In this document: positions 1 through 56,979 of the stretch, in pieces
Layout: every line of letters starts with the position of its first letter
Numbering within the stretch: position 1 is the stretch's first letter
Assembly: GCA_021647505.1 (NCBI GenBank)
Contig: JAKIUN010000018.1
Coordinates: forward strand, 1-56,979
Origin: Gammaproteobacteria bacterium
GTDB lineage: Bacteria > Pseudomonadota > Gammaproteobacteria > SZUA-152
Reading direction: 5' to 3'
DNA length: 56,979 nucleotides
Program-made: the position numbers and the translations under genes
The notes under the pieces: generated by a model
Told to the model about the DNA's origin: nothing
The model's input: the letters and a program-made list of their open reading frames with translations, nothing else
Databases searched by the model: none

Positions 1-55
1 TATCCCACGGGGAATTGACACCCAGTAGCTGGCTGTAATGCTCTTCTATGTCCAT
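1..55 (-). CDS. ISL3-family transposase, N-terminal fragment (runs off the window)
   Basis: Only the first 18 codons are present, starting at ATG (55-53, minus strand) and reading MDIEEHYSQLLGVNSPWD. ISL3-family transposases commonly begin with a short segment of the form LLGI/V-x-SPW, so the family call rests on this opening and on the matching inverted repeat at 127. The zinc-finger, helix-turn-helix and DDE parts would lie outside the window. Whether the full gene is intact cannot be seen. Confidence 0.7.
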   Translation of the reverse strand, partial: MDIEEHYSQLLGVNSPWD

Positions 56-127
56 GGAAAAAACCGCTCCAATCAATGGCTAAAGCAGGGTATTTTACCG
101 GAATTTCACACAGTTTTACGAAGAGCC
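1..127 (-). mobile_element. Partial ISL3-family insertion sequence, outer end
   Basis: The window opens inside an insertion sequence that is read leftward. Position 127 is the outer boundary: on the minus strand the element begins GGCTCTTCGTAAAAC, which matches the terminal inverted repeats known for ISL3-family elements. The start of the transposase gene lies 72 bp inside this end. The other end is outside the window, so completeness cannot be judged. ISL3 elements usually make 8-bp target duplications; here that would be atttaatc at 128-135, and it can only be confirmed with the missing side. Confidence 0.75.
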
Positions 128-160
128 ATTTAATCTAAGGAAGATTGCAATATGTCAACA

Positions 161-405
161 ATGCCAAGAACCCCCCTCTCCCCGTTGTACCCTTACACTT
201 GAAAATAATCGTCAAGCATGTCTTTACGCCGATGATGACTATCGAGTGTATCTTGACTGGCTCGAAGAGTATGCAGAGGTAAGCGGCTGTGCCATCCACT
301 CTTAATTGTACTGACGCAAATAATGATCATCTGTTAATGACGCCAGAAACTGCTTCACCGCTCGGTAATTTCGGCCATCAATTCGTCTCCATCTCCAATA
401 AACGA
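161..405 (+). pseudogene. Remnant of a REP-associated tyrosine (Y1) transposase
   Basis: A decayed coding region related to TnpA-REP / Y1 (IS200-like) transposases. It starts like these proteins with MPRTP at 161, then a frameshift near 190-200 moves the reading into another frame, where ENNRQACLYADDDYRVYLDW and EEYAEVSGCAIH are readable (201-299). That block is a hallmark of the family (usual form: RGNNRQACF..EEDY..YLD). A stop follows at 303, and a damaged N-x-x-HLLMTPE block, normally carrying the HxH metal site, is still visible around 321-348; the first His of the pair is lost. A further degenerate G-x-Q-F/Y-V-x-x-x-N stretch ends near 400. The protein cannot be made. Its interest lies in the REP-like palindromes elsewhere in the window, which such transposases usually mobilise. 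Confidence 0.75.
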
Positions 406-787
406 TGATATGCCACAAATATCAGTCATTCCTGTGGTAGTTGGGGGTCTATAGCCTCGTTTTTAATGCCGTTATTCTCATTGCTATCTCTCATCGATAT
501 TTCCAAATTGATCCAGATCAAGGCAGAAAGATCTGGATAATATAACTTCCTCACATCGGCTTAGAAAGCTGCGCAAGCAGTAGATGCCCTGTTTGTAAGG
601 CGCTATCCAGGTGGATTGTTGGCAATGAAAGTGTTAGGTGCTGCGGATACGCCATTGCCATTAGAGAATTGAAGTAGTGGAGTCGACAAAGCAAGTCTTT
701 GCGACCTTCACGTGTCATCTGTAAATGAATAATACACTCGCCGAAACCACTCGTAGTGTGTGCATATCGGCAGAAAAGGAGGGCGCT
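406..787. other. Intergenic stretch: promoter region and long leader of the cytochrome cluster
   Basis: Apart from the FNR-type box and -10 element at 508-546, I see no gene here. If transcription starts near 556, the first cistron (start at 788) has a leader of about 230 nt. That leader contains a 15-codon mini-ORF (about 626-672) without known similarity. No riboswitch or attenuator fold was recognised by eye. Confidence 0.6.
508..546 (+). promoter_or_regulatory. FNR/ANR-type box with downstream -10 element
   Basis: Positions 508-521 read TTGATCCAGATCAA, a perfect match to the FNR consensus TTGAT-N4-ATCAA. Candidate -10 hexamers gataat (536-541) and tataac (541-546) lie 22-32 bp downstream of the box centre. 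This is close to the class II arrangement, where FNR sits at about -41.5 and replaces the -35 element. It is the only obvious promoter ahead of the cytochrome genes at 788-7301. The inference is activation of the whole cluster under low oxygen. FNR and CRP sites differ by a few bases, but this one is clearly the FNR type. Confidence 0.75.
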
Positions 788-1435
788 ATGAAGCGAATAC
801 CGGTTACCGTTTCCATCTTGGCTGCAGCCTTGATGGCCACGTCAAGCTATGCAGTAGGCAATGAGATATTTCAGGAAAACTGCGCCGACTGTCACTACAC
901 AACTGGACCGGCAAAAGAGAAAACTATTGCTGACCAGCTGGCAAAGAAGGGGCCAGAACTGTGGTATGCCGGTAGTAAGTTTCAAAAGGAATGGCTGTTA
1001 TCCTGGCTGCAGGATCCGATACCTATCCGTCCCTTGAAGTACAACTCGATAACAGAGAAAAACCCTGCTGATCACCCTAAGCTTTCGGCGGGAGATTCCG
1101 CCTCCGTGACAGATTATCTGATGGGGTTGACATCAGCAGATGTCAAGGCGGGTGTGATCACGCCCAAGAAGAGTGCAAAGGGCCGATTAATTTTCTCGAA
1201 GAAAATGCCCTGTAGCGGCTGTCATCAATATCCAGCCAAGAAGGGTAAGGTAAAGGGTGGCTTGAGCGGCCCTACGTTAGTGGGGGCAGGTACACGACTG
1301 AATCCTGATTGGATCTATGCCTACCTGACAAATACCAAAGTGTTCAAGCCAGTCCGTGCCATGCCGGATTTCTCAGGCTCACTTAATCCAAAGGCTATCG
1401 AAAAGGTGGCGGCATATGTGGCTATCTTTAAATAA
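788..1435 (+). CDS. Periplasmic diheme cytochrome c
   Basis: A 215-residue exported protein with two heme-c sites, CADCH (residues 32-36) and CSGCH (142-146). Residues 1-22 form a signal peptide ending SSYA. I start at ATG 788 because a strong ribosome site (AAAGGAGGG, 775-783) precedes it and the signal peptide begins there; an in-frame ATG at 725 would add a non-signal-like tail and has no such site. The two halves each look like a small class I cytochrome domain. It is the first gene of the cluster behind the FNR-type box, with the next cytochrome 24 bp downstream. Likely role: electron shuttle in the periplasm to the CydA-like oxidase encoded downstream. Its exact partner is inference. 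Confidence 0.85.
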   Translation: MKRIPVTVSILAAALMATSSYAVGNEIFQENCADCHYTTGPAKEKTIADQLAKKGPELWYAGSKFQKEWLLSWLQDPIPIRPLKYNSITEKNPADHPKLSAGDSASVTDYLMGLTSADVKAGVITPKKSAKGRLIFSKKMPCSGCHQYPAKKGKVKGGLSGPTLVGAGTRLNPDWIYAYLTNTKVFKPVRAMPDFSGSLNPKAIEKVAAYVAIFK

Positions 1436-1459
1436 TGTAATTAACGGAGGGACTGGCTC

Positions 1460-1828
1460 ATGAGAATGTTAGCAATCATGGCTGCCATACTGCTTGGTTT
1501 GACTCTGCTTGTTGGTGGCACGGTTCAGGCCGCAGACGACAAACAACTTTATGATTTTTATTGTGCTCAGTGTCATGGCTTGACTGGAAAAGGTGATGGC
1601 CCGAATGTGACAAAGGATTTCAAGACTGATCCAAGGGATTTTACCAGTGTTGTCGATATGGAGAAATTGTCTGATGCTGATATCAGGAATGTGATCATGG
1701 ATGGCGGAGTTGCAGTCAGTAAGTCAGAATTGATGCCACCCTGGAGCACGACTATCTCTGAGGCGGATGTTGAAAAATTAACCGCCTATATTAGGAAACT
1801 CTGCAAGTGCACGGCCAAGGGAAAATAA
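1460..1828 (+). CDS. Small monoheme class I cytochrome c
   Basis: A 122-residue exported cytochrome c. Residues 1-24 are a signal peptide ending VQA; CAQCH at 35-39 binds heme, and a Met in SELMPPW near residue 93 is the likely sixth ligand. The fold matches the Cytochrome_CBB3 / class I family in length and spacing (CxxCHG..GDG, then MPPW, then a C-terminal helix). Two extra cysteines near the C terminus (CKC, residues 115-117) are unusual and could form a disulfide or bind a metal. A good ribosome site (CGGAGGG) lies 8 bp upstream of the ATG. Probably a soluble electron donor within the oxidase cluster. Confidence 0.85.
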   Translation: MRMLAIMAAILLGLTLLVGGTVQAADDKQLYDFYCAQCHGLTGKGDGPNVTKDFKTDPRDFTSVVDMEKLSDADIRNVIMDGGVAVSKSELMPPWSTTISEADVEKLTAYIRKLCKCTAKGK

Positions 1829-1845
1829 GCAGGAGCAGTTTCACT

Positions 1846-1950
1846 ATGAAATATTTGAATAAAAAAGTTATTTCTGATGGCGTGATATTTTGTGGAATGC
1901 TGGTGAACCTTGTCTTTATTGTTGTAATTCTTTACCTCTACGTTATTTAG
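1846..1950 (+). CDS. 34-residue single-helix membrane protein
   Basis: A very short gene with ATG at 1846, preceded by GCAGGAGCAG. It encodes a basic N terminus (MKYLNKKVISDG) and then one long hydrophobic helix that fills the rest of the protein. No family recognised. It lies in the oxidase cluster, co-directional and 17 bp behind the monoheme cytochrome gene. The size and architecture are like the accessory subunits CydX or CcoQ of terminal oxidases, so a role in assembly or stability of the CydA-like protein is a reasonable inference. Translation is supported only by the ribosome site and the membrane-like composition. Confidence 0.55.
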   Translation: MKYLNKKVISDGVIFCGMLVNLVFIVVILYLYVI

Positions 1951-2046
1951 ATAATTATAACCAACTTCAAGTAAGGCTAAGCTGTCTTTGCGCGAGTGCT
2001 TGAGTTTTTTGCACAAAACAGGTTGCTGGAAAATGGGTGGAAAACT

Positions 2047-2160
2047 ATGGATTCTGACAGTCAGGAAAATCAAAAATACCCATGGGCAGGGCCAGCATTG
2101 TTCGTCTCGGTGTTGATCGCATTGCTTGTTTTCTTTACGTGGTTCTTAGGGGGGAAATAA
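2047..2160 (+). CDS. 37-residue single-helix membrane protein
   Basis: ATG at 2047 follows a purine-rich stretch (gggtgg, 2034-2039). The product has a polar N-terminal third (MDSDSQENQKYPWAGPA) and one transmembrane helix (about residues 17-33), and ends GGK. It resembles the short CcoQ/CcoS-like helices found in oxidase operons in shape only. The next mini-gene starts two bases after its stop, which points to a shared transcript and coupled translation. The 96-bp gap in front of it holds no other gene that I can support. Confidence 0.55.
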   Translation: MDSDSQENQKYPWAGPALFVSVLIALLVFFTWFLGGK

Positions 2161-2161
2161 C

Positions 2162-2278
2162 ATGAAGGAATATATTCTTCCATTCCTTGGCGCCTTCATC
2201 GTCTTTGGTATTATGTTTTATGGAGTGGATGTTGTCATGATGAATCTTCAAGGTTTGTCCTTGTCATTTCAGTCTTAA
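2162..2278 (+). CDS. 38-residue single-helix membrane protein
   Basis: Starts one base after the previous stop (TAA-c-ATG). MKEYILPFLGAFIVFGIMFY forms a transmembrane helix right at the N terminus, followed by a short amphipathic tail containing DVVMMN. No family recognised. It is followed after 35 bp by the CydA-like gene. Three consecutive one-helix genes in front of an oxidase core subunit are noteworthy. The position and the tight spacing make it likely that this product is a subunit of, or assembly factor for, that enzyme. Confidence 0.6.
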   Translation: MKEYILPFLGAFIVFGIMFYGVDVVMMNLQGLSLSFQS

Positions 2279-2313
2279 GGTAACGCATTCGGGTGCGTAA
2301 ATAGGAGTAGATT

Positions 2314-4143
2314 TTGCAAAAGCGGAATTCAAGAATAATTATGGGGGCGTTGTTTACTGCCGTCTTTGCGCTTTTTTTGTTGCCCAGCATTGTGCCCGGT
2401 CTTGATGCCTCCCTGGCATTTGCCGATGAAACGACAGTTAACCTGGATGTCGATGCAGTAACCTATGATCCCGCACCAAAATTAACAGAGGCTGATTACC
2501 CTAAAATTTCAGGGGTAAATAGCCGGGTGGTGGTTTGGATTGTGGCCCAGCTCCATCTCTGGTTCGGGGCCTTTGTTCTGGCGGTTCCCATCTTCGTGTT
2601 TATTATCGAAGCCATTGGTATGTCAACGCGGGATCAGCGTTATGACAACATGGCCTATGAGTTCATCAAGATTAGTATTACTGCTTTTTCACTAACTGCT
2701 ATCCTTGGTGGTTTGTTGGTTTTTTGCCTGGTCCTGTTTTATCCAGACCTGTTTAACTATTTGGCCACCATTTTTAAAGAAAGTATGTTCGCGTACGCGC
2801 TGTTGTTTTTTGTCGAAAGCGCGGTTTTGTACGTCTATTACTATGGCTGGCACTGGCTACAGGGTGGATTCAAGAAGTGGGTGCATTTAACCCTGGGCCT
2901 GCTGCTTAATGCATCCGGTGCGTTGCTCATGTTTCTGGCAAATGCCTGGACGACCTTCATGATGAGCCCGGCTGGTGTCGATGCTGCCGGCGTGTTCAGC
3001 GGCGACACATGGGCTGCCATTCATAACTTCCTGTGGAACCCCATCAATATCCATCGCATGATTGCCAATGTGGCATACGGCGGATCGATCGTTGGTGCCT
3101 ATGCCGCTTTTAAGTTCCTCAGTGCCAGGAATAAGGAACAGCGCGCACATTACGACTGGATGGGTTATAACGCCAATTTTATTGCCATCGCTGCTCTGCT
3201 ACCGCTGCCCTTCGCCGGTTACTATCTGACGGCTGAAATGTATGTCTACAGTCAGCAGATGGGCATTACCCTGATGGGCGGTGTATTTGCCTGGATTTTC
3301 ATTATTCAGGCAGTATTAATTGGCGCCTTGTTTTTATCGGCCAATTACTACCTGTGGTGCGGGATGGGCCGTAGTGAAGGTGCCCATCGCTATAATCCCT
3401 ACATGAAGTACATTGCCGTTGTCCTTGTCGTTTCTTTCCTGGTGTGGTTTACGCCGCATACCTTGGTACTCACCAATGCGGAATTGAAGAGCCTTGGCGG
3501 ACCTTATCACGCAATTCTGGGGCCGTTGGGAATCATGCCGGCGAAGAATACCGCAGTAAATCTTTTAATCTTGTTCACGTTCTTGAGTTTCATGTTTTAT
3601 CGGCGCGCCAATAAGATTGCTACGGTACCTTGGGTGGCGAAAGGCAATGCCGTTCAAGTCGCACTATTTACTGCCGGTATTATTAATATCTTTATTCTGG
3701 GTACTTATTACGGCTACTACACCAATACGGTGTACAAGATAGCGGCCTCTATTCCCCAGGTATTAACGACCCTGGTGATCATTGCCATCAGTGTGGCCAT
3801 CGATGCCTTTATGTATAAGGGCTCCAAGGAAGTCGCCCCCTTGCGCTGGGGCAGAGTCCCGCCACGATCACAGTATGCTTTGTTTCTTTTGGCGGTGTCG
3901 TTTACCTGGCTCATGGGCCTGATGGGGTATGTCCGCTCCGGTATTCGCCAGCATTGGCATGTCACCAATATTTTCCGTGATAACTCTCCGGATGCCTATA
4001 CGCCCGGCCTGGGTTATGCGGCTAATGTTATTTCGATTGCCACCATTATATTCATGGCGATGGTTATCTTTGTCTTTTGGCTGAGTACGGTGAGCAGCCA
4101 AAAGAGCCAGGCAACGGGCTATTGGAAGGAGCAGGGTACATGA
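2314..4143 (+). CDS. CydA-like (cytochrome bd-type) membrane oxidase core subunit
   Basis: A 609-residue, roughly 13-14-helix membrane protein. TTG is the start, placed by GGAG at 2304-2307. After an extra N-terminal signal/anchor helix, the CydA pattern is seen: AQLHLWFGAF with His81 where E. coli CydA has the heme ligand His19, FFVES with Glu168 at the Glu107 position, and FLANAW matching the VANGWM region. RSGIRQHW (541-548) replaces the GRQPW motif, with His547 in place of Pro. The His186-type b558 ligand is not at its usual place; His247 lies nearby in NPINIHR. No CydB is present and no clear quinol-binding Q-loop is seen. Classical CydA has about 520 residues and 9 helices. Bd-like proteins of this sort are known from Nitrospira with cytochrome c partners. 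Likely an oxygen-reducing core fed by cytochromes c. Confidence 0.75.
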   Translation: MQKRNSRIIMGALFTAVFALFLLPSIVPGLDASLAFADETTVNLDVDAVTYDPAPKLTEADYPKISGVNSRVVVWIVAQLHLWFGAFVLAVPIFVFIIEAIGMSTRDQRYDNMAYEFIKISITAFSLTAILGGLLVFCLVLFYPDLFNYLATIFKESMFAYALLFFVESAVLYVYYYGWHWLQGGFKKWVHLTLGLLLNASGALLMFLANAWTTFMMSPAGVDAAGVFSGDTWAAIHNFLWNPINIHRMIANVAYGGSIVGAYAAFKFLSARNKEQRAHYDWMGYNANFIAIAALLPLPFAGYYLTAEMYVYSQQMGITLMGGVFAWIFIIQAVLIGALFLSANYYLWCGMGRSEGAHRYNPYMKYIAVVLVVSFLVWFTPHTLVLTNAELKSLGGPYHAILGPLGIMPAKNTAVNLLILFTFLSFMFYRRANKIATVPWVAKGNAVQVALFTAGIINIFILGTYYGYYTNTVYKIAASIPQVLTTLVIIAISVAIDAFMYKGSKEVAPLRWGRVPPRSQYALFLLAVSFTWLMGLMGYVRSGIRQHWHVTNIFRDNSPDAYTPGLGYAANVISIATIIFMAMVIFVFWLSTVSSQKSQATGYWKEQGT

Positions 4144-4955
4144 AGGACTTTTTAAAAGTTGCCATCTTTAGCCTGTTGACGATTGGTGCGTTCACCGCCT
4201 ATTCCAACTTTGGTATTCCTCAGATCGTGCCAGCACCTCCTCCCGTTGAGGAGGTGCTGGATCTGGAGGCGATGACCATGGATCAGTTTATCGCCCTGGG
4301 TGACAGGCTTTATCGTGGCAAGGGGACATGCACTTTGTGTCATAACGAACTGCTCCGTGCCCCTTTGCTCGATGATTCGGTCGCCATGGCCTTAAAACAT
4401 ATGAGTGACCCCAATTACAAGGGCGAAGCGACGAACGTCGAAGAGTATCTGCACGAGTCGTTTGTAAATCCTTCGGCCTATGTTATGGCTGGTTTTGGCA
4501 AGGCGGGAAGCAATGATACGGAAAGCCCCATGCCGGATGTTTCCGCTGGAGGCATCGGCCTGTCAGAGGCCGAAATCACGGCCATTATTGCCTATCTTCA
4601 GGACAGCAGTGGTAATGAAGTGACCGTATCGATTCCTACGGATGTCCCTGAAGAGACGGGTGATGAAGAATCGGAAGGCGGAGGAGGGCGGGCGCCGTTT
4701 GACTCCGCCGAGGCCATTATTGCCGAGTTTACCTGTGGCGCCTGTCACAAGATTGCGGGTGAAGAAGGTGAAATGGGGCCTGATCTGACACAGGTTGGCG
4801 CATTACGTGACAAGGATCATTTGCGCCGCTCTATGCTGGATCCCAATGCTGAGATTACTGATGGTTTTATGGAGGGCATGATGCCTGCCTACGGTGACCA
4901 GCTGAATGCGAATGAGCTGGAGATGTTGGTGGACTACATGGCTGGGTTGAAATAA
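4140..4955 (+). CDS. Membrane-anchored diheme cytochrome c
   Basis: A 271-residue protein whose ATG overlaps the stop of the CydA-like gene (ATGA, 4140-4143), so the two are translationally coupled; GGAAGGAGCAGG just upstream supports this start. Residues 5-22 are a hydrophobic anchor. A CTLCH site (64-68) and a CGACH site (199-203) sit in two cytochrome domains joined by an acidic, glycine-rich linker (about 165-185). Each domain ends in a Met-containing stretch (SPMPD, MMPAYG) suitable as sixth ligand. By position this is the prime candidate for the cytochrome-c subunit that donates electrons directly to the CydA-like core, much as CcoP or CoxB-c extensions do in other oxidases. Confidence 0.85.
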   Translation: MKDFLKVAIFSLLTIGAFTAYSNFGIPQIVPAPPPVEEVLDLEAMTMDQFIALGDRLYRGKGTCTLCHNELLRAPLLDDSVAMALKHMSDPNYKGEATNVEEYLHESFVNPSAYVMAGFGKAGSNDTESPMPDVSAGGIGLSEAEITAIIAYLQDSSGNEVTVSIPTDVPEETGDEESEGGGGRAPFDSAEAIIAEFTCGACHKIAGEEGEMGPDLTQVGALRDKDHLRRSMLDPNAEITDGFMEGMMPAYGDQLNANELEMLVDYMAGLK

Positions 4956-4957
4956 TC

Positions 4958-5737
4958 ATGATAAAGAAAAGACGTATACCCCGTTTGTTACAGCTCGTCC
5001 TTATCGTGGCGGGAGTTTATTTCGGTTTTATTTTGACATTCGATGTCATTCTGGGCCAGTTGATTCCGAAAAGCCTGCTCACGATGTATATGTTCTTCGT
5101 GATTACCGGTGTGTTGATGGTATTCACTTTCACTGAGGAGAGTACTCGGGAGCTTATTGACCCAATCAAGGCATTGGTCGAAGACCCCTCTAAAAAAGTG
5201 CTGCGAAATATTGTATTTGTCATTGTGCCGTTACTGGCCGGGATCTACACGTATTCCAGTTTGTTACCCAGTTTTGAGGCTCCGGTGGAGCTGCGTACGA
5301 TCCACCCGGCACCGCCATCCAAGATGAAGGCCTATGGTAAGCGCTTTGACCTGGCAACATTGGAGAATCCCTATCGAAAATACGAAAAGGAAGACCCCGA
5401 TAAGTTCCGTGAACTTGTCAGAGAGGGGGGGGATGTCTACATCAAGGGCTGTCAATATTGTCATGGTGACAAGCTAGATGGCAAGGGGCCTTACGCTGCC
5501 GGGCTGAACCCCACTCCCCTCAATTTCCAGGATGTAGGAACCATTGCCCAATTACAGGAATCCTACATATTTTGGCGTATCGCCACAGGTGGCCCGGGCC
5601 TTCCTGCGGAAGCTGCACCCTGGATCTCATCCATGCCCATCTGGGAAGACTTTTTGAGCGAGGATGAAACCTGGAAAGTGATTTTGTTCTTGTATGACTA
5701 CACGGGACATCAGCCAAGGTCATGGGAACATGAATAG
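4958..5737 (+). CDS. Three-helix membrane protein with C-terminal monoheme cytochrome c domain
   Basis: A 259-residue protein starting two bases after the previous stop. Residues 10-30, 36-58 and 84-104 are hydrophobic helices, and a charged cytoplasmic-looking loop (about 59-83) lies between the second and third. The C-terminal half is a single cytochrome c domain with CQYCHG at 165-169 and a Met in SSMPIW as likely axial ligand. The helix count and order resemble a quinol- or oxidase-associated anchor subunit, but I do not recognise a named family. It overlaps the next gene by 8 bp, which again indicates one operon and perhaps one complex with the CydA-like protein. Confidence 0.8.
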   Translation: MIKKRRIPRLLQLVLIVAGVYFGFILTFDVILGQLIPKSLLTMYMFFVITGVLMVFTFTEESTRELIDPIKALVEDPSKKVLRNIVFVIVPLLAGIYTYSSLLPSFEAPVELRTIHPAPPSKMKAYGKRFDLATLENPYRKYEKEDPDKFRELVREGGDVYIKGCQYCHGDKLDGKGPYAAGLNPTPLNFQDVGTIAQLQESYIFWRIATGGPGLPAEAAPWISSMPIWEDFLSEDETWKVILFLYDYTGHQPRSWEHE

Positions 5738-7301
5738 TCGACGTCCGGGAAACCCTATGAGACAGATCAATTTATTCAAGCTAGTGCTGTTCGTTGCTTT
5801 ACTTTTGGTCGTTGGCATAACGTTTGCGAAACCGGGCGATCTCGATAGAGGCAAGGAAATATATGATAAACGCTGCACATGGTGCCATGGTGATGAAGGT
5901 GACGGCCTGGGCGCCGCCGAGGGATACGTGAACCCGCCGCCGCGTGACTTTACATCTGGCAATTACAAGATCAAGTCGAGTGGATTTGATGAAATGGTGC
6001 CGAATGATGATGATGTCTATCGGATGATTCGGGATGGTATGCCAGGAACATCCATGCCGGGGTGGAGTTCATTGCTCAGTGAGCAGGATATGTGGGATCT
6101 GGTAGCATACGTCAAGATGTTTGCCGAGTTTGAAGAGGCGCCTGAGCAACAGGTCGACTATGGAACGCCGGTCGCGAGTTCAGCCGAGAGTATCGCGAAG
6201 GGAAAAGAATTGTTTGAGGACGGAGATCGTTGCGTCGAATGTCATGGCAAAACAGGTAAGGGCGATGCGATCAAGGGGCTAAAGGGTGATGCCAGCGAAC
6301 GAACCTGGCCCCGCAATCTGACCAAACCATGGACCTACGTGGGCAGTCATGATCCCAAGGACATTTTTGCACGAATTTCTATCGGTATTCCCGGCACCGA
6401 AATGCCGTCCTTTGCTGATCCGAAAAGCAAAAAGATGCTTAGCATCGAGGAACGCTGGCACGTGGCCAATTATGTGGTATCCCTGGCTAAGACTCAGCGG
6501 GTGGTCGATGCTGAAAATACCGTTATCCAGGCGGATATATTGGAAGGTGATTTGCCTGATTCGCCAGACGACGAGCGTTGGGAGCAAATGATGCCGACCA
6601 CGTTTTTTCTCGTTCCGCAGATTATCGGCAAGGAACGCCTTTTCAGGCCATCCAATGACACGATCACCGTCCGTGCCGTCTACAACGACAAGGCCATCGC
6701 CATGCTGATGGAATGGGATGATAGAACCAAGAGTATCCCCGGTGACGAACGGGCGGAAAAGATTGCCGATAAGCCGATTCAGGAAGACGGCGTCGCTGTG
6801 CAGTTACCGATTGAAATACCGGATAAAATGGTCAAGCCCTATTTCGGTATGGGGGATGCTACCCATCCGGTGAATATCTGGCACTGGAAGAGTGGCACCA
6901 AGGACATGGCCGAGACGGTTGCCATGGCCAATAGCCGGGGGTTTGAGGATATCGAAGCACGAGATGCGACCGAGAGTGGACTTCAGGCAAAGGGAAGCTA
7001 TCATGATGGCACTTGGCGCGTTGTGATGGTTCGTCCATTGACGACAGCTGATCCGGAAAATGACTTGCAATTCATCGAGGGCCGTTTCATTCCAATTGCC
7101 TTTGCCGCCTGGGATGGCAGCAACAACAGCGAAAAGGGTTCACGGCACACCATGACGACCTGGTACTGGTTACAGTTAAAGCCGGCGACAAGTGCAATGC
7201 CCATCATCATGGCCCTGCTGATTGTCGGCCTGTTTGCGGGGATATTATTCTGGTGGGCTCGAAGCGCTGCTGCCAACAAGGCCGTGGGTGGGGATAGCTA
7301 A
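5730..7301 (+). CDS. Diheme cytochrome c fused to an ethylbenzene-dehydrogenase-type heme-b domain
   Basis: A 523-residue protein in three parts: an N-terminal signal/anchor (about residues 14-33), two cytochrome c domains with CTWCH (49-53) and CVECH (168-172), and a C-terminal half (about 290-495) resembling the cytochrome c-552/DMSO-reductase-like heme-binding domain (EB_dh, Pfam PF09459). The latter contains the conserved AVYND..A..MEWDD strand pattern and a Trp/His-rich HPVNIWHWKSG segment. A transmembrane helix (about 497-517) ends it. ATG 5730 overlaps the preceding stop; ATG 5757 is an alternative that would still keep the signal peptide. EB_dh domains normally bind one heme b in gamma subunits of molybdoenzymes, but no molybdoenzyme gene is nearby, so here it probably serves electron transfer within the oxidase system. 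Confidence 0.82.
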   Translation: MNSRRPGNPMRQINLFKLVLFVALLLVVGITFAKPGDLDRGKEIYDKRCTWCHGDEGDGLGAAEGYVNPPPRDFTSGNYKIKSSGFDEMVPNDDDVYRMIRDGMPGTSMPGWSSLLSEQDMWDLVAYVKMFAEFEEAPEQQVDYGTPVASSAESIAKGKELFEDGDRCVECHGKTGKGDAIKGLKGDASERTWPRNLTKPWTYVGSHDPKDIFARISIGIPGTEMPSFADPKSKKMLSIEERWHVANYVVSLAKTQRVVDAENTVIQADILEGDLPDSPDDERWEQMMPTTFFLVPQIIGKERLFRPSNDTITVRAVYNDKAIAMLMEWDDRTKSIPGDERAEKIADKPIQEDGVAVQLPIEIPDKMVKPYFGMGDATHPVNIWHWKSGTKDMAETVAMANSRGFEDIEARDATESGLQAKGSYHDGTWRVVMVRPLTTADPENDLQFIEGRFIPIAFAAWDGSNNSEKGSRHTMTTWYWLQLKPATSAMPIIMALLIVGLFAGILFWWARSAAANKAVGGDS

Positions 7302-7338
7302 TTAACCCGGTAATAATCTATACTATTGCCGGGTTAAT
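7301..7338 (+). terminator. Hairpin after the cytochrome cluster
   Basis: A 15-bp near-perfect inverted repeat (7301-7315 against 7324-7338, one mismatch, 8-nt loop) begins at the last base of the preceding stop codon. No T-run follows, so it is a weak or factor-assisted terminator, or an mRNA-stabilising structure that separates the cytochrome cluster from the small downstream gene. Confidence 0.5.
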
Positions 7339-7352
7339 AGATAAAGGACTGC

Positions 7353-7568
7353 ATGATGAGCCAGCATGAGAAGCGGGGTGTGAAAACCAAATTATTGGGC
7401 GTGGTGATGGTTTCCCTGGGGGTATTGGATAGTCTGTTGACGTTACGCGGGGGATTGCCCAGTGAGGAGTATATCCTGCTCATCGTCTTGGGTATCGCCG
7501 TATTTATCATCGGCGCCATTCGGGCTGGCCGGCAGTCCGATGATCCCGCTGACGAACAGGTCAGATGA
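7353..7568 (+). CDS. Small two-helix membrane protein, unknown function
   Basis: A 71-residue protein with a short basic N terminus, two hydrophobic helices (about residues 14-30 and 40-58) and a charged tail rich in Asp and Arg. ATAAAGGA upstream is a fair ribosome site for either of two adjacent ATG codons (7353 and 7356). I do not recognise a family. It follows the cytochrome cluster in the same direction, but a 15-bp hairpin lies between them, so membership in the operon is uncertain. The composition is typical of a real small inner-membrane protein. Confidence 0.6.
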   Translation: MMSQHEKRGVKTKLLGVVMVSLGVLDSLLTLRGGLPSEEYILLIVLGIAVFIIGAIRAGRQSDDPADEQVR

Positions 7569-7800
7569 AGTCAGTATAAGACACTACACCGGGATGCTCC
7601 CTCTCCGTCTCTTGAGTGGCTCAGTCACCTTCTCGACCGGTCACACCTCTCCTCCTCCGTACCATAGTCATTTTCAGCCTGTCCATTCAGGACGAAATAT
7701 CGGTACGCCTAAGGCGTATTTGATTTGGAATAACGAACCATTATGATTTTCTCTACGCTTCCGTAGTGAGCTTGATACAAGCCCTGTCCGGTTGCCGCTG

Positions 7801-9594
7801 TCAACCTGTTACCGTCCGTCGCCGTTCCCCTTCGCGCCGCAGGCCCTGGATGCGCAGGTTCATGGGCGGTACCTCTTCTGTGTCGATGTGCACATCCAGA
7901 ACCGTCGGTTCTTGCCGGCTGCACAGGGCTTTGATGTCCAATGCCTGCATGTCTTCCGGTGAGTGGATGGTGATGCCCTCGGCACCCATGGCCTGCGCCA
8001 GGGCGGCAAAGTCTGTCTGTGGCAGTTGGTGGGCGATGGATTCGGCACCCGCCAGTCTCTGGCCATGCTTGACCATCCCCAGGGCGTGATCATTGAGAAT
8101 CACGAAGATGACGCCAAGTTGTTCGGCGACGGCGACGCTTAGCTCCTGTCCACTCATGAGAAAACTGCCGTCACCGGTGATACACACTACCGGCCCGTCA
8201 GGGTAGGCCAGGGCGGCGCCGACGGCGGCGCCGATGGCCCAGCCCATGGAGGAGAATTCGATGCTGGTACGAAACAGGCCACCATTGATGCCGCGGCGGT
8301 TGTGTGCACGACGTTCCTTGGGTTGCAGGTAATGCACCGCCCAGGCCACGCTGTTGCCGGTGTCGGCGAAGAAACGCGTGTTGGCGGGAAAGCGCTGGTT
8401 GAGTTCGTGCATCAGGCGCTGAGGCTTGATGGGGGTGGCGCCGGAATGACACTTTGCTTCTTCGTCCAGGGTAAAACGGGGAGTCTCCTCGGGCGATGTA
8501 TGCGCCAGTGGTTTTGGCGCATGCCTGTCGCCTATGCTGGTGGTTTCCATCTGCGCCATGAGTTCCTCAAAGGTGGCCAGTATGTGGCCGCGCACATGCA
8601 GCCGAGCCATGGGGGAGCGGGTCAGGTTCTCGTTCACCGAGTCGATGTGTACCAGCCGTTCGTTGAGCAGGGTGGCCTCGCTCCAGCCGCAGCTGGCCCA
8701 TTCGCTGAGGTTGGTTTCCACGGCGATGATCAGATCCACCTCGGATGAGGCCAACACCGCCCGGGCGCTGCTGTGGCCGGCAAAGCCGATGACGCCGCGA
8801 TATCGTGGATGATCCGGGTTGACCAGCCCCTTGCCGTGGGGGGTGGTGATGATGAAGGCGTTGAGCCGCTCGGCAAAGGCCATGATGGCGCCGATGGCTT
8901 CGCCGCAACCTCCGCCCAGGACGAGGACAACCTGCCGTGCCCTGGAAATCTCTTCGAGCAGGGCGGTGGTCTTTTCCGGGTCGACGATGTGTGGCGTTTG
9001 CAGCAGTTTCGACAAGTCGAAACGGGGGTTGCCATCCGGCAGTTTTTGCCGCATGACGTCGAGGGGAATGCTTAGGTGTGCCGGTCCTCGGGGTGAATGG
9101 AAGGCGGTCATCACGGCGGTGATCAGCTTGTGCTGCAGCTGGTCGATGTGTGAGACGAGGGTGCTGTAGCGGGTGCAGTGCTTCAGCATGCTCACGGTGT
9201 CGATACCGGTACAAGAGGATTCCTGAAAGGCACCACGGCCAAAAGTGGGCAGCGGTGTCTGTGCCGAGATGGCCAGCAGCGGCACGTTGTTTTCGTAGGC
9301 GTCGGCGAGGCCGGTGATCATGTTGGTGGTGCCAGGGCCGGTGGTGGCGCAGCAGACGCCGAGGCGGCCGGTTTGGCGGGCATAACCGTCGGCCATGAAT
9401 ACGGCGCCGTTCTCGTGCCTTGCGACTACCGGGCGAATGCCGTTTCGCCGCGCGCTGCGGGCAAGGGCGTCATAGAGGGGCTCGATGGCGCCGCCAGGGA
9501 TGCCGAAGATGTAGTCGCAGCCGATCTGTTCGAGGTAATGAAGGATGATGTCACTGGCATCGAAGGTAGGTTGAAGGGGGAGATGGGAGCTCAC
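7801..9594 (-). CDS. Thiamine diphosphate enzyme, acetolactate-synthase-like
   Basis: A 597-residue protein with the three-domain layout of the acetolactate synthase/pyruvate oxidase family. The N-terminal pyrimidine-binding domain has the catalytic Glu61 in RHENGAVFMADGYAR; a central domain follows (about 205-345); the C-terminal domain has the ThDP/Mg signature GDGSFLMSGQEL and ILND. The start is GTG at 9594, with AGAGGT a few bases upstream; no ATG is available nearby. It stands alone: no regulatory small subunit and no isoleucine/valine genes are adjacent, so it need not be biosynthetic acetolactate synthase. Benzoylformate decarboxylase-like, sulfoacetaldehyde acetyltransferase-like or oxalyl-CoA-type substrates remain possible. 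Downstream (7704-7718) is a small hairpin; the operon context gives no substrate clue. Confidence 0.8.
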   Translation of the reverse strand: MSSHLPLQPTFDASDIILHYLEQIGCDYIFGIPGGAIEPLYDALARSARRNGIRPVVARHENGAVFMADGYARQTGRLGVCCATTGPGTTNMITGLADAYENNVPLLAISAQTPLPTFGRGAFQESSCTGIDTVSMLKHCTRYSTLVSHIDQLQHKLITAVMTAFHSPRGPAHLSIPLDVMRQKLPDGNPRFDLSKLLQTPHIVDPEKTTALLEEISRARQVVLVLGGGCGEAIGAIMAFAERLNAFIITTPHGKGLVNPDHPRYRGVIGFAGHSSARAVLASSEVDLIIAVETNLSEWASCGWSEATLLNERLVHIDSVNENLTRSPMARLHVRGHILATFEELMAQMETTSIGDRHAPKPLAHTSPEETPRFTLDEEAKCHSGATPIKPQRLMHELNQRFPANTRFFADTGNSVAWAVHYLQPKERRAHNRRGINGGLFRTSIEFSSMGWAIGAAVGAALAYPDGPVVCITGDGSFLMSGQELSVAVAEQLGVIFVILNDHALGMVKHGQRLAGAESIAHQLPQTDFAALAQAMGAEGITIHSPEDMQALDIKALCSRQEPTVLDVHIDTEEVPPMNLRIQGLRREGERRRTVTG

Positions 9595-9941
9595 GGTTAC
9601 CTCTTTGCAGTTAGGGATGCCTGTCTACATCTTACGGGTATTTGCTGATAGCTCAATACTTACCGTTTAATTACGTATTGAGTAAGGGCGGGTTTTTTGG
9701 GGGGGTGTGCGAATGGCGCTGAATTAGTACCTTATTCCGTTAAATCTTACCTAAACCCTGCAAGTGATCGTGCTTGCGCAATGCACCAAAAGTAGGCGTT
9801 CTAGGCGAGATATTGATTCGTAGAGCGAATGATAAGTCTGAGCGTAATCCAATGTCATTTTGTTTGAAATACCGTGTATGCAGAGATTCCCGCCTACGTG
9901 GGAATGGCAGTATTCTAAGTTCCTAGTTCAAGTCAGCCCAT
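9595..9941. other. Intergenic stretch upstream of the ThDP enzyme
   Basis: No gene is seen. Positions 9652-9659 (CTCAATAC) and 9675-9682 (GTATTGAG) form an 8-bp perfect dyad with a 15-nt spacer, about 60-90 bp upstream of the ThDP enzyme's start; this could be a regulator site or part of a promoter. A REP-like palindrome lies at 9886-9905. The rest (9683-9880) is moderately AT-rich and shows nothing recognisable. Confidence 0.5.
9886..9905. repeat. REP-like palindrome ATTCCCGC-N4-GTGGGAAT
   Basis: An 8-bp stem with a 4-nt loop. The same motif recurs at 12125-12144 with a perfect stem, and the flanking GATTCCCGCC/GGGAATG.C pattern is shared. Such palindromes are common interspersed repeats in environmental proteobacteria. 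Both copies sit in gaps close to leftward genes (rnt downstream side, pyrC upstream side). Confidence 0.6.
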
Positions 9942-10607
9942 TCAGCGTTCGAGCCTTGCCAAGTCACCCCACAGGTTGACGATTTTGCAGAACAGTTCAG
10001 CAGTTTTTTCCGTGTCATAAACGGCGGAGTGGGCTCGGTTACTGTCCCATTCGATACTGGCGGCGGCGATGGCGCGGGCCAATACGGTCTGCCCGTAGGC
10101 GAGGCCGGCGAGGGTGGCGGTGTCGAAGGTGCTGAATTGGTGAAAGGGGTTGCGCTTGATACCGGTGCGGGCGACGGCGGCCTTGAGAAAGGCGAGGTCG
10201 AAGGCTGGGTTGTGGCCGACCAGGATGGCGCGTGAGCAGCCGCTGCCCTTGATGGCGTTACGGATAGGCTCGAAGATCTTTTTCAGCGCTGGGCCTTCGG
10301 CTTCGGCGATGCGTAACGGATGGTGTGGATCGATGCCGGTGAAGGCCAGCGCAGAGGCTTCCAGGTTGGCGCCGGGGAAGGGTTGCACATGGGCGCTGAC
10401 GGTCTGCCCTGGATACACCCGCCCTTCGCTGTCCATGTGGATGGGCACAGCGGCGATCTCCAGCAGGGCGTCGGTCTCAGCATTGAAGCCGGCGGTCTCG
10501 ACATCGACGGCGACGGGAAGGAAGCCGCGGAAGCGGCGTGCGATGCCACTCTTTCCGGGTGCGTTTTCCGCCAGTTCATCGGCGGTTTCGGGGGCGTCTG
10601 GATTCAC
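9942..10607 (-). CDS. rnt: Ribonuclease T
   Basis: A 221-residue DEDDh-family 3'-5' exonuclease that trims tRNA and other stable RNA ends as a homodimer in the cytoplasm. Catalytic residues are visible: Asp35 and Glu37 in VDVETAG, Asp137 in GHNPAFD, His193 and Asp198 in RAHSAVYDTE. The family-typical RFRGF-P-V opening and KRNPFHQFSTFDTATLAGL are present, and length matches E. coli RNase T (215). It follows pyrC by 88 bp on the same strand; a pyrC-rnt neighbourhood is common in Pseudomonas and relatives. The first 20 residues are a variable, acidic extension. Confidence 0.93.
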   Translation of the reverse strand: MNPDAPETADELAENAPGKSGIARRFRGFLPVAVDVETAGFNAETDALLEIAAVPIHMDSEGRVYPGQTVSAHVQPFPGANLEASALAFTGIDPHHPLRIAEAEGPALKKIFEPIRNAIKGSGCSRAILVGHNPAFDLAFLKAAVARTGIKRNPFHQFSTFDTATLAGLAYGQTVLARAIAAASIEWDSNRAHSAVYDTEKTAELFCKIVNLWGDLARLER

Positions 10608-10695
10608 AATATATTTTTGTCTCTTTGGGTTGGGCGCTTTGCAGCTTGTCAGGTGGTGTGGCGAGCCACTGTGGGAGTCGCTCTTCAGGCCTGAT

Positions 10696-11754
10696 TTATT
10701 TCATGAGTTTCCAACTCAGTGTTTCGCCGGCCAGGAAAGGCACCAATGGCGCCTCACCCTGTGTGTCGGCGAAGGGCAGGGCGTCCGGCACCCGCCAATT
10801 TTGTTTGACCAGCGTGACCCGTGCTTTGTTGCGCGGCAGACCGTAGAAGTCGGCACCGAAGTGGCTGGCGAAGCCTTCCAGTCTGTCCAGTGCGCCAGCC
10901 TGTTCAAAGGCGCTGGCATACAGCTCAATGGCGGCATGGGCGCTAAAGATACCGGCGCAGCCGCAGGCCGACTCTTTGGCGTTGCGGCTGTGCGGGGCGC
11001 TGTCGGTGCCGAGGAAAAATTTGGAACTGCCGCTGGTGGCGGCCTTGATCAGCGCCTCACGATGGTTTTCGCGTTTCAGTACCGGCAGACAGTAGAAATG
11101 CGGATGTATACCGCCCACCAGCATGGCATTGCGGTTGAATAACAGGTGCTGGGGGGTGATGGTGGCGGCGATGTTGGCGTCACTGTCGTGTACGAACTGG
11201 GCGGCATCGGCGGTGGTGATGTGCTCGAAGACGACTTTCAGTTGCGGGTGGCGTTTGATCAGCGGCGCCAGCTGGTTGTCGATGAAGGCCTTTTCGCGGT
11301 CAAAGACGTCGATGTCGGCGCGGGTCATCTCGCCGTGCACCAGCAACGGCAGGCCGATTTCAGCCATTGTGGTGAGGGTGTTATCGATCTTGGCCAGATC
11401 GGTGACGCCGGCCTCGGAATGGGTAGTGGCGCCGGCCGGGTAGAGCTTGACTGCGTACACACAGCCGCTCTTTTTGGCACGGTGGACTTCATCGGCCGAG
11501 GTGTTATCGGTGAGATACAGGGTCATCAGCGGCTGAAAATTGCTGTCTGCCGGCAGGGCGTCGAGGATGCGCTGGTGATAGGCCTGGGCCAGCTCGGTGG
11601 TGGTTACCGGTGGGCACAGGTTGGGCATGATAATGGCGCGGTGAAACTGGCGCGCGCTGTACGGCGCCACGGCTGCCATGGCGGCGCCATCGCGCAGGTG
11701 CAGGTGCCAGTCGTCGGGACGGGTGAGGCTGATTTGCTGTAAGGGGTGTTGCAA
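10696..11754 (-). CDS. pyrC: Dihydroorotase (PyrC type)
   Basis: A 352-residue zinc amidohydrolase that cyclises carbamoyl-aspartate to dihydroorotate in pyrimidine synthesis. Metal-site residues are visible: His17 and His19 in DDWHLHLRD, Lys103 in [11 protein letters not shown] (the carboxylated lysine), His in VHGEMT and FEHITT, and Asp in GTDSAPH. The length and the [12 protein letters not shown] opening fit the short homodimeric class (E. coli 348). The start is TTG at 11754, with AGGA about 8 bases upstream; no in-frame ATG fits, and an ATG four codons further up is in another frame. rnt follows on the same strand. Confidence 0.93.
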
Positions 11755-12230
11755 GGGACATCCTGTGACGGCGGAGACGGCCGGCCATTATGCCATGTTT
11801 GCTGTCCGGATTGAGGATGTGGTGGGATGCTTCCACCAGGTGGTCTTAGTGGCTGTCCCGGGAACGGTTTTTTGTGCGTGTGTTGAACCTGGATTAATCA
11901 GTTGACCGCTTCGAGGTCAGTCTCAGTGCATGGTCATAAACGAATCCATCTAAAAGCCAGACTCCATCTACCAGGTGAGGTTGAAAAGCGCCGCAAGCGA
12001 ACGGTATTTACCTTACAGCCTCATTGCGGGTGGAACGAAGCGAAGTCTCGGACAAAGCGCCTTGTGCGCCCGCAGGACGAGCGGAGTGAGTCATATCGAG
12101 AGTGCTTGAGAGAGTACATTCCGGATTCCCGCCTGCGCGGGAATGACGGTATCCCTGGTTGTCCAGGCGCGCCATTCAGGTAGAAAACTTTTAGCGACAG
12201 GCTGGATGGCAGGTGGTTGAACTCAGGCTA
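11755..12230. other. Intergenic stretch with a REP-like palindrome
   Basis: The 476-bp stretch between pyrC and the small cytochrome holds no supportable gene. Open frames here (for example 11902-12183) have no ribosome site and run through the repeat at 12125-12144. The pyrC promoter should lie at its left end (about 11755-11900, read leftward), but no clear hexamers were found. Confidence 0.5.
12125..12144. repeat. REP-like palindrome ATTCCCGC-CTGC-GCGGGAAT
   Basis: A perfect 8-bp stem with a 4-nt loop, and a second copy of the motif at 9886-9905. It lies downstream of the leftward cytochrome operon, so it may also affect the 3' end of that transcript. Confidence 0.65.
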
Positions 12231-12434
12231 TTAATGGGTGCGTTGTGGGTTCGATGGCTTGGGATGACAGCTTGCGCAATCGCCGGTCACCGGCGGGTGC
12301 GCGAGCACATCCGCCGTTGCGGAGGGCATGGCGGATACCGAGGGGACGCCCAGGATGGCGGCCAGCACGATGGCTGCTGTCAAAGCGCTTGCGGTATTTT
12401 TGATAGTGTCTCTGTATCGCTTCTGAATGTTCAT
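12231..12434 (-). CDS. 67-residue exported monoheme cytochrome c
   Basis: A very short secreted protein. Residues 1-35 form a signal peptide (basic start, hydrophobic core, cleavage after VSA), and the mature part of about 32 residues contains one heme site CASCH followed by PKPSNP. AGAGGAA lies 9 bases upstream of the ATG (12434). It starts 34 bp after the stop of the 11-heme cytochrome, on the same strand, so the two form an operon. A mature protein this small with a heme attachment site is unusual; it may act as a small electron carrier or as a detached heme module of its large neighbour. It could also be a truncated longer cytochrome. Confidence 0.65.
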   Translation of the reverse strand: MNIQKRYRDTIKNTASALTAAIVLAAILGVPSVSAMPSATADVLAHPPVTGDCASCHPKPSNPQRTH

Positions 12435-12468
12435 CGCAATGGTTCCTCTTGCAGTTGGGGTTGCGGTT

Positions 12469-15060
12469 TCACGGCGTTACATCACAGGCCTGTAGCATGG
12501 GGAAGGGGCCGCCATTGTCTTTATAGCCACAATCATCCTCGGTCCAGTTTCCACTTTGTTTGAAGGTGGTTACGTAGAGCTTGGCGTTGAGGTAATAAGG
12601 GCCGTTGTTATAACCATCGCCGTAATTGATGTCGGTGTACCTGTCGATGACGGTTCCCGCCGGCAGGCCGGCCTCCGGGCCCACGTCATTCAGATTGACC
12701 AGCAGTGCCTTGTTTTTCCAGCCATGGGGCACGGCGACATGGCAGTTGCTGCAGGCAAACGTAGTGCCGAAACCGCCAGATGCAGGAGCTCTGTTAGCAA
12801 TTGCGGCATGCAGGGTGTGGAGGTTGGTCCTGGAGGTCTCAACGGGAGGATTGTAGCCGCAGCCCACAAAGCTTATTCCCTGAGAATCCCGGAAGCCACT
12901 CAGGCCGGGAGTGGTGTTGTTGGGGTTGGCGTAGTCGTCCCAGTTGTGGCACTTGAAGCACAAATGATCCGTGGTGGTGCCGGACACCCCTTGCTGGACA
13001 TAACCCGTGCTGTTATCCCACTTCCCTTTGAGTAGGAAATTGTTATTTGAACCGTGCGGTCCCCAGGGATTGCCATTCTCGCCACCGTTCGGTTCCACGG
13101 TGCCCGCCGCCGTGTCCGAGCCGTGGCAGTCGGAGCAGTACATGGTCTGATTGCCCACATGGGTGCCACCAGTATCATTCCACGGAGGCAGGAAGTTAGA
13201 GGCATCCATGAGCCGGACTGCAGCGGTGCGGCCGGTATTGTCCATGACCGGGTGCCAGGAGCGGTGGTTGTTGAGAGCATAGGCTGGGACAGCCCCGCCG
13301 GATGTCCCTGACGTGCCACCACCTTTGTGGGCGGCGGGTGCGCGGAATTCCATGGCCTGGTTGGTATAGTGCGTCACGTTGTTGGTGCCATACGGCGTAC
13401 CGCCACCCGCTGCGCCCAGCTCAGGGGGGGTATCAAAGGCATAGTTGGAGTGGCACTTGAGGCAGACCTGATATTCCCGTGTGACGTAGGTCTGGCCCAC
13501 GTCGGTCGGCCCATTGATCGGCGGATTTCCTCGCTTAATCTGGAAATCAAATGGTTCGACGGCAAATTCGTCGGAGAGATAGACCGGCTCGATTCCCCAG
13601 GCGCCACGCAGTACGCCAGAGGCGATGTTGCTGTGCGGTGCGCTGTGGTCATGGGTGCCGGCGGCGTCCGGCGTCGAGGGATCGTCGTTGAATTGACGGT
13701 TTCTGATGACGCGATGTGGATTGTGGCAATCGGTACATTCGGCGTGGCGGTTAAGCAGATTGCCCTTCCCCAGGTTGGCCGGGGATTCCAGGAAATCTTT
13801 GCCGCTTTCCGCCAATGGGCCTGAGCCGATGTCATGTATTTCCGCATGTGCCGGTTGCTCAAAACTGACGATAGGCATGTGGATGGCGAGCGAGAAGTCA
13901 GTCTTGATATCGGGCACTTCGGTGCCGAACCCCTGGCTCGTCAGTGTGCCGCCATCCGCAGAATGGCAGGCATAGCAGGTTTCTTCACTGGCGGGGTCTC
14001 CACCCTGCCTGGCCCCGCTGGCGGTTTTGGGGCCGTCCGTACCCTCTCGCAACAGTCTTCTCGAGCCTTGTACCGAATGCGTGTCGTGGCACGCAAGACA
14101 GGCCGATTCCCAGACTTGTGTGCCTTGAGGAAATTCTCGCAGTGTGGCTGCATTGGTTGAGTATTGCTCGTTGGCAACCAGCTCATCGGCATGCGCTGAA
14201 CCTATCCACCCCTCTTTGTCGTGACAGGCGAGACAAATAATATCCGTTGTTTCATTGAATATTGTTGAACTCGGTGAGGCCTTTTGCAGCCGGTTGAGCC
14301 GCAGAAATTTGATGTCTTCGTTGGTGTCCGTACTGCGGATGTGTGGATCGTGGCAGCTGATGCACTGCACCTGTCCCTGTTCCAGCGGTACGGTTGGCCG
14401 GACACCGCTGGATCGAGTGCCCAGATGGGCTTCGAGCTGTGGATCGCGCAAGTCTCCGTCTGCGGCGGCCAGAGCGGAATTGAAGGTAAACGAGATCGGG
14501 TGATCATTGCTGAGGTCGGTGCCCAGGCTGCGGGTGTAGCCGGTAGTCACTCCTTCACCGGCGGGCATCGTTACGCCCCCGCCCTGGATGTTCATGTCGA
14601 TGTCCTCCGTGGCTGGATTCTGATCCGTGAAAGCGGCGTTGAGTACGTTGACGGAGCCGATGGCCAGCGACCCATCATGGCAGGAAAGGCATAATTTGGA
14701 CGTGCCGTTGGGCTGGCTGGCTGTTGCTTCCATGGAGGTGGAATCGTACGGGACGTAGGTTTCTCCCGATAATTTGCGATTCCAGAGCGGCCCGACATCT
14801 TGTTCGGCGGCATGGGGCGTGTGGCAAAACACGCAAATTTCGGATTCCGTGGTCGCTGCTACGTTGCGTGACTGCCCGCCCGGGAGGTTGGGCGTGACAG
14901 TTGCTGAAAAGTTATGGCGGGTATTCTGAATGTCAGAAACGCGATTGCTCGGCAGACCGCCCGCGACGCTCACGCTTTGCAGCACAAGGCACAAGAGCCA
15001 TAAAAAAAGGCTGAGGGGCAGTTTCTTGCTAAGAAAAACAGATGCTTGTCGCGTTGTCAC
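12469..15060 (-). CDS. Eleven-heme exported c-type cytochrome
   Basis: An 863-residue secreted multiheme cytochrome with 11 CxxCH sites: CVFCH, CLSCH, CISCH, CLACH (twice), CYACH, CTDCH, CLKCH, CSDCH, CFKCH and CSNCH. Several have the CxxCHxxH/CHTPH form of paired multiheme domains, so bis-His hemes packed in a wire are likely. I start at GTG 15060 because GAGG lies 6 bases upstream and a standard signal peptide (KKLPLSLFLWLLCLVLQSVSVAG) follows; ATG 15102 would add 14 residues without a ribosome site. No lipobox or anchor helix is seen after the signal, so the protein is periplasmic or surface-exposed. Glycine/asparagine-rich spacers suggest exposure outside the cell. No porin partner (MtrB-like) is adjacent. 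Function in extracellular or periplasmic electron transfer is inferred. Confidence 0.85.
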   Translation of the reverse strand: MTTRQASVFLSKKLPLSLFLWLLCLVLQSVSVAGGLPSNRVSDIQNTRHNFSATVTPNLPGGQSRNVAATTESEICVFCHTPHAAEQDVGPLWNRKLSGETYVPYDSTSMEATASQPNGTSKLCLSCHDGSLAIGSVNVLNAAFTDQNPATEDIDMNIQGGGVTMPAGEGVTTGYTRSLGTDLSNDHPISFTFNSALAAADGDLRDPQLEAHLGTRSSGVRPTVPLEQGQVQCISCHDPHIRSTDTNEDIKFLRLNRLQKASPSSTIFNETTDIICLACHDKEGWIGSAHADELVANEQYSTNAATLREFPQGTQVWESACLACHDTHSVQGSRRLLREGTDGPKTASGARQGGDPASEETCYACHSADGGTLTSQGFGTEVPDIKTDFSLAIHMPIVSFEQPAHAEIHDIGSGPLAESGKDFLESPANLGKGNLLNRHAECTDCHNPHRVIRNRQFNDDPSTPDAAGTHDHSAPHSNIASGVLRGAWGIEPVYLSDEFAVEPFDFQIKRGNPPINGPTDVGQTYVTREYQVCLKCHSNYAFDTPPELGAAGGGTPYGTNNVTHYTNQAMEFRAPAAHKGGGTSGTSGGAVPAYALNNHRSWHPVMDNTGRTAAVRLMDASNFLPPWNDTGGTHVGNQTMYCSDCHGSDTAAGTVEPNGGENGNPWGPHGSNNNFLLKGKWDNSTGYVQQGVSGTTTDHLCFKCHNWDDYANPNNTTPGLSGFRDSQGISFVGCGYNPPVETSRTNLHTLHAAIANRAPASGGFGTTFACSNCHVAVPHGWKNKALLVNLNDVGPEAGLPAGTVIDRYTDINYGDGYNNGPYYLNAKLYVTTFKQSGNWTEDDCGYKDNGGPFPMLQACDVTP

Positions 15061-15441
15061 GATAAACCTCTTTTGGGTGAGCCTCGGGGAAAAAGTATGC
15101 ACACCGCAGACGTAAAGTGAAAAGTATCCTGCGACTGCCTTATATTACTACAGGTTTATACCTTACAGATCGTCGCAAAGGCCATAATAGTTAACAGGAA
15201 ATCGACATTCAAGGACAAGAAAATTCTATAGCTGTAGCGCAGTTCCCAGTAATTTAGAGTATATAAGCCGGAGTGGCCTCTGTCCTGCCTATTATTTTAT
15301 TTTCGTCGTTGACTCGCAGGTCGACTGAAGATTTCTTTAACCAATACGTTCAGTGTGTCATGTTTATTGCCGGTTGGCGAACTACCCGTTGCACGGGCAC
15401 AATGCCGTTTTTTCTGTAATGATTTTCCTCGCGGAGGGCCT
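15061..15441. other. Divergent intergenic region between the 11-heme cytochrome and rsmE
   Basis: 381 bp containing the start regions of two divergent genes. AT-rich patches (15142-15160 and 15248-15270, with TATATAAG at 15260-15267) are likely promoter material, but no certain -35/-10 pair and no FNR-type box was found by eye. No additional gene is seen. Confidence 0.5.
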
Positions 15442-16176
15442 GTGCGCATTCCCCGGATTTACCAGCCTGTTTCCCTGAGCAGAGGTCAACTGATCGAGCT
15501 TGATGGTCAGGCAGCGGTGCATCTGACCCGTGTGCTGCGCCTGCGTGTCGGTGATGCTCTGTGCTTGTTTAATGGTGAAGGCGGTGAGTTTGCGGCACGC
15601 TTGGTGGCGGTGGGGCGGCGTACGGTGAGTATCGAGGTGGGGGAATTTTCGTCGCGGGAGGTGGAATCAGGCTTGCAACTGCTGCTGGCGCAGGGCGTGT
15701 CGCGGGGTGAGCGTATGGACTATACGGTACAGAAGGCAGTGGAGTTGGGGGTATCGTGCATCGTGCCGCTGGAGACCGCGCGCACCACAGTCAATCTCGA
15801 AGGTGAACGCCGAACTAAACGCCTCACTCACTGGCAGGGTGTGGTGAATGCCGCCTGTGAGCAGAGTGGTCGCAACCGGGTGCCACGGGTGGAGGCGGTG
15901 CAGGGGCTCGATGAATGGCTGGCGACGGTCGGGCCGTCGGGACTGAAGCTGGTGTTGCATCACCGCGCCGACAAATCATTGGCTGGGTTGCCGTCGCCGG
16001 AAGGAACGGTGAGCCTGCTCATCGGCCCCGAAGGGGGGCTGAGCGAGGCTGAGATTGATACGGCTATCGATCATGGATTTCAGCCGCTGCGCCTCGGGCC
16101 GCGGGTGCTGCGCACAGAGACGGCAGCATTGTCAGCGCTGTCGGTGTTGCAGTGGCTGTGGGGGGATTTCGATTGA
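15442..16176 (+). CDS. rsmE: 16S rRNA (uracil1498-N3)-methyltransferase RsmE
   Basis: A 244-residue SPOUT-class methyltransferase that methylates U1498 of 16S rRNA using S-adenosylmethionine. The trefoil-knot motifs are clear: LLIGPEGGLSEAE and LRLGPRVLRTETAAL near the C terminus, and an N-terminal PUA-like domain with HLTRVLRLRVGD. GTG 15442 is chosen as the start because GGAGGG (15433-15438) precedes it and VRIPRIYQP matches the family opening; an upstream ATG at 15355 would add 29 atypical residues. Length agrees with E. coli RsmE (243). Confidence 0.92.
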   Translation: MRIPRIYQPVSLSRGQLIELDGQAAVHLTRVLRLRVGDALCLFNGEGGEFAARLVAVGRRTVSIEVGEFSSREVESGLQLLLAQGVSRGERMDYTVQKAVELGVSCIVPLETARTTVNLEGERRTKRLTHWQGVVNAACEQSGRNRVPRVEAVQGLDEWLATVGPSGLKLVLHHRADKSLAGLPSPEGTVSLLIGPEGGLSEAEIDTAIDHGFQPLRLGPRVLRTETAALSALSVLQWLWGDFD

Positions 16177-16574
16177 GGCTGCCAGCGGTGCTCTCCGGGT
16201 CTGAATAAGGTGTACTTGCCTGCCGCGAATTTTTTCTATAACCCCATTGATTCTATTTGGTTTTCTATCTCTGTCCGGGTGGCGGTAGCGGTGCCCGGAA
16301 CTTGACCTTGGGCGGTAAAACAACGATCATGCCGCGTTTTCAGGCCCTGACAGTTTGCAGAGAGATACTGGTTTGTCTGCACATTGGTTGGTGCGTCCCG
16401 TATCCACCAATATTGTCTGAACGGGGTGTGATGCACCACGCTAGGCATTGACTCCCGCCAGCGGCGGTAAAGGCCCGCTCCGGGGTGTCCATGCACTTGC
16501 CCGGCGCGCGAGCACTGTTACGAGGCCGGCAGAAGCAATTCCGTCAGGCCATCGGTTTCCAAAGAGGTTGGATC
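16177..16574. other. Intergenic region upstream of the pyruvate dehydrogenase operon
   Basis: 398 bp without a gene. A plausible sigma70 promoter is TTGACC (16302-16307), a 17-bp spacer and GATCAT (16325-16330), which would give a leader of about 240 nt before aceE. An open frame continues upstream of the aceE start to 16485, but lacks a ribosome site. No PdhR-type site was recognised. Confidence 0.4.
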
Positions 16575-19250
16575 ATGTCCCAGCAATCACAGCTCCCCGA
16601 TGTCGATAGCATAGAAACCCAGGAATGGCTCGAAGCCCTGGAAGCGGTGATCGAAAATGAAGGCGTTGAGCGTGCCCACTATTTACTCGAACAGCTGATC
16701 GACAAGGCGCGCCGCTCCGGCGCTAACCTGCCCTATTCGGCCAATACAGCCTATGTGAATACGATTCCAACGCATCTCGAGGCCCACCACCCGGGTGATC
16801 AGGCCATCGAGGAGCGTCTGCGTACTTATATCCGTTGGAATGCCATGGCGATGGTGGTGAAAGCCAACCGAAAATCCGCAGAGCTGGGCGGCCATATCGC
16901 CACCTTCGCTTCGGCGGCGACGCTGTACGATGTGGGCTTCAATCATTTTTGGCATGCGCCCAGCCATGAGCATGGCGGCGATCTGATTTTCTTTCAGGGT
17001 CATGCTTCACCCGGCGCCTACGCGCGCGCCTTTGTCGAAGGCCGCTTGACGGAAGAGCAACTGGACAACTTTCGCCAGGAAGTGGACGGCAAGGGGCTTT
17101 CGTCTTACCCGCATCCGCATCTGATGCAGGATTTCTGGCAGTTTCCCACAGTGTCCATGGGCCTAGGCCCCATCATGTCCATCTATCAGGCGCGTTTTAT
17201 GAAATACCTGCATCACCGCGGCCTGGCGGACACCAAAAATCGCAAGGTGTGGGCCTTTGTCGGTGACGGTGAGACCGACGAGCCGGAGACCCTCGGCGCC
17301 ACCTCACTGGCCGGGCGTGAGAACCTGGACAATCTGGTGTGGGTGGTGAACTGCAACTTGCAGCGCCTCGATGGCCCGGTGCGCGGTAACGGCAAGATCG
17401 TGCAGGAATTGGAGGCCGGCTTCCGCGGTGCCGGCTGGAACGTCATCAAGGTACTGTGGGGCAGCTACTGGGATCCCCTGCTGGCCATGGACAAGGATGG
17501 CCTGCTGCAGCAGCGCATGATGGAATGCGTGGACGGCGACTTCCAGAATTACAAGTCGAAGGACGGCGCTTATGTGCGCGAGCATTTCTTCGGTAAGTAT
17601 CCTGAGCTTAAGGCCATGGTGGCGAAGATGTCCGACGAGGATATCTGGCGTCTCAACCGCGGCGGTCATGATCCACACAAGGTCTATGCGGCCTACAAGG
17701 TGGCCGTGGATCACAAGAGGCAGCCGACGGTGATTCTGGCGCAGACGGTGAAGGGTTACGGCATGGGCTCTGCCGGCGAGGGGCAGATGCGCACCCATTC
17801 ACAGAAAAAGCTGCTGGACGACGAGATGATTGCCTTCCGCGACCGCTTCAATGTGCCCCTGTCCGATGAGGATGCCGCTGCTGGCAAGTATTTCAAGCCG
17901 GCGGAAGACTCCGAAGAAATGAAGTATCTGCACACCCGGCGCAAGGAGCTGGGCGGCTACCTGCCGGTGCGCAAACACCAGGCCGCGCCGCTGGAGATCC
18001 CGCCCCTGTCCGTGTTCCAGTCCCTGCTGGATGGCAGCGGTGAGCGCGAGATGTCCACCACCATGGCCTGGGTGCGGATGCTCAATATCCTTTGCCGTGA
18101 CAAGAATATCGGCAAGAACATCGTGCCCATCGTGCCCGACGAGGCGCGCACCTTCGGTATGGAAGGCATGTTCCGCCAGCTTGGCATCTATTCCTCTGTC
18201 GGGCAGCTGTACACGCCGCAGGACAAGGACGAGATCATGTTCTATAAGGAAGACAAGAGCGGCCAGATACTGGAAGAGGGTATCAACGAGGCCGGCGCCA
18301 TGTCGTCCTGGATTGCCGCTGCCACGGCCTACAGCGCTCATGGCGTGAGCGTGATTCCGTTTTACATTTATTATTCCATGTTCGGTTTTCAGCGCATCGG
18401 TGATCTGGCCTGGGCCGCCGGCGACATGCAGGCACGCGGTTTTCTGATCGGTGGCACCGCCGGGCGAACAACCCTGGCCGGCGAGGGCTTGCAGCATCAG
18501 GATGGCCACAGTCTGCTACTGTCGAGCACCATCCCCAATTGCATCAGCTACGATCCTACTTTTGCCTACGAGATGGCCGTGATCATTCGTGACGGCATGA
18601 AGCGCATGTTTACCGAGCAGGAAGATGTCTTCTACTACATCACGGCGATGAACGAGAATTACACCCACCCGGCCATGCCCAAGGGTGCCGAGGAAGGCAT
18701 CATCAAGGGTCTGTATCTGTTACAAGGCGGCAGCAAACGTCGTGGCAAGAAAAAGCCTCATGTGCAACTCATGGGTTCCGGCGCCATCCTGCGCGAGGCC
18801 ATTGCCGCCGCCGATCTGCTCAATGCCGAGTGGGGTGTGGACGCCGATATCTGGAGCGCCACCAGCTTTACCGAGCTGGCCCGTGAGGCCCGCGACTGCG
18901 ACCGCTGGAACCGCCTGCATCCCACTGAGGCGCCGAAGCAGGCCTTTGTCGCCCAGTGCTTGCAGGGGCAAACCGGTCCGGTGATCGCCGCCACTGACTA
19001 CGTCCAGGACTATGCGGAGCAGATCCGCAAGTGGGTGCCGGGTCGCTACGAGGTGCTGGGTACCGATGGTTTTGGTCGCAGTGATACACGCGCCCAGCTG
19101 CGCAAGCATTTTGAGGTAAACCGCTATTACATTGTGGTTGCCGCGCTGAAGGCGCTGGCTGACGAAGGTACGCTGTCGGCAGACAAGGCTGCTGAGGCCA
19201 TCGCCCAGTACGCCATCGATGCAGACAAGATCAACCCGCTGTACGCCTGA
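16575..19250 (+). CDS. aceE: Pyruvate dehydrogenase E1 component (homodimeric type)
   Basis: An 891-residue thiamine diphosphate enzyme that decarboxylates pyruvate and reductively acetylates the lipoyl groups of E2. It is the single-chain E1 of gammaproteobacteria (E. coli 887). The ThDP/Mg motif is seen at GDGETDEPE (230-238) and the following NCNLQRLDGPVRGNG. ATG 16575 has AGAGG 8 bases upstream and begins in the family-typical DVD..ETQEWLEAL; an in-frame ATG at 16485 adds 30 atypical residues. It is first in an aceE-aceF-lpd operon with 58 bp to aceF. Confidence 0.96.
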   Translation: MSQQSQLPDVDSIETQEWLEALEAVIENEGVERAHYLLEQLIDKARRSGANLPYSANTAYVNTIPTHLEAHHPGDQAIEERLRTYIRWNAMAMVVKANRKSAELGGHIATFASAATLYDVGFNHFWHAPSHEHGGDLIFFQGHASPGAYARAFVEGRLTEEQLDNFRQEVDGKGLSSYPHPHLMQDFWQFPTVSMGLGPIMSIYQARFMKYLHHRGLADTKNRKVWAFVGDGETDEPETLGATSLAGRENLDNLVWVVNCNLQRLDGPVRGNGKIVQELEAGFRGAGWNVIKVLWGSYWDPLLAMDKDGLLQQRMMECVDGDFQNYKSKDGAYVREHFFGKYPELKAMVAKMSDEDIWRLNRGGHDPHKVYAAYKVAVDHKRQPTVILAQTVKGYGMGSAGEGQMRTHSQKKLLDDEMIAFRDRFNVPLSDEDAAAGKYFKPAEDSEEMKYLHTRRKELGGYLPVRKHQAAPLEIPPLSVFQSLLDGSGEREMSTTMAWVRMLNILCRDKNIGKNIVPIVPDEARTFGMEGMFRQLGIYSSVGQLYTPQDKDEIMFYKEDKSGQILEEGINEAGAMSSWIAAATAYSAHGVSVIPFYIYYSMFGFQRIGDLAWAAGDMQARGFLIGGTAGRTTLAGEGLQHQDGHSLLLSSTIPNCISYDPTFAYEMAVIIRDGMKRMFTEQEDVFYYITAMNENYTHPAMPKGAEEGIIKGLYLLQGGSKRRGKKKPHVQLMGSGAILREAIAAADLLNAEWGVDADIWSATSFTELAREARDCDRWNRLHPTEAPKQAFVAQCLQGQTGPVIAATDYVQDYAEQIRKWVPGRYEVLGTDGFGRSDTRAQLRKHFEVNRYYIVVAALKALADEGTLSADKAAEAIAQYAIDADKINPLYA

Positions 19251-19308
19251 TTGGTGAGCGCCCTACCCTGTTTTATCGCCGGGATAGAGGGCTAGGAGAC
19301 AAGTAAGC

Positions 19309-20598
19309 ATGACGAAAGAAATTTTTGTACCTGATATCGGAGGCTTTGACAGCGTCGAGGTGATCGAGGTACTGGTCGCCCCCGGCGATAGCATCCAGGT
19401 CGAGGATTCGCTGATTTCCGTGGAATCCGACAAGGCCACCCTGGAGATCCCGGCCCCTGAGGCGGGGGTGGTGAAGGCGCTGAAGGTTGCCGTGGGAGAT
19501 TCCGTCTCTGAGGGCAGCCTGATTTTGCTGCTGGAGCCTGCCGCAGAATCCGTGGCTGATACCCCGGCGCAAGAGGCCCCGGCGGATGTGCCCGGTACTG
19601 GAGCGGTGCCAGCGGTCGATTCCGGGTCTGTACCCAGCCCGGTCTCCACACCCGCTCCGGCCCACAAGCCCTCACCCACGGCAAAAATCAACGAAATCAG
19701 CTTTTCCAAGGCACATGCCAGCCCTGCCGTAAGGCGTTTTGCCCGCGAGCTGGGTGTGGATCTGGGCCAGATCGACGGCAGTGGGCCCAAGGGTCGCATC
19801 CTTAAAGAGGACGTCAAGTCCTTCATCAAGCGCGCCCTGTCGCAGCCGGCCGGTGGCGGCCTCGGTGTTGCGCCTATGCCTGAGATCGATTTCAGCCAGT
19901 GGGGCGAGGTGGCAAGCAGGCCGCTGAGCAAGATCAACAAGCTCACTGGCCAGTTTCTGCATCGCAACTGGGTCACCGTGCCCCACGTCACCCAATTCGA
20001 CGAAGCGGATATCACCGATCTTGAGGTCTTCCGCAAGTCCATGGCGGCGGAGTATAAAGAAAAGGGGATTCGCATCACGCCCTTAGTGTTTTTGATGAAG
20101 GCGCTGGTATCGGCGATGAAGGAGCTGCCACGCTTCAACAGCTCACTGGATGCCAGTGGCGAAAACCTGATTTTCAAGCAGTATTACAACATCGGCATCG
20201 CCGTGGATACGCCGGACGGCTTGGTGGTGCCGGTGGTGCGAGAGGTGGATCGCAAGTCGCTGGTGGATCTCGCCGTAGAACTGGGCGAAATCAGCGTCAA
20301 GGCGCGCGAGAAGAAGCTCAAGCCATCTGATATGCAAGGCGGTTGTATGACAATTTCCAGTTTGGGAGGCATAGGCGGTACGGCCTTTACGCCGATCGTC
20401 AATGCGCCTGAGGTGGCCATCCTCGGCGTATCGCGCTCCAAGATGCAGCCGGTATGGACTGGCGAAGCGTTTGAACCACGCCTGGTGCTGCCATTGGCGC
20501 TGTCTTACGATCACCGCGTGATTGATGGTGCCGACGGTGCACGTTTTACCTCCTTCCTCAGTCGTGTGTTGTCTGATACACGTCGGCTGTTGCTGTGA
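19309..20598 (+). CDS. aceF: Dihydrolipoamide acetyltransferase (E2 of pyruvate dehydrogenase)
   Basis: A 429-residue E2 protein, the core of the complex. It has one lipoyl domain (1-75) with the lipoylated Lys42 in ESDKATLEIP, an Ala/Pro linker (about 80-125), an E1/E3-binding domain (about 135-172, ASPAVRRFARELGVDL..GPKGRILKEDV), and the acetyltransferase domain with catalytic His402 and Asp406 in SYDHRVIDGADG. E. coli AceF has three lipoyl domains and about 630 residues, so this is a compact form. Its lipoyl domain is nearly identical in sequence to the one fused to E3 just downstream, which suggests recent duplication or gene conversion. AGGAG precedes the ATG. Confidence 0.95.
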   Translation: MTKEIFVPDIGGFDSVEVIEVLVAPGDSIQVEDSLISVESDKATLEIPAPEAGVVKALKVAVGDSVSEGSLILLLEPAAESVADTPAQEAPADVPGTGAVPAVDSGSVPSPVSTPAPAHKPSPTAKINEISFSKAHASPAVRRFARELGVDLGQIDGSGPKGRILKEDVKSFIKRALSQPAGGGLGVAPMPEIDFSQWGEVASRPLSKINKLTGQFLHRNWVTVPHVTQFDEADITDLEVFRKSMAAEYKEKGIRITPLVFLMKALVSAMKELPRFNSSLDASGENLIFKQYYNIGIAVDTPDGLVVPVVREVDRKSLVDLAVELGEISVKAREKKLKPSDMQGGCMTISSLGGIGGTAFTPIVNAPEVAILGVSRSKMQPVWTGEAFEPRLVLPLALSYDHRVIDGADGARFTSFLSRVLSDTRRLLL

Positions 20599-20614
20599 TG
20601 GGGGAGAGAGGTCA

Positions 20615-22372
20615 ATGAGCAGCATAATAGAAATCAAGATGCCGGATATCGGTGACTTTGATGACGTGGATGTCATCGAGGTGCTGGTTGCCCCCGGTGA
20701 TACGATTGGGGTGGAGGATTCACTGATCTCGGTGGAGTCCGATAAGGCGACCATGGAGATCCCTTCGCCCAAAGGAGGGGTGGTGAAAGAGGTGCGGGTC
20801 AAGGTGGGCGACCAGGTTGTCGAGGGTACGCCTATCCTCATGCTGGAAGTGGTGGCGGGCGCGGAAGCTGTTGTCGGTGAGAAAGCGGCGGAGCCCGATC
20901 CGGCTGAATCTGTAGAGACTCCCGTAGCGGCACCGGCCGCCACCGGCTACAGTGGTGACGTCGATCTGCACGCCGAGGTGGTGGTGCTGGGCTCCGGCCC
21001 TGGCGGTTACACGGCCGCTTTCCGCGCCGCCGACCTGGGCAAGCAGGTCGTATTGATCGAACGCTACGAGAGCATCGGCGGTGTCTGTCTCAACGTGGGC
21101 TGCATCCCCTCCAAGGCCCTGCTGCACACTGCGCAGGTGATCAACGAGGCGGCCGAGTTTGGTGATATCGGTGTTACCTTCGGCAGGCCGGAGATCGACC
21201 TCGACAAGCTGCGTGCGCACAAGGACGCAGTGGTGGGCAAGCTTACCGGCGGCCTCAAAGGGCTGGCCAAACAGCGCAAGGTGCAGATCGTGCACGGCTA
21301 TGGCAAGTTCACCTCCGCCAATACCCTCGAGGTAGAGAGCAGTGACGGCAACAAGACCGTGGTGGGCTTTAACAGCGCCATCATCGCCGCCGGTTCGCGT
21401 GTCACCAAGCTGCCTTTCATTCCCTGGGACGACCCACGGGTGATGGACTCCACCGACGCCCTGGAGCTGGCCGAAGTACCCAAGCGCCTGCTGGTGGTGG
21501 GCGGCGGCATCATCGGCCTGGAGATGGCCACGGTGTACGACGCTCTGGGAAGCAAGGTGTCAGTGGTGGAACTGTCGCCGGATCTTATCCCCGGTGTCGA
21601 TCGCGACGTGGTGCGTCCACTGGAGCGCCGCATCAAGAAGCGCTACGAAAACATTTGGCTCAATACCAAGGTCACCGCCATCGAGCCGACCAAGACGGGT
21701 CTGAAGTGCAGTTTCGAGGGCAAGAATGCTCCCAATTCTGACACCTTCGACCGCGTGTTGGTGGCCATTGGGCGCAGCCCCAATGGCCAGCTCATTGATG
21801 CCGATAAAGCCGGTGTGGCGGTGGACGAACGTGGCTTTATCGCCGTGGACAAGCAGCAGCGCACCAATGTCGATCACATCTTCGCCATCGGTGACGTCGT
21901 CGGTCAGCCCATGCTGGCGCACAAGGCCACTCATGAAGGCAAGGTGGCGGCAGAGGTTATTGCTGGGCGGAAGTCCTGGTTCGATGCGCGCACCATTCCA
22001 TCGGTGGCCTACACCGATCCGGAAGTGGCATGGATGGGCAAGACCGAGGGCGAGTGCAAGGCCGAGGGCATTGAATACATCAAGGGAGTGTTTCCCTGGG
22101 CGGCCAGTGGGCGTTCGCTGTCTATCGGCCGTGACGAGGGTATGACCAAGGTGCTGTTCGACACCGATCACCGTATCATCGGCGCGGCGATCACCGGCCC
22201 CAATGCCGGCGAGCTGATTGCCGAGGCGGTGCTGGCGCTGGAAATGGGCGCGGACATGGAAGATATTGCGCTCACTATCCATCCGCACCCGACCCTGTCC
22301 GAGACCTTCAACTTTGCCGCTGAGGTGGCCGAGGGCACCTGCACGGACATCTACGCGCCGAAGAAGAAATAA
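20615..22372 (+). CDS. lpd: Dihydrolipoamide dehydrogenase (E3) with N-terminal lipoyl domain
   Basis: A 585-residue flavoprotein that reoxidises dihydrolipoyl groups with NAD. Residues 1-80 are an extra lipoyl domain (Lys44 in ESDKATMEIP), then a linker, then the E3 proper: FAD-binding GSGPGGYTAAFRAADLG, the redox disulfide Cys158/Cys163 in GGVCLNVGCIPSK, NAD-binding GGGIIGLEMATVY, and the C-terminal HPHPTLSE with the active-site His and Glu. E3 with an N-terminal lipoyl domain is known from Neisseria, Pseudomonas-like and other bacteria. ATG 20615 has GAGAGAGG in front; longer in-frame starts overlap aceF. A 26-bp inverted repeat follows the stop and may end the operon. Confidence 0.95.
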   Translation: MSSIIEIKMPDIGDFDDVDVIEVLVAPGDTIGVEDSLISVESDKATMEIPSPKGGVVKEVRVKVGDQVVEGTPILMLEVVAGAEAVVGEKAAEPDPAESVETPVAAPAATGYSGDVDLHAEVVVLGSGPGGYTAAFRAADLGKQVVLIERYESIGGVCLNVGCIPSKALLHTAQVINEAAEFGDIGVTFGRPEIDLDKLRAHKDAVVGKLTGGLKGLAKQRKVQIVHGYGKFTSANTLEVESSDGNKTVVGFNSAIIAAGSRVTKLPFIPWDDPRVMDSTDALELAEVPKRLLVVGGGIIGLEMATVYDALGSKVSVVELSPDLIPGVDRDVVRPLERRIKKRYENIWLNTKVTAIEPTKTGLKCSFEGKNAPNSDTFDRVLVAIGRSPNGQLIDADKAGVAVDERGFIAVDKQQRTNVDHIFAIGDVVGQPMLAHKATHEGKVAAEVIAGRKSWFDARTIPSVAYTDPEVAWMGKTEGECKAEGIEYIKGVFPWAASGRSLSIGRDEGMTKVLFDTDHRIIGAAITGPNAGELIAEAVLALEMGADMEDIALTIHPHPTLSETFNFAAEVAEGTCTDIYAPKKK

Positions 22373-22379
22373 AACTTTT

Positions 22380-22444
22380 GCCACAGAGGCACGGAGTACG
22401 CAGAGTTAACAAATATTTCTCTGTGTACTCCGTGCCTCTGTGGC
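22380..22444. repeat. 26-bp inverted repeat (long hairpin) between lpd and argG
   Basis: The arms 22380-22405 and 22419-22444 are complementary at 25 of 26 positions with a 13-nt AT-rich loop. The arm sequence (GCCACAGAGGCACGGAGTAC...) is of a type often seen as an interspersed repeat in environmental genomes. In RNA it would form a very stable hairpin, so it could terminate or stabilise the 3' end of the pyruvate dehydrogenase transcript. There is no T-run directly after it. Confidence 0.75.
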
Positions 22445-22474
22445 GAACAGTGCAATAGTCAACAGGCAATAATT

Positions 22475-23695
22475 ATGTCGAAGATCAAAATTAAAAAAGT
22501 CGTGCTCGCCTACTCCGGTGGGCTGGATACCTCCATCATCCTCAAGTGGCTGCAGGACGAATACGACTGCGAGGTGGTGACTTTCACCGCCGACATTGGC
22601 CAGGGCGAAGAAGTGGAACCGGCGCGTGCCAAGGCCGAGGCTGCGGGTGTAAAGGAAATCTACATCGATGACCTGCGTGAGGAATTTGCCCGCGACTACG
22701 TGTTCCCCATGTTCCGCGCCAACGCCATCTACGAGGGTGAGTACCTGCTCGGCACCTCCATTGCACGACCGCTGATTGCCAAGCGCCAGATCGAGATCGC
22801 CAATGAGACCGGCGCCGATGCCGTATCCCACGGTGCTACCGGTAAGGGCAACGACCAAGTGCGCTTCGAACTGGGTTACTACGCCCTCAAGCCCGACGTG
22901 CAGGTCATTGCTCCCTGGCGCGAGTGGGATCTCAATTCGCGCGAGAAACTGATGGCCTACGCCGAGACCCACGGTATCCCGGTCGAGCAGAAACGCGGCA
23001 AAAAATCGCCCTATTCCATGGATGCCAACCTGCTGCACATTTCCTACGAGGGCGGTATTCTCGAAGACCCCTGGGCGGCGCCCGAGGAGGATATGTGGCG
23101 TTGGACCGTATCGCCGCAAAACGCCCCCGATGTGCCTACCATTATCGAGCTGGCCTATGAGCGCGGCGACATCGTCGCCATCGATGGTGAACGTATGACC
23201 CCAGCACAGGTGATGGTGCACCTTAATACGCTGGCCGGCAGTCACGGCATTGGTCGTGACGACATCGTCGAGAATCGTTTTGTCGGCATGAAGTCACGCG
23301 GTTGCTACGAGACGCCCGCCGGCACTGTGATGCTTAAAGGCCACCGGGCCATGGAGTCGCTGACCCTGGATCGCGAGGCCACCCACCTCAAGGATGAGCT
23401 AATGCCGCGTTACGCCAAGCTGGTTTACAACGGCTTTTGGTGGAGCCCGGAGCGCGAAATGTTACAGGCCATGGTCGATGCCTCACAGAAAACAGTGAAT
23501 GGCCGCGTGCGTCTGAAGTTATACAAGGGGAGCGTTATGGTCGAGGGCCGTGAGTCCGCCAGCGACAGTCTGTTCGATGCCAGTATCGCCACCTTCGAAG
23601 ACGATGAAGGCGCCTACAACCAGCAGGATGCCGAGGGTTTCATTAAGCTCAATGCCCTTCGGTTGCGTATTGCGGCGGCGAGAAAGGCGAAATAA
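22475..23695 (+). CDS. argG: Argininosuccinate synthase
   Basis: A 406-residue enzyme that joins citrulline and aspartate with ATP to form argininosuccinate in arginine synthesis. The N-terminal PP-loop is clear ([16 protein letters not shown], residues 10-25), followed by [15 protein letters not shown] and the conserved [22 protein letters not shown] segment, given here only as markers at about 177-198. Length matches the family (about 400). No good Shine-Dalgarno sequence is seen in front of the ATG, only an AT-rich stretch. It stands 30 bp after the long hairpin, so it probably has its own promoter or is read through from lpd. Confidence 0.95.
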
Positions 23696-23873
23696 TCCCT
23701 CGCGTGACGCCCGACTGGCAGGGTTTCTGTTGCGTTGGCTGGGAACTGTGGCTATATTCCGGGGCGGGCTCTAACCTGAAGTCATGGATTTAGGCCTAAG
23801 CCTGTGGCTTCACCTTCGTGAGCTGCGGCTGGAGAATTTTCTGATTCATTGGGAACACCCCTAGGTGGTTTGA

Positions 23874-26303
23874 TTGCAATCCCGACTCAATCTCGTTAAG
23901 GGAATCAATCAAAAGGACTTGTCGGATTTCACTGCGGCCTCCGGGGAGGGCGTTATCGCTCTCGACCCTGCGGGTCGTCTGTTGGACATGAACCAGGAAG
24001 CCGAGCGTATCCTGGGCTGGGTGGTGGCTGAGCTGAAAGGCAAGGATTTCTTTGCTGAAACCCATCTCCAATTCACCGATATCCGCAGCCTGGGTTCCGC
24101 GCCGTGCCCGGCACTGAACAGCGTCGACTGTTCCCATCTCAATATCAATACTCGCCTGCAGCATCGTAATGGTACACCGCTGGATGTGAGCTTCATGCTT
24201 TCCCCCCTGTTCGACGTCGGCCGTGTGGTGGGCAAGCTGTTCATTTTTCGTGAGCGAGGCGATACACAGACGGGTACCGGCACGGAGGCGCTGCTGGTGG
24301 CCTCGTCGGCCAGTCTTATCGTCAGTCTGGGCGCCGATGGACAGGTGCAATTCTGTAACCATTCCGGCGACTGGCTGTTTGGCGCCGAGCCCACCATTAG
24401 TTTTATCCCCGAAGCCATTACCACCCTGTTGCGTGAGTGCCCGAATCAGCTGGATCGTCAGACCCTGCTTGACCGCCGCTGGAGCGAACATGAGGGACGA
24501 GAAGTTTGTGTGTCGTGGTCCGTCTCGGTGCTGCGTGATGTCAGTGGCAATGTAAGCGGTGCAGTGTGTGTCGGCACCGATTGCACCGATCACGACCTCT
24601 ATGAAAAGACCCAGCGTCAGCAGCGGCGTATGACACAGGCGGTGTTTGAGCACATCAATGACGGGGTGATTGCCGTGGATGTCGAGGGCCGGGTGGAATA
24701 CCTCAACCCAGTGGCAGAGAATCTCACCGGTTGGTTATTTGATGAAGCCGAGGGGCTGCCACTGAAAGATATCTACCATGTGGTTGATGAGTTTACCCAG
24801 GAGGCCAAGGAAGACCCGGTGGCGCGTTGTCTGCGTGACCGTGGCTGTGATCAGGGCCAGAGTACCGGCATGCTGTTACGGCGTGGTGGTCTGGAGTTCT
24901 GTATTCAGGATACAGCAATGCCGGTGCGTGACATCCACGGTGACATCAATGGCGCGGTGGTGGTGTTCAGTGATATTTCCGAGCTGCGCGGACTGGAGCG
25001 CTGGGTGGAATACGAAGCCAGTCACGATAGCCTGACCGGCCTCCTCAACCGGCGCCAGTTTGAGACACATCTGCAGGGTGCGTTAGAGAGTGTGCTTGAT
25101 GATGGCCGCCAGCATGCCCTGTTTTATCTCGACCTTGATCATTTTCAGGTGATCAACGACAGCTATGGGCATGTGGCGGGTGACCAGCTGTTGAAGGAAC
25201 TGTCGCGGGAACTCAAGACGAAGTTGGTGGAGAGTGCCTGCCTGGCGCGTCTGGGCGACGACGAATTTGGCATTCTGCTTGAAAATATATCCACCGACGA
25301 GGCCAAGCGACAGGCCCGTGAATTGTGCAAATGGGTACGTGCCTACCGTTTCTTCTGGGAAGATAAGCCCTTCGAGATCGGTGCCAGTATCGGTTTGGTG
25401 CCCATGACCTCTCGCTGGCGCGACGTGGGTGAATTGATGCGGATGGCGGATTCCGCCTGTTGCGTTGCCAGGGAACGGGGTGGCAACCGTGTGCATGTCT
25501 ATCAGGCGGGTGATGCGGCGCTGGCGAAGCGCAAAGGCGAGATGCAATGGATACCGATTATGCGTCAGGCCTTGCTTGAGGATAATTTTCGTCTCTATTG
25601 TCAGAACATCGTACCGCTGGCCGGTGATGCCAATGCCCCGGCGCATTTCGAGATCCTGCTGCGACTGCTGAACGAGGAGGGCGATATCGTGCGCCCGGCG
25701 GCCTTTATCGCGGCCGCCGAGCGGTATCACCTGATGCCGGAAATCGACCGTTGGGTGATTACTCATACCTTGCGTTTGCTAGGCGAGCGGCGCCAGCGTG
25801 GCGATGAAAACAGCCTGTTTTCCATCAACATTTCCGGTCAGTCGCTTGACGACGAGGCATTCCTCGATTTCGTGGTCGGGCAGTTGCTCGCCAGCGACGT
25901 GCCGCCGGAGAGTATCTGTTTCGAGATCACGGAGACTGCGGCAGCATCGAATCTGGTGATCGCGCAGCGCTTCATTGCTACTTTACGTGACATGGGTTGT
26001 CGTTTTGCGCTGGATGACTTCGGGCGAGGGATTTCATCTTTTGCCTACCTGAAAAATCTCAAGGTGGACTATCTCAAGATAGACGGCATGTTCGTCAAAG
26101 ATCTGGCCGAAGACGAGATTGGCCACGCCATGGTGGAGTCGATCAATAACATCGGGCACACCATGGGCGTGCAGACCATTGCCGAGTTTGTCGAAACCCA
26201 GGCGGTGTTGGAGAAGCTGGTGACGCTGGGTGTGGACTACGTACAAGGCTATCAGCTGGGACGGCCGCGGCCGCTGGCGCCGATGTTTCGTGCACGTTCC
26301 TGA
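23874..26303 (+). CDS. PAS-PAS-PAS-GGDEF-EAL cyclic-di-GMP protein
   Basis: An 809-residue signalling protein. Three PAS-like regions (about 15-125, 135-240 and 255-375) are followed by a GGDEF domain (about 385-540) and an EAL domain (about 560-800). The GGDEF signature is GDDEF (461-465), a one-residue change often tolerated but sometimes linked to reduced cyclase activity. The EAL motif is EIL (593-595), keeping the metal-binding Glu; DDFG (714-717), KID and the late QGYQLGRP are intact, so phosphodiesterase activity is likely. No membrane helix is seen. The start is TTG at 23874, because an in-frame stop lies directly before it and AGGTGG is 6 bases upstream. The inputs of the PAS domains are unknown. 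Confidence 0.88.
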   Translation: MQSRLNLVKGINQKDLSDFTAASGEGVIALDPAGRLLDMNQEAERILGWVVAELKGKDFFAETHLQFTDIRSLGSAPCPALNSVDCSHLNINTRLQHRNGTPLDVSFMLSPLFDVGRVVGKLFIFRERGDTQTGTGTEALLVASSASLIVSLGADGQVQFCNHSGDWLFGAEPTISFIPEAITTLLRECPNQLDRQTLLDRRWSEHEGREVCVSWSVSVLRDVSGNVSGAVCVGTDCTDHDLYEKTQRQQRRMTQAVFEHINDGVIAVDVEGRVEYLNPVAENLTGWLFDEAEGLPLKDIYHVVDEFTQEAKEDPVARCLRDRGCDQGQSTGMLLRRGGLEFCIQDTAMPVRDIHGDINGAVVVFSDISELRGLERWVEYEASHDSLTGLLNRRQFETHLQGALESVLDDGRQHALFYLDLDHFQVINDSYGHVAGDQLLKELSRELKTKLVESACLARLGDDEFGILLENISTDEAKRQARELCKWVRAYRFFWEDKPFEIGASIGLVPMTSRWRDVGELMRMADSACCVARERGGNRVHVYQAGDAALAKRKGEMQWIPIMRQALLEDNFRLYCQNIVPLAGDANAPAHFEILLRLLNEEGDIVRPAAFIAAAERYHLMPEIDRWVITHTLRLLGERRQRGDENSLFSINISGQSLDDEAFLDFVVGQLLASDVPPESICFEITETAAASNLVIAQRFIATLRDMGCRFALDDFGRGISSFAYLKNLKVDYLKIDGMFVKDLAEDEIGHAMVESINNIGHTMGVQTIAEFVETQAVLEKLVTLGVDYVQGYQLGRPRPLAPMFRARS

Positions 26304-26323
26304 GCGACTGTCGTCACGTAAGA

Positions 26324-26339
26324 GCGGGCCATGCCCGCG
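26324..26339. repeat. REP-like palindrome, GCGGGC-CAT-GCCCGC type
   Basis: A 6-bp GC stem with a 3-nt loop, 20 bp after the GGDEF-EAL gene. An inverted copy of the same motif lies at 49094-49108, also in a gap. It belongs to the class of short GC palindromes (REP) found in clusters in gammaproteobacteria. Confidence 0.55.
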
Positions 26340-26381
26340 ATAGCCTCACTTTTTACTACAGCGGTTGTGGATCTGGACATT

Positions 26382-26441
26382 GTGGGAGCGGCTTCAGCCG
26401 CGAAAGCGGCAGGTTTCATTCGCGGCTGAAGCCGCTCCCAC
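26382..26441. repeat. REP-like inverted repeat, family A, copy 1
   Basis: The arms 26382-26404 and 26419-26441 are perfectly complementary over 23 bp with a 14-nt loop. The arm begins GTGGGAGCGGCTTCAGCCGC. Identical arms with different loops occur at 48815-48875 and 53941-54002. All three are in gaps between genes. This is a BIME-like pair of oppositely oriented REP units. Confidence 0.85.
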
Positions 26442-26502
26442 AGGTTGTTGTTTTTTGTCGTTTTTCGCGGACACGGCCCGCTTCTACATACATTGGCCTG
26501 CG

Positions 26503-26934
26503 TCAGTGCCGAGCCAGTCCCTGCACGCAGCGCAGATAGGCCACCTCATCCGGCGTCTGTCCGGCCCGCTGCGCCTCCCACAGCGACTGTCCCAGGCATT
26601 CCATCACCCGGTGCTCGACCTCATGCGCATCCTGCACCCGCGCAAGCAGGGTGCGAATGGCATCGACGATGCCGGCCGGCCGGTCAGTGCTCAGTTGCTC
26701 ACGGATGGCGATATGCATGCCCATGTGCATGAAGGGGTTGGTTTCACCCTGAGCGGCTGGAAAATCTTTGTCGAGGGCATCTTCACCCCGTTTCAACAAG
26801 GCTTGATATTCCGGGTGCATTGTCACCACTTCGGCGATCATTGTCTCCAGCGGTGAAAGCGGCTCGTCTGTCTGCTGCTTGCGCCAGGCATCCACATACA
26901 TGCGGCGCAGTTGTTCACGGCTCTGACCGAACAT
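26503..26934 (-). CDS. DUF1841 family protein
   Basis: A 143-residue protein that matches the DUF1841 family (uncharacterised, common in beta- and gammaproteobacteria): MFGQSREQLRRMYVDAW, ETMIAEVV..HPEYQ and FMHMGMHIAIREQL are typical blocks. The His/Met-rich HMGMH segment (about residues 81-85) could bind metal, but no activity is known. ATG 26934 has GGAGC upstream; longer starts run into nth. It begins one base after the nth stop on the same strand, so the two are co-transcribed, an arrangement often seen in gammaproteobacteria. Confidence 0.85.
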   Translation of the reverse strand: MFGQSREQLRRMYVDAWRKQQTDEPLSPLETMIAEVVTMHPEYQALLKRGEDALDKDFPAAQGETNPFMHMGMHIAIREQLSTDRPAGIVDAIRTLLARVQDAHEVEHRVMECLGQSLWEAQRAGQTPDEVAYLRCVQGLARH

Positions 26935-26935
26935 T

Positions 26936-27568
26936 TCAGTGCTCCTTTTTTTTGTATTCACACAGATCCTCGATCACACAGGAGCCGCAGCGTGGCTTGC
27001 GCGCCACACAGGTGTAGCGCCCGTGCAGGATCAGCCAGTGGTGGGCGTCCTGCTTGAATTCCTCGGGGACGAACTTCATCAGCCTTTTTTCCACCTCTAG
27101 TACTGTCTTTCCGGAGGCGATACGGGTGCGGTTGGCGACGCGAAAAATATGGGTGTCCACGGCAATGGTTGGTTGGCCGAAGGCCGTATTGAGTATCACA
27201 TTAGCGGTCTTGCGACCCACGCCGTGCAGGGCTTCCAGCGCTGCACGGTCTTCCGGCACCTCACTGTTGTGCTGTTCGACGAGGATCCGACAGGCTTGGA
27301 TGACGTGTTTGGCCTTGCTATTGAACAGGCCGATGGTCTTGATGTACTCCTTCAGGCCCTCTTCGCCCAGGTCAAGGATGGCCTGCGGCGTATTGGCGAC
27401 CTGGAACAGCTTCGTTGTGGCCTTGTTCACCCCCTTGTCTGTGGCTTGTGCGGACAGGGTGACGGCGACCAGCAGTTCAAACGGTGTTGAATAGTTCAGC
27501 TCCGTCGTCGGCGTGGGGTTGTTTGCTTGTAAACGGCTGAAAATCTCGTGACGCTTTTGTTGGTTCAT
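26936..27568 (-). CDS. nth: Endonuclease III
   Basis: A 210-residue DNA glycosylase/AP lyase that removes oxidised pyrimidines. Catalytic Lys120 lies in the helix-hairpin-helix loop LHGVGRKTANVIL, with Asp138 in VDTHIFRVANR. The 4Fe-4S cluster ligands Cys187, Cys194, Cys197 and Cys203 have the standard C-x6-C-x2-C-x5-C spacing. Length and start (MNQQKRHEIFSRLQ) match E. coli Nth (211). An upstream in-frame start at 27646 would add 26 unrelated residues and is rejected. Confidence 0.95.
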   Translation of the reverse strand: MNQQKRHEIFSRLQANNPTPTTELNYSTPFELLVAVTLSAQATDKGVNKATTKLFQVANTPQAILDLGEEGLKEYIKTIGLFNSKAKHVIQACRILVEQHNSEVPEDRAALEALHGVGRKTANVILNTAFGQPTIAVDTHIFRVANRTRIASGKTVLEVEKRLMKFVPEEFKQDAHHWLILHGRYTCVARKPRCGSCVIEDLCEYKKKEH

Positions 27569-27711
27569 CGCAGTAGGCCGTTGGCAGGCGGGTGAGTGGT
27601 GATGGACAAGGAGCCGCATTCTGGCAAATTTAACCCCAGGCGGCAAAATGGCTTGCCGATACAGGCCTTGATTCGATGCTTCGAGTCATTTGTCAAGCCC
27701 TATGGGGCAGG

Positions 27712-27720
27712 TTATGCACA
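27712..27720 (+). promoter_or_regulatory. DnaA box (TTATGCACA)
   Basis: A perfect match to the DnaA consensus TTATNCACA. It lies 171 bp left of the paired boxes at 27891-27925, with the AT-rich stretch between them. Confidence 0.5.
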
Positions 27721-27890
27721 GAAATAACGAGCTGTCTTCGTGCCTGGTGTCAAATTTTCATCACACATGTTGTAAGTGCTTGATTGTTTGTTAATTCATT
27801 GATATAAAAAGAAATTTATTTCCTGGTCAAAGAATGTGCATTTCAACAGCAGGCCAAGTGCCGCCTACTTTTTGACGAGTTCTGCCCACT

Positions 27891-27925
27891 TTGTCCACAA
27901 AGTTATCCACAGGTTTTGTGGATAA
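27891..27925. promoter_or_regulatory. Cluster of DnaA boxes
   Basis: TTATCCACA at 27903-27911 (plus) and its inverse TGTGGATAA at 27917-27925 are both perfect high-affinity DnaA boxes, 5 bp apart. TTGTCCACA at 27891-27899 differs from consensus by one base. Such a tight inverted pair is expected at an origin, at a DnaA-titration site or in a DnaA-regulated promoter. No dnaA, dnaN or gidA gene is nearby. Confidence 0.65.
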
Positions 27926-28412
27926 GCCGGAAAGTCTCGCATAGACAGGGAGTTATTACCGTTTTGTGACAAGATTGGTGAGCGTAGTGGGGTAAGTGAC
28001 AATAAGGACTTCCCGTTTATGGGTGTCCAACGAATACAGGGTTCATGTCTTCGGGTGGATTTCGTGACAGGAGTCACAGTCATTGTGACGCCCGCTTGTT
28101 TACTGGCCTGTAGTAGACTAAAGATCTCTGAGGGGGCACTACAGGACTCAATGATCTCCGTCGCGTGCCGATAGAGGGGCTGGATTGTGGGCGATTTGAC
28201 CGGCAAGACAGGCCCGATAAGCAATCATGTCCAGCAGACGGGGGCAATGGCTCGATTATTGATTCTCAAACCGGCTTGAAATCAATATGTGACTACTTCA
28301 CACTCTGCTCGACCGGGAAGCCGCACAATTTATGACTATTACGACGTTAAACGTGGTGTGTTGCTGCGTGATGAACACTGGAAGTACTCGAATACAACTC
28401 AGGTGATGCAAG

Positions 28413-30365
28413 ATGGGCAAACTGCGAAGGGCTTTAACTCTGTTCTTAATGGCTGGATTTGGCCTGGTGCTGTCAGGTTGTGGCGGCGAGGATGCTTTTT
28501 TAACGCCGCCTGAGGGTGGGGGGCCTGATCCAAAAGCATCCTCGGTGGCCAGTGTTATTTTGACAAGTAGTACGCCCACGCTGGGTTCGTCCAGCAGTGA
28601 TGGGGTTGACCTGGTTGCCTTGGTAAAGGATGCCAACAGTGCCTTGGTGGAGGGGCAGGACGTTGTGTTCAGCGCCTCGGGTGGTGGTTTGCAGATAACC
28701 TCCGGCACCACTAATGCTGCTGGCGAGGCAACGGCCAGGCTGTCTACCGCGGGCGACCCGACCAATCGCGACATCACGGTGACGGCGAGGGTGGGAACAC
28801 GAAGCGACAGCGTGAATGTTGCGGTTACCGGTACGGGAATCAGCGTGAGTGGTGAAAGTGCCGTTGTGTTTGGCAGTACCATCGATCTGACCATTTTCCT
28901 GCAAGACTCCGCCAGCAACGGCATTCCCAACAAGGCCGTTACCGTCAGTTCGGCTAAGGGCAATGCTTTGAGTCAGGCCACGTTAAACACTGGCGCCAGT
29001 GGCAGCGCCCAAGTGACCCTGACCGGCTCCGTGGGTGGAGTGGATACCATTACCGTTTCAGCCCTGGGTGTAATGGCGCAATACACCGTCAATGTCTCTT
29101 CCGATCAGTTCGATTTGAGTTTGCCCAGCGCTGACTTGGTCATCAATATGGATCACACCATTACCGTCGTTTGGAGCCAGAACGGAAGTCCTGTCAATGG
29201 GCAAACAGTCCATTTCACAACTACGCGCGGCACCTTGTCTTCTTCCACAGCAACCACCTTGGGTGGGCAGGCGAGTGTGATGGTTCGTTCCAACAATGCC
29301 GGGCCGGTACGGGTGACGGCCTTTGTTGGTGGAGATGGCGGTCCCACGGCCAAGGCCGAGGCCGACTTTGTTGCGACCACGCCCGCCACACTCACCCTGC
29401 AGGCGGATCTGGCCACCATCGGCCCCAATGGCGAGGAAGACACCATCAAAGCCGTGGTGCGAGATAACAACAATAATCGGGTGAAGAACATCCCCATACG
29501 GTTTACCATCGTGCAGGACAACAGCAACGGTGCGATCTCGAACTCGAGTGACTTGACGGATAGTCTGGGCCGTGCATCCACCGTCTACACCTCGACCGAT
29601 GTGACCACGGCCAAGGATGGCGTTGTTATTCAGGCAGAAGTGGAAAACCGTGCCACTTATGAGGGAGTGGGTGTGCCTTGTGAAGACACCTTTCAGGGTG
29701 GCATCAACCAAAACGACGGAAGCAAGCTCTGCACGACGGTGGCCATCACCGTGGCCCAGGCGGATTTGTTCGTGCGTCTCGGTGGCGGCAACCTGATAGA
29801 GGAACTGGATGCCACGCGCTATAGTATGCCTTACAGCGTTGTGGTGACAGACTCCGCTGGCAACGCCAGGGCTGGTGTGGAAGTCATTATTTCCTTGATC
29901 CCCGTCTCCTATGGAAAAGGCTGGTATCGCTTAGGTGTTGGTGAAGATGGGCTTCCGAATACGGATGATGACGAAGCGCCTTGGCGGGCTGTCTGGCAAG
30001 CAACTTGTCAGAATGAGGACACCCTGAATGAAGACCCTGATGCGCTATTGAACGGATTTATTGACGCTGACGAAGATATCAACGGGAACGGCCGGCTTGA
30101 GCCGGGCAACGTCGCCGCCGTGCAGGGCAAGCCAACCACTGATGCCACCGGTTTTGCTACTTTTGACATTATTTATGCGAAAGACTTCTCTCTATGGACT
30201 AGATACCAGTTGAGGGCATCAGCACAGGTGGCGGGTAGTGAAGGCGTCCACGAGGTGGAGTTTTCACTGCCCGCCCTGGCAAAGGATTTTTCCAACAAGG
30301 AGATTTCTCCGCCGGGCAATCCGAGTCCTTTCGGTATTGCGAATCTGTGTACGAATCCAGATTGA
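28413..30365 (+). CDS. Large Ig-like (Big_1/invasin-type) repeat lipoprotein
   Basis: A 650-residue secreted lipoprotein. The signal ends in the lipobox LSGC, with Cys23 as the lipidated residue; the next residues are Gly-Gly, not the Asp that signals inner-membrane retention, so outer-membrane sorting is likely. The rest consists of about five tandem beta-sandwich repeats resembling Big_1/invasin domains, each with VxAxVxDxxxNPV..G..V.F and G.A.a.l phrases. Near residues 551-563 DADEDINGNGRLE looks like a calcium-binding loop. Cys in positions near 425-440 and 525 may form disulfides. Likely role: surface adhesin or matrix component. A strong terminator follows, so it is probably monocistronic. 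Confidence 0.8.
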   Translation: MGKLRRALTLFLMAGFGLVLSGCGGEDAFLTPPEGGGPDPKASSVASVILTSSTPTLGSSSSDGVDLVALVKDANSALVEGQDVVFSASGGGLQITSGTTNAAGEATARLSTAGDPTNRDITVTARVGTRSDSVNVAVTGTGISVSGESAVVFGSTIDLTIFLQDSASNGIPNKAVTVSSAKGNALSQATLNTGASGSAQVTLTGSVGGVDTITVSALGVMAQYTVNVSSDQFDLSLPSADLVINMDHTITVVWSQNGSPVNGQTVHFTTTRGTLSSSTATTLGGQASVMVRSNNAGPVRVTAFVGGDGGPTAKAEADFVATTPATLTLQADLATIGPNGEEDTIKAVVRDNNNNRVKNIPIRFTIVQDNSNGAISNSSDLTDSLGRASTVYTSTDVTTAKDGVVIQAEVENRATYEGVGVPCEDTFQGGINQNDGSKLCTTVAITVAQADLFVRLGGGNLIEELDATRYSMPYSVVVTDSAGNARAGVEVIISLIPVSYGKGWYRLGVGEDGLPNTDDDEAPWRAVWQATCQNEDTLNEDPDALLNGFIDADEDINGNGRLEPGNVAAVQGKPTTDATGFATFDIIYAKDFSLWTRYQLRASAQVAGSEGVHEVEFSLPALAKDFSNKEISPPGNPSPFGIANLCTNPD

Positions 30366-30383
30366 TATTTAGTCGTTATTTCC

Positions 30384-30425
30384 AGGCAGGGCCATATCAC
30401 CAGTGATGTGGCCCTGCCTTTTTTT
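30384..30425 (+). terminator. Intrinsic terminator of the Ig-like lipoprotein gene
   Basis: A 17-bp GC-rich stem (30384-30400 with 30403-30419, one G-T wobble, 2-nt minimal loop that would open to 4 or more) is followed by seven T residues. It lies 18 bp after the lipoprotein stop. Confidence 0.92.
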
Positions 30426-30503
30426 GTCAGTTAATTAAGCTGTTAAGTACTCCTTCAAGATGAAAATGTCGGGTTCAGCTTGACGGAGTATTCGAGTCCG
30501 GCT

Positions 30504-32720
30504 ATGCCAACAGGGCCTTCCATTTTGCAGGTGGCAATCGCCACGCCGCTGCGTCGATGTTTTGATTATCATCTTGGTGCCTTACTGTCATCGGCAGCGG
30601 TTATGCCGGGCGTGCGGGTAAAGGTTTCTTTCGGTCGTTCGAGCACAGTGGGAGTGGTGTTGGAGCGGGTAGATGAAAGCCGCTGTCAGGCCGGTAAGCT
30701 TAAGGCTATTTCCGCGCCCCTGGATGAGCTGCCCCTGATCCCCTCAAGCCTGCTTGCTCTCCTGCAATGGGCCAGCGACTACTACGCCCACCCTATCGGC
30801 GAGGTCATCTTCAGCGCCCTGCCAAGCCTGCTGCGCCAGGGGGAGCCCGCCGAGCGGCGTGAGGTAGAGCACTGGTGTCTGACTTGTCTGGGGGCCTCGC
30901 AGGAACCGGATCAGCTCACCCGCGCACCGCGTCAGGCGGCCCTGCTGCGCCTGCTGATGGATCACCCCGAGGGCCTGTCGGCCAGCACGATCAATGAGCG
31001 GCAGGACAACTGGCGGCCCAGCATGCGTAAGCTGGCGGAAAAAGAATGGGTGGTGCGTGAGCAACGACCCGCCCTGCTGTTGCCGGCACCGGGGGGCACC
31101 CGCGATGAAGCGCCCACGTTAAACGTCGAACAGCAGACGGCCCTGGCCAGTCTCTGCACAGGGCTGGGCCACTTCGGCGTCAGCCTGCTTGATGGCGTCA
31201 CCGGCAGCGGCAAGACCGAGGTCTACCTGGGCCTTATCGGCGAGGTGCTGGCGCGTGGCGAGCAGGCCCTGGTGCTGGTGCCGGAGATCGGTCTCACGCC
31301 ACAATTGCTGGATCGCTTCCGCCGCCGTTTCCCGGAGCCCATCGCCGTGCTGCACTCGGGCCTTTCCGGCCGCGAGCGGCTGGATGCCTGGCTGATGGCG
31401 CGTGATGGTGATGCGGCCATCGTCATTGGTACTCGCTCCGCCGTGTTTACGCCGCTGGCACGACCCGGGGTGATCATCCTCGATGAAGAACACGATGCCT
31501 CTTTCAAACAGCAAGACGGTTTTCGCTACTCGGCGCGCGATGTGGCGGTAAAACGCGCCCAACTGGAAAATATCCCGGTACTGCTGGGTAGCGCCACGCC
31601 CTCCCTGGAGACCCTGCACAATGCCCGTCTGGGACGCTATTCCCACTTACGGTTGTGCGAGCGTGCCGGTAATGCCCGGCATCCGGAGGTGGCGGTGCTG
31701 GACGTGCGCAAGCAGCCCATGAATAGCGGTCTGTCGTTGGCGTTGGTCAATGCCATGCGCCGCCATCTCGACGCCGATGGGCAGGTGCTGCTGTTCCTCA
31801 ACCGCCGTGGTTATGCGCCCACCCTGCTGTGTCATGACTGCGGCTGGGTGGCCAAGTGCCGCCGCTGCGATGCGCATATGACATTATTTGCAGGTCGGAA
31901 ACGCCTGCGCTGCCACCACTGCGGCAGTGAGCGTCCCGCCGATCCCGCCTGCCCCGAGTGCCGTGGTAGCGAATTGTGTCCCGTGGGCGCCGGCACCGAG
32001 CGTCTCGAAGAGGCCCTGCAAGGCCTCTTTCCGGGCACAGGTATGGTACGCATCGACCGCGACACCACGCGCCGCAAGGGCGCCATGCAGGCCTTGCTGG
32101 ATAGCGTGCACGACGGTAGCGCCCGTATTCTCGTTGGCACCCAGATGCTGGCCAAGGGGCATCACTTTCCCGAGGTCACCCTAGTGGGCATGGTGGACGT
32201 GGATCAGGGCCTGTTCAGCGCCGATTTCCGCGCCACCGAACGCATGGCGCAGTTGATCACCCAGGTCGCGGGCCGTGCCGGGCGCGCGCAACGGCCGGGA
32301 CAGGTGCTGATCCAGACCCATCACCCCGACCACCCCCTGCTGCAACTGCTGCTGCGCGAAGGTTATGCCGCCTTCGCCCACGCTGCGCTGGAGGAGCGTC
32401 GCCAGGCCAACCTGCCGCCCTTCAGCCATCTGGCCCTGCTGCGCGCCGAGGCCGTGGATGGTGAACTGCCGCTGCGTTTCTTGCGCCAGGCGCGTGAACT
32501 GGCCGAGGCGCTGCATCCGTACGGTGTGCAACTACTCGGGCCGATCCCTGCGCCTATGGAACGCCGCGCCGGGCGTGTACGGGCGCAGCTTTTGTTGCAG
32601 GCCAACCGCCGCGTTGACCTGCATCGGCTGCTCGATCCCTGGCTCCAGCAACTGGAAACCGACAAGCTGGGCCGCAAGGTGCGCTGGTCTGTCGACGTGG
32701 ATCCGCAGGAAATGTTTTAA
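30504..32720 (+). CDS. priA: Primosomal protein N' (replication restart helicase PriA)
   Basis: A 738-residue superfamily 2 helicase that reloads the replisome at stalled forks. Motifs in order: an N-terminal 3'-OH-binding domain (LQVAIATPLRRCFDYHL), Walker A GVTGSGKT with Lys237, DEEH box (LDEEHDASFKQ), and eight zinc-binding cysteines in four pairs (CHDC, CRRC, CHHC, CPEC). Helicase motifs V and VI (GTQMLAKGHHFPEVTLVG, QVAGRAGRAQRPGQVLIQT) follow. E. coli PriA has 732 residues. ATG 30504 is preferred over an in-frame TTG at 30480; neither has a strong ribosome site. Confidence 0.95.
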   Translation: MPTGPSILQVAIATPLRRCFDYHLGALLSSAAVMPGVRVKVSFGRSSTVGVVLERVDESRCQAGKLKAISAPLDELPLIPSSLLALLQWASDYYAHPIGEVIFSALPSLLRQGEPAERREVEHWCLTCLGASQEPDQLTRAPRQAALLRLLMDHPEGLSASTINERQDNWRPSMRKLAEKEWVVREQRPALLLPAPGGTRDEAPTLNVEQQTALASLCTGLGHFGVSLLDGVTGSGKTEVYLGLIGEVLARGEQALVLVPEIGLTPQLLDRFRRRFPEPIAVLHSGLSGRERLDAWLMARDGDAAIVIGTRSAVFTPLARPGVIILDEEHDASFKQQDGFRYSARDVAVKRAQLENIPVLLGSATPSLETLHNARLGRYSHLRLCERAGNARHPEVAVLDVRKQPMNSGLSLALVNAMRRHLDADGQVLLFLNRRGYAPTLLCHDCGWVAKCRRCDAHMTLFAGRKRLRCHHCGSERPADPACPECRGSELCPVGAGTERLEEALQGLFPGTGMVRIDRDTTRRKGAMQALLDSVHDGSARILVGTQMLAKGHHFPEVTLVGMVDVDQGLFSADFRATERMAQLITQVAGRAGRAQRPGQVLIQTHHPDHPLLQLLLREGYAAFAHAALEERRQANLPPFSHLALLRAEAVDGELPLRFLRQARELAEALHPYGVQLLGPIPAPMERRAGRVRAQLLLQANRRVDLHRLLDPWLQQLETDKLGRKVRWSVDVDPQEMF

Positions 32721-32843
32721 CGAATTTTTTGTGGGGAGTCTGATCCCGTTTTTGCCGCAGGGGGGCTTTAAGCTGCTAAAACAGCCAAAAAGGCCGATAA
32801 CGATGATTGGCAAAGATTGCTATCATTACGGCAGTATCGGAAA

Positions 32844-32855
32844 TCTAAATTTAGA
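32844..32855. promoter_or_regulatory. 12-bp palindrome upstream of parDE (candidate operator)
   Basis: TCTAAATTTAGA is a perfect palindrome ending 10 bp before the parD start and overlapping its AGAGG ribosome site. ParD-type ribbon-helix-helix antitoxins repress their own promoters by binding short palindromes, so this is a natural candidate. No experimental or comparative support is available here. Confidence 0.45.
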
Positions 32856-32865
32856 GGTCAAGACC

Positions 32866-33129
32866 ATGAATGTATCTCTGACACCCCAGCTGGAATCTTA
32901 TATAAAACAAAAGGTTGAAAAAGGCATATACAACTCGGTGAGCGAGGTTGTGCGTGAAGCCCTGCGGTTGTTGGAAGAGCGAGATGCCCTCCAGGCATTG
33001 AAGCTGGAGGCCTTGCGTAAAGACATCTACCTTGGTCTGGAATCATTGGATAATGGCCAGGGCAAGCCACTGGACATGAAGGCGATCAAAGCCAAAGGGC
33101 AGAAACATTTGGCTGGAAACGGCAAATAA
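32866..33129 (+). CDS. parD: ParD-type ribbon-helix-helix antitoxin
   Basis: An 87-residue protein with the ParD layout: an N-terminal ribbon (MNVSLTPQLESYIKQKV), two helices with the family phrase YNSVSEVVREALRLLEERD (about 27-45), and a flexible C-terminal half that should wrap the toxin. ATG 32866 has AGAGG 9 bases upstream. The stop overlaps the toxin start by one base (TAATG), giving tight coupling. It lies between priA and argS, which are closer neighbours in related genomes, so the pair was probably inserted. Acts as repressor and toxin neutraliser. Confidence 0.88.
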   Translation: MNVSLTPQLESYIKQKVEKGIYNSVSEVVREALRLLEERDALQALKLEALRKDIYLGLESLDNGQGKPLDMKAIKAKGQKHLAGNGK

Positions 33130-33416
33130 TGCCAATGCTGATTATCTCCCCTGAAGCCGAGCAAGACCTGCTCGATATCTGGCTGTATATCGCCGAAGAC
33201 AGTTCCGTGAATGCAGGCCGCTTCCTTGATCGGCTGGAAGGGAAAGCCCTGAAACTCACCGAGTTTACGGAAATCGGTATCGACAGGCCGGAGCTGGCGG
33301 CCGACCTGAAAAGCTTCCCAGTTGACCGCTATGTCTTGTATTACCGGGTCAACACAGGTGGGATCGAGTTGGTTCGTGTGTTACACGGCTCACGAGATAT
33401 CAATCGGGCGTTCTGA
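33129..33416 (+). CDS. parE: ParE/RelE-superfamily toxin
   Basis: A 95-residue toxin of the ParE type: a PEAEQDLLDIWLYIAEDS opening helix, then LTEFTEIGIDRPELAADLKSF and YVLYYRV..GIELVRVLHGSRDI at the C terminus, all typical of ParE. Members inhibit DNA gyrase, whereas RelE relatives cleave mRNA; the RelE catalytic residues are not evident, which favours a ParE-like action. It overlaps parD by one base. No other gene follows in the operon. Confidence 0.88.
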   Translation: MPMLIISPEAEQDLLDIWLYIAEDSSVNAGRFLDRLEGKALKLTEFTEIGIDRPELAADLKSFPVDRYVLYYRVNTGGIELVRVLHGSRDINRAF

Positions 33417-33922
33417 TCTTTTTGCCTCCTTGACGTCAAGACACAGTGTCGGTATTGGGGCCAGAGACGACAAATGTCTCCCCCGAAGGGCGGATATATG
33501 GATGCAATATTCTTTGTGTCACGAACGAACTTTTTCCTTGTATCGCAGGGTGAACCATAATATGCCCTCATGACCCATGACTGGTAATACCACAATATGT
33601 AGTGGGTGGAGACACTACACTAGTGGTCTTCCTTTGTTTTGCCCGTTCCCTTAAAAAATCCACGAAGTCTTCCACTTCTGCAATTCGGTCAGTGGGGAGT
33701 AATTGAATCTTCTCTATCAATGCTTGTGTATTTTGTAATGGAAACTTTCCAATCTACATGTCTGGGTTGTGTAGGGTTGGGCGCAGCTTACCATAGCGAG
33801 GTTGGCTTCCCATTGGTGGGCAATGCCCATCCCATGGGGGAATGATCTCCCTTGTGTCCAGCGCCATCGGCAAGGGATAATACGCCGCCTTTTCCGCCAC
33901 CAAGTCCACCGGTCGCCAACGC
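33417..33922. other. Gap between parE and argS with an antitoxin remnant
   Basis: The right half (33760-33922) contains the region upstream of argS. The left part (33417-33567) has no supportable gene. The only coding trace is the leftward antitoxin remnant at 33568-33753. Several short palindromic patches (for example around 33805-33838) are visible, but nothing is recognisable as a repeat family. Confidence 0.5.
33568..33753 (-). pseudogene. Truncated DUF2281-type antitoxin
   Basis: A 61-codon open frame on the minus strand, not bounded by any ATG, reads ALIEKIQLLPTDRIAEVEDF then VDFLRERAKQRKTT. This is the core of DUF2281/VapB-like antitoxins (usual form: L..KI..LP..R..EVEDFVDFL). An in-frame stop (33754-33756) lies 13 codons before the core, the only non-ATG start candidates have no ribosome site, and the usual C-terminal toxin-binding tail is replaced by unrelated residues. 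It is therefore most likely a decayed relic of a second toxin-antitoxin locus next to parDE. Confidence 0.65.
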
Positions 33923-35683
33923 ATGAAGAAACACCTCGAATCCCTGATCCAGTCCGCCGTCGAAACCCTGCAAGGCGAGGGCGTGCTGCCTGCCGATCTG
34001 TCGATGAAGACCCTCGTCGAGCGTACCCGCGATGCCAGCCACGGTGACTATGCCTGCAACATCGCCCTGATGCTGGCCAAACCCGCGCGCAGCAAGCCGC
34101 GCGATCTGGCCGAGAAACTCGTCGCCGCGCTGCCGGTCTCCGAGCAGGTGGCCAGGGTCGAAATCGCCGGGCCGGGCTTCATCAATTTCACTCTCACCGA
34201 GGCGACAGCCTACGCGGTGGTCGGCACGGTGCTGGCGTCGGGCGAGGCCTACGGGCGTTCTGCCATCGGCGACGACAAACCCGTACAGGTGGAATTTGTC
34301 TCCGCCAATCCTACCGGCCCATTGCATGTCGGCCACGGCCGCGGCGCGGCCTATGGCGCGGCTGTGGCGGATCTGCTTGCCGCAGTAGGTTTCAAGGTGC
34401 ACCGTGAGTATTACGTCAACGACGCCGGCCGGCAGATGGACATCCTGGCGGTGAGTGTGTGGTTACGTTACCTCGATCAGTGCGGTGAAAAGCTGGCCTT
34501 CCCCGCCAATGGTTACAAGGGCGATTATGTGTGGGATATCGCCGCCGATCTGCACCGTGAGCATGGTGACGCCTACCGCCATGACGCCGAGATCGTGCTT
34601 AGCAACCTGCCCCTTGATGAGCCTGAGGGCGGTGATAAAGAGCAGTACATCGACGCACTCGTCAAGCGTGCCAAGGAACTGCTCGGCGAGGCCGCCTACC
34701 GGCAGGTCTTCGACGCCGGTCTCAACAGCATCCTCGACGATATCCGCTGTGACCTGGAAGGCTTTGGCGTGGTCTACGAGGCGTGGTTCTCCGAACGCTC
34801 ACTGACCGAATCCGGTGCCGTGGGCCGCGCCATCGAGCGCCTCAAGGAGGCCGGCCAGCTGTACGAAAAGGGCGGCGCGTGGTGGTTCCGCTCCTCCGAT
34901 TTCGGTGATGAAAAAGACCGTGTGGTGGTGCGCGACAACGGTCAGACGACCTATTTCGCCTCCGATATCGCCTACCACATGCAGAAGTTGGAGCGTGGTT
35001 TCGAGCGCGTCATCGACGTTTGGGGCGCCGACCACCATGGCTATGTGCCGCGCGTGAAGGCCGCATTGACTGCTCTCGGTGACGCCGCCGACAGGCTGGA
35101 CGTGCTGCTGGTGCAGTTCGCCATCCTCTACCGCGGCAAGGAGAAGGTGCCCATGTCCACCCGCTCCGGCCAGTTTGTCACCCTGCGTGAGCTACGCGCC
35201 GAGGTGGGCGACGACGCGGCGCGCTTCTTCTACGTGATGCGCCGGTGCGAACAGCACATGGATTTCGACCTGGAGCTGGCCAAATCACAGAGCAGCGACA
35301 ACCCGGTGTATTATATTCAGTATGCCCATGCACGGGTCTGCAGTGTGCTGCGGCAGATGGGCGAGAAGGGCCTGGAGCATGATGAAAAACAGGGGCTTGC
35401 CAGCCTTTATCGGCTCACAGAAATACATGAGCAGGCTCTGCTGACAAGCCTTTCCCGCTATCCTGAGGTACTGGAAGCGGCGGCGCTGAACCACGAGCCG
35501 CATCAACTGGCTCATTTCCTGCGTGATCTGGCCAACGAGTTCCACACCTACTACAACGCGCACCAGTTTCTGGTCGATGATGCGGTCTTGCGCGATGCGC
35601 GCCTGTGCCTGATCCGTGCCGTGCGCCGGGTGCTCGCCAATGGTCTCAATCTGCTGGGCGTGTCCGCACCGGAGTCCATGTGA
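33923..35683 (+). CDS. argS: Arginyl-tRNA synthetase
   Basis: A 586-residue class I aminoacyl-tRNA synthetase. An N-terminal Add-1 domain for tRNA recognition (about 1-110) is followed by the catalytic fold with HVGH at 135-138 (the HIGH motif) in [22 protein letters not shown] near 410-414 stands at the KMSK position; loss of the canonical lysine there is usual for many ArgRS enzymes. The C-terminal anticodon-binding domain ends the protein. Length is typical (E. coli 577). Its stop overlaps the GTG start of the SPOR-domain gene by four bases, so the two are coupled. Confidence 0.95.
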
Positions 35684-36276
35684 CCCGAGACTATAAAAAC
35701 ACCCCCAAGCCCGGCGTGGTGCCGAAAAAGAAGAAAAAGGCCCCTGCGGCCACACCCGGCTGGGTGTGGTTGCTGGCGGGTTTGACCATCGGTCTGTTCG
35801 TCGCCCTGCTGGTGTATCTGAAGGATTTTTCCGCCGTAAAGGGCGAAGCTGCGCCGGTGGTCGACCGAGGGCATCCCGCCGAGCCGGCGGAGAAGAAAGC
35901 GGAGCAGGAACAGGCCCCGGAAGCTCACTCTCCGTTGCAAAAACCACGCTTCGATTTCTACAACCTGCTGCCGGAAATGGAAGTTCTGATCCCCGATCAG
36001 GAACTCGCCGCCGAGCGTGAAAAAGAGCCGGCTGAAAAGGTGGTGTACTACCTGCAGGCGGCCTCCTTCCGCAAGTTCGAGGAGGCCGACCGCATGCGCG
36101 CGCAGCTGGCGCTTATGAACATCGAGTCGCAGATCCAGCGCGTCACCGTCAACGACACCAGCACCTGGCACCGGGTGCGCATCGGGCCCTTCAGCAGCGC
36201 CCGCAAGATGGACAAGGTGCGTGGCCGCCTGCGTGCCGCCAACATCGATCCTATCGTGCTGAAGGTCAAAAGCTGA
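35680..36276 (+). CDS. SPOR-domain cell-division protein, FtsN-like
   Basis: A 198-residue inner-membrane protein. A basic cytoplasmic start (KKKKK) is followed by one transmembrane helix (about 27-47), a Pro/Glu-rich periplasmic stalk and a C-terminal SPOR domain (about 120-198, beginning [21 protein letters not shown]), which binds denuded glycan at the septum. The GTG start at 35680 is set by GGAG 5 bases upstream and by overlap with argS. In Pseudomonas and relatives the order priA-argS-SPOR gene-hslV-hslU is common; here hslVU does not follow. A small terminator-like hairpin starts within the end of the gene. Confidence 0.85.
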
Positions 36277-36301
36277 TCGCTTGCAACGGATCGGCCTTTT
36301 T
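36272..36301 (+). terminator. Probable intrinsic terminator after the SPOR gene
   Basis: A 7-bp stem (36272-36278 with 36289-36295, one G-T pair) spans the stop codon and is followed by five T residues (36297-36301). It is short but well placed. Confidence 0.45.
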
Positions 36302-36415
36302 GGTCAGTTTCTGACGCTTTGTGACACCCGTCACGCTCTGACATATCCCCCTCTTTTACACGCCCTGATCGGTTCCAATACCGGTAAATAAATGGCCTGT
36401 GCCGCCGCTATACGT

Positions 36416-36703
36416 ACTAAGACAAACGATAACAAAGCCGCACTCAGAGTGCCCCACACGCCCTGGATTAAGGCGTGGCTTGCTGGGGATGGCCGGCCCT
36501 TTTCAAGAGCCGTACCAACAGTAGGCGCTTTAGGCGACGCCGAGCTGGGGCGTGTGGAGCGCTCCCTGTGGGCGAGTCTCTGGACGGCCATCCGCGGCGT
36601 TGCGGTGGCTTTGACAGGGAACCACCCTGCCGGCGCCACCGCGCCTTGCGGGCTGACTGCCCAGAGACTCGCTGAATGCGGCTTTGTCATCGTTTGTCTT
36701 AGT
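36416..36703. other. 288-bp non-coding element with 32-bp terminal inverted repeats and two inner hairpins
   Basis: The ends 36416-36447 and 36672-36703 are inverted copies matching at 30 of 32 positions (outer sequence ACTAAGACAAACGAT). Inside are two long hairpin arms: arm A pairs 36447-36466 with 36545-36564, and arm B pairs 36572-36583 with 36661-36672 and continues through 36602-36609/36635-36642 to a small CAGGG/CCCTG apex at 36615-36628. The whole can fold as a three-way junction. No protein is supported inside. It could be a MITE-like mobile element or a structured RNA. No flanking target duplication was found. It ends 50 bp before the giant cNMP-binding gene and occupies most of the 477-bp gap 36277-36753; the remainder holds the terminator above and nothing else recognisable. 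Confidence 0.7.
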
Positions 36704-36753
36704 GGAAGAACTTCCTCCCCCTTTACAGGACCGGAACATCAGGAACTCGTGGA

Positions 36754-39700
36754 ATGAGCGCTGCCAAACAATTGCTGGATCACAAACTGTTGAAATCGCT
36801 GTCGCCACTGTGTGATCTCAGCCCCGATATGCTTACCGAGCTGAATGCCAAGTCACGGGTTGAGCAGGTCGTCAAGGGCGCGACTATTTTTAAACGAGGG
36901 GACAGGGATCAACGCACCCTGTACCTCATTTCCGGCAAGCTGGAATTGACCGATGCCAATGGCCACTTGACGATGCTGACGGCCAATACTCCACAGGCCA
37001 GCAAGCCTATCGATGGTGTTACCCCGCGCAGGGTCAGTGCCACGGCCAAGACCGCTGTCACCCTGCTGAATGTCGATACCAGTCTGTTGGAAATGCTCCT
37101 CAACTGGGGGCAAAAGCAGGGTTATCAGGTGTCGAATATCGAGGCAGAGAAAGAAGAGGAAGAGGACTGGATGAGCCGCTTCCTGCAGTCCAAGGTGTTT
37201 CTTAAGCTGCGTGCCGAAAACATCCAGGCCATGATGATGCGTATGGAAGAGATGACCATGCATGCTGGCGATGTGGTGATCAAGCAGGGTGACACGGACG
37301 ACAATTACTACATTATCGCCAAGGGTCGTGCCCGGGTGGTGCGCAAGGTTTCACCGGATGCACCGTCCATGAAACTGGCCACCCTTGATGCCGGCACCGG
37401 CTTTGGTGAAGAGGCGTTGATCAGCAATGGCAGCCGCAATGCCACCGTCACCATGGAAGAGGACGGCTGCCTGATGCGGCTGTCGAAAGAGGATTTCATC
37501 AGCCTGCTCGTGACACCCGTGTTGCAGTACCTGCCTTACGAAAAGGCCAAGGCCATGCAAAGCGTGGATGTGGAATGGCTGGATGTGCGTAAGCTCAGTG
37601 AATATTCCCGTGGCAGTCTGCCCGGGGCGCGTAACATGTCGCTGGCGGAGTTGCGCCTGGGTCTGCGCAAACTCAACAAGCTGCACAAATATATCGTCTT
37701 CAGCAACCACACCCATCGTGCCGCCGCCGCCGTATTTTTATTGAATCAGCAGGGCCTGGATGCCTTCGTCCTCAGCGATGGCCTGACCGCTGTGCCGCGC
37801 GCGGATCTGGTCGAATCCGTCAGTGCCAAGCCGGAATCCCTGCCGGAGCCCACCGCTCCGGACAATGTCGTCACCTTACCCGGGGCGCCCGCTGCCAGTG
37901 CTGAAAGTGACGGTCGCGTCGAGGCCTTGATGAACAAGGCCAAGACTCGTGTGCAACAGGAAATGCGCCGCACCCAAGCTGCCGAGGAGGCGCGTACAAA
38001 GGCGCAGACCGAAGTGGCGCGACTGAAGGCCGAGGCCGAGGCGGTGCGCAAAAAGGCGGAGGAACAGGCACGGATGGCGGCTGATCGAGCGCGCTCCGAA
38101 GCTGAACGTCAGGCGGCCCAGCAGCGTGCCGAGGCGATGGCCAGGCAGCAGGCCGAGACCGAAGCCGCCGCGCAGCGCGCCGAGGCCGAGGCGGTGCGTG
38201 CAGAGATGGCTGAACAGGCTCGCCTACAGGCTGAATCTGAAATTGAAAAGCTCAAGCAGGAATCTGCGGTTGCACGTGGTGAAGTGGAAGAGCAGATTCG
38301 TCGTAGCGCGGAACAGGTCAGGCAAGAGACGGAAAAAGAAATCAGTCGTCTCAAGAGTGAGGCGGAGTTGGCTCGCCACCGTGCCCAGGAACAGGCGTCT
38401 GTGGCGGCCGACAAGGCGCGTTCCGAGGCCGAGCGCGAACTGGCTCGCCAGCGTGCCGAGGCCATGGCCGGACAACAAGACGAAGTGGAAAAGGCCCTGA
38501 AAACGGCTGAGCAGGAGGCCATGCGCACACAGCAGGCCGAAGAGGCTCGTCGCCACGCCGAAGAAGAGATGGAACGTATGCGCCTGTCGGCGGCAGAGAC
38601 CCAGCGGCAGATGGAAGAACAGGCGCATCTGGCTGCGGATCAGGCCCGTTCCGAGGCCGAGCGAGAGGCGGCGCGAATACGTGCCGAAGAGCTGGCCATC
38701 AAGCAGGCCGAGATTGAGGCGGTGATGGAAAAGGCCGATTCCGAGGCCGAGCGCGCCAGTGCGGCGGAAGAAGCCAAGGCTCGCGCCGAAACCGAGGTGG
38801 CGCGTCTCAAGTCTGAAGCGGAAGCGGCGCGTATCCAGGCCGAACAACAGGCACGGGTGGCGGCTGATCAGGCGCGTTCCGAGGCCGAGCGGGAAGCAGC
38901 GCGAATGCGTGCCGAGGAAATGGCCCGTCAGCAGGCGAAAATTGAAGGCATGGCAAGCCGTGCTGAAGAGGAGAGCCTGCGCGCGCAACAGGCCGAAGAG
39001 GCGCGCAAGCGTGCCGAGGCAGAGATTGAACGCCTGAAGGTTGACGCCGAAGTGGCGCGTATGCAGGTGGAAGAACAGGTTCAGCGCGTGGCTGATGCGG
39101 CGCGTGGGGAGGCCGAGCGTGAAGCCGCTCGTGCCAAGGCGGCTGAAGAGGCGCGCCTGCAGGCCGAGGCTGAGCGGGACAAGCTGGTGCAGGAGGCCGA
39201 GCAGGCACGTCTGCAGGCCGAGGTGCAAGCCCGTATGGCGGCCGATCAGGCGCGTTCCGAGGCCGAGCGCGATGCGGCGAGGATTCGTGCCGAGGCGTTG
39301 GCTCAACAACAAGCGGAACTGGAAGTGATGGCCAGCCGTGCGGAAGAAGAGGCGCAGCGCGCTCAGGTGGCCGATGAGGCCCGGCAACGTGCCGAACGGG
39401 AGATTGCCTTACGTCAGGAAGCCGCCGATGAGGCCGCTCGCAAGGCGGCCGAGGAGGCACGGCGGGCGCAAGAGGCCGAACAGGCCCGTCAGGCGATGGA
39501 GGAAGAGCTGGCCAGCATGCGTGCCGAGGCGGAAGCCGCCCGGGCACAGGTGGAGCGACAAGCCCGCCTGTTTGCCGCTGCCCAGCGACTGGAGGCGGAA
39601 GAGGTCGCTGGTGCGGCTGAGCAACAAAACATGCAGACAGCGGCTCGTGCCGAAGTTGAACAGGCGCAGGAGGCACTGGCGCAACAAAAAGAACAGTTGC

Positions 39701-41616
39701 AACAGCAGGAGGCCGAAGCCGAGTTGGCGCGTATCAAGCTGGCCCAGGCGGAAGCAGCACGGATTCAGCAGGAGGAGATGGCTCGTTTGCAGCAGGAAGA
39801 GGCTGAACGGGTGCGCGCAGAGGGAGACGCGATTCGTCAGCGTCTTGAGGAAGAGGCAGAGCAGCGCAAACGCGAGGTGGAAGAGACCGCGCGTATGGTA
39901 CGAGAGGAGGCTGAGCGATCTAAGGCTGCGGTCGAAGAGATGCGACTACAGGCTGAAATGGAAATCAAACGCCTCAAGGCAGAGGCTGAAGCGGCACGGT
40001 TTCAGACCGAAATCGAGATCAAACGTTCGCAGGCTCAGGTTCGTAAGGAAGCGGGGCAGAAACAGGTCAAGGCCAGGGCGGCGGAGAAGGCGCGGCACGC
40101 GGCTGAATCCGCCCGGCGTCGCAAACAGGTGGATCAGAAGCGGGTGCAGCGGCAGCGTGAGGCGCGCGAACAGGCACTGAACAGCCTCGGTGAGGGGGGG
40201 CTGGATGATTTTCTGTCTGACAATCCATCACCCGGTAACGTGCAGGACGTCAGTGGCGATGCTGCATTGTCTGGTTCGGCGTCCCCGGCGAATCGGCCTG
40301 ACACAGTATTGTCTAGCCGCCAGTCAGCGGGCCAGAGCAATCTGATCGATGAGGCCGAAGTGATGCGAGTGGATCCGCAGGCACGAAAAAGTACCTGGGT
40401 CTCGGATGATTTCATTTGGGAGGCGGCCCTGGGCTATCGCAAGGATCCGAATGTCGAGGTTATAGGTTCACCTGCGGGTAACGTAGATGTTGAAGAAGCC
40501 AAGCCCATACCTGCATCGGTAGAAAAACCCGCGACGGCAACGGCTCAGGGCGCTGAATCGGCAACGTTTTCTTCGACAGACATTGATCATAAGATCCGTC
40601 CACAGGCGATCAAGCCCAGTGGTAAACCGGCGCGAAAAGGTGCGGGCAAGGGCCGCCTGGGTCTGATGGCGCTGGGTGTTGTGCTGGCGGCGGGTGTGGG
40701 TTATGTCATGATCAGCGACGATACGTCGCCGCAGCTGAAACAGCTGGTGGGTAAGGGGGCGGAATCCCTGGATGTCATTGAAAACAAGGTATCGTCTACC
40801 CTGTCGACCTGGAAGGGGGGGGAGGGTAGTGAAAAAAGTCATGAAACGGCTGATAAAGTGGGCGATACCGAAACGGCTATTGCTACGGTAGCGCCGGTAG
40901 TGGACAGTGAAGAAAAAATGGCCAAGCTGCGGCAGCGGCTGGAAACGATCCGCGGCGAGACCGAGCAGAAGGCGCTTGAGCAGGCGCTGCAAGCGGCCCG
41001 GCGTGAAGCGGAGCTGTCACTGAACCAGTCCGCCGGAACCGTGGCCGTCAGTACACCGGCCGATGTGTCGGCATTGCAGGCGGAGGCTACGGATGCGGCG
41101 AGTCTGCAGGATGTCATGCAGGCATTGGAGGCGGAGGCGGTGGTGACGGAAAATCGGCTGAGCGAGTCTGAGCCGGTTGCGGACGCCGAAACGGGTGTGA
41201 TAGCCGATGTGCCTCCCGTAGTGGAGGATCCCGCATTCTCCGAGACAACGGAATTTCGGGTAGCCGTACCGGTTTCCGAGGTAGAGGGTGTGGTTCCGCA
41301 GATCATGGTCAATGGCGCGGATGACAATGCCGTTGTCGGCGATCAGATGGAAAGCCGCCCGGATGCTGGCGATGTTGTCACGGATGCCGATGTGTCCCGC
41401 CCGGCGGAAGGGCCGGTCAGCGGGGTGCCGGAGGTTGCACCCGCCAATAGCGTGGGCGAAGTCAGTCGTGGTGACATTTCGGCGGCAGGGACGGTGGTCG
41501 TGGAGACCGTTGCGGAGACCGCACCCATCCTGGAGGAGCCAGCCTTGTCCGATCAGGCTGTGGCGCCAATCGTCGAAGAAGAGGTGGTGGAGACGGAACT
41601 GGAATTCGTTCCGTAG
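36754..41616 (+). CDS. Giant protein: two cNMP-binding domains, rhodanese-like domain, long coiled coil, membrane helix
   Basis: A 1620-residue protein. Residues about 18-115 and 147-258 are cyclic-nucleotide-binding domains; the second keeps the phosphate-binding cassette features (FGEEALISNGSRNATV, with Glu219 and Arg228), the first does not. Residues about 268-350 resemble a rhodanese domain (WLDVRKLSEYSRGSLPGARNM), but the active-site cysteine is missing from its loop (FSNHTHRA, 316-323). Residues about 388-1145 are a continuous coiled coil built from Ala/Glu/Arg/Gln-rich near-repeats such as ADQARSEAEREAAR. A basic stretch and one transmembrane helix (about 1302-1319) follow, then an acidic 300-residue tail. 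A terminal helix so far from the sensors suggests a cytoplasmic rod attached to the membrane. No enzyme domain is seen. I do not recognise a named family. Confidence 0.85.
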   Translation: MSAAKQLLDHKLLKSLSPLCDLSPDMLTELNAKSRVEQVVKGATIFKRGDRDQRTLYLISGKLELTDANGHLTMLTANTPQASKPIDGVTPRRVSATAKTAVTLLNVDTSLLEMLLNWGQKQGYQVSNIEAEKEEEEDWMSRFLQSKVFLKLRAENIQAMMMRMEEMTMHAGDVVIKQGDTDDNYYIIAKGRARVVRKVSPDAPSMKLATLDAGTGFGEEALISNGSRNATVTMEEDGCLMRLSKEDFISLLVTPVLQYLPYEKAKAMQSVDVEWLDVRKLSEYSRGSLPGARNMSLAELRLGLRKLNKLHKYIVFSNHTHRAAAAVFLLNQQGLDAFVLSDGLTAVPRADLVESVSAKPESLPEPTAPDNVVTLPGAPAASAESDGRVEALMNKAKTRVQQEMRRTQAAEEARTKAQTEVARLKAEAEAVRKKAEEQARMAADRARSEAERQAAQQRAEAMARQQAETEAAAQRAEAEAVRAEMAEQARLQAESEIEKLKQESAVARGEVEEQIRRSAEQVRQETEKEISRLKSEAELARHRAQEQASVAADKARSEAERELARQRAEAMAGQQDEVEKALKTAEQEAMRTQQAEEARRHAEEEMERMRLSAAETQRQMEEQAHLAADQARSEAEREAARIRAEELAIKQAEIEAVMEKADSEAERASAAEEAKARAETEVARLKSEAEAARIQAEQQARVAADQARSEAEREAARMRAEEMARQQAKIEGMASRAEEESLRAQQAEEARKRAEAEIERLKVDAEVARMQVEEQVQRVADAARGEAEREAARAKAAEEARLQAEAERDKLVQEAEQARLQAEVQARMAADQARSEAERDAARIRAEALAQQQAELEVMASRAEEEAQRAQVADEARQRAEREIALRQEAADEAARKAAEEARRAQEAEQARQAMEEELASMRAEAEAARAQVERQARLFAAAQRLEAEEVAGAAEQQNMQTAARAEVEQAQEALAQQKEQLQQQEAEAELARIKLAQAEAARIQQEEMARLQQEEAERVRAEGDAIRQRLEEEAEQRKREVEETARMVREEAERSKAAVEEMRLQAEMEIKRLKAEAEAARFQTEIEIKRSQAQVRKEAGQKQVKARAAEKARHAAESARRRKQVDQKRVQRQREAREQALNSLGEGGLDDFLSDNPSPGNVQDVSGDAALSGSASPANRPDTVLSSRQSAGQSNLIDEAEVMRVDPQARKSTWVSDDFIWEAALGYRKDPNVEVIGSPAGNVDVEEAKPIPASVEKPATATAQGAESATFSSTDIDHKIRPQAIKPSGKPARKGAGKGRLGLMALGVVLAAGVGYVMISDDTSPQLKQLVGKGAESLDVIENKVSSTLSTWKGGEGSEKSHETADKVGDTETAIATVAPVVDSEEKMAKLRQRLETIRGETEQKALEQALQAARREAELSLNQSAGTVAVSTPADVSALQAEATDAASLQDVMQALEAEAVVTENRLSESEPVADAETGVIADVPPVVEDPAFSETTEFRVAVPVSEVEGVVPQIMVNGADDNAVVGDQMESRPDAGDVVTDADVSRPAEGPVSGVPEVAPANSVGEVSRGDISAAGTVVVETVAETAPILEEPALSDQAVAPIVEEEVVETELEFVP

Positions 41617-41631
41617 TAATCTTCACAGCGA

Positions 41632-42135
41632 TTACCCGGCGTCCCCAGCGTCTGCAGATTTACCCCGGAGCTTGTCCTCGCCCAGGCATTCGAATATTTT
41701 GCCGAAAAAGGCTTCGCGGTCGATGGGTTTGCCGATAAAGCCGTTGGCGCCAGCTTTGCGACCCCACATTTGCTCGGTGTTCTGCTGTGTCCCGCTGACG
41801 ATGATAATCGGCGTGTCGGCGGTTATGGGTTCCTGGCGTAGCTGACGCGTGGCTTGATACCCATTGATGCCTGGCATCACCACATCCATCAGAATCAGAT
41901 CCGGCTGTTCGGCCTTAGCCATGCTTACGCCGTCATCGCCATTCATGGCGGTGATCACCTGGAAGCCTGCCTGACTCAGTACCTTGGTGAATGCGGCGAT
42001 GACGGTTGGTGAGTCATCCACCACCAAAATAGTGACATCGTAGCCGTTATCTGGCCGTGGCCGTTTGCGGCGTTCAGTGATGGCATCGGTGGCGCTGCTG
42101 CGTTTGAACAGGTTCTTGAGCGAAAATAGGCGCAT
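41632..42135 (-). CDS. Single-domain response regulator (CheY/PilH-like)
   Basis: A 167-residue protein with a basic 33-residue leader and one receiver domain (about 34-155). Acidic pocket Asp40 and Asp41 in VVDDSPT, phospho-acceptor Asp84 in LILMDVVMPG, Ser114 and Lys136 in FIGKPID are all present, so it should be phosphorylated. There is no output domain. PilH and related twitching-motility regulators look like this. It is transcribed towards the giant cNMP gene, converging with it only 15 bp apart, and has no kinase on its own strand; a PAS histidine kinase lies 1.1 kb away on the other strand. Confidence 0.9.
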   Translation of the reverse strand: MRLFSLKNLFKRSSATDAITERRKRPRPDNGYDVTILVVDDSPTVIAAFTKVLSQAGFQVITAMNGDDGVSMAKAEQPDLILMDVVMPGINGYQATRQLRQEPITADTPIIIVSGTQQNTEQMWGRKAGANGFIGKPIDREAFFGKIFECLGEDKLRGKSADAGDAG

Positions 42136-42300
42136 CGGTGAAAATTCCTTTGGTCGTATTTGGGACGCAACCCGCTGATACTAGTCGCTTGTGATCTGCA
42201 AATATATATCGTATTACCGCGCTAAAAAGTGGAACTTGTTTTCCTTGTCAGGGAACTACACTGATATCATTAGGGCTTCTCCGCTATTTTTAAGGATTCC

Positions 42301-43029
42301 ATGCAAGCATCCTTCGAGTTTTCTTCTATCGGCGTGATCCACTCCTGTTTCAAGCAGAAATTTGGTATTCCGCGTCAGCCCGGCCTGGTCATAGACGCGC
42401 AGGCTTCACTGGAGCTGTTGTCTCCCTATGATTGCGCGGAGGCATTGACGGAACTGGCGGGATTTTCGCATCTGTGGATCATCTTTGTGTTTCACCAGTC
42501 TCTGCGTGATGGCTGGCGGCCTACGGTGCGGCCGCCGCGCCTGGGAGGTAATCGCCGCATCGGCGTATTTGCCTCGCGTTCACCATTTCGTCCCAATCCC
42601 ATCGGCCTGTCGGTCGTGCGTCTGCAGGGTATTGTTGAGCAGGATGGCAAGCGGCTGCTGAAACTGGGCGGTATCGACTTGCTGGATGGTACTCCGGTGT
42701 TGGATATCAAACCCTATCTGCCCTATGGCGATGCGATTGCCGATGCCTGTGCAGGTTATGCACAGGCCGCGCCGCGGACGCTGTTGCCAGTGGCTTTTAG
42801 TCCCGTGGCCGAGGCGCAAATAAAGACGGCAGAGATGGATTATCCCGGTTTGCAGCGTTTGATTGAACAAGTGCTGGCGGCTGATCCTCGGCCCGCCTAC
42901 CAGGCGGCTAAGCCGCAGCGGCGCCAATTTGGCATGCGTCTCTGGGACTATGATGTGCAGTGGGAAATGGTGGACGGTGGGGTGAGAGTGACGGGGCTTG
43001 TCTCGCTGCCAACGGATGAGACGCCTTGA
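42301..43029 (+). CDS. trmO: tRNA (t6A37) N6-methyltransferase TrmO
   Basis: A 242-residue enzyme of the TrmO/TsaA (YaeB) family, which methylates N6-threonylcarbamoyladenosine at position 37 of tRNA-Thr with S-adenosylmethionine. Family blocks are clear: FGIPRQPGL, LAGFSHLWIIFVFH, RRIGVFASRSPFRPNPIGLS, LGGIDLLDGTPVLDIKPYLPY and a C-terminal DPRPAY. Length is near E. coli TrmO (235). AAGGA precedes the ATG. Confidence 0.93.
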   Translation: MQASFEFSSIGVIHSCFKQKFGIPRQPGLVIDAQASLELLSPYDCAEALTELAGFSHLWIIFVFHQSLRDGWRPTVRPPRLGGNRRIGVFASRSPFRPNPIGLSVVRLQGIVEQDGKRLLKLGGIDLLDGTPVLDIKPYLPYGDAIADACAGYAQAAPRTLLPVAFSPVAEAQIKTAEMDYPGLQRLIEQVLAADPRPAYQAAKPQRRQFGMRLWDYDVQWEMVDGGVRVTGLVSLPTDETP

Positions 43030-43204
43030 GCATGTTGACGCAATGTCTGTGTTGGGAGTTCGTCGGCTTGGGTGTTTTTTTCAAGAATTGGCAATCACCT
43101 GTCGATGATGTCGTCGATGGGTATATTTTTATTTGACGCTTACCTTAATTCGGAGAGGGCAGGGGCTACGCCCCACTGTTTCTATTTTGTCGGAAAATAA
43201 TTTG

Positions 43205-45583
43205 ATGACAACGGACGTCAGCGCGCTCCTGGAGCAGCATGTGTCGCCAGTGCTGGACAATTCGGATGGCCGGTTGCCTGACGGGATTGCCTTTTTTCTA
43301 CGCCAGAATACCGATACAACGCAGATTTCTCTGCTCGGCTATTCCGGTGCGGCCTTTAGGCCCGAGGGTTATTTTCACCTTGCCGCAAAGCAGGCGGTGA
43401 TGCTGCCGGGGCTGTTTGCTGGCTACGGAACCGCGATGCCGCTTTCCCTGTCCACCAGTGCGTTGGTGGAAAAAAATATCTTTCAGCATGAATTTGGTGT
43501 GAGCCATTTTGCCGCAGCCAGCCTTCGCCTTGATGGCCGTGCAGTGGGTGCCTTGATGATCGGGCGTACGGAACAGGAGGCGCCATTCAGCCCGCATGAA
43601 ATGACTGCGCTGGAGGCCTCGGCCCAGCAACTGGAGAATTCGTTGCAACAGGACTTTTGCGCGGCAAGAAACCGCCGCTCACAGGAACGTTTTCGCTTGC
43701 TCAATGAGCAGGTGTCCAATCCCATCGTGATGCTGGATTGTAATCTGAAGATCCGTGAGGTCAATAGGGCCACAGCGGGCCTGCTGGGCATGCAAGCGGA
43801 AGATCTGCCCGGTTGTGGTATCGAAGCCTTTTTTGTCGATGGTGGCCGGCAGTTACAGGCGCTGCGTGACATCAAGCGTGATGGCGCGACCTTCTTCGAG
43901 GCTACCGTACAACACTCTGATGGTGCACTGCTGTATGTGGATGTGCATGCCAATCTGATCACTCTGGGTGACGAGCCCATGATCAAGATATTTCTCCGTG
44001 ATATCAGTGCGCGCAAGCTGGCTGAAGAGGATCTGCGGCGAACTCACCAACATGTACGGCATATTCTTGAATCTACCAATGATGCTTATGTAGCGATTGA
44101 CGATGACTGGAATATCACCTATTTCAATGCCCGTGCCGAAGATTTGTTTCAGGTGTCACGCGAGCAGATGCTGGGGCATAGCCTGTGGGATCAGCTACCG
44201 GAGTTTGCCAGTTCCTGTTACAAGAAATTTCATCATTCGCGCAATAGCGACAAGATGCTGCAATTTGAAGGTTACTACCCTCCGTTAGATCGCTGGGTGG
44301 AGACCCATACCTATCCGCACCCGGACGGCCTGTCGATCTTTTTTCGCGATATTACCGAACGCCGTCAGGCGGAATTGATGTTGCGGGACAGCGAACAGCG
44401 CCTGCGTACGATCCTCGACAATCTGATGGATGGCATTATCTCGATAGATTCACTGGGGTTTATCGAAACCTTCAACCCGATGGCGGAACAGCTGACAGGC
44501 TATAGCGCCGAGGAGGTTGCCGGCACCAATATCAGTATTCTGGCGCCGGGCATCCAGAGTAAAAAACAGGACAAGTTTGTTCGCTGTTACCTGACGAATG
44601 GTCACTCGGATCTCGTCGGTCAACGCAGTGAACTGACGATTTACCACAGGGATGGCAGTGTATTTCCCGCCGAGGTCTCTCTGAGTGAAATGCGTCTTGG
44701 CAGCAAACGGAGTTTTATTGTGACGCTGCGGGATGTCACGGAGAAAAAGCGTGTCGAGGCAGAGCTACAACGCTATCACGAGCACCTTGAGGAGCGGGTG
44801 CGTGAACGTACCGCTGAGTTAGTGGTGGTGCGTGATCAGGCCGAACAGGCCAACCGTGCCAAGAGCGCCTTTCTGGCCAACATGAGTCATGAATTGCGTA
44901 CACCACTGAATGCCATTATCGGCTATAGCGAATTGCTGCAGGACGAAGCCGGGGATCGAGGGCTGCTGGCGATGTGTGATGATCTCGGTCGCATTCATCA
45001 GGCCGGTGATCACCTCCTCAAATTGATCAACAGCGTGCTGGATCTGTCAAAGATCGAGGCCGGTAAACATGTGATGGATCTGGAGTGGTTCAATGTGCAG
45101 GGAGTGGTGCAGGAGTGCTTGTCAACCCTGCAGCCACTGCTGGAAAAAAATCATACCCAGCTGGAATATCACTGTGCCGATGACGTGGGTGAAATGCTGG
45201 CCGATAACCTGCGGGTGCGCCAGTCACTGCTCAACCTGCTGAGCAATGCCATCAAGTTTACCCGTGATGGCCAGGTAAAGCTGGAGGTGTTCCGAGAGGT
45301 GGAGGTGCAGGCGGAGAGTGAAAAACCCTTCCTGCTTTTTGCCGTCACCGACACCGGTATTGGCATCAGTGAGGAACAGATCGGCGGGTTGTTTCAGAGT
45401 TTCAATCAGGCCGACAGCACCATCTCCTCGCAATACGGTGGCAGTGGGCTGGGGCTGGCCATCAGCCGAAGTCTGTGCCGGTTGATGGGGGGTGATATTA
45501 CCGTCAACAGCCGGCTCGGTGAGGGCTCCCGTTTTGAAATGCGTTTGCCAGAGGTGGTGGAAAGCGAATCTCCGCCCGATTGA
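43205..45583 (+). CDS. Multi-PAS sensor histidine kinase
   Basis: A 792-residue cytoplasmic sensor kinase. An N-terminal GAF-like region (about 20-165) precedes three PAS domains (about 165-280, 282-390 and 395-520), a coiled-coil linker, the HisKA domain with His562 in [19 protein letters not shown], and the ATPase domain ([26 protein letters not shown]). No membrane helix and no receiver domain are present. ATG 43205 is taken as start; an in-frame TTG at 43133 is possible and neither has a strong ribosome site. A separate phospho-acceptor protein is needed; the single-domain receiver at 41632-42135 is the nearest candidate. The signal is unknown. Confidence 0.88.
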
Positions 45584-45736
45584 TCCTGCCTGACCGGCAT
45601 TGCGTCATGCCCTGCAATGCTTCCTGCTAAAAAGAGATAACTATTACACCACCTAAGGTGATAAATTAGGGTTTAGCGTGCCTGTGGTGTATTGCGGTGC
45701 CCATTTCGTCCCTATTTATTACCCTGATGGAGCCCT

Positions 45737-48700
45737 ATGCTTTCCCGACTGTTCGCCCCGAAGTGGAAACACCCGAAACCCACCGTGCGCCAAGAGGCTG
45801 TCAAGGGCCTGCCGGATGATGCCCAGGCTGTTTTCAGGCAGGTCGCGGAGGAAGACACCGATGCCGTTATCCGTCGTCTGGCCCTGCGCCGCCTGAGCGA
45901 TCTCCAACAGGTTCAGGCGCTGTGCACGAAGGCCGGCGATGATGCCGATCGCCGTACCGCAGAACAGCACCTGACCCATCTGCTGGCCGGTAAACTGGTA
46001 CAGGGTCCGTCGCTGGCCGAGCGCTGGCAATTTCTCGAAGGATTGTCCGACGAGCACTGGTTCGAGCGCATACTAAAAGAGGGTCAGGAGTCTGAGCTGC
46101 GACGGCAAGTGCTGCAGCGGGTGAGCCGCCAATCTTTGTTAGGTGATGTGGCCCTGATGGATGACGATGCATCGGTACGCCATGCTGCGGCGACGAAACT
46201 TACCCAGCGTTCCACCCTGGAACGTGTCGCAAAAAGTGCCCGTCGGCATGACAAGCGGGTGTACCAGTGCGTACGGGATGCCCTGGCCGTCCTGGATGCC
46301 GCCGATAGCCGGCCGCGAGAAATGCGTGCTCAGGCCGACAAACTGAATATCCAGCTACAGGCCCTGCTAAAGGCCGCGCAGGGCTCGGGCAACTGGGGCC
46401 GCATCGAGGACTCGATGCGTGGCCTGCAACGCCAATGGGCGGCATTGGATCTGTCGCTTTTGGAGCAGGTCGAGGTGGAATCCTTTCAGCAAGGCATTGA
46501 CCGGTTCGATTTCGCCTTGCAAGACTGGCGTGAGCGTGAACAACAACAGGCCCGCGAGCATGCCCTGCGCCAAGCGAAGCTGACTCAGGCCGAGGCCATT
46601 TGTGCACAGCTGGCGTCGCTGCTTGAGACGCTGCGCGTCGAAGGACGGGTGCGCGACATGGCGACGGTAAACCAGGCTTGCGATGTCTGCACCCGCAGCT
46701 GGCGTGATCTGGATCTGCCCGATGACAGTGACGGCCAGGCACTGGTTTTACGCTACGACACCCTACAGGCCGCGCTGGCGCAGGTGCTGGAGGACGAAAC
46801 TCTGCTGGTCGAACTAACGCCACGACTGGAGGCATTGCAACAGGCCGTGCAGGCCCTGTTGTCGCAGGCATCTGTCACCGAGCCGGCGCTGCGCAAGTTA
46901 GAAAGCCAATGGCAGGCATTTCCGCGCCCCGTCCAATTGACACTGGACGGCCCACAGGCGACCGCCATTGGCGAGGGACTGCATACCTTGCAGGAACGCT
47001 TGCGACGGCAACAGCAACAGCAACAAGCCAATGCCGGGACATTGCAGGAAATGGTCGCCCGGCTGGAGCAGCACCTGCGCGAACAGACCTACAAGCCCGC
47101 CTTCGTGCTGGCGCAAAAGGCACAGCAGGTGCAGGACTCGCTGAGCGTCGAGATGCAGCGCAAGCTGGAAAAGTCGGCCGTGCTGAAACGCCTGCACAAG
47201 GTACAGATCCAGCTGCGAGAAATGCGTGACTGGCGCAATTTTGCCAATGCGCCGGTGATGGAACAGCTGTGCGGCGACATGGAGCGGCTCGCCGATGAGA
47301 TGGAAGCCGGCGGCGATGTTGATCTCAGCGACGGCGCCGCGCGTGTGCGCAGCGCCCGCGTCGAATGGAAAAAGATGACCGAGGCACAGGGTACTGCGCC
47401 TAAGGCCCTGTGGCGGCGTTTCGATGCCGCCTGTAGTCGTGCCTACGCCCCCTGTCAGGCCCATTTCGAGACCCAGGGTGCACAGCGTGATGAGAATCTT
47501 CAGTATCGCCAGTCCGTGTGTCAGGGGCTGGAGGATTATGCTCGAAAGGTCGGTGCCCAGGTAGAGGATGATGCGGACTGGCCGGCCCTGGAGCAGATCG
47601 TCAAGACGGCGGATCGGGAATGGCGCGGCCTCGGTGCGGTGCCGCGGCAGCAGCAAAAGGCGATCAACCGACGCTTTCGTAAGGTCATGGATCGTCTGCG
47701 TGCCCTGGCCCACAAACACCGCGAGCACAATCATGTGCAAAAAGCCGAGCGGGTGAAACAGGCCGAGCGGTTGCAACAGCGTCTGGCCGAGGGCCACGAA
47801 GAGTTGCCAGTGGCATTGGAAAAGGCCAAGGCTCTGCAAGCCGAATGGAAACAGATCGGCCCGGCCAGTAAGGATGGCGAGCTATGGCGGCGGTTTCACG
47901 CTGCCTGTGATGCCATTTTTACCGAGCGCAAGCGTGAACGCGCGGCCCATAATGAGGCCACTCATGAGCAGGTGGGGATTCGCCGGCAGATCTGTGAGCA
48001 GATTGAGATGGCGGCCAGCGCCCATGGCGATGAATTTCGTCTGGCGCGCCACGCCGTGGATGCGGCGAATGCCCAGTGGCAGGCAGCGGGGCATCTGCCG
48101 AAGCGAGAAATGGATCGTCTCGAACGTCGCTATCGCGCCGCCTGTGGGAAATTTGAACAACGTCTGCAGGCCGAACGACAGGCGCAGCGCGAGCAAGCGC
48201 AGCAGTGCCTGCGAGACAAGGCAGCGCTGTGCCAGTCATTGGAATGGCTGGCCGATCAGCAGCTCGCCACGGGACGGGATGTGACGCAGTTGACGGCCGA
48301 GCGCGAGGCCCTGAGCCACCAGTTTGATGCCCTGGCTGAGGTGCCTGGCGCCATGGGCAAGGGCGTGGCCGCCCGCTACCGGCGGGCGCTCGCCTGGCTG
48401 GATCGGCTGGTAGATAAGGAGGCCGACCTGGCGGCATTGCAGGCCGAGCTGACCGCTGAGCGAGAGGCCGCGACGCAGCATCGGCTGGAATTGTGTCTGC
48501 AACTGGAAATAGCGGCGGGTATCGAGTCGCCGGCAGACTATCGGCAGGCGCGTCTGGCCTATCAGGTGGCCCTCCTGGCTGAGCAGATGAAAAGCGGCCT
48601 GCACCCTTCGCTGGACGAGCAGCTGCAGGGCCTGAGCCTGGACTGGTATGCCACGGCGGCCGCCGAGGAGTCTCGCAGCAGTGATATCAGCGAGCGGTTT

Positions 48701-48745
48701 GAGTCTCTGTTGCAGACCGCTGGAGGCCGCAAGGCCGACGCGTAG
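45737..48745 (+). CDS. DUF349 repeat protein
   Basis: A 1002-residue, Gln/Arg/Leu-rich helical protein. The N-terminal part (about 1-170) resembles HEAT-like helical pairs; the rest contains several DUF349 repeats, recognised by a Trp in x-E/Q-W-x-x-x-G and a following L..RF..AC motif, near residues 541, 626, 700 and 777. DUF349 proteins are widespread in proteobacteria and have been linked to cell-envelope or outer-membrane phenotypes, but no activity is established. GGAG precedes the ATG. It stands alone between the kinase and a REP-rich gap. Confidence 0.82.
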   Translation: MLSRLFAPKWKHPKPTVRQEAVKGLPDDAQAVFRQVAEEDTDAVIRRLALRRLSDLQQVQALCTKAGDDADRRTAEQHLTHLLAGKLVQGPSLAERWQFLEGLSDEHWFERILKEGQESELRRQVLQRVSRQSLLGDVALMDDDASVRHAAATKLTQRSTLERVAKSARRHDKRVYQCVRDALAVLDAADSRPREMRAQADKLNIQLQALLKAAQGSGNWGRIEDSMRGLQRQWAALDLSLLEQVEVESFQQGIDRFDFALQDWREREQQQAREHALRQAKLTQAEAICAQLASLLETLRVEGRVRDMATVNQACDVCTRSWRDLDLPDDSDGQALVLRYDTLQAALAQVLEDETLLVELTPRLEALQQAVQALLSQASVTEPALRKLESQWQAFPRPVQLTLDGPQATAIGEGLHTLQERLRRQQQQQQANAGTLQEMVARLEQHLREQTYKPAFVLAQKAQQVQDSLSVEMQRKLEKSAVLKRLHKVQIQLREMRDWRNFANAPVMEQLCGDMERLADEMEAGGDVDLSDGAARVRSARVEWKKMTEAQGTAPKALWRRFDAACSRAYAPCQAHFETQGAQRDENLQYRQSVCQGLEDYARKVGAQVEDDADWPALEQIVKTADREWRGLGAVPRQQQKAINRRFRKVMDRLRALAHKHREHNHVQKAERVKQAERLQQRLAEGHEELPVALEKAKALQAEWKQIGPASKDGELWRRFHAACDAIFTERKRERAAHNEATHEQVGIRRQICEQIEMAASAHGDEFRLARHAVDAANAQWQAAGHLPKREMDRLERRYRAACGKFEQRLQAERQAQREQAQQCLRDKAALCQSLEWLADQQLATGRDVTQLTAEREALSHQFDALAEVPGAMGKGVAARYRRALAWLDRLVDKEADLAALQAELTAEREAATQHRLELCLQLEIAAGIESPADYRQARLAYQVALLAEQMKSGLHPSLDEQLQGLSLDWYATAAAEESRSSDISERFESLLQTAGGRKADA

Positions 48746-48814
48746 GAGCGAACCCTTGGGCCGCGAAGGTTTTGCCACCGGGCGCACAAGCTTGCTCAGG
48801 AACAGGAAATTATT

Positions 48815-48875
48815 GTGGGAGCGGCTTCAGCCGCGAACATTGGCTGGTTTTATTCGCGGCTGAAGCCGCTCCCAC
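48815..48875. repeat. REP-like inverted repeat, family A, copy 2
   Basis: The arms 48815-48837 and 48853-48875 are identical in sequence to those at 26382-26441 and perfectly complementary, with a different 15-nt loop. Confidence 0.85.
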
Positions 48876-48887
48876 GGACTTAGCCTT

Positions 48888-48910
48888 GTAACACCGCTTT
48901 GCGGTGTTAC
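48888..48910. repeat. Perfect 10-bp hairpin GTAACACCGC-TTT-GCGGTGTTAC
   Basis: A self-complementary unit 12 bp after REP copy 2. It is followed by ACATCTTTG rather than a T-run, so it is more likely a small repeat than a classical terminator. Confidence 0.6.
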
Positions 48911-48966
48911 ACATCTTTGTGGCGCTCAGCGTCACCTCGCACACGACAGATTTTTCCACCTCATTG

Positions 48967-48991
48967 CGTTGTACCGCAGAGCGGTGCAACG
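48967..48991. repeat. Imperfect 11-bp hairpin CGTTGTACCGC-AGA-GCGGTGCAACG
   Basis: Stem with one G-T type pair and a 3-nt loop. It resembles the hairpin at 48888-48910 in its ACCGC/GCGGT core, so the two may be relatives. Confidence 0.5.
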
Positions 48992-49093
48992 AGTAAAAAT
49001 CTCTACGCCTCTGCGATTTCTACGCTAATTATTGTTGTCGGAAAAATTAGCTGAAGCTGCCCCACAAATTTATTGTTTTCCCGCCGTCTTATC

Positions 49094-49108
49094 GCGGGCA
49101 TGGCCCGC
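49094..49108. repeat. REP-like palindrome, GCGGGC-ATG-GCCCGC type
   Basis: The inverse orientation of the motif at 26324-26339, placed 9 bp after the arsM stop. It could also serve as the stem of a terminator for the leftward arsM transcript. Confidence 0.55.
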
Positions 49109-49116
49109 TCCTTGCT

Positions 49117-49938
49117 TTAGCAGCAACCGCCATCGGGCTTGACCGCCTTGATGGTGGCGGAGAGCACGTAGTCTTCTACCCCACGTCCCGGTGCCCAGTC
49201 CTTGATGAAGTCGCGGGATTCATCCTTGGGGGCGATGCGTACGTTGCAGAAGCCCGCCTCACCGAGCATGCGTTCGAGGTCATCGATGAGTTCCGCGCCG
49301 GCCATGCAGCCCGCATGCAGCTGCGGGTCGTTCTTCATGGCTTCCGGCATCTCGGCACTGGCCACCACGTCGGATATGGCCAGTCGGCCACCGGGCTTGA
49401 GGATGCGCAAGGCATCGCGGAACACCTGGGTCTTGTTGGGTGAGAGATTGATGACGCAGTTAGAAATGATGACATCGACGCTGTTGTCGGCCACCGGCAG
49501 ATGCTCGATCTCGCCGAGGCGGAACTCCACCTGCGTGTACTGACCCTTGTCGGCATTGGCGCGCGCCTTGCTGAGCATGGTGGGGGTCATGTCGATGCCG
49601 ATGACGTGGCCGGATTTGCCCACTTCCTGTGCGGCGAGAAAGGCGTCAAAGCCGCCGCCGCTGCCCAGATCCACCACCGTCTCGCCGGCCTTGAGGCCGG
49701 CGATGGCACGTGGGTTGCCGCAGCCCAGGCCCATGTCGGCACCCTCCGGCACCTGTTGCAGGTCATCTTCCGAATAGCCCAGGCGGGTGGAGATAAGGGT
49801 ATTGATGGCGCCGTCGTCAGATACGCCGCAGCAGCTGGATTCGACGCCGCAGCCATCACCCTGGTTGCTGGCCTCGGCTACCTGTGCGTAGCTGTCGCGC
49901 ACGTTCTGGCGGATGTCGTCGTGGGTTTTCTGATCCAT
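49117..49938 (-). CDS. arsM: Arsenite S-adenosylmethionine methyltransferase
   Basis: A 273-residue enzyme that methylates As(III) to mono-, di- and trimethyl products, making arsenic volatile. The SAM motif is VVDLGSGGGFDAF (88-100). Three conserved cysteines of ArsM are in place: Cys73 (LGCGNPRAIAGL), Cys161 (SNCVINLSP) and Cys211 (AGCMAGA), with the same spacing as in characterised algal ArsM. Additional cysteines (30, 36, 37 and a terminal GGCC tail) may help bind arsenic. It follows arsR by 27 bp on the same strand and is presumably repressed by it until arsenite is present. No pump (arsB/acr3) or reductase (arsC) is adjacent. Confidence 0.93.
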   Translation of the reverse strand: MDQKTHDDIRQNVRDSYAQVAEASNQGDGCGVESSCCGVSDDGAINTLISTRLGYSEDDLQQVPEGADMGLGCGNPRAIAGLKAGETVVDLGSGGGFDAFLAAQEVGKSGHVIGIDMTPTMLSKARANADKGQYTQVEFRLGEIEHLPVADNSVDVIISNCVINLSPNKTQVFRDALRILKPGGRLAISDVVASAEMPEAMKNDPQLHAGCMAGAELIDDLERMLGEAGFCNVRIAPKDESRDFIKDWAPGRGVEDYVLSATIKAVKPDGGCC

Positions 49939-49965
49939 GATAATGCTCCTGTTCGTTGTTCGGGG

Positions 49966-50319
49966 TTAGGATTTTTGGCCTTGTGGGCTTAGACCGCCTT
50001 TAAAAAACTGGCTTAGCTGTTTGAGGATGCCAGGATCGATCCAGCAGTCCACATGTTGGCCACGACGCTCCATGCGAATAAGGCCGGCGCGGCTCAGTTC
50101 CTTGATATGGTGCGACAGTGTAGACGGCGCAATGTCCAATCCGTTGCCGAGGTCACCCACACAACTTTTGGTCACTGCCTCCGCTGAGCACACCGTACCC
50201 GGCGTACAGCAATCCATGAGCTGCTGAAATATCTTCAGTCGGTTGGGGTTGGACAGGGCCTTAAACGCCTCGGCCAGTTGCTGGTTGTCAAGGCGATTTT
50301 TAATACTATTATTCGACAT
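49966..50319 (-). CDS. arsR: ArsR-family arsenite-responsive repressor
   Basis: A 117-residue winged-helix repressor. The recognition helix region reads APSTLSHHIKELSRAGLI (64-81). Cysteines 37, 38, 44, 53 and 92 include pairs suited for thiol binding of As(III); their positions differ from the classical CVC of the plasmid R773 ArsR, as in the later-discovered ArsR types, so the exact ligand set is not certain. ATG 50319 is preferred over a start at 50355. It is divergent from rep and first in an arsR-arsM operon; the dyad at 50323-50343 is a candidate operator. Confidence 0.88.
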   Translation of the reverse strand: MSNNSIKNRLDNQQLAEAFKALSNPNRLKIFQQLMDCCTPGTVCSAEAVTKSCVGDLGNGLDIAPSTLSHHIKELSRAGLIRMERRGQHVDCWIDPGILKQLSQFFKGGLSPQGQKS

Positions 50320-50322
50320 GTT

Positions 50323-50343
50323 TCGAACTGTAGTAGTTTTCGA
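50323..50343. promoter_or_regulatory. Dyad TCGAA-N11-TTCGA, candidate ArsR operator
   Basis: An imperfect inverted repeat directly upstream of arsR. ArsR proteins usually bind a dyad overlapping their own promoter. It lies in the 155-bp region between the divergent arsR and rep genes. Confidence 0.45.
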
Positions 50344-50474
50344 CAGCCACTGCAAGTCCTCTGAAGGTTGTACAGAAAATTAGCGGGGAAATTTGTGGAT
50401 GGTATCGTTTATCGCTGGGCCGGAACAGGTAGAATAGCCAGCCGCATTTTATCGAGCCGTTCTCAGAGAACTCC

Positions 50475-52481
50475 ATGTCCAATCTCAATCCCCGCCAGAA
50501 AGAGGCGGTGCGTTACATCGACGGCCCGCTGCTGGTGCTGGCTGGCGCCGGTTCCGGCAAGACCCGCGTGATCACCCAGAAGATTGTGCACCTGGTCAAA
50601 CGGTGTGACCTCAAGGGTTTCCACATCGCCGCCCTGACCTTTACCAACAAGGCAGCGCGCGAGATGCAGTCGCGCCTGGCCGATCAGTTGGAGGCCAAGT
50701 ACCGCCGTGGTATGCGTATCTCCACCTTTCACAACCTGGGTCTGAATATCCTCAAGCGTGAGCACAGCCACGTCGGCCTCAAGCCCGGTTTTTCCATCTA
50801 CGATGCACAGGATGTGCAGCAGTTGATCAAAGAACTGATGCGCCGTGCCTTTGATGGCGATGATCAGGCCAGCGAGATGCAATGGCAGATTTCCGCCTGG
50901 AAGAATGACCGTATCAGTCCCGGGCAGGCGCAGCTTGAGGCCAATGGCGACCCCAAGCAGGTGGCGGCCTCGGTGTTGTATGAGGCCTACAACCGTACTT
51001 TGCGTGCCTACAATGCAGTGGACTTCGACGACCTCATCGGTCTGCCTGTGGAGTTGTTCGAGACGCAGCCTGAGGCGCTGGAGCATTGGCAGAACCGCAT
51101 CCGCTACCTGCTGGTGGACGAATATCAAGACACCAACGCCACCCAGTACCGGCTGGTGCAGCAGCTGGTCGGCGTGCGCGGGGCGTTTACCGTGGTGGGC
51201 GATGACGACCAGTCCATCTATGCCTGGCGCGGTGCGCAGCCGGAGAATCTGGCATTGTTATCGGAGGACTTTGCGACTCTGAAGGTCATCAAGCTGGAAC
51301 AGAATTACCGCTCCGCCGGGCGTATCCTCAAGGCTGCGAACAAGCTCATCGGCAATAATCCACATGTGTTTGAAAAGCGCCTGTGGTCGGAGTTGGGCTA
51401 CGGAGACCCGCTCAAGGTGATCCAGGCCAAGAATGAGGATCACGAGGCGGAGCAGGTGGTGTCGCGGTTGCTGGCGCACAAGTTTCAGAGCGGCGGGCGT
51501 TTCAGCGACTATGCCATTCTCTATCGCGGCAACCACCAGTCGCGCCTGTTCGAACGCGCCCTGCGCGAGAGCCAGATTCCCTACAAGATTTCCGGTGGCA
51601 CGTCTTTCTTCGCCTATCAGGAGGTGAAAGACATCATGGCCTACCTGCGCCTGCTGGTGAACGATGACGATGACAACGCCTTCGTGCGCGTCATCAACAC
51701 CCCGCGCCGCGAGATCGGCCCGACCACGTTGGAGAAACTGGCGGGTTACGCCACCGGACGCGGGGTCAGCCTGTGTGCGGCGGCCTACGAGCTGGGCCTG
51801 GAGACAGTACTGCCCGAGCGCGCCGTGAATCGCCTGCGCGAATTCGTCGAATGGCTGGCAGACAAGTCGGATCAAGCCCAGCGCGGCGATCCGCTGGAGG
51901 TCGTGAAGAGTCTGGTCAACGACATTCGTTACGAAGAGTGGCTGTTGGACACGGCTAACGACCCCAAGACCGCCGAGCGGCGCATGGGCAACGTACACGA
52001 ATTGCTGGCCTGGCTGGGGCGTATGGCCGAGCAGGAGGGTGACGGCGCCAGCCTGTCTGATCTGGTGTCACGCATGACCCTGATGGACATTCTTGAACGC
52101 AACGAAGACGAGCAGCGCGACGACTGCGTGGCATTGATGACCCTGCATGCCGCCAAGGGGCTGGAGTTCCCGCATGTCTTCATGGTCGGTGTGGAGGAGC
52201 AGTTGCTGCCGCATCACTCCAGCCTGGATGAAGACAACGTCGAAGAGGAGCGCCGCCTGGCCTATGTCGGCATTACTCGTGCGCAAAAGACCCTGACCTT
52301 CAGCATGGCCCTGCGGCGGCGCAAGCACGGTGAAGTGATGGACTGTGAGCCCAGCCGTTTTCTCGGCGAGCTGCCCGAGGATGACCTGGTGTGGGAAGGC
52401 GGTGGGCAGCCTGTTGATCCCGAGGAACGCCAGGAGCGTGGCAAGGCGCATCTGGCCAATCTGAAGGATATGCTCAATTAA
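50475..52481 (+). CDS. rep: ATP-dependent DNA helicase Rep
   Basis: A 668-residue superfamily 1A 3'-5' helicase that clears proteins ahead of the replication fork. Motifs: LNPRQKEAV and AGAGSGKTRVIT (Q motif and Walker A, residues 5-35), ALTFTNKAAREM (Ia), LLVDEYQDTN (II), GDDDQSIYAWRGA (III), LEQNYRS (IV), LMTLHAAKGLEF (V) and RRLAYVGITRAQ (VI). Length and C-terminal region match Rep (E. coli 673) better than UvrD (720). Confidence 0.94.
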   Translation: MSNLNPRQKEAVRYIDGPLLVLAGAGSGKTRVITQKIVHLVKRCDLKGFHIAALTFTNKAAREMQSRLADQLEAKYRRGMRISTFHNLGLNILKREHSHVGLKPGFSIYDAQDVQQLIKELMRRAFDGDDQASEMQWQISAWKNDRISPGQAQLEANGDPKQVAASVLYEAYNRTLRAYNAVDFDDLIGLPVELFETQPEALEHWQNRIRYLLVDEYQDTNATQYRLVQQLVGVRGAFTVVGDDDQSIYAWRGAQPENLALLSEDFATLKVIKLEQNYRSAGRILKAANKLIGNNPHVFEKRLWSELGYGDPLKVIQAKNEDHEAEQVVSRLLAHKFQSGGRFSDYAILYRGNHQSRLFERALRESQIPYKISGGTSFFAYQEVKDIMAYLRLLVNDDDDNAFVRVINTPRREIGPTTLEKLAGYATGRGVSLCAAAYELGLETVLPERAVNRLREFVEWLADKSDQAQRGDPLEVVKSLVNDIRYEEWLLDTANDPKTAERRMGNVHELLAWLGRMAEQEGDGASLSDLVSRMTLMDILERNEDEQRDDCVALMTLHAAKGLEFPHVFMVGVEEQLLPHHSSLDEDNVEEERRLAYVGITRAQKTLTFSMALRRRKHGEVMDCEPSRFLGELPEDDLVWEGGGQPVDPEERQERGKAHLANLKDMLN

Positions 52482-52618
52482 CGGGTTGGCGGAATGCAGT
52501 ATAGTAACCTGATTGTTTTGCTGGTTAATTGAACGGCCCGTTCTATCTGTTTGGGCGGATGCAACGAATTGTTGCAAACATGAGGAATATTCCTTTTCTG
52601 CTTCTTTTCTCAGGCCCG

Positions 52619-52717
52619 TCAGCGACGGCCGTGAAACCCTTTCATATTCAGCATGATGACTGAATCCAGCGGGTAAGCGGTGCTGTTGAGCGGCACATTC
52701 TTTCTTTTGATCAGCAT
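52619..52717 (-). CDS. Possible 32-residue small protein
   Basis: A short open frame in the 291-bp gap between rep and the porin gene, on the minus strand. ATG at 52717 has AGGA 9 bases upstream; the product is basic, begins MLIKRKNVPLNSTAYPLD and ends KGFHGRR. No signal, helix or family is recognised. It is listed because the ribosome site is good, but length alone makes it weak; the remainder of the gap shows only AT-rich promoter-like sequence. Confidence 0.25.
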   Translation of the reverse strand: MLIKRKNVPLNSTAYPLDSVIMLNMKGFHGRR

Positions 52718-52772
52718 GGTATGAATCCTGCTTAACAGCTGGACAGCAATAGTGATTCTGATGGGAGAGATA

Positions 52773-53852
52773 ATGATGACGAAAAATAAAACGTTAATGG
52801 CGACCCGTAGTGCCCGCCTGCGTTTATCCTGCGTAGCCGTTGCAGCGGCCATCCTGGTGCCTGCGGCCTCTTTTGCCGCCGTCCCGGTGGGTGCCGACGA
52901 CAAGGTCAAGTTGTACGGCGATATGCGCATTCGCGCCGAGACGGACAAGAGCGAAAAGCAGGATGGCACTGATCGCGACCGTACCCGTCTGCGCTACCGG
53001 GCCCGTCTCGGGGTGGCATTCCAGCCCAATGACAATTGGTCGGCAAAGCTGCGTCTGGCGACCACCAGCAGTCAGAATTCACCTTATGAGAGTTTCGCTA
53101 CCGTTGGCGGTACGGCGGATTTGAAAATCGGTGTCGATACGGCCTTCATCGCCTATACCGGCGTCAGTAACCTGACCCTGGTCGCCGGTAAGACGCCACT
53201 CAATTTTTGGAAGCAGAACGAGCTATTCCTGGACGATGACATCAACCCGGAGGCCCTCGCCGCCGTGTATAAGGCCGGCCCGTTCACCCTGAATGCCGCC
53301 TATGCCTACCTCACTGCGGGCAACTGGGATAACAAGCCGGATGCCGACAAGACCAAGACTGCTATCACCTACCAGGGTGTTTTCCAGGGTGGTCGTGACC
53401 TGAAGTACACCGTCGCACTGGGTGGCGCGAGCGTGGATGATCCAGCTGACGTATTCAATGCTACGCAGCACACTATGCTCAGCGGCCAGTTGAAGGGTGA
53501 TGCCTGGTTGGCCGGCGCCGATTACCTCAAGAGTGATGCCGATGCCGAAGACACTGCCTACGTGGTACAGGCCCGCTACAAGGTCACTAAGACCATCGGT
53601 CTGCGCGCCTATTATTACCACGTTGAAGGCAACGCCACGCTGGCCGATGGCTTGCTCACTCAGGACAATTTCCCGTCTGCGGAAACCGCTGCGGATAATT
53701 TTAAGGGTGTTCGCCTGCAAATGGACTACAAGGTCGACAAGGGCACCAGCGTGGATCTCCGTCTCTATGATACGGAAATCATCACTCGGGGCATGGATGG
53801 CCAGGATGCCAAAAATACCCGTCTACAGCTCAACGTGACTCTGAAATTCTGA
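52773..53852 (+). CDS. Outer-membrane beta-barrel protein (porin-like)
   Basis: A 359-residue exported protein. A signal peptide of about 34 residues ends SFA-AVPV; the mature part is made of alternating hydrophobic/polar beta strands (VKLYGDMRIRAETD, DRTRLRYRARLGVAF, WSAKLRLATT) and ends in Phe (NVTLKF), the outer-membrane insertion signal. RDRTRLRYRARLG resembles the DUF1302/alginate-export-like or putative porin families; the substrate is unknown. Two ATG codons (52773 and 52776) follow GGGAGAG; the GTG at 52752 is less likely. The next barrel gene downstream has the same general design (RLRLRVG...L.AR.RFAGRY), so the two look like paralogues. Confidence 0.75.
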   Translation: MMTKNKTLMATRSARLRLSCVAVAAAILVPAASFAAVPVGADDKVKLYGDMRIRAETDKSEKQDGTDRDRTRLRYRARLGVAFQPNDNWSAKLRLATTSSQNSPYESFATVGGTADLKIGVDTAFIAYTGVSNLTLVAGKTPLNFWKQNELFLDDDINPEALAAVYKAGPFTLNAAYAYLTAGNWDNKPDADKTKTAITYQGVFQGGRDLKYTVALGGASVDDPADVFNATQHTMLSGQLKGDAWLAGADYLKSDADAEDTAYVVQARYKVTKTIGLRAYYYHVEGNATLADGLLTQDNFPSAETAADNFKGVRLQMDYKVDKGTSVDLRLYDTEIITRGMDGQDAKNTRLQLNVTLKF

Positions 53853-53940
53853 TTCCGGCGATATAAACCGTGCAATTTGTGAGGGGATGGAGGCATGGGG
53901 TCTGTATCCCCTTTTTTGCGTCTGCCGTGGCTTGCCTTTT

Positions 53941-54002
53941 GTGGGAGCGGCTTCAGCCGCGAATTGAGGTTAATATTTCTTCGCGGCTGAAGCCGCTCCC
54001 AC
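53941..54002. repeat. REP-like inverted repeat, family A, copy 3
   Basis: The arms 53941-53963 and 53980-54002 carry the same 23-bp sequence as the copies at 26382 and 48815, with a 16-nt AT-rich loop. It could act as the transcript end of the preceding porin gene. Confidence 0.85.
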
Positions 54003-54183
54003 AATAATCCTAGAATCCGCAGTTGACCGCTCCAGACTGAGACTAAGTTACTGTTATGCAAGTTATTAGCCACGACGGTCTTATTCACCCGCTGGGTGAG
54101 CTACGCCACGGGATGGATTGCACCCTTGTGGCGGGGCCGCACCCTTCCGGACTGAGATCGAGGCTTGACAAAGTGCGCCTTAA

Positions 54184-54198
54184 TGAGAATAATTCGCA
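54184..54198 (+). promoter_or_regulatory. Fur-like box upstream of an outer-membrane protein gene
   Basis: TGAGAATAATTCGCA fits the 7-1-7 Fur consensus TGATAAT-N-ATTATCA at 12 of 14 half-site positions and extends to AATGAGAATAATTCGCATT as a longer dyad. It ends 37 bp before the start codon at 54236, a typical operator position. Repression by iron-loaded Fur is inferred. Confidence 0.6.
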
Positions 54199-54235
54199 TT
54201 AAGAACCTTCTTAAAACGATCAGGATGCAGGAAAT

Positions 54236-55384
54236 ATGGCCCAGAGAGTGATGGTTAAAATACTGGTTGCGGCTTGCGCCCTGTCGGCGCCGGCAGCACT
54301 GCTGGCGGCGATTCCGCTCACAGACACCGTTGGTGTGATCGGCGATGCACGCACTGGCTTTTATAGTCTGCACCGTGATGACCGCGACGGCAGCGACTCG
54401 GTCAAGAACGAGTGGCGTCTGCGTCTGCGTGTCGGTTTGCAGGCGGAGATCAGCGATGCACTCAGCGCCCGGGCGCGTTTTGCCGGTCGCTATACCACCC
54501 ATGAGAGCAGCGGCGGTCCTGAGTTTGATTTCTATCAAGGCTTCAAGTCTGGTAAGGATGGCCTGAAAATGGGCCAGTCCACCCTGGATGAGCTTTGGCT
54601 GAATTATGCCGCCGAGCGCTGGAGCCTGCGTGCCGGGCGTATGCAGACCAAGTTTGAGCTGACCGGTGTGGCCAAGAAATCGCTGGATCGCAACGACAGT
54701 CCCAATACCGACATCGCCTGGACCGATGGTCTGTATTTTAAGTACAAAGGCAGCAATGGTTGGAACGGCCACGCCATTGTGCAATACAACTATGAAGAAG
54801 GCGCGACGCAGGTGCGTCGTGGGTCGCTGGACTTCAGCGATGACGACAGCCGCATCAGCTATTTCGCCGCGCTGGAAAAGCGGGACAAAAAGGCCACTAT
54901 CGTGCAGCAGGGGGTGGATGTTACCTGGTTGCCCGCCGCCCTGCCTGTCAGTGGTGGAAATCCGGATGATTACGTGGCCTTCGTCGGCCGTATGGCCGCA
55001 CAGTGGCCCATGGGGGCGGGCGGGATGAAATTCCTGCTGGGTGGAGAGCTGGGCTTTGCGCCGACGACACCGGCCAATAGTGCGGCCAAACTGGCCGGCA
55101 GCGGTGATACCGGCGGCATGGCGGGACAGGTGACCTTCAATTTCATTGATATTGTGCCGAAACACAGCGTTGGCGTGGTGCTGGCGCGGGCGGATGCCGG
55201 TTGGTTATTGTCGCCGGACTTCAAGAGTAACCAGTACCTGGCCGAGACCCGTTACCGCTGGAACCTCGCCAAGAAACAGCGCCTCGAAGTCCGCGTGCGT
55301 TACCGTACCGATATCGAACAGGAGATTGGCTTGCAAAAACGCAAAGACAAGGATCTGTATGCGCGTTATACCGTGAAATTCTGA
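54236..55384 (+). CDS. Outer-membrane beta-barrel protein, probably iron-regulated
   Basis: A 382-residue protein with a signal peptide of about 24 residues (ALLAA-IPL) and a strand-rich mature part ending YTVKF. An N-terminal block (EWRLRLRVGLQAEISDALSARARFAGRY) and WSLRAGRMQTKFELTGVAKK resemble putative porins of the Porin_4/DUF1302-like type. It has no TonB box or plug domain, so it is not a classical siderophore receptor. A Fur-like box lies 37 bp upstream and AGGAAAT before the ATG. The neighbouring barrel gene upstream has the same design. A strong terminator follows. Confidence 0.75.
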   Translation: MAQRVMVKILVAACALSAPAALLAAIPLTDTVGVIGDARTGFYSLHRDDRDGSDSVKNEWRLRLRVGLQAEISDALSARARFAGRYTTHESSGGPEFDFYQGFKSGKDGLKMGQSTLDELWLNYAAERWSLRAGRMQTKFELTGVAKKSLDRNDSPNTDIAWTDGLYFKYKGSNGWNGHAIVQYNYEEGATQVRRGSLDFSDDDSRISYFAALEKRDKKATIVQQGVDVTWLPAALPVSGGNPDDYVAFVGRMAAQWPMGAGGMKFLLGGELGFAPTTPANSAAKLAGSGDTGGMAGQVTFNFIDIVPKHSVGVVLARADAGWLLSPDFKSNQYLAETRYRWNLAKKQRLEVRVRYRTDIEQEIGLQKRKDKDLYARYTVKF

Positions 55385-55408
55385 ACTGAGCCCCGGCCTT
55401 TGGTCTGA

Positions 55409-55449
55409 CCGGCAATTCCCGCACCTCCCCGGGGATTGCCGGTTTTTTT
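55409..55449 (+). terminator. Intrinsic terminator of the Fur-box outer-membrane gene
   Basis: The stem CCGGCAATTCCC (55409-55420) pairs with 55431-55442 at 11 of 12 positions around a 10-nt loop, and seven T residues follow directly. Confidence 0.92.
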
Positions 55450-55465
55450 GCGTCTTTATCAACAA

Positions 55466-55544
55466 GTAGCCTGGGTTGAGTCCGCGAAACCCGGGATATC
55501 TCCTTTCCGTGTTCCCCGGGTTTCGCAGGCTCAACCCAGGCTAC
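55466..55544. repeat. 30-bp inverted repeat between convergent terminators
   Basis: The arms 55466-55495 and 55515-55544 are complementary at 28 of 30 positions with a 19-nt loop. The arm begins GTAGCCTGGGTTGAG and contains CGAAACCCGGG, a sequence type often seen as interspersed repeats in environmental proteobacteria. It is unrelated to the REP families A and B. Confidence 0.8.
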
Positions 55545-55558
55545 GCGCTGAGGGCAAT

Positions 55559-55588
55559 AAAAAAGCCGGTGTGGTTGCCCACGCCGGC
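55559..55588 (-). terminator. Intrinsic terminator of the leftward porin gene
   Basis: On the minus strand the stem GCCGGCGTGG (55588-55579) pairs with 55574-55565 (one wobble, 4-nt loop) and is followed by six T residues. It lies 60 bp after the porin stop. The gap 55385-55647 is thus filled by two opposing terminators and a repeat. Confidence 0.85.
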
Positions 55589-55647
55589 CTTTCTTACTAC
55601 TTCACACGCTACCGGGGCAGCATGTTGACGGTGCGTCTAAGTCAGAC

Positions 55648-56670
55648 TTAGAAGCCCACCTGGAACTGGGCCAGGAAGATGTCGTCGGTGTAGCCTGCGG
55701 CAACGCCACTGTAGACATCGGCACCATCGGTATCACCGCTGGCCAGCACGTAGTTCAGCTGAATGCGTGCATTGTTCTTCTCGGCCAGATAGATGTTGGC
55801 GCCGATGTAGGTATTGCCCAGGCTGAAGTCGTTGCCGTTGGCATAATCCTGGGTGGCGTTGTAATGACGCACCACACCTTCAAAGGTGTCGTTGAAGGCA
55901 TAACCGCCGTGCAGGTACCAGACGCTTTCGTCATCACCATCAGCACCCCGAACATTGCTACCGAGAATGTATTCGGCCTTGAAGGTCATGGCGTTTATCT
56001 TGTAGGAAGCAGCCACGTCGAACACGGTGTAGTCTTCGGCAGCAGAACCGGAATCCTGGGTGCTGGTGCCATAGGAGGCCTCAATGTGCAGGGAATCGCC
56101 CATGTCGTACATCACGCGACCGGCGTAGGCCATGGCATCACCGGCGCCACCGAAGTCGACGGCACTGGAGCGCTGGGTAGGATTAAATACGCCAACGTCA
56201 TAACCAAAGCCACCAAGATTGCGACCGCTGACCATCAGGCCGGCAGCACGTTCCAGCACCAGCTTCTTCTCCATGCCGCGCTTGGTGATGTCCAGGCTCT
56301 TACCGGAGGTGTTGAAGTCCATGCCCACAGGGGTCTTGAAGACACCGGCCATGACGTTGGCGGCATCATTGAACTTGTAGCCGACCACGGCGTCCTTGAT
56401 GATCTCGTCCACGCCGATGTTGGTGGTGTCGTCAGTCTTGTTAAAGTCAGCCTGCAGCTTGCCCCAGGCGTTGCCCTGCTTGATCTTGTAGCCAATACGG
56501 ATGCGGTCGGCACCGAAACGCAGGCCATCGTTGTCGTCGTTGCCTTCAGCCCCTTTACCGACGGCAGCAGTGATCTGGGAAAAACCGAAGAACTTGGCTT
56601 CGGCGGCGCTCACGGTCATCGGTACGGCAACGGCCGCGACGATGGCCAGGGTGATCAGACTCTGTTTCAT
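55648..56670 (-). CDS. Outer-membrane porin (OprP/Porin_4-like)
   Basis: A 340-residue porin: a 22-residue signal peptide (VSAAEA), then strands typical of general or phosphate-selective porins (LRFGADRIRIGYKI, AWGKLQADFN, VGYKFNDAANVMAGVFKTPVGMDF, GRNLGGFGYDVGVFNP) and a terminal Phe (FQVGF). Acidic loops rich in Asp and Gly (GNDDNDG, GADGDDE) are seen. The GVFKTPVGMDF..SGKSLDITKR segment resembles OprO/OprP-type proteins, but the specificity is not clear. GGAG lies 7 bases before the ATG. It faces the two barrel genes and has its own terminator. Confidence 0.8.
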   Translation of the reverse strand: MKQSLITLAIVAAVAVPMTVSAAEAKFFGFSQITAAVGKGAEGNDDNDGLRFGADRIRIGYKIKQGNAWGKLQADFNKTDDTTNIGVDEIIKDAVVGYKFNDAANVMAGVFKTPVGMDFNTSGKSLDITKRGMEKKLVLERAAGLMVSGRNLGGFGYDVGVFNPTQRSSAVDFGGAGDAMAYAGRVMYDMGDSLHIEASYGTSTQDSGSAAEDYTVFDVAASYKINAMTFKAEYILGSNVRGADGDDESVWYLHGGYAFNDTFEGVVRHYNATQDYANGNDFSLGNTYIGANIYLAEKNNARIQLNYVLASGDTDGADVYSGVAAGYTDDIFLAQFQVGF

Positions 56671-56979
56671 GGGAGAACTCTCCAGGTGTTGTTAACAAAA
56701 GTGTGGTAAAAATCCTGCATTTCAAATGCCTCGAGCGTATTTATAGCAGTATTTGGTGAAAATGCAACAATCTTTTATAAGTAATCACGGGGGCTGGTGC
56801 TTTTCGTTGTTTATTTGCAACAATAGTCCCGTGACATGACACCAGGCGGAAAACCTTTATTTTTTAGGGGGATTGGGCGCGTAGGGATGCTGCTGTTGCA
56901 GGTGGTGGTAACATATATAAGAGGGAGCGAGCCGCATCGTTTGTGTGTTACCTCGACTGGATTATGGCTTGGTTTGGCT
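56671..56979. other. Upstream region of the porin gene, to the window end
   Basis: 309 bp. AT-rich segments at 56740-56785 (TTTATAGCAG, CTTTTATAAG) are likely promoter material of the leftward porin gene. No regulator site was identified with confidence. An ATG at 56964 begins MAWFG and runs off the window; it has no clear ribosome site and is not called. Confidence 0.4.

Follow-up and report, generated by a model that had tools for sequence, protein, structure and literature searches.

A conserved operon for a putative bd-like oxygen reductase that lacks CydB and is linked to cytochromes c in Pseudomonadota

The window analysed here, a stretch of 56,979 nucleotides from a gammaproteobacterial genome, carries a ten-gene operon on the plus strand, c1-c2-m1-m2-m3-cydA-c3-c4-c5-m4, whose open reading frames, domains and haem motifs we have checked (Table 1). 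On balance, we take it to encode a putative oxygen reductase of the bd-like OR-N kind that works without CydB and is fed by periplasmic cytochrome c. Discussion of the OR-N kind has so far centred on nitrite oxidisers. Its wide occurrence in Pseudomonadota without nitrite oxidation, and with a gene set that can be defined, separates the enzyme from nitrite oxidoreductase (NXR). Whether a bd-type enzyme oxidises cytochrome c becomes a testable question, as does the make-up of its subunits, and the operon offers further targets in four families of small proteins and a possible haem-modifying set.

Table 1. Features of the operon and its upstream region, in positions of the window
Feature	Position	Strand	Basis
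FNR/DNR-type box TTGATCCAGATCAA, perfect palindrome	508..521	+	sequence; motif recurs in relatives
Candidate -10 TATAAC	541-546	+	26.5 nt from box centre
c1, periplasmic dihaem cytochrome c, 215 aa, signal peptide	788..1435	+	57-70% identical orthologues, same place
c2, monohaem cytochrome c, 122 aa	1460..1828	+	ORF, haem motif, orthologue loci
m1, one-helix protein, 34 aa	1846..1950	+	conservation across loci
m2, one-helix protein, 37 aa, YPWAGPALF motif	2047..2160	+	conservation across loci
m3, one-helix protein, 38 aa	2162..2278	+	conservation across loci
cydA, CydA-like core, 600-609 aa, ~14 helices	2314 (TTG) or 2341 (ATG)..4143	+	PF01654, AlphaFold2, fold and profile comparison
c3, membrane-anchored dihaem cytochrome c, 271 aa	4140..4955	+	ORF, haem motifs, orthologue loci
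c4, three-helix membrane protein, one c haem, 259 aa	4958..5737	+	ORF, haem motif, orthologue loci
c5, two c haems, EB_dh and C-terminal helix, 514 aa	5757..7301	+	PF09459; start codon comparison
15-nt inverted repeat (hairpin) between c5 and m4, no T run	7301..7338		sequence
m4, two-helix protein, 71 aa	7353..7568	+	conserved nearby in 44 loci

The five cytochromes carry 2+1+2+1+2 = 8 CxxCH motifs (in the order c1 to c5), each at least 95% conserved among 40-65 orthologues. The core matches PF01654 (Cyt_bd_oxida_I) with 57 bits against a cut-off of 26.2, and c5 matches PF09459 (EB_dh) with 101 bits and falls below the cut-off of TIGR03477; the EB_dh haem ligands of c5 are not strictly conserved. 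Eight c-type haems, an EB_dh domain, a CydA-like core and three one-helix proteins are what an earlier, sequence-only reading had described, and all of them are present. The start of c1 is corrected from 725 to 788, which has AGGAGG upstream. The ATGA overlap of the c3 start with the cydA end at 4140, noted earlier, is correct. The 8-bp overlap that had been placed at 5730 is probably not real, since the second ATG of c5 (here 5757) and a ribosome site of the GGGAA/AGGAA type are kept in six of the seven relatives examined; judged from the sequence, the true start is probably 5757, with a 19-bp gap after c4, and 5730 is the less likely alternative. The genes listed in that reading hold as an operon, but its 3′ end at 7301 does not, as m4 also belongs to it. 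The inverted repeat between c5 and m4 is a possible attenuator or terminator. A scan for consensus promoters and terminators gave matches no more numerous than in shuffles, and an Rfam scan of positions 1-2400 returned sub-threshold chance matches only.

That the core has the fold of CydA came from structure prediction, which the sequence-only reading had proposed as a check. An AlphaFold2 model built from an 88-row alignment has a pLDDT of 86.8 and matches the fold of CydA of E. coli cytochrome bd with a Z of 34 over 350 residues (model range 55-589); behind the bd oxidases, NrfD-like subunits of alternative complex III rank next in structural similarity, at Z 21. Counting residues from ATG 2341, profile alignment to E. 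coli CydA pairs H72 with H19, H238 with H186 and E159 with E107, of which H19 and H186 are canonical haem ligands, and all three are invariant or nearly so among the relatives. The canonical quinol loop (Q-loop) and the GRQPW motif are both missing from the core in sequence and profile alignment: extra helices occupy the Q-loop position in the alignment and in the AlphaFold2 model, and IRQHW (535-539) aligns to the GRQPW position. The earlier claim that no quinol-site signature is present is thus borne out. Two canonical haem ligands also appear to be lost, as TM7, the helix of M393, has no methionine and a serine stands at the E445 position in a short C-terminal alignment of 23 columns.

CydB (PF02322) is missing from the window's genome, which is 98% complete, and from 21 of 22 relatives, in agreement with the earlier remark that the cluster has none; in the one relative that has CydB, the gene adjoins a separate, canonical CydA. 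A paired cydB, a quinol site and a lack of conserved linkage had been named beforehand as findings that would speak against the sequence-only reading, and our searches turned up none of the three. The window's genome does encode a second CydA, 58% identical, on another contig (C83), where the paralogous cluster has a c3 with three haems and c4 and c5 fused into one protein of 802 aa. A search of the same genome with the A4 profile for a third, OR-N2-like CydA found only these two known copies.

How widely the operon is spread was examined in one genome per species, which gave 543 relatives of the CydA-like protein, 80 of them with loci fetched; within the class, a relative is present in 15 of 369 sampled genomes. 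Gallionellales and other Nitrosomonadales, marine alphaproteobacteria, Arenicellales and Acidiferrobacterales have the full order c1-c2-m1-m2-m3-cydA-c3-c4-c5-m4, with cydA ~73-85% identical. Deltaproteobacterial MAGs and Nitrospinota (L140, L144, L070 and L077) share the core cydA-c3-c4-c5. Since gene order is conserved over dozens of loci, the operon is not a chance arrangement, and nearly every locus has genes for cytochrome c linked to the core, so that the neighbourhood survey upholds the linkage that had been proposed. The suggestion of a distinct enzyme in a single gammaproteobacterium finds no support: there are more than 500 relatives, the full operon occurs in beta-, gamma- and alphaproteobacteria, and its core is known elsewhere. 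In the tree, the window's CydA and a Gallionella copy are neighbours in a clade of Pseudomonadota (100/100), and this clade lies within a larger one that includes Nitrospinota CydA (100/99); identity is ~50% to Nitrospinia copies and 62-66% to other Nitrospinota copies. Alphaproteobacteria and some gammaproteobacteria have, in tandem just upstream, one more cassette whose CydA belongs to a different clade.

Four conserved, unnamed small membrane proteins, m1-m4, are new here; none has a Pfam or NCBIfam family. They recur at their own places in 46 (m1), 54 (m2), 66 (m3) and 44 (m4) of the 80 loci. Of the 46 loci with m1, 30 have it inverted relative to the operon, which speaks for a real gene, and m4 lies on the operon strand in 38 of 44. 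The most widely kept of the one-helix proteins, m3, also adjoins the paralogous cluster. In Acidiferrobacteraceae and one further MAG (L041, L043, L046, L067), m2 and a monohaem cytochrome c domain form a single protein; this fusion and that of c4 with c5 in the paralogue were counted in favour of a cytochrome-c-fed oxidase.

The core cydA-c3-c4-c5 is the known bd-like/alternative NxrC cluster, described as bd-like_3/alt_NxrC_2 in Nitrospira, Nitrospina and anammox bacteria, with a bd-like protein of ~14 helices that lacks the Q-loop, a pair of membrane cytochromes c and a dihaem EB_dh protein with one helix (PMC6606698, PMC3578206). In the Nitrospina protein, too, extra helices stand at the Q-loop (PMC3578206). 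The likeness to the Nitrospira and Kuenenia clusters is to the published description, and the loci that we compared are those of Nitrospinota, which have the same genes in the same order: bd-like, dihaem c, monohaem c and EB_dh dihaem. In contrast to the Nitrospira/Nitrospina cluster, the operon adds c1, c2, m1-m4 and an FNR-type box, and it occurs without NXR: no type II DMSO-reductase-family catalytic subunit (TIGR03479, NXR) scores over the cut-off in the window's genome, which separates the cluster from nitrite oxidation.

The fold, the missing quinol site and the clade shared with Nitrospinota make the window's CydA one of the OR-N kind, the CydAA′ family of Murali et al. 2021, for which cytochrome c is thought to be the donor (as summarised in PMC10839748 and PMC12342949); Nitrospinota CydA are reported to be almost all OR-N1 or OR-N2. 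By elimination only, the subgroup is likely OR-N1. We found no biochemistry of any OR-N member in the literature that we covered. Unlike in the CydAA′ description, 13 of the 22 genomes searched have a single CydA homologue and thus no CydA′ as second subunit, so that, allowing for MAG incompleteness, the pair is probably not general; the paralogue on C83 and the tandem cassettes of alphaproteobacteria would suit a pair in those genomes. Compared with CydABX of E. coli, with which it shares the CydA fold, the H19 and H186 equivalents and small one-helix subunits, the predicted complex has no CydB and no quinol loop, has IRQHW for GRQPW and adds c-type cytochromes. TO_1 of Candidatus Manganitrophus, from a different phylum, is alike by description, with a bd-like protein and a periplasmic cytochrome b and electrons said to come from the periplasm (PMC9040806). 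Besides m1-m4, what is new here is the lack of CydB in nearly all relatives, the frequent single CydA against an obligate CydAA′ pair, the lack of NXR in the window's genome, neighbours resembling haem-biosynthesis genes and an FNR-type box in several betaproteobacteria.

The FNR-type box that had been read at 508 is present and perfect. A box, TTGACGTAGATCAA or TTGACCTAGATCAA, lies 183-321 bp before c1 in L020, L023 and L074, each with a TATATT -10 ~28 nt after it, against a background of 0.032 sites per kb for the motif; it is thus conserved before c1 in several betaproteobacteria. L021 and L025 have a TTGACA promoter in its place. No FNR box was found before c1 in alphaproteobacteria, as would be expected because c1 there sits inside the tandem array. 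TTGAT-N4-ATCAA is also the motif of DNR/NnrR. The window's genome yielded five Crp/Fnr-family proteins, all without an FNR-type (FeS) cysteine cluster. An ExxSR recognition helix is present in two, and one of these two adjoins a NorB-like haem-copper protein. The regulator at the box may therefore be DNR-like and sense NO. A second perfect FNR box, at 54525, lies within a porin-like ORF (54236-55384) and was taken as chance.

As to how the gene products may work together, we propose a complex whose electron path, substrate, energy coupling and haem content would be as follows. Donors would reduce c1 and c2; c5, c3 and c4, docked at the periplasmic side, would relay the electrons through their c haems to b-type haems in the CydA-fold core, held there by H238 and H72. 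At this site O2 would be reduced, and the protons for it would come through the membrane (E159 is kept). The one-helix proteins m1-m3 could pack as subunits, like CydX of canonical bd, and expression under the FNR/DNR-type box would make low O2 or NO the likely signal. Of the cytochrome-c-fed bd-type oxidase proposed by the sequence-only reading, the CydA fold, the lack of CydB and of quinol motifs and the linked cytochromes c hold; the donor and O2 as substrate are what we infer.

The main rival explanation is that the complex is no oxidase but a cytochrome c/quinone oxidoreductase, similar to complex III and possibly running backwards for reverse electron transport. Earlier work put forward such a role for the homologues in Nitrospina and Nitrospira (PMC3578206, PMC6606698). 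It would suit the NrfD-like subunits of alternative complex III as next structural match, the partial loss of canonical haem ligands and the several hosts from lithotrophic lineages (Gallionella), which would need reverse electron flow. However, a shared fold is no proof of function, and the core lacks every quinol-binding element known from CydA and has no other evident quinone site; we hold this role to be unlikely, if worth serious attention. The PF01654 match of the core would suit an ordinary quinol-fed cytochrome bd with its CydB encoded elsewhere, but the lack of CydB and of quinol motifs described above rules this out as far as sequence goes, and we give it next to no weight.

It is also conceivable, though quite improbable, that the complex reduces or detoxifies another ligand, for example NO under denitrifying conditions, under a DNR-type regulator. 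The box would fit such a regulator, as would the two ExxSR proteins without FeS cysteines and the NorB-like neighbour of one of them, and a NosZ-like propeller/cupredoxin protein follows some betaproteobacterial clusters; yet linkage to denitrification genes is not general, and many clusters adjoin idr/aio-like or haem genes. Very improbable, in our judgement, is a nitrite-oxidation module with the EB_dh protein as membrane anchor of NXR: c5 resembles the alternative NxrC of Nitrospira and the Nitrospinota gene order is identical (PMC6606698), but the window's genome has no TIGR03479 match over the cut-off, which weakens this reading. Against the oxidase that we prefer, we counted the apparent loss of two haem ligands, the EB_dh ligands that are not strictly conserved and the three haem-copper-family proteins of the host (cbb3-like and others), because of which the complex is not needed as sole oxidase.

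At many loci, PCP_red domains occur in two of the neighbouring gene products, a universal stress protein and a radical SAM protein near NirJ2/AhbD; other neighbours encode a HemY-like oxidase, a HEAT-repeat protein and further proteins. That the NirJ2/AhbD-like, HemY-like and PCP_red genes make or insert a haem is a guess. Tentatively, and with more doubt than confidence, we suggest that the oxidase could represent a third bd-type architecture, in which a single CydA without CydB or CydA′ has m1-m3 as subunits, a wire of c haems and a modified haem supplied by these three kinds of linked enzyme, and which lithotrophs (Fe, S or other) would use when O2 is low. Going by record titles, the hosts include MAGs from oxygen-minimum waters and groundwater.

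Directly after the paralogous CydA cluster, which lies outside the window on contig C83 of the same genome, come a pair of genes for dihaem CCP/MauG-like proteins, one Rieske gene and a gene for an AioA/IdrA-like Mo protein, an arrangement that resembles the iodate-reductase operon idrP1P2BA (or aio). Among the other loci with relatives of the window CydA-like protein, the order of CydA cluster, CCP genes, Rieske gene and Mo gene is similar at L087, L088, L091 and L096, and at L097 the two CCP genes alone were seen of this set.

The bd-like clusters are also accompanied by a radical SAM protein near NirJ2/AhbD with a PCP_red domain, a universal stress protein with PCP_red domains, a HemY-like oxidase, and HEAT-repeat and beta-sandwich proteins. 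In betaproteobacteria, m4 is followed by a NosZ-like propeller plus cupredoxin protein, in which the motif CSHFCGPLHLEM is present, and by a monohaem cytochrome c. The small membrane protein gene m1, placed between c2 and m2, is opposite in strand to the operon in 30 of the 46 loci.

Two strong inverted repeats were observed in the window operon, the one in c3 being perfect over 13 nt. Elsewhere in the window, a putative arsenite methyltransferase-like ORF was proposed from its sequence.

Coordinates of the features (L, loci with CydA-like relatives)
Feature	Location	Strand
Paralogous CydA cluster and downstream genes	L145:4347-16165	
Genes accompanying bd-like clusters	L145/L146 (C83: 17085-26661); L037:6952-10500; L085-L097	
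NosZ-like propeller plus cupredoxin protein, monohaem cytochrome c	L027:5819-7606; also L021, L023, L025	
m1, example of opposite strand	L024:7139-7225	
Inverted repeat, beginning of c3	window 4230-4260	
Inverted repeat, between c5 and m4	window 7301-7338	
Arsenite methyltransferase-like ORF (putative)	window 49117-49938	-
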